A DNA stretch of 64,000 nucleotides from contig NC_068563.1 of assembly GCF_022201045.2 (NCBI RefSeq), positions 3,968,001-4,032,000 of the forward strand. Reading direction: 5' to 3'. The translations under genes were made by a program, and so were the position numbers. Below are positions 1 through 64,000 of the stretch, in pieces; positions within the stretch are counted from its first letter, which is position 1; the number at the start of each line of letters is the position of its first letter. This DNA is from Citrus sinensis (lineage: Eukaryota > Streptophyta > Magnoliopsida > Sapindales > Rutaceae). The notes beneath the pieces are model-generated. The model worked only from the letters and a program-made list of their open reading frames with translations, was not told the DNA's origin and searched no databases.

Positions 1-1380
1 CAACCATAACTTTACAAGTGTAGTAAATAGGTCGTTGTACCCCATTATCATCCTCTCGGAGTAACACAGAGCTGGCGGCATGCTCGAATACGGCGAGATA
101 CAACAGAAGCACCTCTTTCGGCTCAAGTTTGGCAAGTAGTGGAGTATTCACGAGGTACCCCTTTAGTTCTTGGAAAGCTTCTTCGCAATCGGGTGTCCAT
201 TGGAGCTTCTTACCGGTCTTCAAAGCTTTGAAAAAGAGCTTACGCTGGTCTATAGCCTTGGAGATAAAACGGCTCAGGGCAGCTACCCGGCCTGCCAAGC
301 TTTGAGCCTCCTTGATGGTGCGAGGCGATTTCATGTCAAGAACCGCGTGAATTTTATCGGGGTTGGCTTCGATCCCTCGTTGTTGTACCATGAACTTAAG
401 AAATTTCCCCGAGGTAACCCCGAATGCACATTTTTCAGGGTTGAGCCGCATTTGGTGTCTTCTCAAAACTATAAAGGTATCTCTGAGGTGCCCCAGGTGT
501 TCCCCCGCATGCACTGATTTGGTGATCATGTTGTCTATGTACACCTCCATGGTGTGCCCGATTTGTTCCTTGAAAATTTTGTTCACTAGCCGTTGATAGG
601 TAGCCCCGGCATTCTTCAAACCAAACGGCATAACCTTATAACAGTATAACCCACGGTTGGTGATGAATGTTGTTTTCTCTTGATCGGGTTCATACATTGA
701 AATTTGGTTGTAACCGGAGAAGGCGTCCATAAAACTAAGCATATCATGCCCCGCTGTTGCATCCACCAGCTGGTCCACCCGGGGAAGCGGGAAGCTATCC
801 TTGGGGCAGGACTTATTCAAATCGGTGAAGTCCACACACATATGCCACTTTCCGTTTGATTTCCTGACTAGAACGACGTTGGATACCCAATCGGGGTACA
901 CTACTTCCCGAATAAATCTTGCTGCTAATAGGCGGTCTACCTCTTGTTCAATTGCATCGTACCTCTCTTGGTTGAAGGCGCGATGCTTCTGTTTCACTGG
1001 TTTATTATCTGGGCTGACATTGAGTTTGTGACAGTAGAGGGAAGGTGGGATACCCGGCATATCCGAGTGAGACCAGACGAATACGCCGTGGTGCTCGCGT
1101 AGGAAGGTGATGAGCCTCTCTCTTTGTTCCTTCGAAAGATTAGAGCCTACTTTCACGGTCTTTGTTGGGTCGGTGACACAAATCGAGACTGAAATAAGGT
1201 CTTCAACTGGGGTACCCCATTTTTCATCTTTCAATATTCGGGGATCCAAAAGTGCCTCAACTTCACATCTGGGCTCCACCTGGTCCCCGTGGGGTACCCT
1301 TGAGCTATCCCCCGCAACTACTTCTACGCCCATTGGTGAGGATTCTAACCATTTTCGTGGGTGGACAATCTGAGGAGACT
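1..1380 (-). pseudogene. Ty3/gypsy reverse transcriptase (partial, inactivated)
   Basis: Minus-strand reading frame that stays open to the left edge of the window. It encodes the pre-RT linker and the front of a reverse transcriptase that would copy element RNA into DNA. Recognisable pieces, in order, are the WVSNVVLVRKSNGKWHMCVD block, the CPKDSFPLPRVDQLVD block, the FMDAFSGYNQI block and MPFGLKNAGATYQRLV. The polymerase box reads YIDN instead of YxDD; the Asn codon is at 532-530. Losing one of the two metal-binding aspartates should abolish polymerisation. RNase H and integrase, if present, lie outside the window. The sequence type fits the Tat/Athila-like gypsy branch, which is my inference from the conserved blocks. 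Confidence 0.85.
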
Positions 1381-1524
1381 TTTTTAGTACCGTTGTCTAG
1401 CAAGAGCTCGCTTTGAGGGGTAAGATGTGGGCTGGCTGCCACTGGGGTACCCCTTCATTAGTAGATCAGAAGCTATTTGGTAAGTGACTTTGGAGGCCAC
1501 AGAGTAACATCTACGAGCCGATTG

Positions 1525-1896
1525 CTAGTCCCCTTTAATGGTGATAACTTCTTGGGCGACCGGGACTTTCATGGCGAGGTAGTGCATAGATACCACCGCT
1601 TTAGTTGCTACTAAGAACGGCCTACCCAATATAATATTGTAGGCACCCGGGTGATCTACAATAAGAAAATCAATCATATGAACAACACGGTGAGGTACCT
1701 TACCAAGTGTAACGTGCAGCGTAATGATGCCCTTTGGTATAACCATATCTCCGGCGAACCCAATAAGAGGCGTAGCATAAGAAGTGATCTTTGGCGACTC
1801 AATCAATAGTTGATCCAAGGCGTTTTTGGAAATGATGTCAATAGAGCTGCCGATATTTACAAGAGTTCTTACTACCTTACCGGTGGCAACCTTCAA
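1525..1896 (-). pseudogene. Ty3/gypsy aspartic protease domain (active-site Asp lost)
   Basis: 123 codons on the minus strand resembling the retropepsin-like protease of gypsy elements, which cleaves the Gag-Pol polyprotein. The active-site loop, normally D-[ST]-G-S-S, reads VNIGSSIDII; the Asn codon AAT is at 1857-1855. The flap and hydrophobic core follow, with an ILGRPFL block near the end. A stop follows, and several stops separate it from the reverse transcriptase frame at 1-1380, so the polyprotein is broken here. It lies between gag (2272-3823) and RT in the order expected for a minus-strand element. Confidence 0.8.
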
Positions 1897-2271
1897 CGTA
1901 ATTACTAAGGTATTGTCATGGGGGTACGAGATATTCTCCCCATCTTTTTCTGTAAAAAGGATAGGCGAGGGATGGTGAGGTACCTTCGGTGTACCTCATT
2001 CATTAAGGTTGACTTCTCCGCCAATATTGGTGGTTATTGACAACGATCTACCATAGCCTTTGATAGCCCTCCTATATTGACCCGCTAAAGTCGGTCCGCC
2101 CATGATCATCCGGACATACACGCATTTCTTATGTCCAGGGGGTACCTCTAGTTCAGGACTGCCATCAGTTACCTGCTTGCCCTTATCCTACTCCGCGGAT
2201 TTCCGAGCTTCTCTCATGCCAACAACAAATTCTTTGAGGTACCCACTAAGATTCAAAGATTCAATTTCCTC

Positions 2272-3823
2272 TCACAAGGTAAAACACTCAGCTGTGCTGT
2301 GACCGAAGTCCTCATGGAACTCACAATACTTCAGGCCACGCTTCATGTTGGGGTACTTCTCCATTGGCTTAGGAGGACGGAGGAGGCAACTATCCTGAAT
2401 ATGGTAGAAGATCTGCTCTGAGAATCGATTCAGCGAATGGTAAGATTCGTATCGAGGCCTCGGTGGTAGCTCTTGTTGATCCGGTGGTGGCGATCTTAGA
2501 GGTTGGGGTACTCTGAGCGTTATACCCTCGTCCCCGCGGGGCAGCCCGTGGAGGGCTCCGTGCTCGGGGTACCCACGGTATTGTGGCCTCCATCCTCTTG
2601 GGCTTGTCCTTGTTCTTTGTAACATCAGCCTTATCTTCTTAGCGCTTCAATTGGCATTTCTCGTCCATCTCTACCTGCTGCAACGCCCGGGAACGGGCTT
2701 GCCCATATGAAAGTGTGCGCGTCTTTTGAAAAGAACGTCATAACTTGCCTAACCGTAAATTTTTTTCAAAATGGGTCAATGTGTATTGGTTTCCAAATGC
2801 TCCGGTTCGCAGCACCTCTTGGTGGAAACTACTCACATACTACGCCAAAGGCTCGGATTCCCCTTACTTGACAAAGGCAAGTTTGGAGGCTACCCTATCT
2901 TGAGTGGAAGCGTAGGAAAACTCTTTAGTAAATTCGGATAACAATTGGTGTATGGAAGATATGCTACCCGCTTTCAAAGAGCGAAACCATGACTTCGCGG
3001 GGCCCGTGAGTGTGTGTGTAAACATCCTACACATGGCACTCTCATCTACACCATTGATAATCATTTGGTCGCGATATAGCTCAACATGCTCCGAGGGATC
3101 AGTGGTACCCGATTATTGGGGTATCTGAGGCATGACGAACGCCTCGGGGAGAGCTGTCTTCCGAATCTCCATAGTGAATGGCGATTGGTAGGTCGTTGGC
3201 GTTGGAGCAGCTATGATGTTTTGCTTCTCAGAGAGGAGCTTCACTTGGCATTCCAGGTTCTCCATTTTTTCCACAAATTCGTGGAGTACCCTCGGGGTAC
3301 CCGATGATGTCGCCGCCGTTTGAGAAGCCCTTTTGACGTTTAACTTTTTACGGAGATCCTCGTGGGTATACTTTGCACGCCTCGTACCCTGACTGCTGCG
3401 GGAATTGCAAGAGGCGGTAGAACGCTCATCGCGGGAGCCTACGGTTTGAAACTTAGAACGGGTACCCGATGGCCTATGCTTTAGTTTGTTGGGCTCGGGT
3501 ACCTCTTTTCTAACCATAGCTTAGTCGCCCGTTTGAGGTGGTGAAGCATCTAACGTCACTGGTGGAAGTGAACTTTCGGGTGCCCGAGATCCAACCGCCC
3601 TAAGTATTGCGTGGGCAAGATCCTCGAAACGCTTGTGAGAAATAAGTTCCTCATCTTGGCGAACACTCGTCGATTGCTTGATACCCTTGCCCTTGCTGAT
3701 GCGGGCTACCTTTCTTGAGGGATCACTACCTTCACTGCTGCTGTCATCTCTCATCCTTGTAGGATCCCCCATTAAACCTTCGAGAGGTACGTCGGGTGTC
3801 ATGTATTGGAGTACACACAACAA
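2272..3823 (-). pseudogene. Ty3/gypsy gag, broken
   Basis: Several minus-strand frame pieces (3823-3521, 3517-3113, 3064-2864, 2625-2272) together represent gag, the structural protein of the particle. The first two are low-complexity, Ser/Arg-rich and charged N-terminal regions. The 3064-2864 piece contains the retrotransposon gag core signature (FTHTLTGPAKSWFRSLKAGS). The 2625-2272 piece ends with a Cys/His cluster (KYCEFHEDFGHSTAEC) like the nucleocapsid knuckle. Stops and frame changes between pieces show it is not translated as one protein. GGTACC words occur in all three codon phases within this region. Confidence 0.75.
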
Positions 3824-3860
3824 CTAGTTTGGTAACCGTGGTGGAGGCTTTTTGTGCGCT

Positions 3861-3879
3861 TCCCCACAGACGACGCCAA
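3861..3879 (-). other. primer-binding-like site of the gypsy element
   Basis: On the minus strand this reads TTGGCGTCGTCTGTGGGGA, close to the TTGGCGCCGTCTGTGGGG motif that follows the 5' LTR in many Tat-type gypsy elements. It lies directly beside a CA dinucleotide (3882-3881) suitable as the LTR end, and upstream of gag on that strand, so it fixes the inner LTR edge. Confidence 0.55.
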
Positions 3880-4296
3880 TTGTTTTCAACAGATTTTGGG
3901 GTAAGAAAAGCCAAAATCTATCTTGAACAATGAATTTATATTTTTGGGGGAGATGGGGTACCTCACTGGTTTGTTGTGTGCGATGCGGCGTACTTGAAAT
4001 TTGGGAAATGTGAGAAGGGGAGAGGGAGTGGTAACAATGGTGAAAGGTCAAAACCAAGAGGGGTGTCCTTCAAAATAGGCTCGCGCCTGCAAAACAGTGA
4101 AATAAAGGTTAGAGGTGAAGCCGGGGTACCCCGGCGTTCACACTCTGACGCTCAAGTTAGCAAACTCAAGCTTTTACGATAAAGAGAGCCAGCTAGCCCT
4201 CTGTAAATTAGGGTTTGAGGTTGAAGAAAACCTATTTTTTGGAGTGTGAGTGTTAATGGTGAGTGAGAACATGATGGAGAATAAAATCTAGGCACC

Positions 4297-4304
4297 TTTA
4301 TATA
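4297..4304 (-). promoter_or_regulatory. TATA box of the gypsy LTR
   Basis: TATATAAA on the minus strand within CCATATATAAAGG. It sits about 415 bases before the inner LTR end, a plausible U3 position for element transcription toward gag. Confidence 0.5.
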
Positions 4305-4664
4305 TGGAGTACCTCAACTGCCACGTGGCGTACCCTTTTTAGCTAACGTCATTTTGCCTTTTTTATGATTTTTAGGCCGTTATGTGTATGTTCGCGGCGT
4401 ATCTCATCCTTTGAAAACGTGGCGCGCGCTGGAGAGTGGCCCAGGGTACCTCTGCAGTAGTTGTCGGGTAGGCGGCTGAGGACCACTGTCCTTGGGACAG
4501 TGTCCTTCATTTTTTGCAGAGGTAGTAGGCGGCTGTCCCCCCCCCCCCTTTTGGTACGATGTTTTTTATTCCTACTTCTGACAAAATCGAATAATATCTT
4601 TTAAGCGGTAGAGACATTTCTCAAGGCGGATATTTTCGGAGGATTCTCTTGCATCTGTTCTGCC

Positions 4665-4830
4665 GGGTACCTCGAGTTACTTGGGGTACCTCAATTTATG
4701 TGGGGTATCCCTAATTGTGCAGGTATCTCTATTTGTGTGGGGTACCTCTATTTGTGTGGGGTACCTCTAATTGTGCAGGGTACCTTAAATCATGCCGGGT
4801 ACCTCGGATCGTGCGGGGTACCTCAGATTG
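4665..4830. repeat. LTR minisatellite with GGGGTACCTC core
   Basis: About nine imperfect units of 17-19 bases, each built on (G)GGTACCTC followed by a T-rich spacer such as AATTGTGC or ATTTGTGTG. Units vary by a few substitutions, for example GGTATC for GGTACC. It lies at the outer end of the gypsy LTR. Confidence 0.85.
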
Positions 4831-4904
4831 TGCTGGAGTCATTCTATTTGTCGACACGTGGCACTTTACTGCATTTCCTATTTTTCCCTCAAACACAGCT
4901 TATG

Positions 4905-6579
4905 TTAATTGGCGAGCTAAAGATCAAACTCTCCTTGGCTAGCTTCTGTCAACGATAAGTGAAGGTATTTTGAGCTCCGTACTTAACTATGATAGATCTT
5001 ATGATGTGTGGAAATATATTGAAAAACAATTTGGTGCTCAATCTGAGGCCAAGGTTATGCAGCTTCGATATAAAATGAGTGTACTTAGAAAAGAATCCAT
5101 GATTGTTGAAGAATATTGTTTGAAAGTTAAAATTCTTACTGATAAACTTACTTGTGTTGGTAGTCCTTTATCAGAAAGAAATTTGTTTATGCAAGTGTTA
5201 GACGGATTGGGACTAGTTACTTAGATCTTGCATCTATCATCACTGCTGATATAATGTCATATGATGATGCTTATGCTTTGCTCTTAACACATAAGGCTAG
5301 ATTGGAACATAATCAGATAGCTAAGTCTGTGTTTAATGCAAATTATGGAATGGTTAATTCAAACTATTCACTAGGAATGGATAGTGGCAGAAGAAGAGGT
5401 TATGGATGTAGTAGATATCATGGACATTTTAATGTTGGAAACATTAATCACTATGGTGGAAGAGGAATGTTCTTTCATGCATATGCCAGAGGATTTCCCA
5501 ATGATAATGTTAGTTATAACCTTGGTAGAGGATATTCACCACAAATGCCAATTCACAAGGCATCATCACACAACAAATCTGTCTTCAATATGTTTTATGA
5601 CTCATTTACTAATGAATCTAGTGACAATGATCTTATTTGCCAAATTTGCCATAAATCTAGTCACACTGCTGATGCATGTTGGCATAGGTATACTAAAAAT
5701 TATATACCTCCAATAAGGTCTTTTGGTAGAGCTAGAGGATTTAAGGTTGCTCATATGACCAGCTTTGAACCATTTACTAAATTTAGACCTTATATTGCTT
5801 ACTCTCATGCTATGAATTAATTTTCATATCAGACATCTGATATGAATCCATACTATACACTTGACACATTCTCTAGATTTGGAGTTGCTTATATTGCAAA
5901 TTTTGAAGGACCAGCTGATCAGGGGTGGTACCTTGATAGTGGAGCAACACATCACTTGACTAATAACATAGCTAATATGAACATTAGAGAAGAATTGAGA
6001 GGTTCTGATCAACTTATCATTGGAAATGGCCAAGGTTTGCCTATAACACACATTGGTGATGCATTCTTTACTTTTAAAAGTTCAAATACTAAACACCATC
6101 ACCCACAAATAGCACTTAAAGATATTCTACTTGTTCCTTCCATTACAAAGAACTTGCTGAGCATTTTTAAACTTACATCTGATAATCGCTTTTATGTTGA
6201 ATTTGTTGGTAACATATGCTATGTAAAGTATTCTCTAAAGAGGCAGGAACTTCAACAAGGTCTTGCTGAGAAAGGATTATACAGGTTGTTACTCAAATCT
6301 TCACCATCATCATCAACACCATCTTCTTTCTTATCTTACAGTATTCCTTCCTCTACTACATCTCCTACACCACTATTTATGCTGTCATGTTGTTATATCA
6401 ATTCTGCTTTTGATGGTGTTCAACTCAATAACTCAGACTTGAAGTCTTGTTTTCAATCTTCAGTTTCTTTATGTAAACCATCAATTAATAAAATTACTTT
6501 GCGATGTCTTCCTGCAAGCACCAAGAATCTTATCAATCTATTTTTGAACCTCCGAGGTTGTCCTAAATTAGAAAAGTAA
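4905..6579 (+). pseudogene. Ty1/copia gag-protease fragment
   Basis: Plus-strand remains of a copia polyprotein in several frames (about 4905-5223, 5254-5820, 5842-6579). The first part matches the copia gag core (DVWKYIEKQFGAQSEAKVMQ, then a long helix). The second is Gly/Arg-rich and ends in a CX2CX4HX4C zinc knuckle (CQICHKSSHTADAC). The third begins with the protease motif WYLDSGATHHLTN, in which the DSGA catalytic site is intact, and runs into the pre-integrase region. Stops at about 4942 and 5222, plus frame changes, break the reading frame. Integrase, RT and RNase H are missing. After about residue 160 of the last piece the protein no longer looks like copia, so the element is truncated there. 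Confidence 0.85.
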
Positions 6580-7159
6580 TGCAAGAAGAAAATTGGTTAA
6601 AATTGGCATAAAATAGCACACATTCCATTTGTCGATCTGTTCTCTATAGAGGAGAGTTCAAATTATTGCATGCGTCTATTTGAGAGGTATGTCAAGGCCT
6701 TCTCAACTAATCTTTCTCCTTATTTGGGGGGGGGGGGGGGAGAGACTAATTTTGACATTAAAAATATAACTTTCTGCATATAAAAGAAAATGCAGGTAAC
6801 ACAATTCTTTCGAAAGGTTGTTGTGCCTCTTTAAGAGTTCCAAGCAGTTAAATCAAGATGCTAAACTACATGTACGTAAGAATGCTCTTTTATTCATCTA
6901 TTTATTTTCCTTTTTCATGTGTCGAAAAGAAAAGAAAAATTAGTGAACTTTACACTTATTTTACTTATCAAAGAGTTCATACTGAGAAACATAGTTTTAA
7001 GTCAGTGTTCAAGCCTACGGAGTCTCTCTGTAAATCATGGATATTGATTGTTAGTTTTTCACTCATTTCCACTCACTTTTACAATTCTTTTAATTTTCTC
7101 TGGTGTGTTTAGAATCACTTATCTGCCAATGCCTTCCCAATAAGAAAGAAAAGCCAACG
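6580..7159. other. no gene seen; G-run
   Basis: AT-rich filler between two retroelement remnants with a run of about 14 G near 6727-6740. I see no coding potential or RNA gene. Confidence 0.5.
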
Positions 7160-7816
7160 TGTTGAACTGAACTACAAATCTGGGTTTGTGGTCGTGTACG
7201 ACGTGTCGGTTGTTTAGTCCAGAGATGGGTGACATGTCGATTATCTCGAATTAGAACGTTGTATGACAAGGCTACTCAGTCAGCCAGTTGAATAAGTTGG
7301 GCACGTGATGTAACACGTGCATTACTTGCTCAAAACGGTAGATGGAGGCAGCGTGTTTTACGAGATTGTAACACGTGTCCAAAAGCTATTTTAAACGGCT
7401 GGTAAAGCTGTTAAAAGGCGCGGGAAATTTCTACCAGTGACGTTGTGCTGGCTTCTGGGGTTATTTCTAGAAGCAATCTTTTGTTGTATATTTAGCCTCG
7501 TGAGTTGTTATGTGGCTAGATCGAGAGTGTGACAGTTTCTCTAAAAAAACTTGTATCTTGATAAGCTAAATCAGTGAAAGCTTGTTCTAATTTTTACAGT
7601 GGATGTAGGCCACATTGTGGTTGAACCACTATAATCCTCTTGTGTTTGTGTGTGTGATTGTTTCAGCATCTTGTTGGTTTGATTTCTGTGTTTCCAGATT
7701 ATCGTATCAGTTTTATCTTCAAGTTCATTTTGGTTATCAAACATTCTTAAGTTAAAGATTTGATTGAGTGGATCTTGGGGGATCAAAATCGGTTTCTTGC
7801 TGGTTTTGGTCCAACA
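7160..7816. mobile_element. probable solo LTR
   Basis: A 657-base segment starting TGTTGAAC and ending GTCCAACA, so the ends are short inverted repeats of the TG...CA type. Flanking 5-mers are CAACG (7155-7159) and CAAAG (7817-7821), a target-site duplication with one mismatch. The interior has the look of a copia LTR, with a TATA-like region near 7480 and T/G-rich downstream DNA. No internal element sequence adjoins either side, so recombination between two LTRs probably left this one. Confidence 0.5.
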
Positions 7817-8190
7817 CAAAGGATGTGCAAACCCAGCATAACACAAGAAACATACAAGTCTTTCCTTACTCATTAAACAGTGTTTGAGGGCTTTCCTCTA
7901 GTGTGTTATAACTTTGATAAGCACTTGTGTCAATTTCAACCAACATCTAAAAACTCTAAAAAAGGCATTTTTGTCATTGTCTTCAATGGTGGTTTTAAAA
8001 TTTCTTTTAAAGAGTGAAAATATTGTTTGTTGATGTGATTTTTTTAGAATTGAGAAAGAATTTAATATACAGATTGTTTTTAAACCAATATCTGAAAATG
8101 AAAACAATAAATCCCGTTTTCTAGTTTTTCCGTAAAAATAGATATTTAATATGTTAAAATAAACTTGTGAATGGGGTGTGTTTTTGCAAG

Positions 8191-8340
8191 TTTGGAGCAA
8201 TGATAAATGTCAGAGTGCAGAGCATAAAGAGTGGTGGAGGTTCTTGCTTCCACTTTTCTTCATCCCCTGCTCACCATGCCTTACTGAAGCCCTTCAACGA
8301 GCTAGTAAACAAGCTGAGTTCTGGCGATCCAGTTCCTTGA
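8191..8340 (+). pseudogene. remnant of 2OG/Fe(II) dioxygenase exon 3
   Basis: The translation begins with a WSNDKCQSAEH stretch and continues RFLLPLFFIPC, which parallels the last exon of the intact dioxygenases downstream (WSND.YESVEHRV, then RFSIPFFF.P). The distal iron-binding His is preserved, but the RxS 2-oxoglutarate motif reads RFL and the C-terminal half is unrecognisable. The would-be splice acceptor reads TTGCAAG rather than TGCAG|G. No exon 1 or 2 remains upstream. It is a decayed relative of the genes at 11.2 and 17.2 kb. Confidence 0.6.
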
Positions 8341-8349
8341 TGTATGAGG

Positions 8350-11158
8350 CACATGCTAGAACTTCAATATTACTATTAGAACTATGCCTTGTTTTAGCAG
8401 TCATTTACATCATGCCTGTAGATTAAGAACAAGGCATATGGTAGAACTTCTATATTGTAACTGATAGGCTCTTCCCAACAAGCTTAGCTTTCGGATATGG
8501 CGGTTACTTAATGTCTGCATTTGCTTTTCTATATCTGCATGACTGCAGTCATTTCTATCTTGCCTAAGTAGCTTAAACTTCTGGGTATTAGTGATTTCTC
8601 GATCGCTTTTATCATATCTCAATAGTCATTTCTTGAGGTACAAAATCGTGCCAAGTTTCAATAGTCTTGGAGAAAATTAAAAGGTGCTTGGGAAACTGAT
8701 GCTGTGTAGCCAATTCCTTTTATTACCAAATGTGTACTATTACATTATTCGTGGAAAATCTATTAATTTATTTGATATTAATTAATCAATAAATTATTAA
8801 ATTATGACATTGTTATTATTGGATATGAATAATATAAAAAATAAATCAAAATATCATAAAGATATTGTTGTTGTTGTTATTATTGTTGTTGTTGTCGTCG
8901 TTGTGGTCATTAGAAACAATTTATTTTATAATTAAAATTGATTTTTTCCTTTTCTATATTAAGTGAGTTTTCATTTAGGCATCATTTGGGATTGGGGTTA
9001 AAATTTAATAAGTTACTTATTTCATAATTTTTAACAAAAAATATATATATTTGATAAATTTCATAAAAGTTGTTTATTTTATAATTTTCTCCATTTTGAT
9101 AATAACTTTTAAAAGTAGGTAGAGTTTTGTTCCTGAGTTTTTTTTTTCCTTTTTTTGGTAAGTAGCTCATTAAATAAGCTATGATACATTTTTAAAATTC
9201 TTATTATAATTTTAATATTTTAACAAAAAGATAGTTATGTCTTATTTTTCTATGCACTCTAATATATAAACTATTAGATATCATATCATTACCATAATCA
9301 AATTACCGCTACTATACGTTCTCTTCAGTATCAAAGCTTTATCCTATAAATTCATATTTTTTATTATACTTTTATTTTTCTATTATAAGAATCAATAAGA
9401 TTTGTATATGATTATGTAAATTTTCTTTGAACTATGAACAATTTCACATAAAAGCTAAAGATAACTTTTGAAATTGCAATTTCATAACCGTGACTTTTAA
9501 TGTTCAATATATTTATATTTTTTCGATAACCAAGGTGTTTATTGTAAAAAGCTTAATGTGAATGTAATGCATATTACTTCATTTTATTTGAATTATGTAT
9601 TAGTATAAATTTTTTATCATTTTATAAAGTTCATTATATTTTTATTTAATTGATTTTTTCACTTTATATAATTTTACGTGTTTTAAAAGAAAAATGTATG
9701 TCTAAATATCACTAAACATACTCTAAAAAATAAAAGGTAATTTAAATTTATATCTTTTTAGTTATTATATAATAAAACAATATTACCAAACACATATACA
9801 CTACTTTTTAAGCTTACAACATTTCTAACAACACAGTTTACTAAACAATAAACTTCTTTTTTACTCAACAACTTATTTTATCCGCACAGCAGAAAAATAA
9901 CTTATTTAATTAGCCACCGCAATGCCTTATAATAATTTAATTAAATTATAAATGACATGTCGTACACTTATACTCATGGGTGAAATATGTATGTAATGTC
10001 ATTTATGTGCTCAAAATATAAACAAAAAGTCATATATTTGATTAATTTATAAACTAGATGTCATACATTTTTTAATTCAAAGTAAAATACATACACAATG
10101 TCATCTATGTTCTGAAAACAAAAACGACATATCATGCTACTTATTAATATTTACCATAGGTTTACTATGTGATGAAGTTGTAAATGACATGTCATACGTC
10201 AATGAACAAATATTTATTTTCTCTTCTTTTCTATCTTCCAACTTAATAGTTAATACCAAACTAACAAATCACTCGTTAACTGAGTGGTGAGCACCTCCTC
10301 ACTTCATTTTAAAGCATTTCACCCTTAGACAAGATCAATTAGATGGTTGATCAAGAAACTATTATACTAGGTGTTAAGCAAATTAAAGAAACATGGAACT
10401 TTAGTCAGGAACTTTAATTAAAAGGATAAAACATCAACTTTATGAAGTGGCATTTGCGAGCACTCAATATTTTTATATTGTGTACTCAACTATTATTAGT
10501 ATGTAAAGCAGTCAAGAATATTTGCTGAACACTAAATTTCAACTGATTACCAACGAAAAGTCCTCATACATACCGAATCTATCACTCGATGTGAAAATTA
10601 CTTAATTATTAATTAATTAATCACGGTGAAATAATCGTTCTTTTAACCCTGCTTGGTGCTTCGGCTATGTATGTCTCTTGTCCACTAATTGAATCATTGA
10701 TTCTTTCGCTGCTATTATTATATGATCCATTTTGTGACGCTTCAGACAAAATTAACCATGCAAGCACAAACGTCACACAATTTTCCAACTCTTCCCTGCC
10801 CGAAAATCCCATCCAGATTCAATGTTATGTTGTTAACTCCCTATCTTGCATGGTTACAGTAAATTTTCCTTTACCACTTAGGGTTTGGGTCAATTATACT
10901 TTTAGTATCTGTATTTTTTTAAAATTACCCAATGCGGCTTTATGGGTAGTTCTACAATAGTTGGCACTAATTTTTCAAAGATAAAATTGCATTATTTTTT
11001 AATATAATTTAAAATTAAAATAAGTCTAACATGCAATAGATTAAAAAAATAATTATTATTATGTAAATTATATTAACTGCTGGGTAATTATTAAAGATAT
11101 AGAGACTTACTACATAATTAGCTCAAAAATCCTCTAGGCTGAAAGAGCCTTTACCCCA
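8350..11158. other. long AT-rich intergenic stretch
   Basis: No supported gene. It contains a short TTG/GTT microsatellite near 8868-8905 and much A/T-rich DNA. The part at about 10770-10850 matches the upstream flank of the second dioxygenase (17040-17130), so it is the shared distal promoter of the duplicated genes. Confidence 0.6.
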
Positions 11159-11167
11159 CTATAAATA
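11159..11167 (+). promoter_or_regulatory. TATA box of the first dioxygenase
   Basis: CTATAAATA lies 74 bases before the start codon at 11241, a normal plant core-promoter distance allowing a short leader. Confidence 0.55.
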
Positions 11168-11240
11168 AACTGCCTCAATTACTCTCTTTTATGTCAAACT
11201 ATACATTAGACTTTAATACATTATTGTCTTAGCTATAGCC

Positions 11241-13082
11241 ATGGGAGAAGCTGATGAAGCTTTCGTTCAAGCCCTAGAACACAGGCCTAAACTCTCAATA
11301 ACTGAAGATGACGGCATACCCTTGATCGATCTCTCACCTTTGAGCTCTCCTAATGGCGCCAACACCAAACACATTGATGACCTTGTGGTGGAGATAGGTA
11401 ATGCATGCAAGACATGGGGTTTTTTCCAAGTGATCAACCATGGAGTGCCATTAGAAAAGAGGCAGAAAGTAGAAGATGCTATGAGAAAATTCTTCGCGCA
11501 GCCATTGGAGGAGAAAAGGAAGGTGAGGAAAGATGAGAAGAAGGCGGTGGGGTACTATGACAATGAGCATACCAAAAATGTTAGAGACTGGAAAGAAGTA
11601 TTTGATTTTGTTGCAGATAAGCGTATTTTGATGGCAGCTTCACATGAGCCTGAGGACAAGGAAGTTCCTGAGACGTTCAATCAATGGCCTGATTATCCTC
11701 CTGAATTAAGGTAAAGTTAACTCTTATATTGTGATAGTGAAGTTTGAGTACTTAACGATAATTTGATCATTGCAATATAGTGGACCTATTTGATTTGAAT
11801 AGATAATTATATCGTTTTCATTTGTTTCTTTATCATTATTTTTTGAAACAATATGTTTTTCATTTATATTTTTTCTTTGTAGTACAAGTTCTTAAAGGTT
11901 CAAGAGATCTCAAATCAAGAGATAAATATTCTAATCCTTTAGTACAAGCATCTAAAAGAATTTTTCCTTTTAGGCATCTAATTGACATTTTGATTACTAT
12001 CTTTGTGTTATCGAATTTAATAAGCTTGAGAGTAATTAGCAAATCTAAATTGGTGACGTGAATTTTCTCATGGTTGGAGAGAAGTCACAATATAGTCCAT
12101 AAGAGGTACTCATTGACAAGGTAAACAACCATAAGAAGCTGATTCGTACGTGTTAAATACCACTCAAATGGTTATAATTGGTTGTTGGTCAGTATGAGAA
12201 CTTGTAATCTTTTGGAGCCACCGTATATACTTTGATTAATGCAAAAGTTTAATTTTGCAAGAAAAGATTCAATGATAGGACTTTAGTTATGAGTTTTTCT
12301 TTGGTATGCTTTACAGAGAGTCATGTGAAGAATATGCTAGAGAAGTGGAAAAACTTGCTTACAAGTTGATGGAACTTATAGCCCTAAGCCTGGGACTCCC
12401 AGCAAGGAGGTTCAGTAGCTTCTTCGAAGATCCAACCAGATCTGTTAGACTTAATCACTATCCGCCATGCCCAGCTCCTCACCTAGCTCTAGGTGTCGGT
12501 CAACACAAGGACCCTGGTGCCCTTACCATCCTTGCTCAAGATGATGTCGGAGGTCTTGAGGTGAAGAGAAAATCAGATGGAGAGTGGGTTCGCATCAAAC
12601 CCACCCCGGGTGCTTATATCATAAATGTCGGTGACATTCTTCAGGTAATTCGTAATAGCCAGCTTAAGTTTTTTGTTCAAACGGTTAATAATTACTAATA
12701 TGGTGTCAAAAATCAAAATTTCGTGTTCGATACACTTTTTTTTTTTTTTAATGCCAATAGAATCTACGTAATTGTGCAGGTATGGAGCAATGATGTTTAT
12801 GAGAGTGTGGAGCATAGGGTTACGGTGAATTCTGAGAAGGAAAGATTTTCAATTCCATTTTTCTTCAGCCCACCACATTACACAATGGTGAGACCATTAG
12901 ATGAGCTTACAAATGAGCAAAATCCTGCTAAATACAGAGCATACAATTTGGGAAAATTTTTAGCCACTAGAAGGCAAAGTAATTTCAAAAAGCTTGATGT
13001 TGAGAACATTCAAATTTCTCATTTCAAGGTACAAGAGTTAGCTAACGAGTTGGATGGAGCACTCTCTATTAACAAGAAGTAA
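11241..13082 (+). CDS. 2-oxoglutarate/Fe(II)-dependent dioxygenase (At3g19000/At3g19010-like)
   Basis: Three exons: 11241-11710, 12317-12644 and 12780-13082, all with GT-AG introns, joining into 366 residues. It belongs to the soluble plant 2-ODD family, whose members hydroxylate or desaturate small molecules using 2-oxoglutarate and O2. The N-terminal DIOX_N domain covers about residues 24-150 (GFFQVINHGVP at 60-70). The catalytic jelly roll has NHYPPCP at 203-209, iron ligands H220, D222 and H278, and the 2-oxoglutarate-binding R288-x-S290. All catalytic residues are present and the length is usual for the family. The MGE.DEAF.QA.EHRP N-terminus resembles my recollection of the Arabidopsis At3g19000/At3g19010/DIN11 clade. 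The substrate cannot be told from sequence. A close tandem copy lies at 17213. Confidence 0.93.
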
Positions 13083-13857
13083 TTAATTTAAATTTGCTTT
13101 GTAGTTAGCGAAATTACATATGTAGTGTGTTTCATCTTTGAATTGATCAACCTGTCTGTGAATATATTATGCGATGGAAATAATGGAATTTGCAATAATG
13201 CCATCTGCTAGTTGGTGAATTAATTTTTTTTTTTTTTTTATAGATTGGATAGTAGTTTTGGGAAATCAATCCCATGATTCTTGCTAATACAATATATCTG
13301 GTGCTTATCTGTCTTCATCCATGTTCTGGTAATAAAAACGACACATCCTATAGTTTTTATAGATATTTACGACAAATCAACCACTTGCTGAACTAGTAAA
13401 CAACGGGTCACGCATCAATTAAATTTTTACTTATTGTCAATTTTTTCATGTACTGAATTACCTAGGTCTTAATTAAGGAGTTTAAAAAAAAAAAAACATT
13501 GGGCTCAACCAGATGGTCGGAGGGCCAGATAGGGTTCTAATTTTGCAGGCCCGTGCTTGTATTAAAAAATTGGATCGCAATTCAAGGCCCAATTATTAAT
13601 CTTAATTTTTAATTTTATTTTTCTAATACACATGTTTTTAATGTAAGGGGTGTGTTTTGCATTGTATTATATTGTATTATATTAATCTGTAATGTAATAT
13701 TATACTTAGTGTAGTACGGATTATATTACTTAAAATAATAAATTTTATTTTAATTTAATATTTTTGTTCAATTAATATTTTACGATTCATTTGTATTTTA
13801 ATACTATTTATATTGAATTAATAATTTAAATTTATATAATTAAAATAAACAATTTTC
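13083..13857. other. 3' flank of the first dioxygenase; no gene
   Basis: The first 250 bases resemble the region downstream of the second dioxygenase (18921-19145), so they are the shared 3' flank. The rest is AT-rich, without coding potential. Confidence 0.6.
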
Positions 13858-14194
13858 ACTGTCAGTCACCCTAAACTGTGGCCGGCTGCTATGGGTCATA
13901 TTTTAGTGTTATTCGAACTATATTTTGGTATCATTAAAATTCTTATTATTGGGACTCGTAATGGTGCAATTATTACTTAAAAGGAAATTTTCATTTGTCA
14001 TAGATCTATATTCAAAGTCTCGGTTTTTTTTTTTTTGTAAATTTACGTCAAACGGAAGCTTTTCTACTAATAATAATTGCACCATAGTATGGGCCCCGAC
14101 AATAAGAATTCTAATGGTACCAAATTTTTGTGTAAAACACGATGTTATGTGGTGGCCACGGGTAGTCTGTAGCCATCGAACTGTCGCTGACAGT
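13858..14194. mobile_element. 337-bp foldback (MITE-like) element
   Basis: The two halves form an imperfect inverted repeat. ACTGTCAG at the left end pairs with CTGACAGT at the right end. The best-matched inner arms are about 50 bases (about 13930-13975 with 14073-14122), including GGTGCAATTATTA against its complement. I could not find a convincing target-site duplication, so the family is unassigned. Confidence 0.55.
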
Positions 14195-14617
14195 TCATTA
14201 GCACTAGCCGCGACATATTTGAGTTTTTAATTTTATTTAGTATTATGTATTTTTATTATTTTAATTAAAGAAACTCAAAACAAAAAAAAAAAGCTAATGT
14301 GAATAGTGCCATATTACACAAACTCGATCCCTCCTTATACTCATTTTAATATGCAACTCTTAGAATATAATTAGGCCATTGTACTTTTTAGGATTATAAT
14401 ATTTATGGAATAAATCATTTAATACAATGCCGATCATTTGTATAAGAATTTCCATGCGAGCTAAAAGAAGCTTTTGTTTTGTCTAAGCATCAAAGCATCA
14501 TTTCTTCCAAAAACTAGGAAACAAGCCAAATCACTCATCTCACAAGCAACAACTTCTTTTTGCATTGTAGATAAACTGCTAAAAGAGACTTTGGCTCAAT
14601 ATTTTCACATTCCATTA

Positions 14618-15250
14618 ATATATTTCTGACGTTACAAGAATATTTAAGGAATTTCAAGATATTCAATACTTTAAGAATTTTACAAGTTATATTATACATT
14701 TATAATTTTATCAATTAATTATCTTTAATGTATAAAATAATCATTTGATTAAAGTAAAATTTCTTTGTATATAATTAATTTTATTTATTTTTAATTTAGA
14801 AGGTTAAATTACACTTATACAGTTTAGGGATAAAATAAACTTTTGTAACAAAAAAATTTATTAGCTTTAACAGTTTAGTAGTAAAATGATAAAATTGAAA
14901 CATTAAGTGGGAAAAATTAAATATCAGAAAACTTTGATGGTAAAGTGATATAACAAAAAACATTAACTGATAAGATGATAACATAATAATAGGTGGTAAA
15001 AAGATAATATCCCATATTTTTATTTTAAAAAAATAAAAATTAGAGTTTCATTTGAACTCTACTATATTCACAAGTTAAATTTATATATTTGGATATGTTT
15101 AGAATTTAGATGCTTTCGAATTTTAGACTAGAGGGAAAAAAAAAGGGGCAAGCAATAAAAAAGAGTGTAAATAAATAAATTAATTAAAAACAAGCTGACG
15201 TGTAAATGGTATCGTGTCCAAATTGAATTATTAATGTTTTCCAGACTCCA
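14618..15250. repeat. copy 1 of duplicated dioxygenase upstream region
   Basis: This segment aligns well by eye with 16355-17000, the region directly upstream of the second dioxygenase. Shared landmarks include AAGAATTTTACAA, CTTTGTATATAATTAATTTT and AATTGAATTATTAATGTTTT. No dioxygenase coding sequence follows it here. Confidence 0.75.
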
Positions 15251-15299
15251 AACATGATGCTTGTTTTGGTGGATTAATATTAATTTTTGAATTGGACGA

Positions 15300-15900
15300 C
15301 TTCTCTGCTTCTGGGAAACCAATTCAAAGATTCTTGCTGATACGCTGTGGTGAAAACTTGTCTTTATAACTTATTAATTACATATGTTCATATAAAGGAT
15401 TCAATGATGAAATTAATATGAACGTGAAGCAAGTAATTTACATAATTTCGATGTAACAGAGAAATTTTATGGACTCAGGATCTTTGATAACATGGGGTTA
15501 AATTATAACTTGATAGCATACATTTTTATGAAAGTGAGTGCATATAAAAAAAAAAAATTAGGTATAGTAAGTAATGCAACATCAAAAAATATTATTCTAA
15601 ACAAAATATATATAATTAATAAAATTAGTCTCATATTCAATTAAAATGACGGATTACTCTTTTAATATTGAAGTCTAAAGGTCACTTTATAAGAGTAAAT
15701 TAGCTATAAATAGTGTTTCTGCTATTTTTATAGAAACAGATTCAAGAACACATAAGAAAATAATAGTGGAACTTTTTGAAAGTGAATCTGGGCACCTTTT
15801 AGAAGGCACACCCTCTACTCTTTGATTTAGCTGAACAAAAATTAAAGTGAGATGACAAAATAATTGAATAAAAATTAAAACATTTGCCATTTCGTCAAAT
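15300..15900. repeat. orphan copy of dioxygenase 3' flank
   Basis: The stretch with TACATATGTTCATATAAA and AACGTGAAGCAA, followed by CTCTACTCTTTGAT and AGATGACAAAATAATTGAAT, parallels the DNA downstream of the second dioxygenase at about 19135-19380. Promoter-like DNA lies immediately left (14618-15250), so a whole coding unit appears to have been deleted between them. Confidence 0.55.
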
Positions 15901-16082
15901 ATGCATCATAATTTCACATTCAACATTTCCTCTTTGTTTGAGGTCCCTTTAATAAATCAACAAAATAATTATGCATCTATATAAAAAGAATTCCCACAAG
16001 AAATTGTTTGTTTTAATAGCTTTAATCTCTAAAATAAATGAGGAAAAATCCTAGTAGGCTGACCAAAATTTGTCACTACATA

Positions 16083-16190
16083 TGAGAAAGCTCAGAAATT
16101 TCAAGAAGCTTAATGTTGAGACCTTTCAAATCCATCGCAATTATTTAAACAGCCAGAGGAATTAACAGTCTCCATCCACAAATAGTATGT
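16083..16190 (+). pseudogene. remnant of dioxygenase exon 3 (C-terminal end)
   Basis: The reading NFKKLNVETFQIH corresponds to NFKKLDVENVQIYHF near the C-terminus of the intact dioxygenases. It is followed by degraded sequence still echoing the last codons. The preceding exons are absent. The remnant lies 1 kb upstream of the second intact gene. Confidence 0.65.
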
Positions 16191-16354
16191 ATGTACGTAC
16201 GTACTCAGGTGTATGTACATTACACGGAATGAAACTAATTTTTTAGGAATATTATCATCTTACCACTTAATTGGTTTCTGACAATTACTTCATCTCACTT
16301 AATGTTTCAATTTTTATCAATTTTCCACTAAATTATTAACTTCATTAATAAATT

Positions 16355-17110
16355 ACTAGTGTCACAAGAATATATTAGGAATTTCATTATATTCAATATT
16401 TTAAGAATTTTACAAAGTTTAGTATTTATAACTTTATCAACTAATTATTTTAAATGTATAAAATAATCAGTTGATAAAAGTATAATTTCTTTGTATATAA
16501 TTAATTTTTATTTTTTTAATTTAGAGAGTTGAATTACATTTACATAGTTTGTGGACAAAAAAAATTTTATTATAAATTTTGTCAAAATATATATTAATTT
16601 TAGTAGTTTGGTAGTAAAATGATAAAATTGAAACATTAAATAAAAAATTAATTATAAAAAAATTTTGATGATAAAGTGATATATCGATAGACATTACGTG
16701 ATTAAATTATAATATAAATATATAATAGTGGGTGGTAAAATGACAATATTTCATATTTTGATATAAAAAGATAAAAATTAGCGTTTCATGAACTCTACCA
16801 TATTCAGAAGTTAACTTTATATATTTGGATCCTGGAATTTTAGATGCATTCAAATTTTAGATTAGAGAGAGGAAAAAAAAAAGAAAAAGGAAGCAATAAA
16901 AAAGAATGCAAATAAATAAATAAATTACAAACGAGCTGACGTGTCGAAGGTATCGTATCCAAATTGAATTATTAATGTTTTCCAGATTCCATATATTATA
17001 CATATTTTGACGTTTTTTTTTTTTTTTGGACACATTATTCAGGCAATGCAATGCAAGCACAAACGTCACATATATCTTCCAATCCTTCACCTGCCCCAAA
17101 ATCCAGTCTA
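16355..17110. repeat. copy 2 of duplicated region, promoter of the second dioxygenase
   Basis: Matches 14618-15250 over its first two thirds. Its last 70 bases match the first dioxygenase's upstream DNA near 10775-10845, for example AATGCAAGCACAAACGTCACA. It is therefore the retained upstream region of the intact gene. Confidence 0.7.
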
Positions 17111-17141
17111 GATTCAATCTTATGTTAACTCCATATCTTCA

Positions 17142-17157
17142 TCCCATAAATAAATAT
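17142..17157 (+). promoter_or_regulatory. TATA-like box of the second dioxygenase
   Basis: CCCATAAATAAATA lies about 60-70 bases before the start codon at 17213, in the same relative place as the TATA box of the first gene. Confidence 0.4.
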
Positions 17158-17212
17158 TAAGAACCACTTTTACCTCATCAGTAGTGAATCAATCACCTGC
17201 AGCTAGCCAGCC

Positions 17213-18920
17213 ATGGGAGAAGTTGATGAAGCTTTCGTTCAAGCCCTTGAGCACAGGCCTAAACTCTCCGTAACCGAAGCCGAGGGCATACCCTTAATTG
17301 ATCTCTCAGCTTTGAGCGCCGCCAACACCAATATTAAAAACCCTGACAGTACCATTCGTGACCTGGTTGTGGATATAGGCAATGCATGCAAGAACTGGGG
17401 GTTCTTTCAGGTGATCAACCACGGCGTGCCATCGGATAAGCGCCGGAGCCTAGAAAATATGGCGAGGAAGTTTTTCGAGCAGCCGTTGGAGGAGAAGAGG
17501 AAGGTGAGGAGAGATGAGAAGAAGGTGGTGGGGTATTATGACACCGAGCATACCAAAAATGTTAGAGATTGGAAAGAAGTGTTTGATTTTGTCGTGAAGA
17601 GCCCTTGTTTGATGCCAGCTTCATCTGATCCTGAGGACAAGGAAATAGCTGAGACGTACAATCAGTGGCCTGATTATCCTCCTGAATTCAGGTAAAGTTC
17701 ATTTCTTAATTATATTGTGTTGGTGAAATTAATTTTAATACTTAAGTATTATGACTTGGAGAGAATTCTAAATTTAAAAGAGAATTCTGATCCTTTAATA
17801 TGCAAGTCAATCGAACAAGAGTTTGTACTTTTTTTAAAACACCTAATGGGCATTTTAATTAGTGTCTTTGTGCTATCGAATTTAATAAGCTTCAGAGTTA
17901 AGAAAATCCAAATTGGTGACCTGAATTTTCTCATGGTGGAGGATAGTCACAATATATAGTCCATAAGAGGTATTTGTCGGCAAAATAAACTACCATAAGC
18001 AGTTGAGTAGTGTTGAGTACCACTCAAATAATTTTAATTGGTTGTTGGTCAATTTGAAAGCTCGTATAATAATATTTTGGAGCCAAGCATGCTCTGATTA
18101 ATTGCAAAAGTTAATGTAGCAATTATAGTATTCATTTATTTATTTACTTTTGGCATGTGCTTGACAGAGAGGTATGTGAAGAGTATGCTAAAGAAGTGGA
18201 AAAACTTGCATACAAGTTGATGGAACTTATAGCCCTGAGCCTGGGACTCCCACCAGACAGCTTCAATGGCTTCTTCAAAGATCAAACCACCTTTGTTAGA
18301 CTTAATCACTACCCACCGTGCCCAGCTCCCCACCTCGCCCTCGGCGTCGGCAGACACAAGGACGCCGGCGCCCTTACCGTCCTTGCTCAAGATGATGTCG
18401 GAGGTCTTGAGGTGAAGAGAAAATCAGACGGGGAGTGGGTTCGCGTCAAACCCACCCCGGATGCTTATATCATAAATGTTGGTGACATTATTCAGGTAAT
18501 GACTAGCTTAAGCTTTTTGATCAAACAGTTAATAATTATTAATATGTTTGTCAAAATTGAATTTTCGTGTTCATCATATACACTTTTGTTCTCAATAATG
18601 TCTATGTAATTCTCCAGGTATGGAGCAATGATGCTTATGAGAGTGTGGAGCATAGGGTTATGGTGAATTCTGAGAAGGAAAGGTTTTCAATTCCATTTTT
18701 CTTCTTCCCATCTCATTACACAATGGTGAAGCCATTGGATGAGCTTACAAACGAGCAGAATCCTGCTAAATACAGAGCATACAGTTGGGGGAAATTTTTA
18801 ACTACTCGAAAAGGCAGTAATTTCAAGAAACTTGATGTTGAGAACGTTCAAATTTATCACTTCAGGGTACAAGAGTTAGCCGATAAGCTGGAAAGAGCAC
18901 TCTCTATAAACAGCAAGTAA
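17213..18920 (+). CDS. 2-oxoglutarate/Fe(II)-dependent dioxygenase, tandem copy
   Basis: Three exons: 17213-17691, 18168-18495 and 18618-18920, with the same intron phases (2 and 0) as the gene at 11241, giving 369 residues. The protein is very similar to its neighbour. The main length difference is three extra residues in the variable loop around residues 35-45. Iron ligands are H223, D225 and H281, and the 2-oxoglutarate pair is R291 and S293, so it should be active. The second iron-site segment reads GRHKDAGALTVL versus GQHKDPGALTIL in copy 1, a substitution next to the active site that could shift substrate preference. It is soluble and probably cytosolic; the substrate is unknown. Both genes point toward the VRN1 gene at 21291. 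Confidence 0.93.
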
Positions 18921-21290
18921 TTAATTTAATTATAAATTCACACACATATACATGGAGTGTGTATCATCTTCGAATTCTTCCTATATGTGAATATATTATG
19001 TGATGGAATAATGGGATTTGCAATAATGTCATCTGCTAGTTGGAGTCAATGTGTCACATTAATAAAATATTGTTTTCTGGATCTTATGGTTCCTCTGCTT
19101 TTTGTGAGATTAATAAATAATGTGGTGCCTATCTGTCTTTATTAATTATTAACTATGTACGTTCATATAAATGATTTAACAATGAAAGATAGGACGTGAA
19201 GCAAAATATATAATGAAAACGAAACTTTTTGATATAAATATTTTTTAAGTGTGAGCATTTGCATATTTTAAAACGTACCCTTCAATTTAAACCTCTCGTA
19301 CTCTTTGAATTTGAAGTTGAATAAAAACTAAAGTCAGATGATAAAATTATTGAATAAAAATATTAAAATCCAGCTGATTTTGGTTTTCAACTTCTAATAA
19401 AATTTAGCTGATTTCGACGATCTTATCAACAAATCCACTGATAGGCACAAGCAAATATGGAGGCCCAACAACTTTCTACCTGCCCAAATTGAAATTGTTT
19501 CTGAAAATAAAAGAAATATTTAATGAAAAGGAAAGCCCATTAAAGGCAACCAATAAAGCCGAATACTGAATTATTGACTCTCTCAATATTTGTATGATTG
19601 TTGAGGGTACAGCCAGAAGCACCCTGATGTGACACGTGTCAATAATCTTTGTCATTTAATGAGTGGAATAAAGACTTCTTACATTGAGAAGGGTATTTTC
19701 ACTATTAGCCCCTGACTTTTGTCCAAACCACAGTTTGATGGAATTTTTGTCCAAATTAACACTAACATCCCATTCCCTTAACCAAGCTTTTGGTTGACTG
19801 CTAAAGTCAGGAATACATTAGTAGCTTTAGAAGCAGAAATCAACAACCTAAAATTTTGTAAAACAAATAAAAATAAAATTATCTTCATTTCTCATCCTTT
19901 GAATATATTTTCTTAACTTACTTTTTTTTATTATATAAAGTGATGTATTTATACGTATGGAGTGTTTCTAAATTACATGTATATCTTTTTTTAACTTGCA
20001 TCATCAATATTAAGTTAGTTTTTTTATTTCTATGAAATTCTTAGTCTAAATCATTATTTTATTTGTGTTTTGGTATAATTTATATTGTTAGTCTTTTAAA
20101 ATTATTTGTTGATTATAAATAATTTCTTTATACATTAGCTATCTCATTTCTTGGCACGTCTGCTTTGATTCAAATCAGGGGCATATATGTATTTCTATTC
20201 ATTTAGTCATCCATGTTAACAGTCAATCAAAAGCTCGGTCAGCCCAAGGGAGGTAAGTGTAAATTTGGATATAAAATCTATCAAACTATAGATTGGAAAA
20301 AGTGTGGGGGCTGCCAGTGAAAAATACCCGTTTTGGAATTGTTTGCTGGGTCACGCATGTGTGTCTCTTTTGCTTTTTTGACTCAGCTGCAATGAGCTTT
20401 ATTTATATGTTTATCTTATTACAATTTTTGAATTTTTATAATTTGACACCTACAAGAACTACCTTAGTGGCATGTGGGATAAGGTTTTGTTCAAAATTTT
20501 ATTTGGAGCAGACTCAAGTCTCTTAGTGGCATGGGAGAGTAAATTTTTTTCTATTCTCCTGCTGATTTTTAAATTACACCCATCATTGTTATTTGTTCAA
20601 AGGTGATCATCATGATAAATTTTTAATTGTACATTAGTATAAACATAATATGATTTTTTATATTAGAAGACTATTGAATTTAACGTCTATTTGGTATGTT
20701 TATGTAATGATCATAAATGCTTATTTAATTATATTGATTAAACAAATAAATCATACTCCTTTTTCACTCATTTTTTTCATAAATTTCTCAATAAATCATG
20801 TATTTTAAAAAATAATATAAAATCATAAAATATTAGTTCGGGAGGTGTTTTTTGGGTTAATTATTATTTTTGAATGGCCAAACCTTTTTTAATTCAATTA
20901 AAATTTTTAAATATAATAATCACAAGGATAAAAATTATTTTTACAAAAATATAAAGAAGAAAAAGAAAAAGAAAAAGTTTTAGGATATTTATGAATTAAA
21001 AAAAAAAGCACCCAATGGATGGGACCGAAAAGTAACAAAAAAAAAAAGAAAAAGGCGAAAAATGGGCGGGGATCCGAGTGATTCCTGGTTAGCTCAGTGG
21101 GTCACGAGTGACTCGAACTGGGTTTAACATTTTAGGTCAAGTTATATTTTGAGAGACAACCGTTTGACTAGAACCAGTGAAGAGGAGAGAAAGAGAGCAA
21201 GAGAAACAGCAGATCTGAAAGCTCATGTCTTAACAATCATAATCATAATCGTCAAATCATCATTATATTTTCTATTGATTGTTACCCAAA
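18921..21290. other. intergenic region and VRN1 upstream region
   Basis: The first 450 bases are dioxygenase 3' flank, also duplicated at 15.3-15.9 kb. The remainder is AT-rich with homopolymer runs. The final 150 bases, with a GAGAGAAAGAGAG tract near 21183-21205, are the likely 5' leader region of the VRN1-type gene. No other gene is visible. Confidence 0.5.
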
Positions 21291-23951
21291 ATGCCACGAC
21301 CTTATTTTCACAAGCTTATTCTCGCCTCCACCATTCGTGACAAGAGACTGGTAAATTCAACATCACTTTTGACTTTTATTGATTAATTCTTGTTAGATTA
21401 ATAAGTTAATTGTAAAGGGTGGTTGAATTTTTGCTTATTATGTCTTTTCATTTTCTGATTATGCTTGTTTTGTGTGATTTTGAGACAAAAATAGAAACTT
21501 TAGACCCGGATGTGAAAAATATTGTAGTTAAATAAAATCTGGTTGCTAGGTATTGTATTGAGCAATAGTTTGTTTATGAAGTTTCGAAGGATCCTTCAAT
21601 TTTTTTTTATTTTTTTTTTGGGTGGGGGTGGGGAAGCAGAAAGGAGAAATTTGAAGCATTTTTCTTTGGATGTTGTGTTCTTAGAATTCTTATATAAGAA
21701 TAAACTAGTTAAGCTTAGCATCCGAGTTGTGAAAGCCTTTATTCAATGATGCACCCAGATACCTGTGAGATTCTAAAAAAAACCCAGAACTTTGTTCAGT
21801 TATTAAAGAAACTGTAAGAATGGAGGAAATGAAAATAGATATTTTAGGTGTTTACTTTATAGAAATAAAGGTAATCAAACTTCACTTACCTGTACAATAA
21901 TATGAGGAAGCTCAATTGGGGTGGGGAAGGGGAGATTTTGCTGATCCTATAATTTTCTTGGAAGCAACATATCTCTGGTCATACTTGAAATTTCTTGAAA
22001 CTAGTTGAAGGTAGATTATAAACCTGTGCTTCATCTTAGAGAATCCATTGATAGATAAATCAACTTTAAATCTTTATGGATAAATTGATGGACCCTTCTC
22101 TGTTGTTTTTGTGGTCTCTTGGCTACGAAACATGGTTAATGGTGAGAGGTTCTGTTTCTCACTGCTCTGAGCAATGAGAGGGTACTGTGTTAGTTGCAGA
22201 GCAATTATGTCTTTGATTTTACATTTGGCTTTAACATCCTACAATAGCCTCTTGGGGTGCCATTCAGTTATAATATTAAAAGCTTTGTAATATTTTCCCT
22301 TTCCATTGGGTAAATTGAAAATAATTTCAAGTTACTTGAGATATAAACTTTTCCTGGATTAGTGGCGGTATTCATCTTATCCTTACTCTTGAGGTAGGTT
22401 TCTTTGTAAAACTAGAAAGAGCAAGCATAGATTTTGCTGCAGTGAATCTCTTTGCTGTGTTTATCCTTTCGATCTGGTCAAAGTTCTGCATGGCAAATTA
22501 TGTCCTGAAAATAGTTCATGAATAACTTTTGGGAATAGGATGGGCAGATATGTCATGAAAAATAATTCATTGATATGGCATATCAACATTTTTATCAGAA
22601 AGAGTAGCAGCTTCATCTACAATCCTAATTTTATTCTCCTCAAGACTGCACTCTAACCTGATTTGGGTGCCTGCAGAGGATTCCAGAAAACTTTGTTAGG
22701 AATTTCAAGGATGACCTTTCTGCAGCTGCTACACTTATTGTTCCGAATGGTATGGTTTCACGTGTGGGATTAAGGAGACTTGACAACAAAGTATGGTTTT
22801 ATGATGGGTGGCAGGAATTTATGGAACGTTACTTTATCCGTGTTGGGTATTTTTTGGTCTTCAGATATGAAGGGAATTCAGCCTTTAATGTTTATATTTT
22901 TAATTTGCCTTCTTCTGAGATAAACTATCAACCTAATGCCCTCAGTAATTTTGAAGTACCCAATCATAGCAAACAATACCATATATTTGCAGAAATGGAA
23001 GATGATGACTCTGAACATGTAGATCAACCAACAGTCAACAAGACTTTCAATCCTCCGTCATTTCAGAATTTGCTTAACAGCTCTAAACTTAGCAACAGCA
23101 TAAATGGTGCTGGTGAAGCAAACTTGCAGCGATTAAAAGGTCTGATAAATTCTCTGGTCGGAAATTATTATACTCTAGATATAGATGTTCAGTTCAATAT
23201 TTATGAGTCTAAGGATTTGTTAAATGCAGTGAAATTGTATTCACAAGATGGAGAAACACCAAAGCTTAAAAAACCTGGGAGAAAGCGAAAGATTGATCCT
23301 AGTAAGATTTTTGGGCTCGCATTCTTGTTTAATCCTGTCATGTCTGAAGAATTCAAATTTCTAATCAAACAGTTCTATAAAAATGCAGATGTTCAAGCGT
23401 CGTCCGCACAAGAAGTACATGATGGAGAAATGCAGTTTAGATTTTATGAAAGTGCTTCAGCAAGAAAAAGGACTGTGACAGCTGAGGAAAGGGAAAGGGC
23501 AATTAATGCTGCCAAAGCATTTGAACCATCTAATCCTTTCTGCAGGGTAGTCCTGCGGCCATCTTACTTGTATAAGGGATGTATAATGGTGAGCTGTAGA
23601 ATTTCAATTACTCTACACTGTTTTTCTGTCTCACACGATAATATGCTTGATGTAAGATGCATCTACTTTTTGCTTTTGCAGTATTTGCCATCCTGCTTTG
23701 CCGAAAAACATCTAAATGGGGTTTGTGGATTCATCAAACTACAGCTTTCTGATGGTAAGCAGTGGCCTGTCCGATGTCTATACAGAGGAGGCAGAGCTAA
23801 GTTCAGTCAAGGCTGGTATGAATTTACCGTGGAGAATAGATTGGGGGAAGGAGATGTTTGTGTCTTTGAGGTACTAAGGGCAAGGGAGTTTGTTCTGAAA
23901 GTTACCGTATTTCGTGTCTCGGAAAGTGCAGGATTTATGAGTCGACATTAG
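21291..23951 (+). CDS. VRN1: VRN1-type REM/B3 DNA-binding protein
   Basis: Model: exons 21291-21350, 22677-23301, 23389-23588 and 23682-23951, giving 384 residues. In Arabidopsis, VRN1 is a nuclear, largely sequence-nonspecific DNA-binding protein that keeps FLC repressed after vernalisation. The N-terminal B3 domain spans about residues 5-100 ([10 protein letters not shown]... to [12 protein letters not shown]). A basic KKPGRKRK patch follows near 217, then the highly conserved [20 protein letters not shown] segment, and a C-terminal B3 domain at about 275-378 ending [20 protein letters not shown]. The conserved segment and second B3 are nearly identical to the Arabidopsis protein as I recall it. 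Introns 2 and 3 are 87 and 93 bases and contain no stop, so retention would give longer proteins (413, 415 or 444). I accept both introns because their phases (1 and 0) match every paralogue in the array. Confidence 0.93.
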
Positions 23952-25128
23952 AAAAATCACTGGATTGACCCCATTCCATCGATGGATGCTATGTTCCTAG
24001 TTGGTATAATACCCTGTGACGTAATCTTTCTTGTGCAGGTGGTCTTTACCAATCTGGTTTAATGTCTATAAATTTCTGTACAACTTGTGAAACTTCTGTG
24101 GAACATTTAATAGTTTAGGGTTCCTATACAAAGATTTGTGGCTGGAATAGGGTTGTATATAGATTGTTCAATGAAGTTGACGTTCAGCTGCTGCAGTGGA
24201 ACAAATGGTCTTAGTGACATTGTGACAATGTCATTTTGAGCTTGTTTGAACCTTTAATTTTTTGCCACTGCTCATTTCATGTGGTGTGATGTTATGCTTC
24301 AGATCAAAGAAAGAATTACCTCATAGGCAAATTATTTGCTACTAGTTTGATATCAAAGTCAGTGAATACAATATGCAAGTTTTTTTCGTTTATATAAAAA
24401 ATCTAGTTCCATGATTCTTTGGTACATGTCAAATCACAATGTTTACTGATAAACTTTCCGCAAGGGAAGGTTGAGTAAGAATCAGGCAGCATGCTCTTGC
24501 TGGAAAATATCGTGCTATCTTTTGTTATTCTGCTTTGTGATTGTAAATGACATTGCGGGAGAGGACCTTGTGTTGTAACATTACAAAAAGTTTGCAAGTT
24601 CGTTTTAGTGACCAGAAAAGAACGATACGTCGTCCCATAAATGTTAACGAGAAAAATGCGAGAGTCAAAACTCAGAAGGTAATATGAACATACAGCAAGA
24701 CGTTTGTTGGGTTTGTTTATGAACGACTTGACTAGTCGGTTGCAAGTTTATTTCAGTGATAAGTAATGACAACAAAACTATGGAGCATATTACTAATTTT
24801 GCAATATCTATTAATGAGTAACACCTCATATACCATGCAAGTGTAGAAGATTTGTAGAGTACGTTAAAAACTTTAGTCACTAAAGATAAGATCTAATCCC
24901 ATATCATCAAAAAAATTAGGAAAAAAAAAAATCCCATATTAGTATATTAGCAAGAGAAAAAAATTACTGCCATAAAAGTGAAAAAGATTCTGATGACACG
25001 TTTCAATTGCACTTCCCATTTCTCAACGTTCTAGTGGGGTAGCAGTAGCACTAATCCAAGGGTAAAAGTGCATAGTGATGATCGGAAAAATGAGTTCTTG
25101 ATGATGATGGTGGTGGTGGTGGTGAAAA
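23952..25128. other. intergenic; no gene seen
   Basis: The first 200 bases are presumably the VRN1 3' UTR. From about 25010 the sequence matches the DNA before the paralogue at 29777 (CATTTCTCAACGTTCT against CATTTCCCAACATTCT), the shared promoter-proximal region of the two B3 copies. Confidence 0.55.
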
Positions 25129-27128
25129 ATGTCTGAGCAGCAAACAACTCATGGTGAAGCAATGTCGCAGCCATTGGCGCCATATTTACCAGAGGAGGAG
25201 AATCAGAAGAGGTCTTGCATTTTCTACAAGCTAATTGTGCCCTCCATTCTCCAAGACAAGAAGCTGGTACCTGTTTACTTTCACTTTCTTCTTTGTTACT
25301 TTCCCTTTGACATTCTGTTTGTTTGCCCAGAAATTTGATAAACAAGTTGCAAACAGTGTAACGGCTTGTTTGGTTGTTGGGAAAATTTAAAAAAAAAAAG
25401 AAAAGAAAGAAACACCCCCAGAGTTTTACTGCCTCTATTCTCACCCTCAACATTGCATTGAACTTGTATTATTTGTTGATTATAAATTTTCTTCGTACTA
25501 TTTTACTTGTTACTTCGAAATTAAAGGGAAAAAAAATAAAATTGCAACCTCCAATGATCTGGGGAATTTGAGAAGTCTAAAATGTGCATGCAAGTAATAT
25601 TTTACTGTGTGTGTGTTTGTGTTGTTTTTTTCCTTTTTTTCCCTTTTTTCCCTTTAGTCTCTGAATTAAGATGCTTGTATGATCGTGGGTAATCTCATGT
25701 TGCTGGATGCTACCTTTTGTATAAAACATATACTTAGTTATGTATTTAGACAAAAAGTTATATATGTAAATATGTAATGCTTAATATTATTCTGTCACAG
25801 CTCTTAGTATTATGACAAATCTGAGTTAATTTTTTCACTGCAGAGGATCCCAGATAAGTTTGTTAAGAAATTTGGAGATGAACTTTCTACAGTAGCGAAA
25901 CTCACTATTCCCAGTGGTCGTTTATGGCTTGTAGAACTAAGAAAACTCAACAAGAAGTTGTGGTTTGATATTGGTTGGCATGAGTTCGTAGAACATTGCT
26001 CCATTCGTGCTGGGTACTTTATGATCTTCAGATATCAAGGAAATTCAGATTTCAATGTCTACATATATGATTTAGCAAAATCCGAGATAGAGTATCCATT
26101 CAACACTTGTAGTAGCTTGGAAGAAGAACCCAGTGGTAACAAGCAATGCTCTGTACCCATTGACAAAGATAAGGGAGAAGATAACTCTTTTGGAATATCC
26201 AAGCCTTCAAGCTCTCCATGCCCAGTCCTTTCTCCTTCAACAATCAATGTCGAAGATGAAGGTGCATACTACAAAAAGAACAAGAACTCTACCTCTGGGG
26301 TTAAATTAAAGTATCTGCATCTAGCAGAGGAGGTGCATAATCAGGAAGCAACATTTCAATCTCCTCAAGATAAAGGAATAATACAGTTCAAAAGCAATGT
26401 TACGAACAAATCAGATGAAGTTGGATTGTATTTCAGTGGTGGAACAAAAAGAAAAATCTCGGGGCCAGGACAAATAACTGACTCTTGTAGGGTCTATGTT
26501 AGATGAAGTTAGATGCTGTTTTTATTGATTGTTTCCTGTTGGCTTTTATTATGACTAATTTTGAATGTGCGTTCATGAACCATTAGGCAAGCACAAATTG
26601 GAACCAGTAGAGTTGCCTAAAGGAAGAACTTCTTGCAAAACTTATACGAGGAGGGGGCGAGCTCTGACATCTGAAGAAAAGAAGAGTGCATTGCGTGCAG
26701 CAGAAATATTCAAGTCCAATAATCCTTTCTTCAAGGTTGTCTTGCGCCCATCATACGTATACAAGTCATTACTCCTGGTAAGCCTATGAACCACGCCTTA
26801 AATATGAATATTCCAATCCCGTTTATACAGTTCTTTTTTGCTTGTGCAGCATATTCCAAGCATCTTTGCAAGAACATATCTGAATGGTATTAAGGGAGAC
26901 GTGACACTTACAGGTCCCAATGGCAAACAGTGGCGTGTTCGATGCATTTCTCAGAATGGTAAAGCTAAGTTCGGCCAGGGCTGGTCTGAATTTGTGTGGG
27001 ACAATAACTTGGATGAAAGTGATGTTTGTGTATTTGAGCTGGTTAAGACAGATGATGTTACACTGAAAGTTACCATATTTCGAGTTCTTCAAGATGCAAG
27101 ATCAGAGGAATGCCAACCTTCGAAGTAA
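25129..27128 (+). CDS. REM-type protein with two B3 domains (VRN1 paralogue A)
   Basis: Exons 25129-25266, 25844-26486, 26587-26777 and 26850-27128, intron phases 0, 1, 0, giving 416 residues. Predicted nuclear DNA-binding protein. The first B3 domain runs from about residue 32 ([14 protein letters not shown], then [14 protein letters not shown]) to about 130 ([14 protein letters not shown]). A poorly conserved, Ser-rich linker follows, then the [20 protein letters not shown] segment homologous to VRN1's [15 protein letters not shown]. The second B3 domain covers about 305-408 ([12 protein letters not shown] to LKVTIFRV). The exon 2 donor is TT|GTAGGG, chosen because it restores phase 1 and matches the paralogue at 29777. 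The start is the first ATG of a long N-terminal extension; a second ATG 12 codons on is possible. Function beyond B3 DNA binding is unknown. Confidence 0.88.
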
Positions 27129-27991
27129 GCCATCTGGTACAATGAAAACTTTACGATCAAATGTTTTGATGAAGGGATGCAAAACACTAGAAACCAATGT
27201 AAATGTTGATGTTTTCTACGCCCCTTTTTGTTATGCTTATTTAAGACGGCCTGATCTTCATTTGCAATTAACCAGTTTTTCATTTAAATTCAAAGTTTAG
27301 TTCTGCGATTTGTTGATACACACATGAATCATATTGTTTAGCTTGGTGTGGGGCAAAGTCGAGTGACCATCGGACTTCATACATGCTGAATGAGCGACGG
27401 GTCGTCGTTAACTAGAAAAATGCTTGAAAGTCGAAAGCTAACATATGTGGCAATTCGTTTGTTGATATTATTTCTGAACGATTAATCGGTTTTAACTTTA
27501 ATTTGGTGATGACAATTATACACATCACATTCGAATTTTTTAATTCATAAAACGGTTCTAAAAGAAAATAAAAAGCATTATTTATCCTCTTTTTTTTTTT
27601 AAAAAAAAAAGATCATATATATATAATGTTTCTCTAACAGGCATTCCAAATATTTATTTTCTAAAAAAAATTTAAATCATATATTTCTCTCAAAACGTTA
27701 TAGAATCGAAAAAAGAAAAGTGACTATAGATGCAAAGTTTTATTTCTCTTAAATCAATTAAGATACAATATTTATTTATTGTCGTTATGGAAATGAACAA
27801 TGAAATAATGTGATAATGACTACTAATACATCAATACTAATTATACGAGCTTGTTTTTCTAAATGATATTTTTCAATGGCAAAGGTGTAGAATATCTTTT
27901 TAAATATTTAGAAGAAAATTAAAAAAATATAAGTTAAGTGGTCAAATATTTTTCCTCCAACAAATATGAGGGAGGATAACAATTTATATAT
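27129..27991. other. intergenic; no gene seen
   Basis: Downstream flank of the preceding B3 gene, partly similar to the flank after 32087 (GATGTTTTCT landmark), followed by AT-rich DNA ending at a transposon's target duplication (27983-27991). Confidence 0.5.
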
Positions 27992-29107
27992 GAGTCCTGC
28001 TATTTACCCCGGGTCAAATCCCGGGTCAAACCCCGAAACTAAGTGAAACGACGCCGTTTTCTCTTCTTTTTTTTTGTTTTCATTCTATCTAAAACGACGC
28101 TGTTTAGTTAGAAAAAGATTACCTCTTATTTCCTTTCTTCATCCTGGCACTATGAGATGAGATTGATCGTTTTTTTTCTTCTTCATTTTTTCTCCGGTAT
28201 GCCGCTCCGTGAGCAAGCAAGGAGTGAGAGAATAAAGTGGGCTGTGGTGATGTTAGAATTTGCACCTATTTGTATCTATTTAGTGAGTAGCCTGCTAGTT
28301 TTTTTGATCTTACGTTGTTTTGGTTCCATGGGTTTGAGAATTTCTCTACTGTTCGTCACTCTGGTTTTGCTTTTTTATTGGCTTTGTGAAACACTTTAAA
28401 TTGGATCGTATTTCGTTTGGCTTTTCTCCAAAGTAGGACTCCAATTTTGGGTGCGCATCCTCTGCCAGTTATGCATAAAACTGGGCTTTGGTGGGGGTCT
28501 GATCTTCGCCCTTGGGTTTAAAAGTGTGATGGCTGTCGGTGTTGGTGGTGTCGATTGTTGAGAAATAGAAGGAGAATGGCTGTGAGACGAAAAGGAAGAG
28601 AAAGCAATTTGGGGCTGCATTAACCAAGCTAAATCGATTTGGGGTTGTACAGTTCGTCAAATGTCTTCTTAGGCATATAAGTAGGAGCTCTTCCATGCCA
28701 ACATAGCTATTTACAGGACATCATATTCAACCTCCAAAACTACTCATGGCGGAAGCTTACCAGATTGGGGAGGTCCCTTGATTGAAGTCTCTTAATGTCA
28801 TTAGCAGTCACCTTACATGACTCCAAAGTCAGTGATCTTAAATTCTTCAGTGGCTTCAGGTGACGTAATCCTGCACTTGTTATCTGGGAATTTGAAACAT
28901 TCAAAGAGACCAACCCTGTTAATCCTGTATTTGCAAGAACAGAAGTTACGACAACAAGGTTAAAAGATCCCCACAATATATGTGAGTATATCAAAAAACG
29001 ACGTCGTTTTAGGGAGAATGAAAGAAAAAAAAAAACAGATGAAACGACGTCGTCTGTTAATTTCGGGGTTTGACCCGGGATTTGACTCGGGGTAAGTAGC
29101 ATTTTCC
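27992..29107. mobile_element. Pack-MULE-like transposon with captured LRR-gene fragment
   Basis: 1116 bases bounded by inverted repeats of about 50 bases. The left end reads GAGTCCTGCTATTTACCCC and the complement of the right end reads GGAAAATGCTACTTACCCC, both continuing into GTCAAATCCCGGGTCAAACC. Identical 9-bp flanks TTTATATAT (27983-27991 and 29108-29116) look like a target-site duplication of Mutator length, though they are low-complexity. Subterminal AAACGACG(C/T)CGTTT motifs occur at both ends. No transposase is present. The interior carries the 3' end of an LRR-protein gene in minus orientation (28924-28740). Confidence 0.7.
28740..28924 (-). pseudogene. captured 3' exon of an LRR-protein gene
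   Basis: Minus-strand reading GLVSLNVSNSQITSAGLRHL, KPLKNLRSLTLESCKVTAND and ends DLPNLVSFRHE followed by a stop. This matches, from memory, the C-terminus of a conserved plant cytosolic LRR protein (At1g15740/At4g23840 type), whose last residues are also VSFR-x-E. An acceptor-like TACAG precedes it at 28928-28925, so the fragment begins at an exon boundary and includes genomic intron DNA. It therefore came from a gene copy, not from mRNA. Only about two LRRs are present, so it is not a functional gene. Confidence 0.65.
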
Positions 29108-29126
29108 TTTATATATATATATATAT

Positions 29127-29248
29127 GGCAAACTTTATCTTACATGCATGTAAGATACATGCCTCTCACATGAATAGTGTATATGTGGGACCCACACACT
29201 ATTTATGTGAGAGGCATGTATCTTACATGCATGTAAGATAGGGATCCC
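29127..29248. mobile_element. 122-bp near-perfect palindromic MITE
   Basis: Arms of about 50 bases (ATCTTACATGCATGTAAGAT, then ACATGCCTCTCACAT) face each other around a short loop with GTGGGACCCAC. Flanks are TATATATAT on both sides (29118-29126, 29249-29257), a 9-bp repeat that is also simple sequence. It sits just outside the Pack-MULE-like element. Confidence 0.6.
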
Positions 29249-29389
29249 TATATATATTAGTTGGAGTACTTTTTTGAATTGGTCCGATACTTAGTCGACA
29301 TATGGACCTCTAGCTGAACTCAAAATCCACGTGGAATGAGAGAATTGGGAAACATGTTTTATGCTTCTTAGCATTACGATATTCTCAGT

Positions 29390-29533
29390 GGGACTTGACT
29401 AGCTTACAGAATCTGTAAGCTACAGACTGCAGCATCAGCCGTTGGATGTGGAGTGAGAAACTAAACAATAGAAAATCGGATGGTGGGATGATGGGAGATG
29501 TTTGTTACAGAATCTGTACCGTAGACAGGTCCC
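29390..29533. mobile_element. 144-bp TIR element (MITE-like)
   Basis: Left end GGGACTTGACTAGCTTACAG and the complement of the right end GGGACCTGTCTACGGTACAG are clearly related, followed in both by A-TCTGTAA. No target-site duplication was found, so the assignment is weaker than for its neighbours. Confidence 0.45.
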
Positions 29534-29776
29534 AGGTACTTCTGGTCAAAGGATCATTTTCATTGGTTTTTTTTTTTTTTTTAATAGATTTTTTTATGCT
29601 GAAAAGAAATTAAAAATAATAATAAAAATGGGATTTTGAGTTCTTGACTACACGTTTCAGCTGTACAGTAGTACTTCCCCATTTCCCAACATTCTTGTTG
29701 GGTAGCAAGCACTAAGGTGAAAATAGTGTATAGTGATCATCGGAAAGTCAATTCTTGATGATGATGGTGATGAAAA

Positions 29777-32087
29777 ATGTCTGAACAGCAAACAACCGTT
29801 GATGAAGCAATGTCACGGCCATTGGCGCCATATTTGCCAGAGGAAGGGAAGAGGTCTTGCATTTTCTACAAGCTAATTGTGCCCTCCATTCTCCAAGACA
29901 AGAAGCTGGTAACTGTTAAATTTATTTCACTTTCTTCTATTTTACTTTCCCTTTGACTTTCTGTCTGTTTGGTGTGAAAATTGAGGAAGAAGTTATAAAA
30001 TGAGTTAACGGCTTGTCCGGTTTGTTGGTTTGGCTGGTGGGAAATTTGATTGTCTCAAATTTTTTGGTGATACTTTTCTTGTTATCTTTAATGATCTGGG
30101 AAAATTGAGAAGATTAAAATGTCCGCTTGCTTTTACCAGAATTGTCGGTAGTGCCTGTTCATCATAGTCCCAGAAAAGTTTTTTAAGACCATGACTTGGT
30201 TAATTGAAAGAACGGTGGTTCCTGCTATTTTCATTTTCAGAGACTGAGCTATGCTTAGGGTCTCTTTGGGATTGAGGTGCTGTGGCTTTGAAGTCACAGC
30301 TGCACTAGTGAGACGGGGGCAGTAACTACTAAATTTCAAGTATAAGTGGAATTGTGGGAAAGCAAGGGTAAAGATTAGCTCTCAAGTAAAAGTCGCTGTT
30401 TATCAAACATTTAATTACTGTGGTCATCATTAGAAGTCAATGGTCTCTTAATATGCTATACACACTTGATGCTCTTCATTGAGTGTTAATTTTTGTCTTC
30501 TTTTAATTTCATATCAAGTATTTTTGCATTTATCATCTGGGGAAAAAAAGAAAAGAAAATAACTCTTTTATTTCTGTTGACTATCCATTGTTATGCTAGC
30601 CATTTAAGGATATATTTTACTTTTGGTTACATGCTGCTCTTCATCAAATGTTATCTTTTCATTTCAATTGCCTTTTCAATTATGAAGTTATGTCGTCTTT
30701 GTTAATCTCATGTTGCTGCTACTTCATTGAAGCTGAGTAATGTTCATGATGAATCATTTGTGCAATGCTCAATATATATTTTGTTGTGGACATTTCATTG
30801 GTGGTACTGTTGCAGAATCTGATAATTTTTTGCACCTGCAGAGGATCCCAGACAAGTTTGTTCAGAAATTTGGAGATGAACTTTCTTCAATTGCGAAATT
30901 CACAATTCCCGGTGGTCGTATGTGGTTTGTGGAACTAAAAAAATGCAACAAGCAGTTGTGGTTTGATATTGGTTGGCATGAATTCATAGAGCATTGCTCC
31001 ATTCATTCTGGGTACTTTTTGATCTTCAAATACCAAGGGAATTCAAATTTCAATGTCTACATATTTGATTTAGCAATTTCTGAGATAGAGTATCCAAGCT
31101 TGGAAGAACCCAGTGATAGCAAGCAATGCCATGTACCCATTGAGAAAGATAAAGAAAAAAATAGCTCTCTCAGAATATTGCCATCTTTGTGTGCTTCATG
31201 CCCGGATCCTTTTTCTCCAGCAACCATGGTCTTAGATGAAGGTGTATGCTACAAGTGCAATAAGGACTCTACATCTGGAGTTAAAATAGAGTACCTGCAT
31301 ATACCAAAGGATGAACATAATCAGGAAACAGCATTTCATTGTCCTCAAGATAAAGGAATACAGTTCAAAAATACATCAGATGAAGTTGGACTGTATTTCA
31401 ATTGTGGCACAAAAAGAAAAATCTCTGGGCCAGGACAAATAACCAATTATTGTATGCTTTATGCATTTAGAAGCAATTTTGTGTATTACTATTGGCTAAT
31501 CTCATCACTAATTTTGAATGTGTATATGAACCATTAGGCAAAATCGAACAGGGAGCAGAGTTTCCTTCCTATAGAGTTTCTTTCAAAACTTATACGAGGA
31601 GGTGGAGAGCTGTAACGACTGAAGAAAAGAAGAGAACCGTCCATGCAGCTGAAATGTACAAGTCGAGTAATCCTTTATTCAGGGTTATCTTGCGACCATC
31701 CTATGTATATAGGACATTGCTTTTGGTAAGTCCTTTGAACTATGCCGCAAATAAAATTTCTTGAATCCATTATTATAGAACTGGGCAATTTGTTTATTTA
31801 TTTATTTATTTTTGTTTTTGCAGCATGTTCCTACCAGCTTTGCCCGAAAGTATCTAAATGGCATCAAGGGATACATCACAATTATAGATTCTAATGGGAA
31901 GCAGTGGCCTGTTCGATGTATTTTTAAGAATGGTGGAGCTAAATTCAGCAAGGGCTGGCCTGAATTTGTGTGGGAGAATAACTTAGACGAAAGCGATGTT
32001 TGTGTGTTCGAGCTGATTAAGTCAAATGATGTCACATTGAAAGCTACCATATTTCGAGTTCTTGAAGATGCAAGACCTGTGTATTAA
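29777..32087 (+). CDS. REM-type protein with two B3 domains (VRN1 paralogue B)
   Basis: Exons 29777-29908, 30842-31451, 31538-31725 and 31824-32087, phases 0, 1, 0, giving 397 residues. It is the closest relative of the gene at 25129: MSEQQTT start, [15 protein letters not shown] extension, [15 protein letters not shown], then RIPDKFVQKFGDEL. The two also share the SGPGQIT sequence just before the exon 2 donor (TAT T|GTATGC). The first B3 domain is at about 30-128. The linker contains several Cys residues. The second B3 domain spans the last two exons and ends LKATIFRV. It is predicted to bind DNA in the nucleus. The promoter-proximal 80 bases also match the sister gene, so the whole unit was duplicated and later split by transposons (27.99-29.53 kb). 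Confidence 0.88.
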
Positions 32088-32928
32088 CTTCCAATGTACT
32101 CATCAAAAAAAAAAAACTTCCAATGTAAGACTTTTGGTAAAGAGAGAAAGTACAATAAAACACTTGGTGGTTATGCAAAACGCAGTTAAGAAATTAGAGG
32201 TGAATGTAGATATTGATGTTTTCTTATGGACTGCCGTATCTTCTGATGCATTTTCTTGAGTTTAACGGGTGTTGGATTTCTATTTACATGTTGACTGCAC
32301 TGTTGGTTTATAAATGTGAAAGCAAACTGAGTCTCTCACAGAGCGGAGAATTTATCAGTGCATCTGTGTCATTAAAATCATGTCGTGTATACATTTGTTA
32401 TACATGGCATGAGTTTACTTGTCCTGTGTTTTCTGGTACCCCATGCCTGAAGATATGCATCAGCAATTGGATAATTTCCAAATGTTGAGAAGGTTAATAA
32501 AGATATTCAATGAACCTGGTAAAAATAAATCATATGAATGAAGCAGATCCCATATCCATAAAGTCGTTCACAAATTTAGTTGACTGCATTCATGCAGAAT
32601 TAAATTGGATATTGGAATCACATTTGAACCTCCCACAATATCAATTTAAATACACAGATGAATTTCTTCTTCGACTAGAATTGACTCCAAACGACACTTG
32701 GTTTTGAGCTTCAAAATGTATACGATTGATGATATCATCCCTTTTCTATTTTAAACATACTATATGATGACCATTTATTTCGTGTAACAGTTGCAAGTAC
32801 CTGAAACACCACTAGTCTTTACAGATCCCAATAACAGGTGGAAATTGAAGGGTGCATCAACAATCAAGCAAAAGTTTCTTATCCAAAAAGGTCTCTACAC
32901 CACTGTTGCCAACAACAACGTGAAACAA
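32088..32928. other. intergenic; no supported gene
   Basis: 3' flank of the preceding gene, then moderately AT-rich DNA. A 65-codon frame at 32510-32707 has no recognisable family. The frame of the next gene is open upstream of its ATG back to about 32791, but no ATG is available there, so it is not included. Confidence 0.5.
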
Positions 32929-33091
32929 ATGGCTGGAGGTAACAGGAGAGCTGAAACCTCACATTTCTTCAAGGTCATTCTTCCGTCAACAGTACAAGAG
33001 AAGAAGCTCGTAACTCACTCTTCTTCTTATTCCTTATTGTGCTCCTCTTTGTTGGCTAATTTGTTCAGTTTGATATTTATAGTACTGTTGC

Positions 33092-33129
<38 letters not shown>

Positions 33130-34534
33130 TGCTGCTTCATACTATGATCTAGTAAAAGGCTACTTTCAAATTTTAATCTGCTGAACAAGTTTCTTTCTCT
33201 TTACTGGGTATCACTGTATCATGTTTATATTAAAGATGAGCTACTCTAGTTTTCGTTGAGAGATGTTTATCTTTTTTTCAGTGTAAATGTTTGATGCTGC
33301 ATATCAAAAGATCACATCAAATTATCAAAATAGTCATTTTGTTTTGGTATTAAGACGTATTTTCTTGTTTTGTAACTTTGATCTCTGCTATATCTGTGAC
33401 TTCAATGTTTGTAGAGGATTCCGAGAAAGTTTGTGAAGAGATTTGGGGATGAACTCTCTGCTGTTGCTACTCTCAATGTTCCAAACGGTCGTGTTTGGCA
33501 AGTGGGATTGAGGAAAGATGGAAGGAAAATTTGGTTACAAGATGGTTGGGATAATTTTGCCGAATATCATTCCATTGCTGTTGGATACTTTTTGGTTTTT
33601 AAGTACGCAAAAAATTCAACCTTTGATGTTCTTGTTTTTGATATGACTGCATGCGAGATTGATTATCCATATGATTATGAAGAAACGGAAAGCGAAGAGG
33701 GAGATGAAATGGAAACTGAAAATTCAGTTGAGATTCTAAGTTTCACCAAAATGAATACTCCTCCAGTGCAGGAAAATCAGGTTAAGCCCGGTTCCAAACC
33801 TGAAAAAAAGAAGATTGGTGGTATCAAATTGGAAACAGCTACAAATAGCAGGGAGAAAAAGCGGTGTCCAACGCATGGTAACGAGCATGGTAAACTCAAA
33901 AAGGCTGCATATCATGAAGTTGAGACAGATTCTTCAGATGGTGATCAAGTCTTTGGTGAGCTCTTTATGCTTATGTGTTCTTTTTATTGTACAATTTTTG
34001 CAAAATCTATCTTATTAGTCAATGAGTTGCAGATGAACATGAGCTGTTGGCTTCCTTAGAAGAAATGGGGATCTTCATGAGTGAAGGCCATAGGTATCTA
34101 TCAGTTGAAGAAAGACAGAGTTTAGTTACTGCTGTCAGATTATTCAAGCCTCAAAATCCTTCATTCGTGGATATTCTAAGGTCCAAGAAAAGATATAGCT
34201 ACATGGTGAGCTCTCAGTAAAAGCGTGATCTTGGAATTTCTCACATTACCCGTTGATAAATGTTGAGTTGCCCATCTCTTTGCTTGTGCAGTATGTGCCA
34301 TCCAAATTTTCCAAGAAGCACTTGATTAGAGGTACCAGATCTATCAAATTGCAAGATTCTGATGGAAAAGAGTGGCCTGCCCAACTTACATGGTCCAGCG
34401 GCTGCGGCATAAAAGGGGGATGGCCTGCATTTTCGAAGTACAAGAATCTAAAACAAGGACATGTGTGTGTCTTCGAGCTGATAAAGGCGAAGGACATTCT
34501 TCTGAAAGTTTCAATACATGCATCATCAGAGTAA
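32929..34534 (+). CDS. REM-type protein with two B3 domains (subgroup 2)
   Basis: Exons 32929-33009, 33415-33955, 34033-34205 and 34292-34534, phases 0, 1, 0, giving 345 residues. The first B3 domain (FFKVILPSTVQEKKL, then RIPRKFVKRFGDELSAVATL to VLVFDMTACEIDYPY) is strong. The linker is charged and Lys-rich (KPEKKKIGGIK), possibly a nuclear import signal. Exon 3 carries a subgroup-specific block, LLASLEEMGIFMSEGHRYLS-VEERQSL, replacing the TAEER segment of VRN1. The second B3 domain is shorter (YVPSKFSKKHL to ILLKVSIHASSE). Exon 2's donor TTT G|GTGAGC plus acceptor TTGCAG|AT gives the Asp found at the same junction in relatives. Genes at 39840 and 44023 and the pseudogene at 38.2 kb belong to the same subgroup. 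Role unknown beyond probable DNA binding. Confidence 0.87.
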
Positions 34535-34599
34535 ATCTTAGAGATCATGAAGCCCCAATTATATCTATATATGTGTATATATTTGTGCTTAAGCATAAT

Positions 34600-37500
34600 T
34601 TTCAAATTAAAGTTTTTATCTTAGTTTTATACAAATTTACAAATAACTTACTTTCAGTATTGGAGAAATCGAACGTATAAAAATATTGAATAATTAAAAT
34701 AGTTTATTATTCTATTTAATTGTTAAAAAAATAAAAGATTTCTTGTTTTTATTAAAATCATGCGGGATTCAACATAATAAACGATGTGTTATTATGTAGT
34801 AAAACATGCGGATGTCGTGTCGTCTTTGCAGTGATCACGCAAATGATATGTTACTTGCACCCAAAATTCAAATGAGTGATCATAAATTTTATGCGTCGAT
34901 GCATACTATTTTTGCTTTATTGGTTATAAAAATAGTTGTGGTGGTATGTCATTTTCATGTACACTACAGAAAAAAACATGTCGTTTGGTAATAAAATTAC
35001 AAATGACGTGTCAATTGGATATACTGGCATTGAAAAATAGACAACTTGTTGTGTCAAAAATGAAATTTTAGAATAGTTGTTTTTTAGAAAAATAAAAAAT
35101 AGAAAAGCAAAGCTAATGGTGTTTTTTTTTTCAATTTCTTACCAAGTACAAGTTCTTTTCTTTTTCTTTTTTTAAGTGCATTTTAGGATGAACAAAAATT
35201 CTTTGATTTTATTTTGGTTTAGCTAATGGTCTTTCAATTTTTAAGTTTATAAATGATCTCTCTATCCATATATATTAATACTATGACAAAAATAAATATT
35301 TCAAATAAAATGTTTATGTATAACATATATGATTCTCCGTTATTGGGCTAAATTTAAAATGAACAACTACTAGTATATAATATGCCTCGGCACATACTAT
35401 TTACGCATTGGTGTTGGTAAAGTGTTGCGGATGTCTTGTCCCTGCAAAGTATTTCGACTGAACGTCACACCGTTTGATAATAGTACTGTAAACAACCAAT
35501 CATCTTTGGTATGCTTACAAATTAAAATTTAAAATATTAGATGTAATCTCATTAAAAAATAGACGACTTGTCATGTCTAAAAAAAAATTAAAAAAATCAT
35601 TTTTATTAAAAAATAGAAAAGCAATCTGGACGGTGTGGTTTTTTGCTTTTGAATTTTTTGCAAAGTACAAATTTTTATAATTTTATTTTTTTGATAGTGC
35701 AATTCAAGATAAATGGAGCTTCCTTTTATTTTATTTTATTTTAGCTTAGCGAATGGACTTTCAATTTTTTATTTATTCATGGTCTCTCTATCAACATATA
35801 TTAATATTATGAAAAAATAAATAAACATTTCAAATAAAACATATTACATAATATGTATAATTTTTACACTACTGGACCAAGTTTACAATGAGCCGTTGTG
35901 TAGCCAAGAGATCATTTTCTTATATTAGGGCAATAATTTCATCTGATGACTCTAAAACCTTCTATTGGCCCTTACAAACTTATTGGAATATGTATATATA
36001 CATAAAGTCTTTCTCTTACTTTATACAAATAACTTATTTTTAGTCTTGGAGAAAACAAATATGAAAAAATATGTGAATAGCTGAAATATTTTATTATTTT
36101 ATTTAATTGTTAAAAAACAAACAATCTCTTGCATTCGTTGAAATCGTATGGAATTCAACTTACTAGATAACGTCTTATTGTCAAGCAAACTAATGGTATG
36201 GCATGTCGTCTCTATGCTAATACCGAAAATGATGTGTTATTTTCTCTAGAATACAAAAATCACATGGTAACGAGTATGCACAGACACAGAGACTTTTCGA
36301 ATTGTCGTTTGTAAAAGCGAAATTAATGGCATGTCGTTTTAAGTAATTCATCAAAATGTCACACATCGTTTGTGAATATAATGACAAACGATTAGTCGTT
36401 TTTAGCATGCTTGTAAATTAAAATTTAAAATATTGGATGTCATATCTTTGAAAAATAGATAACTCGTCATGTCTTAAGTTAAATTTTAAAATAATCATTT
36501 TTCATTAAAGACAAATAGAAAAACAATCTCCATGGTGTGGTTTTTTTCTTTTCAATTTTTCCAAAGTAATTTTTTTTAAGTGCAATTCGAGTTATCTTTG
36601 ATTTTATTTTGATTTAGCTAATGATCTTTCAGGTTTCAATTTATACGTAATCTCTCCATCTGCATATATTAATATTATGAACAAAATTTAAAATTTTCAA
36701 ATAAAGCATATTACATATAACATGTACAATTTTTGCACTATTGGCCCAAATTTAGATTGAGCCCAATGAGAGGCAAAGTGATTATATATTCGTAGTTAAA
36801 TGTGAATTCGAAACTAAAGTCTTTTCATTACTTTTACCGAAATATACAAAAACTTATTTTCAAGAAAACAAACATGAAAAAATATTCGAATAACTCAAAC
36901 ATTTTCTTAGTTTATTTATTGTTAGAAAACAAACCATTAAACATGCAAAAATACATGAATAACTCAAATATTTTATTATTTTATTTGTTGTTAAAAAATA
37001 AACGGCCTCTTACATTCATTGAAATCGTGTAGAATTTAACTTGTAGGATGACGTGTCATTTTCAAGAAAACTATCTGTCTATCACATCATGTCCGCACTT
37101 ATCATCTAAATGACGTGTTATTTTTCTTATAATTCAAACGATGAATCATAAACAATACGCTTCGGCATATACTATTTATGCTTTATCATTTGTGAAGTTG
37201 ACATGGATATCATGTCGTTTTGTTGTAATTAGACCGAATGTCACATCATTTGACTACAAAACGACAAATGACCAATCATCTTCGGCATACTTGTAAATTA
37301 AAATTTTAAATATTGGATGTAAAGTCGTTGAAAAATAGATGGCTCTTCATGTTTAAAATGAAATTTTGAAATAGTTATTTTTATTAAAGAAAAATAAAAA
37401 AGAATGTTGAAGGTGGGTTTTTTCTCTTTTTTTTGCAAAGTGTAAATTGTTTTATTTTTTTAAAAGTGCAATCCGTGACAAATGAACTACTTTTAATTTT

Positions 37501-37650
37501 ATTTTGACTTAGCTAATGGTCTTTCAATTTTCAATTTTATAATGATCTCTCTATGCATATATTAATATTAAGCAAAAAATAAATATTTCAAATAAAATTT
37601 ATTACATATACCATACACAATTTTTACGTTATTGGGCCAAATTTTTGTGT
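34600..37650. repeat. four diverged tandem copies of a 0.5-0.9 kb AT-rich unit
   Basis: Approximate copies: 34640-35370, 35385-35925 (partial), 36000-36770 and 36830-37650. Recurring landmarks in order are TTTATTATTTTATTTAATTG, a GACGTGTCATT-like motif, AAATTAAAATTTAAAATATT, GGTGTGGTTTTTT, TAGCTAATGGTCTTTCAATT, CATATATTAATATTATGA and TTTTTGCACTATTGGCCCAA. Copies differ by many substitutions and indels, so the array is old. No coding potential. It separates the B3 gene at 32929 from the pseudogene at 38.2 kb. Confidence 0.7.
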
Positions 37651-38201
37651 TTTTGGCCAAGACCTTGAAACATATGTCCATATTATATTAATCTCTTTGG
37701 AGTTAACTATGCAGATTGCATATTAGTTAATTATGTTATTATGGTGAGGCCCAGGATGAGTAAGAATGAACTTGCATGGCCATTTTCTTTTCAACATTTG
37801 AGGGTTATTTTGTGGTATAAAACTGGTCCAAAAAATGAAAGTAGTCTTGATTTGGCTCCTACCAGCAGCTGATGGGCTCGAAATTTCAATGCAGAGTAGT
37901 TGGAGTTAATGCCAGCAAAAAAACCTCCTCATTCATTAGTTCATCAAATAATATATGGAGCATTCAAAGATCCTTTTAAATGGTATTGTTATGATTATAA
38001 AAGCTACAACATGGATATATGAGTAGCACCGGTCCCTTAGATTACACAAGAGTCAAGACAGTGTATTAAGTTGCAGGCAAATCACAGCTCACAAGATCAA
38101 GCAGAAATAGTTTCTGAGCTATGAAAAAAATTGAGGAACTGGATTCCAGTGGTTGAGCAGAATCTATGATATCAAATTCTTTGGGACAGACTTACTCATA
38201 T
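37651..38201. other. intergenic; no gene seen
   Basis: Unique-looking AT-rich DNA between the tandem array and the B3 pseudogene, with no coding or RNA signal. Confidence 0.4.
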
Positions 38202-39125
38202 TTCTTCATGATCATTCTTCCATCCACGCTTGAAGAGAACAAACTGGTATGTTTTACTTAATTTATTCCTTTCTTTTGCAGGTTATTGGTTAAAAGACAG
38301 AATAAACAGCATCTTGGGAGATTTATATGGTTTTTTTTGTTTTTGTTTCAAGCTCCGTAAAATGTTAGTTAATCAAGTATTTGTTAGTTTAGTTGCAGGG
38401 TTTATATTGTTTTAAATTATCGAATAATGAGCAAAATGTTTATGCTCTTACACTCAAAATGAATACTCCTCCAGTAAAGCAAAATCAGGTTAAGCTCGGT
38501 CATGGACCTGAAAACAAGAAGATTGACAGCACTGAATTGAGGCCGCTAAGCATGAGAGGAAGAATGAGAGTAAACTCAAGAATTCTGAATATGAAGTTGG
38601 GACACATTCTTCAGATGGTGATGAAGTGAGTGAAAGTACTAAATTTGGTGAGCTCTTTACGCTTATGTATTCTTTACATTGTACAATTTTCACAAAATCT
38701 CTCTCTTATTCATTGTATGCTTATGTATCCACTTATTCACTGAATTGCAGTTGTTGGCTTCGCTTAAAGAAAGGGGAATCTTTATTAGTAAAGCACATAG
38801 ATATCTTTCGGTTGAAGAACGGCAGAGTTTAGTCTACGCTTTAGGATTGTTCATCCCTCAAAATCCTTCATTCATGGATGTTTATATGGCGAGTTCTTAG
38901 TACTTAGTAGCTTGTTATCGTACAATTTCACACGTTACCGTTTGATAAAATTTTACTTGCTAATCTTTTTGCTTGTCCAGTGTGTGCCAGCCAAATTTTC
39001 TCACAGCCACTTGGTTAGAGGTACCAAATAAAGATGGCCTGTCCAACTTACATGGTCCTAAGGGTTTAGCATAAAAGGAGGGTAGGCTGCATTTTCGGAG
39101 CAAGAATCAGAAATAAGGAGATAGA
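38202..39125 (+). pseudogene. REM/B3 pseudogene lacking the first B3 core
   Basis: The exon 1 equivalent (38202-38246) reads FFMIILPSTLEENKL and keeps a GTATGT donor but has no ATG. The RIP..F.KRFGDEL exon is missing: sequence jumps to the linker (MNTPPVKQNQVKLG at about 38457, matching MNTPPVQENQVKPG of the gene at 32929). The exon 3 block LLASLKERGIFISKAHRYLS is preserved at about 38756-38890. The final exon (from about 38981) begins CVPAKFSHSHLVRGT but soon has in-frame stops. It is therefore a deletion-plus-decay copy of the 32929-type gene. Confidence 0.8.
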
Positions 39126-39839
39126 ATATATGACAGATACCAGTTTCTAACTAATGTGGGAAAAGTCAACTACGCAAAGCATTTGCATATAAGGGAAATA
39201 TACTAATCTTTGCGGTAGAAAAAATTATTCTTGATCCGGCACACACTGAACCACTAGACGGTATCTGTCATATTAAAATTATAGAAGTTGCGTAATTTTG
39301 CCATGCAAAGGCTCTATAATTTATGTTCAACTGTAAATTGGTCAACAATACATTGTTATAGGGCGGAGATATAAGACATTTAAATACAATATATAGGATA
39401 AAAACTTGAGACTCAAATTTTAAGTACATAGTAACAAAATATAATTACACAATTACAAACACTACAAATTCCTAATAACCGAAACGAAAATAAAGGATTT
39501 CACAATGCCAACATGCCAACAAATTTGTCGACAAGCACTTGATTTCTTTCTCTCTCTTAATAAAGTACAGAGGGTTCAAGGGATGGCATGGAAAAATTTA
39601 TGACCGCGAGACCTTAAATAGTCGGCCAGTTCAACTGCCTAAAATAAATTTATATGTCAAAAAGCAATAAATACATGGGCAAGAACTCAAAATTGTATCG
39701 GTGATATGCTTTGATAGCTTCCTCGATTGAAGTAAACAAAAAAAGTAAAGAAACCGAACGTCACAAAAGAAAATGGGTTAAAGATGTCAAAGCAAGTCTC
39801 CAAGTGAATCAGGCAAAAACCAAATGATATTACAGAGAG
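39126..39839. other. intergenic; no gene seen
   Basis: Flank between the B3 pseudogene and the next B3 gene. A GATACC...-type inverted pair around 39135 and 39258 (CAGATACC and GGTATCTG) hints at a small insertion but is too short to call. Confidence 0.35.
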
Positions 39840-41963
39840 ATGGCTGAAAGCATAACAGCAGAACCCTTCCGTTTCTTCAAAATTATTCTTCAGGAAACCC
39901 TTCAAGACAAAAAGCTGGTAATTCACACAACTCTTCCTTCTTTATTTGCTGACATTATTGCTGGTTTATATTAACAAACAAACCATGAAATATGATGCAT
40001 GTGATATGTAGGAGAGGTCATTGTAGGAATTTATTACCGTGGGGAGTCTTTTGTTGTTTCAGTCTTTCTTTTTTAATTTCGATGCTTATTAGCAAGTTTG
40101 CTGTGTTATATAAATTAGTAAATAGAGAAACTATTTTACACGTTTAATCATCTTTAATTAGTATCAGTAAAAAAATTATTTTCCATTAAATATTATTATT
40201 ATTATTTTTTAATGTCATACCTCGTTACCTTTATCATGGTATGTTTTTTTGGTTTTTGGTTAATATTTTAATAGCCTAGAGTTAATTTTTAGCAAACAAA
40301 CTGAAAATAAAAATAAGCTGTTAGCTTTTGGTGCGTTCTTTTTTTTAACAAAATGGGTTCAGTTTGTAAATCTCATGTGACATTTTGGGGATCCAAAGGA
40401 AAGGTAGGAGAATGTGTAAAGCTCATATCAATTTTTTTTAATCCCCTATTTATTAGAGGACTCGAACTTTGGTAACTAAATAAAATTGTGTCAAAACCAC
40501 TCGATTAAGCAACCTGGGGGCTACAAACCACTTATTAATGAACTGCTTTTGCAATCTGAATTTTGATTCTCAGACTTTCTGAAAAATTTCGCCCTTGATT
40601 GTTAAAAATGAAAAATATTCTCCTACATAATATACTGGAGTTCATGCAGCAGTTGATTGTTTCATAGTTGTCATTTTCACATGATGAGTTTTTATAAAAA
40701 CTTTGATGAAATTCTCTGTGGTTTTGCAAGTCCTTACCCAGATTCAATCTATTCTTTGATAAAAAATCAGTTTCCCTTTGTCTGTTGTATTGTATAACAC
40801 GCATGTTACCAACTCTTGGTCTGCTTTCAAGTCAAATGAATCATTGGTAGTGGTCTTGTTTATCAAAAGAGTTACTAAAACTGTTTTCTTGGTTATGCAT
40901 CTTTTTTATTCATAACTATTGATTTATAGCGACTAAAATCTATGATTGCAACGTCATCATGGAAACATTTCTTCTAGTTGATTTTTCACTTTTGGAATCT
41001 ATAAATGCAGAGGATTCCAGGAGATTTTGTGAAGAAATTTGGAGATGAACTTTGTGATGTTGCTACACTCAGAGTTCCTAATGGCTGTGTTTGGAAAGTG
41101 GGGTTGACAAGAGAAGGGAGAAAGATCTGGTTTAATGATGGGTGGCATGACTTTGTTAAAAACCATTCAATATTCAATGATTACTTTTTGGTTTTTGAAT
41201 ATGCAAAGAATTCAACTTTTGATGTTCTCATTTTTGACAAGACTGCCTGTGAGATTGAGTATACTTGTGCAGAACTGGAAAATGAAAAGCAGAATGATGG
41301 TAAAAAGAGTAAACTGAGGGAGGTTGCATACGAAGGTGGGGTAGATTCTTCATGTATATGCATATGTATATTACTTGTGTTGTAAAATAATGTTTATAAA
41401 AATCTATTTATTTTTTTGCTTTACCTATTCAATGAATTGCAGATGAATACAAATTTGTGGCTGTGCTTGAAGAAATGGGGATCTGTATTAGTGGAGCATA
41501 TAAGTTTCTTTCCGTGGAAGAAAGACAAAGAATAATTTATGCTTCCAGATTGTTTCGGCTTGAAAATCCTTCGTTCTTGTGTATCATGGGGTCAACGACA
41601 GTACTCAATTATGTGGTGAGCTCTTAATAAAATTTGATCATATGACGTCCTCAGTTTGGTCCTTTGATAAATGCTTGGTTGCTAATCTTTTTGCCCTTCC
41701 TCTTGCAGTACGTGCCTCCCAAATTCGCTAACAAGTACTTGAACAAAGTTAACGGATCCATCAAAATTAAAGATACAGATGGAAGAGTGTGGCCTGTTAA
41801 CCTCGCATGGTCGGGCTGGTGTGGTATAAGAAAGGGATGGCCTGCATTTTCGAAGGACAAGGATTTGAAAGCGGGAGATATATGCCTCTTTGAACTAATC
41901 AGGACAGAAGGTGTTCTTTTCAAAGTTTCAGTGCTGTGTCACAAGCATGCATCTCTAGAGTAG
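39840..41963 (+). CDS. REM-type protein with two B3 domains (subgroup 2, short)
   Basis: Exons 39840-39917, 41011-41353, 41443-41615 and 41709-41963, phases 0, 1, 0, giving 282 residues. The first B3 domain runs [36 protein letters not shown] to VLIFDKTACEIEY. The linker is only about 25 residues, much shorter than in the paralogues, which explains the small size. Exon 3 has the VLEEMGICISGAYKFLS-VEERQ block. The second B3 domain (YVPPKFANKYL to LFKVSVL) is complete. The exon 2 donor is less certain: TCA T|GTATAT aligns with the paralogue, while GAA G|GTGGGG is also phase 1 and would shorten the linker further. Expected nuclear; target unknown. Confidence 0.83.
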
Positions 41964-43139
41964 AAATCCAAGTGCTTTTGGGGGGTTTAAATAGTTTGTG
42001 ATGTTTGCAAAATTGCACTGCAAGCTGCATTCTCCACCAAGTGGTTATTTGTTTTTGAGTTCTTGATGTCTGATCCTGTGCTTGAGGCATGTAAAATGAC
42101 AAGCTGTGAAATGATTGTTGTAATGGATCAACTTTTGTATGTTTTGACCAAGACCTTAAAACAGCTGACCGTTGTGTTGTATTTTTTGAAGAAATATTGC
42201 TAGGAAATAGAATGGCTAGGTTAATCAACAATGTTAGTATTATATGATATTTCTTTTTTTCTTTTTCTTTTTTTTTTCAAAATAAAGTATTCTGTTAGTA
42301 TTGCTTAGGAAATAAATTCATGAATACATACCAACTTTAAAGTATAATGTAATCACCTATCATAAGGTGTGAATAAAAGATAATTTTTTCTAAAAATCCT
42401 ATGTGACATGTGATGCAGACTTTTATCAAGTAATAAAAAAAGTTACAAGTATTATTTTTAAAATGGTGTTTTCAAAAACAATATGTGAGAATAAAAATGA
42501 TGTTTTTTAAAAAATAATATATTTAGAATAAAAATGTAATTTGATGTCATTTCATAAATTATGTTTTTCAAAACTAAAAATAAAAAATTTGTTTCCCATC
42601 ATTTAAAAAAAAAAAGAGTCGTGGAAATGAAATAAAATGATATAGATTACGTGAGATAAAATTTAATTAGGATATATGTTCATCGAACATACTCCAAGAG
42701 ATATCATTATGCAAGAATAAGGTAAGGAGCAATAAGTACTCAAAGAGTACTTCAAATCTAATGGTGGATTTGCATCTTCTGAAGAGAGGTAGAATTAAAA
42801 AAAAAAAAAAAATCAAATCTGATGATGGATTCGCATTCTCATTGAAGAGAAGAATGCTTAAAGCCTTAAACATATTAAACATGTAGAAAATGAGCAGTGA
42901 GACTCAATGGGAAAAAAAATATTTATAAATTATGTGAGATGAAATTTAATTAAGATATATTTTTTTTAGAAGAATTTAATTAATTAAGATATATTGAATT
43001 AATGTAGTGGCTCTCAAAATTTTTTGTCTTATTATAAAATTATTTTAAAGAATGATGGAAAAGAATATTTGGTTGCTTTCCAATTATTTTATATGTATGT
43101 ATGTATATCAAGAATTACTGGGAGCTTTAAACCATACAA
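41964..43139. other. intergenic; no gene seen
   Basis: AT-rich. Contains a short internal direct repeat: a CAAATCTAATGGTGGATTTGCATTCT-like block at about 42756-42780 and again near 42815-42840. No gene. Confidence 0.45.
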
Positions 43140-43148
43140 TTATAACAT

Positions 43149-43289
43149 GGATCCAACTATGGTGCCACAGTTGTATGGTACCACAGTTGGATCCAATCAT
43201 TGAATCTAGCTCTGGTGACAACTGTGGGCTAGATTCAATAATTGGATCCATTTGTGGTACCATACAACAGTGGTACCACAGATTTGTCC
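43149..43289. mobile_element. 141-bp MITE with 9-bp target duplication
   Basis: Foldback element starting GGATCCAACTATGGTGCC, with arms of about 65 bases (GTTGTATGGTACCACA, then GGATCCAATCATTGAATC) and a short loop. Flanks are TTATAACAT at 43140-43148 and 43290-43298, a perfect 9-bp duplication in non-repetitive sequence. A relative lies at 53239-53368. Confidence 0.8.
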
Positions 43290-43298
43290 TTATAACAT

Positions 43299-44022
43299 AG
43301 GCCACAGCCTGGAGATCAGCGTTTTCTTTTCTTTTTTTGTCCTCTTATTTTCTTCTTTATGCGAAGGCAATTTTTTCCGTAGTCTTGTATCTATCCACGG
43401 CAATCTTTCCACCTAGGCATTGATTGTGGTGGATATGGGACATTTTTCTTGTTTTTGTGTGCTAGATTATGTTTTCCTTTAATTCCAATGCCTCCAAGCT
43501 TCATACGCGGAGGATTTCAAGTCATTATTATTTTGATGAGAGGTTTCTTCATGTATCACTAGTCCACCTTTTTTCTTTTTCCCTTTAAAGAAACTTGCCT
43601 TGGGAACTTAATTGGTGGAATGAACAAGCATACTGACTTGATTATTATCACATATGAGTGATGATCTGCTCACTTTTAATGATCTACTATTTATAACAAG
43701 TTATAAAATTTCGCCATGTGCTCAAGTATGATGGGTATTGGTGCACGAATCACCATGCGTTGCGTAAATATCAAGAAGATAAGGAACAATAAATACTAAG
43801 GAAAAAAAAAAAAGAAAAACTAAACGAAATTTGGTAATGTTGGATTTGAATCCTCGATTGAAGGGTGAAAAGTGAAAAAAGACAGAGGGTCACGTCACAT
43901 GTCATGGCAGCATGAACAGAGTTTCTGAATGTTAGACTTGAACAGTTGAATATATCACGGCAAAAAGCAAAATGAGCAAAAGACATGTGGGATTTTCTCG
44001 CCGTTGTATGGTGATGAAGAAA
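43299..44022. other. upstream region of the next B3 gene
   Basis: No gene. The sequence close to the ATG contains GCAAAATGAGCAAAAGACATG but no clear TATA box. Confidence 0.4.
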
Positions 44023-45870
44023 ATGGCTGGCAACAGAGCAACGGAACCCTTTCGTTTCTTCAGAGTCATTCTTCCGAGCATCCTTGAACAGAAGAAGCTG
44101 GTAATTTTCTCATCTTTTGCTTCTTTATGTATTTGATTATATTATTGGTTAAAATGCTGCAAAATAAAATCTGGGATCCATGCAATTTGATGGCCATGTT
44201 TTTTATTTTTAGATCTTAGGTAAAGTTCTCAGAATTTTCTTTAAAATACTTTAAGAAGTAATTTTTCTATTTAAATGTTTCATTTGTGTAAAGAAAGAAA
44301 ATTGCTTCTGCAGATAATGAAAATTTCTGACAATCTCTATGACTATGGCTTTCCACGCCGTTGCTTCCTTTACCTCATCTCATTATGCTAGTAATGTTTC
44401 CCATTGTCTGCTGTACCAAATAACATCTATATGTTCCCCTGAATTTCAATTAAATGAAAATCATTTTGCCACCAGGGGCCTGGCAGAATGGTTCTCAAGT
44501 AGATTTATAGGAAAGGTGGGGGATTAAAAAGTTGATTTGGGCTTTGCCTACCCTTTTACCTTTTTTCCAATTAAAAAGAATGCTAAGTGTGCTTTTAAGC
44601 TAAATAGGTCATTGTTGTGGTCTTGTTTAAGCTGTTTTAAAATAAAATCGTTCTATACTGACCGAGAATTATATTTGATTGCATGTAGTGGAAATATTTC
44701 TATACGTGGATCTTAAATTTTAAATCTATTGCTGCAGAAAATCCCGAAAGCGTTTGTCGGGAGATTTGGGTATGAAGAACTTTCCTCTGATGCTACTCTC
44801 AAGACTCCGAACGGATGTGTTTGGCAAGTGGGGGTGACAAAAGACAAGGGAAAGATTTGGCTCGATGATGGATGGCATCATTTTGTCAAAGATCATTCTA
44901 TTTGTGTTGCATATTTTTTGGTATTCAAATATGCCAAGAATTCAACCTTTGATGTTCTTATTTTTGATATGACTGCTTGCGAGATTGACTATCCTTATCA
45001 TCGCGGACAACCAAACAAGGAGGAGCAGAATTCAATCCATGACGACGAAATGCAATGTGAAAACTCAACTAAGAAACTAGGTTTCAGAGCTTCATGCAAA
45101 AATCAAATGCACCATTCACAAGGATCTTTGCACTACAAAAGGCTGTTGAATGGAACTGCTGGGAATTTTAGTCGTCCAAGCTCAGCAGTTCAAGATGATC
45201 ACCAAACAGAATTTGTAGGTAATGATATTTGGCCCAAAAGAACCGTATATAAGGAAGGGATACATGTACTATCTCTATGCTTGTATATCCTTTCTTTGTA
45301 GCGTAGGGTTCACAAATTTACCTATTCATCACTGATTCAATCAATGGCAGACGGACAAGCATTGTCGGCTTTGCTTGAAGAAATGGGGATCTCTATCAGT
45401 CGATCATGTCTGTCTCTTGAAGCGGAAGAAAGACACAGAGTAATCACTGCAGCCAGATTGTTCGAGCCTAGAAATCCTTCATTCATGGTTATTGTGCGGG
45501 GAAATGAAAGACGTAAAGCCTATCTGGTAAGCATTCATATACAACATGATTTTGAATTACTTTAATATCACCTTTGCTAATAACTTGCAGCTTTTTTTTT
45601 TTTCCCTTGTACAGTTTATCCCAATCAAGTTTGTTAACAATTATTTGTGTGAAGTTCCCAAATTTATCAAAGTACAGGCTTGACGGAAGAGAGTGGTCCA
45701 TACAAACCAGGTACAGTCACACCGGGGCTCTTTATTTATCAGGTGGATGGCCTGGATTTGTTGTTGACATGAATTTGGATAGAGGAGATATTTGCATCTT
45801 TGAGTTGATCAAGATGGATGATGCTATTATGAAAGTTTCAGTTTTTAGTGCATCTAAAGAGTGTAAGTGA
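44023..45870 (+). pseudogene. REM/B3 gene with frameshift in the last exon
   Basis: Exons 44023-44100, 44738-45218, 45351-45526 and last exon from 45615, phases 0, 1, 0. The first three exons are intact: FFRVILPSILEQKKL, KIPKAFVGRFGYEELSSDAT to VLIFDMTACEIDYPY, then LLEEMGISISRSCLS. In exon 4, FIPIKFVNNYLCEVPKF is followed by VQA and TGA at 45681-45683. Compared with the paralogue at 32929, two bases are missing just before GACGGAAGAGAGTGG; the downstream frame (45684-45870) still encodes a good second-B3 half ending AIMKVSVFSAS. As it stands the gene makes 267 residues with a complete first B3 and a stub of the second. An in-frame upstream ATG at 44008 would add five residues. It could be a recent pseudogene or a functional one-B3 protein. 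Confidence 0.8.
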
Positions 45871-46427
45871 TAAGCTTGTTATGAATTTCAACTCTATAAT
45901 ATGTTCACAATTTATTCTATCTACTTACAGCTGATTATTATAGTTATGCATAGTTCATGGATCAAGTGGACAATGGTTATCTTTTTTTCCATTTGCCCAT
46001 TACTTCTTTTGGCAATGCCATTTTCTAACCGGATGATGGTTTCTTATGCTCGTTGTAGTTCAGAATTTGCTAATGTTGACTTGTAAGATTCTGTTGAATG
46101 GTTCTACAATAATGGCTATTTTCGCTTGAAAATTGAATGTTTTTACAAAGACGATCTTTGAGGCAAGGATATGTAATTTTTTTCAAGCATTTTGTTTATT
46201 AATTCGTTAATCAAACAACTGAAGAAGCCAGAGCATAGACATTTCAAAGCCAAAGAAAGAAACAGCACTCAATTCTGAAAACATACCAAGGGAAGCATCA
46301 GAGGCAGAATGGCATAATCAAAATTATACCTGTTGCATTCCAGTTAAGTCTCCATAAAAAAGGCTCAACCATGAAAGTTATAATAAAAAGCAACTAATTA
46401 AAAAGATAAGTATAGAATTTAAACCCA
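45871..46427. other. intergenic; no gene seen
   Basis: 3' flank of the frameshifted B3 gene and AT-rich spacer up to the left edge of the segment duplicated at 63 kb. Confidence 0.4.
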
Positions 46428-47340
46428 CGGATAAGATAAATATAACTCCAAAAAAGATGATTATATAAGTAATGGATTATGGTAATTTTCATTAATTACC
46501 AAGTAAAAAGTTACAAGAAAAGCAAATAATTAATAAAAATTGATTGGTCCAGATGCGCAATAAAAACTGGGAAGGTGTATGAACTAAAAAAATTCCTAAA
46601 GCATTGCATTCATCCTAGTAACAGAACAAATCAATGGCCTTTACTGCCCCACGTCTTTTAAAGGTTATTCTTCCTTCTTCGCTTGAACACATGAACCTGG
46701 CAATTAATTCTCTACGACTTTCTTCTTCTTTTTTTTTTTTTTTTCATTTTTGTTTATTTGATTACTATGGAGCTTTAGTTTCTCAATTCCCTTTAGCCCT
46801 GTAAACAAATTTGTGTCACTTGTGTTTACTTAGAATCTTAGATGATTCTGCATGGCTTTGTGGCATTGCTTCACCACCAGCAACTTTTAATTGCATCATT
46901 ATTCAGCATTATCACATCAAGAATATTAGTATTTACTCTGTTTGTGGTCTCTCTCAAATTATGACATCAAATTCAGTTTCTCTGTGGCATTGGTTATTAA
47001 TTTTGTACTTCAATATCAAGGAAGCATTTTATCTGACCATTTTGACCTGTTTATGTCATCATTGTCTAATAATATATGCATAAATTCAGCGGATCCCACA
47101 AAAGTTTGTGAGATTTTGGACATGAACTTTCTAATGCCGCCACTCTTGTAGTTTTTAATGGTTGTGATTGGTAAGTGGGTTTGAAAAAAGATGGGATGTG
47201 TGCTTGGTTTCAAGATGGTTTGTATAACTTTGTTAGATATAATTCAGTCTCTCTGCTGGACACTTTCTGGTCTTCCATGTACAAAAAGAATTCAAGATTT
47301 CGTATTCTTATACTTGATTGAACAGCTTGCGAGATTAATT
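46428..47340. repeat. segmental duplication, copy A
   Basis: From ACGGATAA to about the TTGATTGAACAGC region this segment matches 63035-63866 closely, including 200 bases upstream of the B3 pseudogene start, its first exon, intron and part of exon 2. Copy A has about 60 extra bases near 46890-46950 that copy B lacks. Confidence 0.85.
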
Positions 47341-48035
47341 ATCCAAGTAAGAATGAAGGATCAAAACATGACAAGCAAAATTCAGAATTCCAGGATGACA
47401 GGGACAGTGAGGACTGCTTTGAGAGAAGTTATCAACGGATGCCTGCTAAAAGAAGTGGCCAATCTCCTGATTTGATTGAGAACCTAAAAGTAAAGAACAA
47501 GTGTGAGCTCAAAGCAAGAAGTTCAAAGAGGAAAACTTGATGGAGAAAATGAATCAGATGATGATGATATTGACTATGATTTGTGGCGTTTACTTACATA
47601 AATGGGAATTTATGTGGCCAAAAGACCCAGAGTTTTTCGCGAAATCAAGAGAGTTCTCAAAATTGTCAGATCACTGAATCTGGAAAACCCTACATCCATG
47701 GTTATCTTGTAGTCAAGGGACATAAAGTACAAATGACCGGTAAGCTTTTGAACAAAGTGTGATCAACAAGTTTCTTTTGATATATATTTAGTTAAGGCAA
47801 ATGCTATGTTAGTTAAAATTGGTTTTGTTCCTGCAGTATCTTCCAGCCACATTTGCTAAGAAATTTTTTTAGTAGGGATGTCAAATCAATCAACCTGGTT
47901 TCTAATGAAGTCTCTCAACATCTGTTGCAATAGTAGTTTTTTATATAATGAAGGAGTGGATTGACTCAACGGAGGACAAGAATTTGAAAGGGGACATTTG
48001 TATCTTCAAACCTATCAGGAGGAAGAATGTTCTTT
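46634..48035 (+). pseudogene. REM/B3 pseudogene (copy A)
   Basis: Exon 1 (46634-46699) still reads MAFTAPRLLKVILPSSLEHM-NL, but its donor is GC (GCAATT) where copy B has GTAATT. Exon 2 (from 47090) begins RIPQKFVRF, then hits TGA through a small deletion; further on, the tryptophan region has TAA. Traces of exon 3 (about 47570-47720, reading GIYVAKRPRVF-REIKRVL) and of exon 4 (about 47838-48035, starting YLPATFAKKF) remain with stops. It is clearly derived from the subgroup-2 B3 genes to its left and cannot encode a full protein. Confidence 0.85.
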
Positions 48036-48574
48036 TAGAAGTTGCGCAATCATTTACTTTTTTAATCTATGAACTGCAAAACTTTATAATCTTTAAATTT
48101 TTTTCCCCATATGGTCTGTGTAAAGAAACTCCACAAGAAACCTAATTTGTAAACTTAATTAGTTTCCATATTTTTATTTAATTTGTATGAGGGAATTATA
48201 AGTTACTCAATTCTGTGCTTGTAAGGCTTGCAGTTCTTTAAATCAGTAAGTGTGTTCATGTCCTTATATGGGCTGTTACATGATTGATTTGTAATATCTA
48301 GACTTTTCAAAATTACTTTAGCTAAATTATGAAGCAAAATAGTTTCTACTTTAGTTTTGGAACTGGGGTTCAGTGTGTGAGTGTGAAGTCTATGAAATGA
48401 GAATTTTTTACTTGGATGAAAAATAACAGATATTGAGAGATTTAGATTGCTTTGTGTAGATATAGTATATCCCAAACATAACTAAAAGCTTTTAAGTAGC
48501 AGTTGCAATATGTGAAAGGAAACTTCACAGAGAAAAATTCAATATAATCTCACATGCTTACCTTCTAAAAGGGC
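48036..48574. other. intergenic; no gene seen
   Basis: AT-rich spacer without recognisable coding sequence. Confidence 0.4.
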
Positions 48575-48757
48575 ATGCTTGTGATTTGTCAATTAAATCT
48601 TCATGCATACAAGTCTTGCAGAAGTTATCTTTTATTGAACTCAACTCAGATTCAACATTATTGATTTTCATCCATTCTCTTGGCGGTTTGCTAGAACAAG
48701 CAACTTCAATTTCACATATAGAGATCAAGCATTGTTTCCAGAGTTATGCTATCCTGC
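48575..48757 (-). pseudogene. remnant of an LRR-receptor-kinase C-terminal tail
   Basis: The minus strand reads CLISICEIEVACSSKPPREW then MKINNVESELSSIK, which aligns with the tail after the kinase domains of the receptor at 57840-61767 ([34 protein letters not shown]). A four-base insertion near the start of the block breaks the frame, and nothing of the kinase catalytic core remains nearby. It shows a second copy of this receptor family once stood on the other side of the NLR gene, in the same orientation. Confidence 0.7.
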
Positions 48758-49550
48758 CCGTGAAGCCTACCTGTCACACATAGTTTCATGACAGTCAATA
48801 AGCTTCCCAGATTATCGAGAAACTTGTAGGAAACCTTTGTATGTTTAACTAATTTTTAGTAGGGATTTCAAATTGCTAGCTTCAAAGAAAAATCACCTTT
48901 TTGAACAGACAATAAAGATTACTTAACATATGATGAAGGTCTCTGTAGTTTCTTGGGCAGCTTGGCAGAGCAATCATTTCTTCAAATCATCAGACTTTCC
49001 AAGTAATTCAGAATTCGACATGATCAATCATAAAACATTAGAAGTTCTCAAAAAAAGTTTTAAGAAAAAACAAACACTCCATCATAATCAAGATTGAAGA
49101 GGGAAATCAATTATCACTCACTTTCAACAATACCAGGCTTCTTCGATCTCCTCTTCAGCACCCAGCTTGAACTATGATAGTTCGATGTGGTATGGCTGAC
49201 CAAAACCTTATTTGTTCTCTTCATCTATAAAAGTATAACCAGATATATTTCTCAATACATTTTCCTCAGATGTGCTTATGATTTCATGGTTCACTGAAAC
49301 TATAAAAAATAAAATAAATATTTTTTTTTAAAGAAAAAGTATAAGTAGAACATAGGCAGCCTAAAAGAACATTGCGCTCTAAGCACGTACGTACTATATC
49401 TCTGATGGAGTAGAACAAGATTGTCAAGAAGTGAGAATACCGGTAACATAGTTTGTATTCATAAACTACATGAAGGAAACAAGAATCTAAGAACAAGCAC
49501 TCACCAGAAATCAGATGCAAACGCTGCTCAAGAATCTCCATTCAATACTG
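48758..49550. other. intergenic, downstream flank of the NLR
   Basis: No gene recognised. Probably includes the 3' UTR of the minus-strand NLR gene. Confidence 0.45.
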
Positions 49551-52238
49551 TCAAAGAGATTTGAAACAGGGAGAAAAAGCATTTTGAGTGGCTTCGTCCT
49601 CCCATTGAAGCCTTCTCCACCAGTATTCTTCTCCACGAATGACAATTTTACGCTCCTTTGCACTATTGAAATCGAGTGGAAGCTTCTTAAGAAAATAGCA
49701 ATCGTCTACGAGCATTTCTTTCAGTTGTGAGAAAGGCAAGGGCTTCCAATAGATACTGTTCAAATTTCGCAAGCAGACCAATTCAAGATGTTGGAGTTTT
49801 GCAAAAGGGTTCAGATTATTTCTCACCGTCTCTGGAAAGTCAGCAAATTTTTGGACACTAATGATTTCTTCCATAGCCAAGCAGCTTCTAATCTCAATAG
49901 ACTTGACATTTGGAGCAAAAACAAGAAACGTCAAGTCCTTCAATTTAGAGCATAAACTTATCTGAACTTTCTGAAGGCTGTTGAAAACACAAGATTGCCT
50001 TAAATCAACCGTCAATTCTTCCAATTCTTCACAGTCTCTAATACGCAATCTATTGAGATGCTTCAGCTCTGCTAACTGAGAAGCATCAATCCACTTTGAA
50101 TTTTTGAGACCATCAAGGAACAGAGCTTGAGAACATCTTCGTAATTCATTTGAGGTTAAAAATATTTGGAGAACACGAGAACTTGTCAAGGTGAACTCCA
50201 GAACCTCCAAATTTTTCAAACCAAGCAATTCCTCCACCAACAATTCATCCCTGGCAAATAAAACCCCATCTCCTGACACCTCACTATTTTTGAAATAAAG
50301 AGAAGAAAACATCCTCAAGACATGTAGCATTGAAAACTTAGATATTAATTGCCGTGGAATTACAGACAGGTACATTGTATGATTCAGATTCAAACATTTA
50401 AGATTTACTAAAATCTCTAACTCTCCAGGCAACTCTTTTATTCTTGTATGTGAAAGATCTAGATGTTGCAGTGAAACCAACTTTGAAATTCTTGAAGGAA
50501 GTTCGGTTAGTTGAATATGTGACAGTTTTAAAACTTTGAGAGAAGGCATATAATGGAAGAAGCGACTGGAGATCACCTCTAACTTATTATTGTTAAGAAA
50601 CAGCGTAACGAGATGGGGGCATCTGGGATAAATGTTGGATAGATCCTCAATATGATTTTCCATCAGTGACAATCTTCTTATCTTTACCCATCCACTAATA
50701 GTTGAAGCCTTACATAAGCCAGCACCAGCATAAACGAGAAAGTTCTCCTTCTCCTTCTCAACTTCACATGCTATCCACAGAGTCATATCACGAATAACGT
50801 CATGCATTTTCACTTTATCATCTTCTACCTCTTCTAGTAAACATGCATGAACAAGAATGCCAATTGTGAAGTATCCTTGGTTTTGCTTTTGCGCTTCAAA
50901 TCTATCATTTTCATCCAAAAACCCTTCACCAATCCAACAGTCAATCAAGTCGCTTTTTGAAATGTGATAATCTTCTGGATATAAACTACAGTATAAGAGA
51001 CAAGATCTGATTGTGTCACTAAACAAACTATCGTAACTGAATTTCAACAGAGGATACACCTCTTTACCCAAACCTGCAAATTCGGAAGCTGCTCTTCTCA
51101 ACACTTGAATTGCATATCTCCATTCTTCAGGCGTCGTCTTGTAAGCCATAGCCCGACCAATGGTAATAAGTGCAAGCGGCAAACCACCACACTCCTTGGC
51201 CACCATTTGTGCTAGCTCAGGAATATCATGGTGATAGTTAAGAGTTTCTTCTCCGACCTTCTCTCGGAACAATTGCCAAGCATCCTCATCCGATAAGCAC
51301 TCCACTTTGAACTTCTTATGAGCTTCCATGAGGCCACAAACATCAAGAAGACGAGTCGTGAATACTACTTTGGATGCAACATTTCTTGAGTTGGGAACAG
51401 GGACACCCACTTTAGTTAAATCAACTCTCTCCCATAAATCATCTAACAACAATACAAATTTCTTCTTGCTTAAAACTTTGAAGATATCGAGAGCTTTCTC
51501 CTCGCGACTTCTATTCTTCCATAAGCCATCAAACAGGCCTATCTTCTTCCCGATCGTTTCCTGAATCTTTTCAAGCTGCAAGTCTTTGGAGACTACAACC
51601 CAGATCACAAAATCAAAACCGTAAGGCCTGTTTAGAAATTTATTGTTCAGCAGGGTTAACAGTGTAGTTTTACCGACACCGCCCATGCCATAGAGGCCAA
51701 TAATTCCCGCCGTCTCTTGTACCAGACAACTCCAAACTTGTTCAAGAATGGATTGCAAGCCCACTACTAACGGCTCAGTAGGTCTTTCATCGGCTACAAT
51801 AGATTCTTCAACGATTTCAACGACCACTTCATCAAAAGCTCTTTCACCCATTAATGTCCTCACAACCAGTAGAGTTTCAGCTACTTGTTTCCCAAACCTG
51901 TAGCTTGACTTGTAGTTTCTGGAACAGTAGCCTCCGAGACATAATTTGTCAATTTCTTGAGGGCTATCTCTTGTGAGTTGACCAACTTCAGTCTCCGCAG
52001 CTTGCACCCTTGAAAGCCAGCCTTGCACTTGATCCGTACGTTTCATTCTTCGCTGTTCAGCAACCTCAACTCTTCTCATCACATCATTCCTTGCTTCAAT
52101 TAACTTTTCCAGTTCACTCTGCAGAGCTCTAAGATTGTCCTTAAGCTGCCTCACATATGCTGCTTTGTGGACAGTACAATTAAGGCAAAGAGTGAAAATG
52201 GCATCACATGAGATCTGGATTCCGATGATGTTACCCAT
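49551..52238 (-). CDS. CC-NB-LRR (RPS5-like) disease resistance protein
   Basis: Single-exon intracellular immune receptor of 895 residues, a usual length for RPS5-type CNLs. It detects pathogen effectors and triggers cell death through its nucleotide-dependent switch. N-terminus MGN with Gly2 and nearby cysteines (C11, C18, C21) suggests myristoylation/acylation and membrane attachment, as known for RPS5. The coiled coil is about 25-85 with VQGWLSRVQ at 71-79. NB-ARC motifs are all present: P-loop GMGGVGKT 184-191, kinase 2 LLLDDLW 263-269, RNBS-B FTTR 293-296, GLPLA 352-356, RNBS-D region CLLYCSLYPEDY 413-424 and MHD 478-480. Leucine-rich repeats occupy about 510-880. No stops or missing switch residues, so it looks functional. 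It stands alone here; the nearest immune gene is the receptor kinase at 57840, on the same strand. Confidence 0.95.
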   Translation of the reverse strand: MGNIIGIQISCDAIFTLCLNCTVHKAAYVRQLKDNLRALQSELEKLIEARNDVMRRVEVAEQRRMKRTDQVQGWLSRVQAAETEVGQLTRDSPQEIDKLCLGGYCSRNYKSSYRFGKQVAETLLVVRTLMGERAFDEVVVEIVEESIVADERPTEPLVVGLQSILEQVWSCLVQETAGIIGLYGMGGVGKTTLLTLLNNKFLNRPYGFDFVIWVVVSKDLQLEKIQETIGKKIGLFDGLWKNRSREEKALDIFKVLSKKKFVLLLDDLWERVDLTKVGVPVPNSRNVASKVVFTTRLLDVCGLMEAHKKFKVECLSDEDAWQLFREKVGEETLNYHHDIPELAQMVAKECGGLPLALITIGRAMAYKTTPEEWRYAIQVLRRAASEFAGLGKEVYPLLKFSYDSLFSDTIRSCLLYCSLYPEDYHISKSDLIDCWIGEGFLDENDRFEAQKQNQGYFTIGILVHACLLEEVEDDKVKMHDVIRDMTLWIACEVEKEKENFLVYAGAGLCKASTISGWVKIRRLSLMENHIEDLSNIYPRCPHLVTLFLNNNKLEVISSRFFHYMPSLKVLKLSHIQLTELPSRISKLVSLQHLDLSHTRIKELPGELEILVNLKCLNLNHTMYLSVIPRQLISKFSMLHVLRMFSSLYFKNSEVSGDGVLFARDELLVEELLGLKNLEVLEFTLTSSRVLQIFLTSNELRRCSQALFLDGLKNSKWIDASQLAELKHLNRLRIRDCEELEELTVDLRQSCVFNSLQKVQISLCSKLKDLTFLVFAPNVKSIEIRSCLAMEEIISVQKFADFPETVRNNLNPFAKLQHLELVCLRNLNSIYWKPLPFSQLKEMLVDDCYFLKKLPLDFNSAKERKIVIRGEEYWWRRLQWEDEATQNAFSPCFKSL

Positions 52239-52852
52239 ATTCTGTGTTAAGGTTCCAACAAAAAGAAAGGAACTTGGAAAAATTGAAAACCACAGAAAAT
52301 AATTCTTGTAGTGTAATAAAAAATTTGTTAAGGAAGAGAGGGTGTTTTAGTTTTTGTACTTTAATGACCCTGGACTTAAAAAATTATTACGTTGGACAAT
52401 TGAGGATTAATTTGAGTTTATTTAACCTTTCTCATTTAAGTCGTACTTGCCTTAACTGGCTACTGAAATAATTTTAAAGATTAAGGGGCTGTTTGTTTTT
52501 ATTTTTTAATTTAATTTAATTAATTATAGGTAATTAAGTTATCAAGTTTATTTTTTTATTTAATAACATTTTTCAGTAATTAGGTCAATAAGTTATTAAA
52601 TTAATTTTTTTTTAATTTTTTACTTACTTTAAAAAATTTGAATGATATCATTAAAAAATAGTCTATAGAGTGTCCTTATCTAATTCATTAATTTATATTT
52701 TTACCCAAATAAAATTTAATAATTAGCATTATTACTTATTTGTATAACTTGTGGTAATATAGTGATAAACCATTATTATTTTTATCTTTATATTCTCTTC
52801 AAATTAGCATTATTTATCTATATATTTTTTTATGAATATTTTTCATTTGAAC
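52239..52852. other. NLR upstream region
   Basis: AT-rich 5' flank of the NLR gene (minus strand), ending at the hAT-like element. No other gene is seen. Confidence 0.5.
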
Positions 52853-53848
52853 TAGAGGTGGCCAATGGGCCGGACGGCACGAGGCACGAGCACGTTTCAA
52901 TAGAGCACGTGGCATGGCACGGCACGCACGTGGGCTAGGTCGGGCTTAGATTTAGGCACGTGGGCCTTAAAAGCACGGCATGATTAGAGATTGACCAAAG
53001 TACGACACACAAAAAAACACGCAATAAGCATGTTTTATTTTTTAATAAAAGTAAACTTAAAATTTTATAATTTTATAAAAAAAACTTGAAATTGAATCTT
53101 TTAATATATTTCATTTGCTCAAGTTTTTTTAATTTATTTAATTCTTAGTTTAAAAAAATTGATTTATATTTATAATTTATTAAATAAATAATTGATATCA
53201 TGATTTTATAAATGTATATTAATATTATTTAAATTATGGGACTTAGCTATGGTGCAACTGTGGTATCATACCACAGCTGCACCTAGCCATTGGATCCAAC
53301 TATGGTGAGAGATTTAATGGCTATGTATAGCTATGGTACGGTACTCCAGTTGCACCATAGTTGAATCCTTAAATTATGATATATGACTGTACGTAATTCT
53401 ATGTTAACAATTAAGTTAACCTTTAAAAAAAATTATTATCGTTGTTGTTGTTAAGTATTAAAAAAAATTATAATATAGAGTCAAATTGAATAATTAATAT
53501 TGCATTCTCTTATTATTATTAATTTAACTTAAGTTTTGAAATTTTTATTCTATGAACTTTGAGTAAAGGGACATGGATCCAAAAAAGTACATAGACTTAA
53601 AAAAAAAAAAAGACAACTTAGCATGCGATCTAAAAAAAGAAAAAAGAAAAAAAGCTTAGTGAGCTTTTTTTTATCAGGCACGGCACGACACGTGTGGGCA
53701 CAACACGTGTGCTAGGCCAGGCCTAAGAAAAAAAAAATGAAGCACGCCATGGCATGCATAGTGGGCACGCCACGACACAAGCACTAGCAAGCGTGAGCTT
53801 CCTTTGATGAGCCTCGGCTGGCACGGCACGGCACGTTGGCCACCTCTA
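52853..53848. mobile_element. hAT-like non-autonomous transposon
   Basis: 996 bases with perfect 13-bp terminal inverted repeats, TAGAGGTGGCCAA and TTGGCCACCTCTA. GC-rich subterminal repeats built on GGCACG/CGTGCC words at both ends (52870-52985 and 53675-53840) contrast with the AT-rich middle. The terminal sequence fits the T-A-R-x-G start common in hAT elements. No transposase frame. The 8-bp flanks (ATTTGAAC, AACACATA) do not match, so the insertion is old or the ends are slightly off. A MITE is nested inside. Confidence 0.65.
53239..53368. mobile_element. 130-bp MITE nested in the hAT-like element
   Basis: Terminal repeats GGACTTAGCTATGGTGCAAC and the complement of the right end GGATTCAACTATGGTGCAAC. 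A perfect 10-bp target duplication TTAAATTATG flanks it (53229-53238, 53369-53378). The arms resemble those of the element at 43149-43289, so both belong to one family. Confidence 0.8.
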
Positions 53849-55705
53849 AACACATAATAAACTACAATGAAATTAATTAACATATGCTAATTCTGAATAT
53901 TAAAGAATTGTATTCAATTGAATATGATGTATGTTATAATAACATATTATCTTATTTATATTTTTTGAGATATTTGTTGCTTTTTCATATTTATAATCTG
54001 TAAAGGTACAAATGTGGGAATAATAGTTTTAAGAATTCTTTAGTTAAAAATAAGTAACTTAATATTTATTTTTAATGATTAAGAAAAACTAATATGTCAA
54101 TTAGATTTAGACATTTAGATTTATTTAGAATTTAAATTAATTTAGATTTTAGACCAAAAAAAAAATGCCATATAAGGTTAGAGGTTATTTCCCTTATTTG
54201 AGATTAAATCTTCAATTTGTTTTTCTGTCTTTAACAACATTAAAAAAATACTCATATAATTTTATTCTTTAAATATTTATTTATATGGTAAATAAAAAGT
54301 AAAGAAATAAGTATTTCTCACCAAAAGAATATTCAAACAAAACAAATTTATATTATTTTAATTAAGCTCTTCTCTCACAAAATTAAACTACCCTCAATAT
54401 TTTTGATGATGTTAATAATGTTAGAAATCTCAACATTTGAATCATAATATCATATGTTACTCATCTATTGAATGATTGATTTTATAATTTATAAAATTAT
54501 TTAAACACCACCGAATGGATGAATGCTGCATCAACTAAAACTCAAATTAGAAGTTAAATATTTAGATGCTTAGTATTACTCATATAGTAATTATACTACT
54601 TCTATTCAATAATCGTGATATTAAAAAATAATGTAATATCATTTGATGAGTATTTTAAAATTTTAATTATTGATATGATTCTTTAAATAAATAATATAAT
54701 CTTATTTAATTTTTTTTAATAATACTTTAATACTACAGTGTCATCTACTTGTTTAGATAAAGATGAAGAAAATAAAAATAAAAGTAAGGCAAGACAACCT
54801 TGAGGAATTTTTTTTTTTTTTAAGCCAGGTGGGGCTTTGGCCTCTAGTGGCAAGCAACAACTTGCCTGCAATGATTTATGAGATAGGTGAGATGAAAAGG
54901 AGTGTATTATGCATTAATGTGTTAGCTGGCATACCCCGTTGTCTTTTTTTTGGTAATTAAAAAAAGAAAAGAAAAAGACAACGTTGTCTTTAATGTTTCA
55001 GCGCATGCATCCCCCGATTGACGTGGAAGTGTCCACCACCCAGGGCTATAAAAGTCTTTTGAGCATCACGGCTTCCCCTGCGAGCCCTCACCTTTTTCTT
55101 TGAAAGTTTAAAAAGTCCAAAGAATTATGGGCAGCGCTTAACTTACATTTGATGTAAGTAACATTCCGAGAACATGAATCATTGGATTCTTCAATTTGCA
55201 GATTCAACGGGTGTGGTGAAACATAACTTAAAATTAGGTTCAGGTAGTGGTTGGAAATTCATTTTTAAAAACAATAGAATGGTTACCTACTAAAATGGTG
55301 GTCGAAAAAAGCAAGCTAAGGGATTAGTCGGTAAAGACAATTTTAGATAGAAATGATGAGTGATGAGTGGTCGCTGGAAAATCCAGAAAATTGAAGATAG
55401 AAAGTTCAGTAATTAGGTTTTGAAAGAGGAAAGCAACAGAAGCAGCAAATGAGATAATCAAATTCCTATTTCATTTTTTCATATAAAAAATTAGGGAAAC
55501 CAAAAAAATTACAGCCCCATAAAATCGAAGCTACAGGCGCTGGAATGTGGCAGAAATTACGAATTACACAGTGTAGTCCAAGAAGATATTAAAGGAAGTA
55601 TAATATTTTTAAGTCTTATTTTCGCATTTCATACTTATATAACATTTGAAATAATTATTAAAGCATCTCCTCCCTAATTCAATCGAATCGCACCTAAAAA
55701 CTATT

Positions 55706-55769
<64 letters not shown>

Positions 55770-57839
55770 ATAAATTTCAAGTTACAATATATTTATAGTT
55801 TTATAACACTTCTAATTGACCAAAAAAATTGCTTAAATTAACAGACATAACATAAGAAGCTCCATATTTTATTTACAAATCGGGTAAAACATAACAAAGC
55901 TTTATATACATATACAAGTTCTACAATATACACACATAAACGTAAAAACATCATTTCCCATGCTGCCTTCTTCCATTCTGTGCATCCAATTCTGCAATTT
56001 TTTTTTTCTTTGAATAAATAGTTGCCAACTTTGCCTCCTGGGGCTGGGACACAACCCACAAACTTCCTAATTGTTGCAGTGACACATCTACATTTGATAT
56101 TAACCAAAAGTTCCGTCAAATTACATATCAACTAAGATAATAACAAAAAATTTCACGAAATATGCAATGGCCAACGTCATTGTTGGAGTTTTTTTCTCAC
56201 CTTCTCCAATTCTGCATTTGTTCCAACATGCACCTCTTCTTTCATTCTTAGGTGTCATAAATGGTGATGGATCACGTAACTTCGGAGCAAAACTAACTAA
56301 AGTATCGAAAGATTATTGGCGCTCTGTCAACACCGCACCCACTCTTGCTTCTTATTGCATCCCTAATCTAAATAAACAAAATATTCTGACGCTCCATTTC
56401 TGTAAATGCTAATAACATAGTCAAAATTTAAACTTTTCCCTTAATTTAGCAAGGACATCAAGATTTCAATTTGTTAACTGATTAAGATATTCTAGTTTTG
56501 AATTACAGATATTGCAGGCATTGCATTTAATTGTACGAACTGCACAAATACAATTACAAAGAATGGCACCGCGAATAAAAGGAAAATATTGTACAGAATA
56601 GAATATATTCTATATAACTCCTATATATTCATCGTACTCTACCAAAACAGAGAGAACAGAATAAAAGGAAAGGAGAAAATTATTAATTCTACAGAACCCA
56701 AAAGAAGAGAAAATATTGTTATGGACAAAATGAAATTAAGAAGGTAATTTAGCTTCTTTCCTTCATTCTCAGAGAAATACAACGTAACATGATTCATGGT
56801 GGCTCTGAAAAACAACTCAAAACAGAGATACTAAACAAACCAAAGTACAGATGCACAGCAGCAGAAGCTAGCAGCGGCATACAACCCTCATTTATATTAA
56901 TAAATAAACCAAACTACAAATACTCAGCAGAAGAATCCAGCAGCAGCAGAAGAATCAATTACTAGCATACAAACCTCACATATATTCATCATATTAACCA
57001 AATATATTCATCAATTTTAGCCAAATATTTCCGGGCTAACGCTATTCAGACATTTCATCGAACACTTGATGAATATGGTCCATTTAAGACTTTCAAGCAG
57101 GATAAATTAATCGCTGATATTACAAGTTCATTATTCCAACGGAAAAAAATAACGAAATATATTATAAATTTTTCAAACACTCTCTAACCTGTGAAACTGC
57201 AGCTCCCCGTCATTTCTCCATGTACTAGTAACGGACAGAACTCTGAAACCATTTTTTTTCCCCCTCGATTTTCAGCCTTTGCTCAATACAATCAAATATA
57301 AAGCTATATGAAATTTTCGCATATTTAGTTGCAGCAGCGAGTTATTGCTTCTTCAATAATCCTCTTTCAGAAGTCGCGTAAATTTTTTTCTCTTTTCAAT
57401 TTTTCCTTTCTTTTCAAAATTTTCAGTGATTACCGCCTTACCTTCAACCGGTTGTAATGATAAACGCGTGGGATTGACTTTACCGTTGACCCATTTTGCA
57501 ACTGGTTTCTATCTGGTTTCAACAAGTTTTTATTACTCCCCCAAATTAATACGTGTTACACTTACATCAATTAAATAGTCATGTCAGTTATGTTTCTTAC
57601 ATGAAATATAACGTAAGCTTACCCAGAATTATGAGATTTAAATAGTACACATCCCCCGACCCTCGAGGAAGCATCGAATAGGCTAATCAAAAGTCTTTCG
57701 TGCATTTCCGAAAAGTCTTTTGTGCATGATGACTAGGCACGCACTACTTTATAAAATCAAAAACAAGTATGAGATTCGAGCAATATTTGAACAATATTTA
57801 AACAAATTAAAGGGCAGAAAAGGGGCAGACCAACATGGG
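53849..57839. other. gene-poor 4-kb stretch
   Basis: No supported gene. It holds an AT microsatellite at about 55709-55764, a TATA-containing stretch near 55026-55034 (GGCTATAAAAG) with no frame after it, and an imperfect 85-90 base direct repeat (about 56838-56905 and 56908-56998, sharing ACCAAA.TACA, CAGCAGAAG and CATACAA.CCTCA). The last few hundred bases are the 3' flank of the receptor kinase. Confidence 0.5.
55709..55764. repeat. AT dinucleotide microsatellite
   Basis: About 27 uninterrupted AT units. A second, shorter TA tract lies in the first intron of a B3 gene at about 33094-33127. Confidence 0.95.
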
Positions 57840-60800
57840 TTACGCCCATGGAGACAAAGGTCCAGATAAAATCCCATCGCTTACGAGGGGCATGCTTGTT
57901 GTTTGTTTGCCTTCCAGACAAGCAGGAGTCTCAAGAAGTTTCCTTCTAATAAATCGTAGTCTTGACTCAACATCATTCATTTTCATCCTTTCTCTAGGAC
58001 GTTCAGCCGAACAAGCAACTCCAATTTCACGTATAGAGTTGAAGCATTCCAGAATTATGCTAGCATGAGCACTTCTGCCTGATGAAGATGATGCCTCCAT
58101 GCACATTGTTCTGTCCTCTTCAATTTCCTGAAGATTAAAATCATCCACAACCTCTTCTGCTTGTTGAGGCAAAGCCATTTTAACGAAGTTCCGAAGGTTC
58201 ATCTTTCCTGTGAATATATGGGTGTCAATTCGGCCAGCTGGTAAAATATCTTGAGTGAGAGAGGGGGGCGGGGGGAAGGAAAAAAAGGTCTGAGTTTGAA
58301 TACACCTCACATGAATGAGAGAAAATTAGATTGCCATTATGCTATAACAACAACAATACAATAACAACAACTTGCCTGTGAAAATGCCATCACTGGGTCT
58401 GATCCCTGTGAACATTTCTAATAAAAGGATTCCAAAACTATACACATCACCATACGTTGAAGCCTCACATCCCAGATCATACTCTGCATTAAACATGTCA
58501 AATGCTGTTAGCAACACTGTAAAGGACTTAATGACTCATTTGAATGCGCTTTTGCAAATATGAGAAATTAATTTTCTTATGAAACTGTAATTGATAAATA
58601 AAAATTAGAGTACCCGGAGGAATATAGCCAGTGGATCCTTTGATGCAGATGAAGCGGTTTTGTTTATCAATGGCTGGAAGAAATCTTGCCATGCCAAAGT
58701 CACCAACATGTCCAATCATTTCATCATCAAGAAGAACATTGCTGGGTTTGAGGTTACAGTGAGCTATTGGAGGTTGACAATCACAGTGCAAATACCTAAG
58801 TGCGCATGCTACATCAATGGCTATGTCTAGTTTCTTTTTAATAAGAAAATTAAAATTCAACGGCCTCCAGTTTGTATCATCTTTACCACGCAACCACTCT
58901 TCTAGGCTTCCATTAGGCATGAACTTATAAACAACGGCCTTAAATCTTGCACCTTGATAATCAACTCCAGAAAATGCAGTGAAAACCCTGACAATATTCC
59001 GATGTTTGATGTTTATCGCTGCCTTGCACTCAGATTTGAAACTCTTGGAACCACCAGGACGAATAAGGTTAAACACCTTCACCGCAATTGTTGTACCATC
59101 AAAGAGAGTTCCATTATAAACAGAGCCAAAGTTGCCTGCACCAATCAGATTTGCCGAGGAGAAACCATTAGTCGCATTGTAGAGATCTTTGAATGATGGG
59201 TTATTGATAGTTTGTTTCCCTTCATAAACAGGAGTCTTAAGAAGTTTCTTTTTTATCAAACGTAATCTTGACTCGACATCATTGATCTTCACCCGTTCAT
59301 TTGGCAGTTCAGCAGAACAAGCAACTCCAGTTCTACATATTGAGATCAAGCATTCCAAAATTATGCTACTCTGAGTACAAGTTGAAGATGCCTTTTTGTA
59401 CATTGTTTCCTCTTCTTCAATTTCTTGAAAGAAAACAACATCCAAAATCTCTTCTGCTCTTTCAGGCAAAGCTGATGTAACAAAATTATGAAGGTTCAAA
59501 TCATCGTTGAACATGTCATCATTGGGTCTCAGTCCTGTGAACATTTCTAGTAAAAGGATGCCGAAACTATACACATCACCGTATGATGAAACAAATCCCA
59601 TTCCATACTCTGCATTAAAGCATTAAAAATGTTAAATACTGTTACCACAAGTTAAAGGACTCGATGACTCATATAAATGCTTTTTTTTTTTTTAAAGAAA
59701 TTACATTACAATTTAGATATACTTAGAAGCAGAAATATTTTTTAACCTCGTAAATCAACTCCATGAAAGTGTCATTTCGATATCTGGGCCCAGAACCAGC
59801 CAGATATAGTCCACGTATTCTATAAAATCAATCTCCGAATGCACATGGGAGGACTCAAGAATAAACTTAGGAGGTCACTGCTACCGTGCATTTTCTTAAA
59901 CGGGAGAAAATATTGAGAAATTTCATTTGCTTATCAGACTGTAATTCATAAGTATAAAAAGTGGAATACCTGGAGCAACATAACCAATGGTTCCCATGAC
60001 ATCAATGAAGCTTGTCTCTACTGGAAGATATCTTGCTATGCCAAAGTCACCCAAATGTGCCGTCATTTCATCATCAAGAAGAACGTTGCTGGGTTTGAGG
60101 TCACAATGAGCTATCGAAGGTATGCAATCATTGTGCAAATAGTTGAGTGCACTGGCTATATCGATGGCTATGTTTAGTCTCTTAAGTGAATTTAAATTCC
60201 TTGGCGCCCTGTGTCTTTCATCTCCCTCATTAATTGGATGCAACCACTCCTCTAGTCTTCCATTAGGAATGAACCCATAAACAAGGGCATTGAAGTCCTT
60301 GCCTTGATAATCAGCTCCAGAAAATGCAGCGACAATCTTGAGTATATTTCGATGTCTTATTTTCCTCATGATCTCGCATTCAGCTACGAAACTCTCGGAA
60401 CCACCAGAATAAGCAAGGTTAAACACCTTCACTGCAGTTGTTCTACCATCAATGAGAATTCCTATATAAACAGAACTGAAATTGCCTGTAGCAATCAGAT
60501 TTGTCGAGGAGAAACCATTCGTAGCTTTGTAGATTTCTTGGTATGTCAATTTTAGGAAATTTGTTGAATTAGGATCCTCTCTTGGTATAGAATTCCCTCT
60601 TAGAGTAGGATTCTCTCTTTTATTCTTCCATACCAAACAGTATAACAGAGAATATAGTATCCAAGTAAGTAATAGAAGCCCAATGTCAATAGCAATCACC
60701 AATTTCAAAGAAAGGGTCCATCTGTTCCTTTTAGTTTTCTTAGGAACACATGTTGGCAGCTGAAATTCAGGTATGCCACTGCAAAGCTTATTGTTCCCCA

Positions 60801-61767
60801 AAACCGAAGTGGCACTCGTATTCTTAAAGATTCCTTTTGTTGGTAACATGCCCTCAAAGTTATTGTAAGATAGATTTAGGTTTTGTAACAATTCAAATCC
60901 AGCCAAAAATTCAGGAACATCACCTGAAAGATTGTTTTGAGACAAATCCAAAACTCTAAGACCACTCAGAGAACTCAAAGATGAACTAATAGGACCTTCG
61001 AATAAGTTTCCATGCATATCTAATTGTTCCAAACTAGTACAACCACCAAGATTATTAGAAATAACACCTGATAAAAGGTTCCCAGAAACATTTAATAATG
61101 ATAACGATGAGAGACCAATGAGTTGTGGGGATAAGGTGCCACTAAAATTGTTATTAGAAAGATCAACAGCTACCAACTTTTCGCATTGGCCAAAGCTTGA
61201 TGGGATGGTGCCCTGAAGAAAATTGCCACTCAAATCTAGTTGGATTAACATTTTCAAATTTCCAATAGATATTGGAATATTTGCTGAAAATTTATTTTTT
61301 TGTAAGTTCAAAATTCTTAAATTTTGTAGATCTCCTATGGCAGAGGGAATGGTACCTGATAATTGATTATTCCACAATTCCAGCCTCTGCAAGTTGACTA
61401 ACTTCCCAATCTCAGTAGGGATGTTTCCAACTATTTTATTATTTTGGAGATGTAATTTTTGAAGAAAGCTCAAATTTCCCATGTGAGGTGATATAGAGCC
61501 TCCGAGTTGAAGGGACTGCAAGTCCAAAACTGTGACTCTCTGGTGTCTTGGGGCACAAGTAACGCCATGCCACTTGCAATAATTGATGGAGCTATTCCAT
61601 GAGGCTAGAACTCCAAGATGGTCATCAATGATCACGGACTTGAATTCAAGCAAGGTTACTTCATCTGTCTCATTCCCTGCAACAACTATAGAAGCCCTCA
61701 CACCTAGAAAACAGAACACAGGGATAGCAGTTACAGCAAAAAATGACCAATACACTTTCATGCCCAT
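57840..61767 (-). CDS. LRR receptor kinase with two tandem kinase domains (LRR-XII type)
   Basis: Exons (minus): 61767-59970, 59609-58614, 58483-58376, 58207-57840. All three introns are phase 1, the last with a GCAAGT donor. Joined: 1089 residues. Signal peptide about 1-29, LRRNT 35-75 ([15 protein letters not shown]), ten LRRs about 78-325, transmembrane segment about 352-376. Kinase 1, about 418-700: glycine loop ATGNFSSV (eroded), K447, HCDLKPSN with D556, DFG 574-576. A 40-50 residue tail follows ([16 protein letters not shown]), then without a break kinase 2, about 738-1035: intact GAGNFGSV (756-763), K777, HCNLKPSN with Asn885 replacing the catalytic Asp, DFG 903-905. Both lack the RD arginine, as in EFR/FLS2/Xa21 relatives, which sense microbial patterns at the plasma membrane. 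Exon 2 encodes both the end of kinase 1 and most of kinase 2, so this is not two separate genes. Ten LRRs is about half the family norm. Confidence 0.82.
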
Positions 61768-62257
61768 GTTGGATACGGAAAATTTTTTTACTTAATAGCT
61801 GATATCTGGTGGAATTGTTTTTTCAAAATTTGAGGTTCAAGAACGGCAGGCAGGGCACTGAAGTCTGAGCTCCATCGAGTTAATGCAAACAGGACAATAA
61901 CTAGGAAGGATCCGCCGAAGCTACCTCCAGCTGCTTTTGTCTTTTCTGAATTGTTAGTGTAAAATATCGTTGAAACCCTTGTACGTTATATTATTTACAA
62001 TCTAATCTATACGTATATGAAACTTTCTATATTGTAAAATGTTGTTCAGCCCCTTACACTCTATTTTATTTCATTGAAACCCTTAGAGTATGAAATTCAT
62101 CCCCTATAATTTTTAAATTCCAAAATACCCTCCATTTAAATAAAATATATAATTATTAAATGGATTATAATTATAATTTTTAAATGGATTATTATAATTA
62201 TTATTAATAAAAATAATAAAAAGTATTATAATAATTAATTTATTAACAATAATTATT
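61768..62257. other. receptor-kinase upstream region
   Basis: 5' flank of the minus-strand receptor gene. No clear TATA box was identified. It passes into very AT-rich DNA at about 62100. Confidence 0.4.
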
Positions 62258-63005
62258 AATAATCTTTTAGTTAAATTGTTAATAATAATAATAATTAACA
62301 ATTATTATTATTAATAATTAATTTTTGAATAATAATCATAATGATTAAAATATAAAATAATAATTATGATAAAAATTAATTAAGGATTTTATAGTAATTT
62401 GTTATAATTTAACTCATTATGATTTTAATTCCAAGATAAAGTAAACACATAAATGGTAATATAGCTCATTTTAATTACGATTTCTGCATTTTAAGTAAAT
62501 AAATTATTCTAATTCCAATTCTTCATTTCGATTTTAGCTATTCCGATTCTAACTCATTATGTTTCTAGCTAATTTCGATTCCTATTTAGTGAATACATTA
62601 TAAAATTATAAACATTTCATATAGTTTTTTCCCATTTCTTTTTCCCCTCTCTCACTCTCTTTCTCTATGATGAGTCACTCGATGTAGGTTGTTGATGAAG
62701 AGAAATTAATAGTGGAGAGGAATGGATTCAAAGGAAATTTGCTTTTTTATTTTGTTAATTCTTTTATCATGAAAGTATTAATTATTATGAGATGGTAATA
62801 TAAAAAAGATGAATGGTAATATTCTTGAAAATTTTGTTGATAACTAATATCCTTGAAGGTTATTATAAAATCCTTAATTAAATTTTATCATAATTATTAT
62901 TTGTATTTCAAGTATTGTGATTATTATTATTATTATTCAAAAATTAATTATTAATAATAATTATTGTTAATTATTATTATTAACAATTTAACTACAAGAT
63001 TATTA
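62258..63005. mobile_element. AT-rich element with about 140-bp inverted repeat arms
   Basis: Left arm about 62258-62395 and right arm about 62866-63005 are reverse complements with few mismatches. Landmarks are AGTTAAATTGTTAATAATAA on the left and its complement TTATTATTAACAATTTAACT on the right, continuing through AATTAATTTTTGAATAATAA and AATTAAGGATTTTATA. The 470-base centre has no coding sequence. The family is unknown. Confidence 0.6.
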
Positions 63006-63034
63006 AAATTTTTTGTTAATAGACTAATTAATTA

Positions 63035-63866
63035 ACGGATAAAACAATATAGCTCCAAAAAATGATGATTATAAAAGCAATGGACTATAGTAATTTTTAT
63101 TAATTACCAAGTAAAAAGTTACAAGAAAAGCAAATAATTAATAAAAATTGATTGGGCCAGATGCGCAATAAAAACTGGGAAGGTGTATGAAATAACAAAA
63201 TTCCTAAAGCATTGCATTCATCTCTAGTAACAGAACAAATCGATGGCCTTTAGTGCCTCACATCTCTTTAAGTTTGTTCTTCCTTCTTCGCTTGAACACA
63301 TGAACCTGGTAATTAAGTCACAACTTTTTTTTTTTTTCATTTTTGTTTATTTGAATACTATGGAGCTTTAGTTTCTCAATTCCCTTTAGCCCTGTTAACA
63401 AGTTTGTGTCACTTATGTTTACTTAGAATCTTAGATGATTTTGCGTGGCTTCGTGGCATTGCTTCGCCACCAGCAACTTTTACCCTGTTCATAGTCTCTC
63501 AAATTATGACATCAAATTCAGTTTCTCTGTGGCATTGGTCATTAATTTTGTACTTCAATATCATGAAAGCTTTTTATCTGACCATTTTGAACTGTTTTTG
63601 TAATTATTGTCTAATAATATGTGCATAAATTCAGCGAATCCCACAAAAGTTTGTGAGATTTTGGACATGAACTTTCTAATGCCGCCACTCTTGTAGATTT
63701 TATTGTTGTGATTGGTAAGTGGGTTTGAAAAAAGATGGGATGTGTGCTTGGTTTCACGATGGTTGGTATAACTTTGTTGGATATAATTCCGTCTCTCTGC
63801 TGGATACTTTTTGGTCTTCCATGTACAAGAAGAATTCAAGATTTCGTAATCTTATAATTGATAGAA
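63035..63866. repeat. segmental duplication, copy B
   Basis: Copy of 46428-47340 placed 16.6 kb away in the same orientation, beginning 30 bases after the inverted-repeat element. Homology stops abruptly at about 63866, inside the B3 exon 2 equivalent; the last 134 bases of the window are unrelated. Confidence 0.85.
63243..63866 (+). pseudogene. truncated REM/B3 pseudogene (copy B)
   Basis: Exon 1 (63243-63308) reads MAFSASHLFKFVLPSSLEHM-NL with a normal GTAATT donor. Exon 2 (from 63635) reads RIPQKFVRF then stops at the same TGA as copy A, so the lesion predates the duplication. The 3' two thirds of the gene are missing. Confidence 0.85.
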
Positions 63867-64000
63867 ATTAGGCCACGTTCTATTTACTAATAATTTTTCA
63901 TGTCTAGCTAATTCTTAGGTCGAACAAATGAATTTCGAGGTCGGATTACTTCACTTTTAGATTGAACAGATGAATTTTTCGGTCGCTTAAATAGATTTGA

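What the first reader, a model, noticed from the sequence alone, without database searches (positions are those of the whole stretch)
57840..61767. Receptor-like kinase with two tandem cytoplasmic kinase domains on one polypeptide
Four exons join in frame, with all introns in phase 1, into one 1089-residue LRR receptor with two complete kinase domains. The decisive piece is the uninterrupted 996-base exon 59609-58614, which contains the APE-side half of kinase 1, its C-terminal tail, and then kinase 2 through its DFG motif, with no start, stop or second ectodomain between. Established: cytoplasmic tandem-kinase proteins are resistance proteins in cereals (for example Rpg1, Yr15), and kinase-pseudokinase pairing is common there. 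Inference: two head-to-tail LRR-XII receptors fused after deletion of the second ectodomain, joining the tail of one (GKQTINNPS) to the juxtamembrane region of the next ([11 protein letters not shown]). A transmembrane LRR version would be a distinct architecture.
Basis: partly seen in the sequence, partly recalled or inferred. Interest (0 to 1): 0.88.

Follow-up and report, generated by a model that had tools for sequence, protein, structure and literature searches.

The report
Citrus receptor with kinase–pseudokinase tandem tail
A citrus gene whose fused layout also appears in a nearby copy and in database proteins from two other citrus reads without a break as a predicted cell-surface receptor with two kinase domains in a row, one of which has lost its catalytic residue and would likely regulate or shield the other.

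Summary
Four exons (61767-57840, minus strand) join in phase 1 into 1089 codons without a stop: signal peptide, LRRs, one TM, kinase 1, short linker, kinase 2. It is not an assembly collapse: a second copy 32 kb away (88% identical) and database proteins from clementine and lime carry the same junction. The two sweet-orange copies diverged with dN/dS 0.43 (K2 0.38), so the fused protein was constrained, though copy B now has a stop in K2.

The kinases differ. K2 reads HCN where the family reads HCD; K1 keeps HCD but lost two P-loop glycines. Among the database models examined, LRR-TM-kinase-kinase proteins fall into 11 lineages; in 4 (citrus, Malvaceae, poppy, carrot) one kinase has Asp-to-Asn while another keeps Asp, against 0 of 252 control kinases. 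It is also the laboratory change (EFR D849N) that leaves EFR able to signal.

Likely reading: an LRR-XII receptor with a kinase–pseudokinase tail made by fusion of neighbouring genes. Expression and function are untested. Tandem kinases, and LRR-RLKs with two kinase domains, were known; this is a receptor-type variant.

The parts
59970..61767 (-). exon 1: signal peptide, LRR ectodomain, TM, juxtamembrane, K1 up to the APE Glu codon
   Evidence: gene model; Pfam LRRNT_2, LRR_8, kinase
60742..61671 (-). LRR ectodomain (aa 33-342), 9 LRRs by my regex; median 16 in 140 single-kinase relatives, 21 of which have 9 or fewer
60658..60714 (-). single transmembrane helix (aa 352-370; helix 353-383 in the model of P0001)
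   Evidence: hydropathy; model
60472..60492 (-). K1 glycine-rich loop, degenerate ATGNFSS (first and third Gly lost)
   Evidence: first Gly kept in 137 of 137 single-kinase controls with a residue there (4 more have a gap)
59610..59969 (-). intron 1 (GT-AG, phase 1) at the APE Glu of K1
58614..59609 (-). exon 2: rest of K1, K1 tail, junction, K2 through DFG to the APE Glu codon
   Evidence: open frame 59622-58528
59203..59289 (-). 29-residue linker between K1 and K2 (aa 707-735)
59191..59210 (-). fusion junction: K1-type tail on one side, juxtamembrane-type sequence of a second kinase on the other
   Evidence: same in copy B, P0018, P0121
58753..58755 (-). AAC (Asn) at the catalytic-Asp position of K2 (HCN instead of HCD)
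58484..58613 (-). intron 2 (GT-AG, phase 1) at the APE Glu of K2, same position as intron 1 in K1
58376..58483 (-). exon 3 (36 codons): K2 from the APE Glu onward; skipped in database model P0001
58208..58375 (-). intron 3, GC-AG, 168 nt, phase 1; its ends lie in a direct repeat TTCACAGG(C/A)AAG; absent from K1, gene C and the relic in L005
57840..58207 (-). exon 4: end of K2, C-terminal tail, stop codon

Best explanation
The window holds one open LRR-TM-kinase-kinase gene, likely made when neighbouring LRR-XII receptor genes fused, and its protein is predicted to be a cell-surface receptor in which K1 keeps the catalytic Asp and K2, which reads HCN there, would act without catalysis to regulate or shield K1. 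Shown here: the open frame, the same junction in a second copy and in database proteins of two other citrus, the residues, dN/dS below 1 between the two fused copies, and the recurrence of Asp-to-Asn in tandem LRR-XII receptors. Inferred: an unequal exchange or deletion joined the C-terminal tail of an upstream gene to the juxtamembrane of a downstream one, removing its ectodomain and TM. The ectodomain would sense a ligand with a SERK/BAK1-type co-receptor, as EFR does. K2 keeps the P-loop, Lys, alpha-C Glu, Asn171 and DFG, so it is predicted to bind ATP but not to transfer phosphate, and would act as an allosteric partner of K1 or the co-receptor, or as bait for kinase-targeting effectors.
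For: Gene model intact with phase-1 introns. Same junction in copy B, P0018 and P0121. Copies A and B: dN/dS 0.43 (bootstrap 0.33-0.58) over 1082 codons; ectodomain 0.35 (0.20-0.57), K1 0.51 (0.26-1.13), K2 0.38 (0.23-0.63), K2 before B's stop 0.40 (0.20-0.84). Asn at the catalytic Asp in K2 of A and B and in P0018 and P0121 (sequences). Of 141 single-kinase models 139 have Asp, one Ala (P0199) and one Asn, which is P0121, this same K2; of 112 kinases scored in LRR-K-LRR-K models 110 have Asp, one Tyr, one Ser. In 4 of 11 tandem lineages one kinase has Asn while another keeps Asp; Fisher p 1.6e-5 against 0 of 140, not corrected for kinship. The four lie in separate clades. EFR, an LRR-XIIa receptor, still signals as D849N and activates BAK1 allosterically (PMC11259431 abstract and passages). 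HER3 and JAK JH2s carry the same Asp-to-Asn and bind ATP (PMC4718504 passages). In Pm36 the two kinase domains together, without the TM, are active in vitro while either alone is not (PMC11006675 passages).
Against: No transcript, protein or phenotype was available. Copy B has a TGA in the K2 activation loop (codon 925), DFS for DFG and a 36-nt duplication, so one of the two copies in this genome is losing K2. K1's dN/dS interval reaches 1.13, and the C-terminal tail is at 0.80 (0.38-2.22). K2 lacks the activation-loop Ser pair (R-F; Ser at the first site in 129 of 140 controls), which EFR needs, and K1's loop is shortened (PMC11259431 passages). In that paper kinase-dead XPS1, XIIa6 and FLS2 gave reduced bursts and catalytic-site mutants of all tested non-Arabidopsis XIIa kinases were dead, so signalling without catalysis may not hold in citrus. 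Full-length Pm36 was inactive in vitro. 7 of 11 tandem lineages keep Asp in all kinases. Asp-to-Asn is a single transition, so mutation bias favours it. K1-K2 sisterhood in citrus is unresolved (90/37), and K2 matches copy B's K1 as well as gene C (79%), so fusion against internal duplication is not settled.
Confidence: 0.55

Rival explanations
1. The fused gene is a by-product of a fast-recombining receptor cluster and is on its way out: K2 is a passenger with no function, and at most the LRR-TM-K1 part works.
For: Copy B has a stop in K2; a third K2-type tail at L005:6370-6795 is a fragment with no further kinase match next to it in my tblastn; K2 lost the catalytic Asp and K1 two P-loop glycines; dN/dS intervals of K1 and the tail include 1.
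Against: dN/dS of K2 between copies is 0.38 (0.23-0.63), no weaker than the ectodomain's; copy A is open throughout with usable splice sites; K2's loss is one residue with the ATP-binding residues kept, and the same residue changed in three other lineages.
Confidence: 0.3
2. K2 is an integrated decoy: it resembles a kinase that pathogen effectors attack, and its modification triggers the receptor or an NLR partner, as proposed for cereal tandem kinases.
For: Kinase-pseudokinase layout as in Yr15/WTK1 (PMC6170490 passages); an NB-ARC-LRR gene lies 5.5 kb from this gene's 3' end (49551-52346); Asp-to-Asn recurs in tandem receptors.
Against: No effector, NLR dependence or cell-death data; a neighbouring NLR may be coincidence; of the validated tandem kinases only Pm36 has a membrane motif and none in the passages I read has an LRR ectodomain.
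Confidence: 0.2
3. The locus makes more than one product: a normal LRR-TM-K1 receptor by early polyadenylation, intron retention or skipping, and a soluble K2 from internal initiation, so the joint protein is minor.
For: Annotations disagree: P0001 skips exon 3, P0121 starts at exon 2 and reads part of intron 3, P0018 starts inside K1; intron 3 has a GC donor, and retaining it gives a stop at codon 984, inside K2.
Against: The models look like software choices around a GC donor; I have no evidence for a separate promoter (none could be tested), and the K1-K2 join lies inside one exon.
Confidence: 0.15
4. Assembly or annotation artefact: two receptors collapsed with the second ectodomain missing from the assembly.
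For: Tandem arrays of similar receptors are prone to collapse (general knowledge).
Against: Two diverged copies in one assembly share the junction; clementine and lime database proteins span it; it lies inside an exon, so no annotation choice makes it.
Confidence: 0.02

Closest known systems
LRR-XII receptor kinases (EFR, FLS2, XA21, At3g47570-like)
   Same: LRRNT, LRR ectodomain, one TM, non-RD HCD kinase K1; database names of the relatives are mostly At3g47570/At3g47110-like; gene C has an intron at the same kinase position
   Different: A second kinase domain follows the first; K2 is HCN. The ectodomain is short, but neighbouring single-kinase relatives P0016 and P0043 are short too
Plant tandem kinase proteins (Rpg1, Yr15/WTK1, Pm36/WTK7-TM)
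   Same: Two kinase domains on one chain, one predicted inactive; polyphyletic origin by fusion or duplication (PMC6170490 passages)
   Different: Classical members lack ectodomain and TM; Pm36 has a TM, at the C terminus, and no LRRs in its described domains (PMC11006675 passages)
LRR-RLKs or RLKs with two kinase domains in family surveys (2 of 329 in Medicago, PMC7555646; some wheat RLKs, PMC11968617)
   Same: Two kinase domains in an RLK gene (passages)
   Different: In the passages I saw they are only listed: no residue, junction or selection analysis; one wheat case appears to be two whole RLKs in tandem
JAK JH2 and HER3
   Same: Asn for the catalytic Asp in a domain that still binds ATP (PMC4718504 passages); JAK pairs pseudokinase and kinase on one chain
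   Different: Animal families; in JAK the pseudokinase comes first (recalled); no homology of the arrangement is implied

Membership tests
LRR-XII receptor kinase | LRRNT plus LRR ectodomain and one TM before the kinase | tested here: met
LRR-XII receptor kinase | non-RD catalytic loop HCD | tested here: inconclusive
   K1 HCD met; K2 HCN not met
LRR-XII receptor kinase | closest relatives are At3g47570-type LRR receptors | tested here: met
   kinase tree
LRR-XII receptor kinase | one phase-1 intron at the APE Glu of the kinase (as in neighbouring gene C; family-wide rule recalled) | tested here: met
   introns 1 and 2 both there
Tandem kinase protein (as described in PMC6170490) | two kinase-like domains on one polypeptide | tested here: met
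Tandem kinase protein (as described in PMC6170490) | one domain a predicted pseudokinase | tested here: met
   K2 lacks the catalytic Asp; activity itself untested
Tandem kinase protein (as described in PMC6170490) | no extracellular or transmembrane domain | tested here: not met
   signal peptide, LRRs and TM present; so it resembles a TKP but is not filed as a classical one
Tandem kinase protein (as described in PMC6170490) | confers pathogen resistance | not testable with these tools
   needs plants
EFR-type allosteric receptor kinase | VIa Tyr present | tested here: met
   Tyr in both K1 and K2; 140 of 140 controls
EFR-type allosteric receptor kinase | activation-loop Ser pair needed for signalling | tested here: not met
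   K2 R-F; K1 S-F in a shortened loop, alignment uncertain

The most novel reading that the evidence does not exclude
Plants have repeatedly built receptors with a cis kinase–pseudokinase tail: a second LRR-XII kinase is fused behind the first, and then one turns from HCD to HCN while its partner keeps HCD, the same change as laboratory EFR D849N. The two jobs of an LRR-XII kinase, catalysis and non-catalytic activation or effector bait, are thereby split between domains of one receptor. The citrus gene is one of at least four such origins.
Probability: 0.3. Interest if true: 0.85.

Novelty: new variant of a known kind. Interest (0 to 1): 0.6.

Why it matters
Whether LRR-XII receptors signal by phosphorylating or by propping up their co-receptor is an open question that so far rests on laboratory kinase-dead mutants. 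A natural receptor that carries one Asp and one Asn kinase on the same chain, with the same change in four lineages, would let the two roles be tested by swapping or removing single domains. It also links cell-surface receptors with the tandem kinase-pseudokinase resistance proteins of cereals.

Tried and rejected
Assembly collapse was rejected because a diverged copy B and database proteins from clementine and lime share the junction. Recent internal kinase duplication was not favoured but stays open: A's K1 and K2 are nearer to gene C than to each other in DNA, yet K2 matches copy B's K1 as well as gene C (79%), and the tree is unresolved (90/37). A freestanding K2 parent was sought in the genome; the best matches outside the tandem K2s were gene C and copy B's K1 (best 40 candidates scored). 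The dead-gene reading is kept as a rival. The promoter and terminator scan at the junction is for bacterial signals and says nothing here. PDB sequence hits only confirm LRR-RLK homology. The structure model is of P0001, which lacks exon 3, so its K2 C-lobe was not interpreted and no fold search was run. Many 1500-1900 aa hits have a second LRR ectodomain between the kinases and served only as controls. Reveguk et al. 2025 (tandem kinase atlas, PMC12282663) is not held; from memory it reports that many tandem kinase proteins have a TM, so this gene may already be listed there. Literature searches for receptors or RLKs with tandem kinases: (one search was for the XLG fusion, for pseudokinase chemistry); they cover only open-licence PMC papers.

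Rows dropped before counts: the 246 proteins (244 from the best 120 rows of each of three searches with 6942, 7766 and 7305 hits, plus copies A and B) split into 141 single-kinase, 56 LRR-K-LRR-K, 21 tandem that pass my filter and 28 other multi-kinase models. The 28 were left out of lineages and controls; their scored kinases have 54 Asp, 2 Asn (P0018, lime copy B; P0134, Papaver; both of lineages already counted) and 1 Glu (P0138, Persea). P0121 was removed from the single-kinase controls (141 to 140) because it is this gene's K2 in clementine. An earlier ectodomain comparison (114 controls, median 17 LRRs) had kept only long proteins with late kinases; the unfiltered figure is used instead.
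Full report
What is there. The minus strand at 61767-57840 encodes a 1089-residue protein in four exons (61767-59970, 59609-58614, 58483-58376, 58207-57840) with introns of 360, 130 and 168 nt, all phase 1, and no internal stop. The order is signal peptide, LRRNT and LRRs, one TM (aa 352-370), K1 (aa 406-706), a 29-residue linker, and K2 (aa 736-1042). Intron 3 has a GC donor (AG|GCAAGT), which probably explains why database models differ here: P0001 skips exon 3 and is otherwise identical, P0121 reads part of the intron. Retaining intron 3 gives a stop at codon 984.

Where it is. The window is C8:3968001-4032000 of a 300-Mb genome in 11 contigs. P0001, named Citrus sinensis, lies on a contig of the same length as C8 (30,582,302), so the window is most likely sweet orange and P0001 its own annotation.

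Not an artefact. I fetched 60 kb beyond the window. On the same strand there and in the window lie gene A (the finding), gene C (L006, one kinase) and copy B (L007:6030-9945), which has the full LRR-TM-K1-K2 layout, the same junction and the same GC-AG intron. Copy B is 88% identical to A. P0121 from C. clementina (94.7% to A) and P0018 from C. x aurantiifolia (97.3% to B) also span the junction. A fragment at L005:6370-6795 is a third K2-type tail, 87% identical in DNA to A's exon 4, and has no intron 3.

How it arose. The junction (59210-59191) changes from a K1-type tail, matching gene C's tail through AAACAAACTAT, to a juxtamembrane-type sequence within about 20 nt. In DNA, A's K1 is 81% and A's K2 79% identical to gene C, and K1 and K2 of A are 77% identical to each other; but K2 and copy B's K1 are also 79% identical. 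This leans to joining of two family members over a recent internal duplication; the protein tree does not settle it (90/37). Loss of the downstream gene's ectodomain and TM is inferred.

Selection since the fusion. Because A and B share the junction, most of their differences should have arisen after it. dN/dS is 0.43 overall (bootstrap 0.33-0.58), 0.35 (0.20-0.57) in the ectodomain, 0.51 (0.26-1.13) in K1, 0.38 (0.23-0.63) in K2 and 0.80 (0.38-2.22) in the C-terminal tail. K2 was thus under constraint for much of that time. Against this, copy B now has a TGA in the K2 activation loop, DFS for DFG and a 36-nt duplication, so K2 is being lost there. Unequal dS between domains (0.08 in K1, 0.17 in K2) hints at gene conversion.

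The two kinases differ. K2 keeps the P-loop, Lys, alpha-C Glu, Lys168, Asn171 and DFG but has Asn for the catalytic Asp. K1 keeps the catalytic residues but has A and S for two P-loop glycines. Activation-loop serines present in most relatives (129 of 140 at the first site, 122 of 140 at the second) are missing in K2 and doubtful in K1.

A recurring change. Of 246 proteins examined, 21 (19 from the database, one of them P0001, plus copies A and B) have adjacent near-full kinases with no LRR or TM between. I group them by species and tree into 11 lineages. In four, one kinase has Asn for the catalytic Asp while another keeps Asp: citrus K2, Malvaceae K2 (Pterospermum, Diplodiscus; family checked; the three-kinase P0214 has Asn in both K2 and K3), Papaver K2 and Daucus K1, the last also NFG for DFG. 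Seven lineages keep Asp throughout. Controls: of 140 single-kinase models, after removing P0121 which is this same K2, 139 have Asp and one Ala; of 112 kinases scored in LRR-K-LRR-K models 110 have Asp, one Tyr, one Ser. So 0 of 252 have Asn. 28 further multi-kinase models that failed my filter are in neither group: 54 Asp, 1 Glu and 2 Asn, the latter in lime P0018 and Papaver P0134. Fisher p is 1.6e-5 against the 140, with no correction for kinship. The tree needs 12 changes of the tandem label, at least 9 forced by well-supported branches. K1 and K2 are well-supported sisters in 9 of 11 lineages; citrus and Gossypium P0040 are the exceptions. No single-kinase relatives of the clade with the Malvaceae, P0149 and P0235 were included, so tandem origins there may be fewer. 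The four Asn lineages have the most diverged pairs, P0235 coming close (my reading of branch lengths); the four youngest pairs (Silene, Artemisia, Ranunculus, Spatholobus) keep Asp. Some of these database models may be annotation merges; I did not see their DNA.

How it may work. EFR, an LRR-XIIa receptor, signals when its catalytic Asp is changed to Asn (D849N) and activates BAK1 allosterically; kinase-dead FEXL1 and XIIa5 behave much alike, kinase-dead XPS1, XIIa6 and FLS2 less well, and catalytic-site mutants of all tested non-Arabidopsis XIIa kinases fail (PMC11259431 abstract and passages). HER3 and JAK JH2s carry the same change and bind ATP (PMC4718504 passages). In Pm36 neither kinase alone nor the full-length protein was active in vitro, but both kinases without the TM were (PMC11006675 passages). 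My reading is that K1 is the catalytic output and K2 a nucleotide-binding, non-catalytic partner acting on K1 or the co-receptor, or as bait. The missing activation-loop serines in K2 speak against a plain EFR-type toggle. No step of the function is tested.

Place among known kinds. It is an LRR-XII receptor with a tandem-kinase tail. By PMC6170490 (passages) tandem kinase proteins lack ectodomain and TM, so it is not filed there, but it shares their kinase-pseudokinase layout. LRR-RLKs with two kinase domains have been counted before (PMC7555646, PMC11968617; passages). What I did not find in the listings and passages seen is the recurring Asp-to-Asn change in receptor-type tandem kinases. 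The tandem-kinase atlas of Reveguk et al. 2025 was not held.

Noticed in passing
L006:1691-3990 (C8 about 4,045,990-4,043,690, minus) and on to about L006:548: Neighbouring gene C is an LRR-TM-kinase whose last kinase exon runs on in frame (523 aa open) into sequence that database models name extra-large G protein; P0043, P0016 and P0017 carry the fusion, and P0043 hits Pfam G-alpha. A receptor kinase fused to a G-alpha-like protein would deserve its own study.
   Followed up: partly
58208-58375: Intron 3 looks like a young intron made by insertion: its ends lie in a direct repeat (TTCACAGG.AAG) that supplies both the GC donor and the AG acceptor, it is absent from K1, gene C and the K2-type relic in L005, and about 80 nt of it match a sequence on C2 with no kinase match in the 3 kb around it.
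   Followed up: partly
L007:6030-9945: Second LRR-TM-K-K gene (copy B) with a stop in K2, DFS for DFG and a 36-nt tandem duplication in exon 3; lime P0018 shares the duplicated residues.
   Followed up: yes
P0149 (C. sinensis, contig of 29,493,366 bases): A separate LRR-TM-kinase-kinase protein of a different subclade in sweet orange, both kinases with Asp.
   Followed up: no
P0012 (Silene latifolia): LRR-TM with three closely similar kinases in a row, all with Asp.
   Followed up: no
49551-52346: Single open frame of 931 aa with NB-ARC, winged helix and LRRs (NLR-type gene), minus strand.
   Followed up: no
22662-23951, 25808-26506 (similar ORFs at 30737, 33415, 44717): A run of B3-domain ORFs on the plus strand; Pfam B3 confirmed for the first two, the others judged by eye.
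   Followed up: no
11217-11714, 17207-17695: Two similar 2-oxoglutarate dioxygenase-like genes in tandem; Pfam DIOX_N confirmed for the first only.
   Followed up: no
2-1396 and 5821-6579: Retrotransposon pieces: reverse transcriptase/RNase H on minus and a Pol_BBD piece on plus.
   Followed up: no
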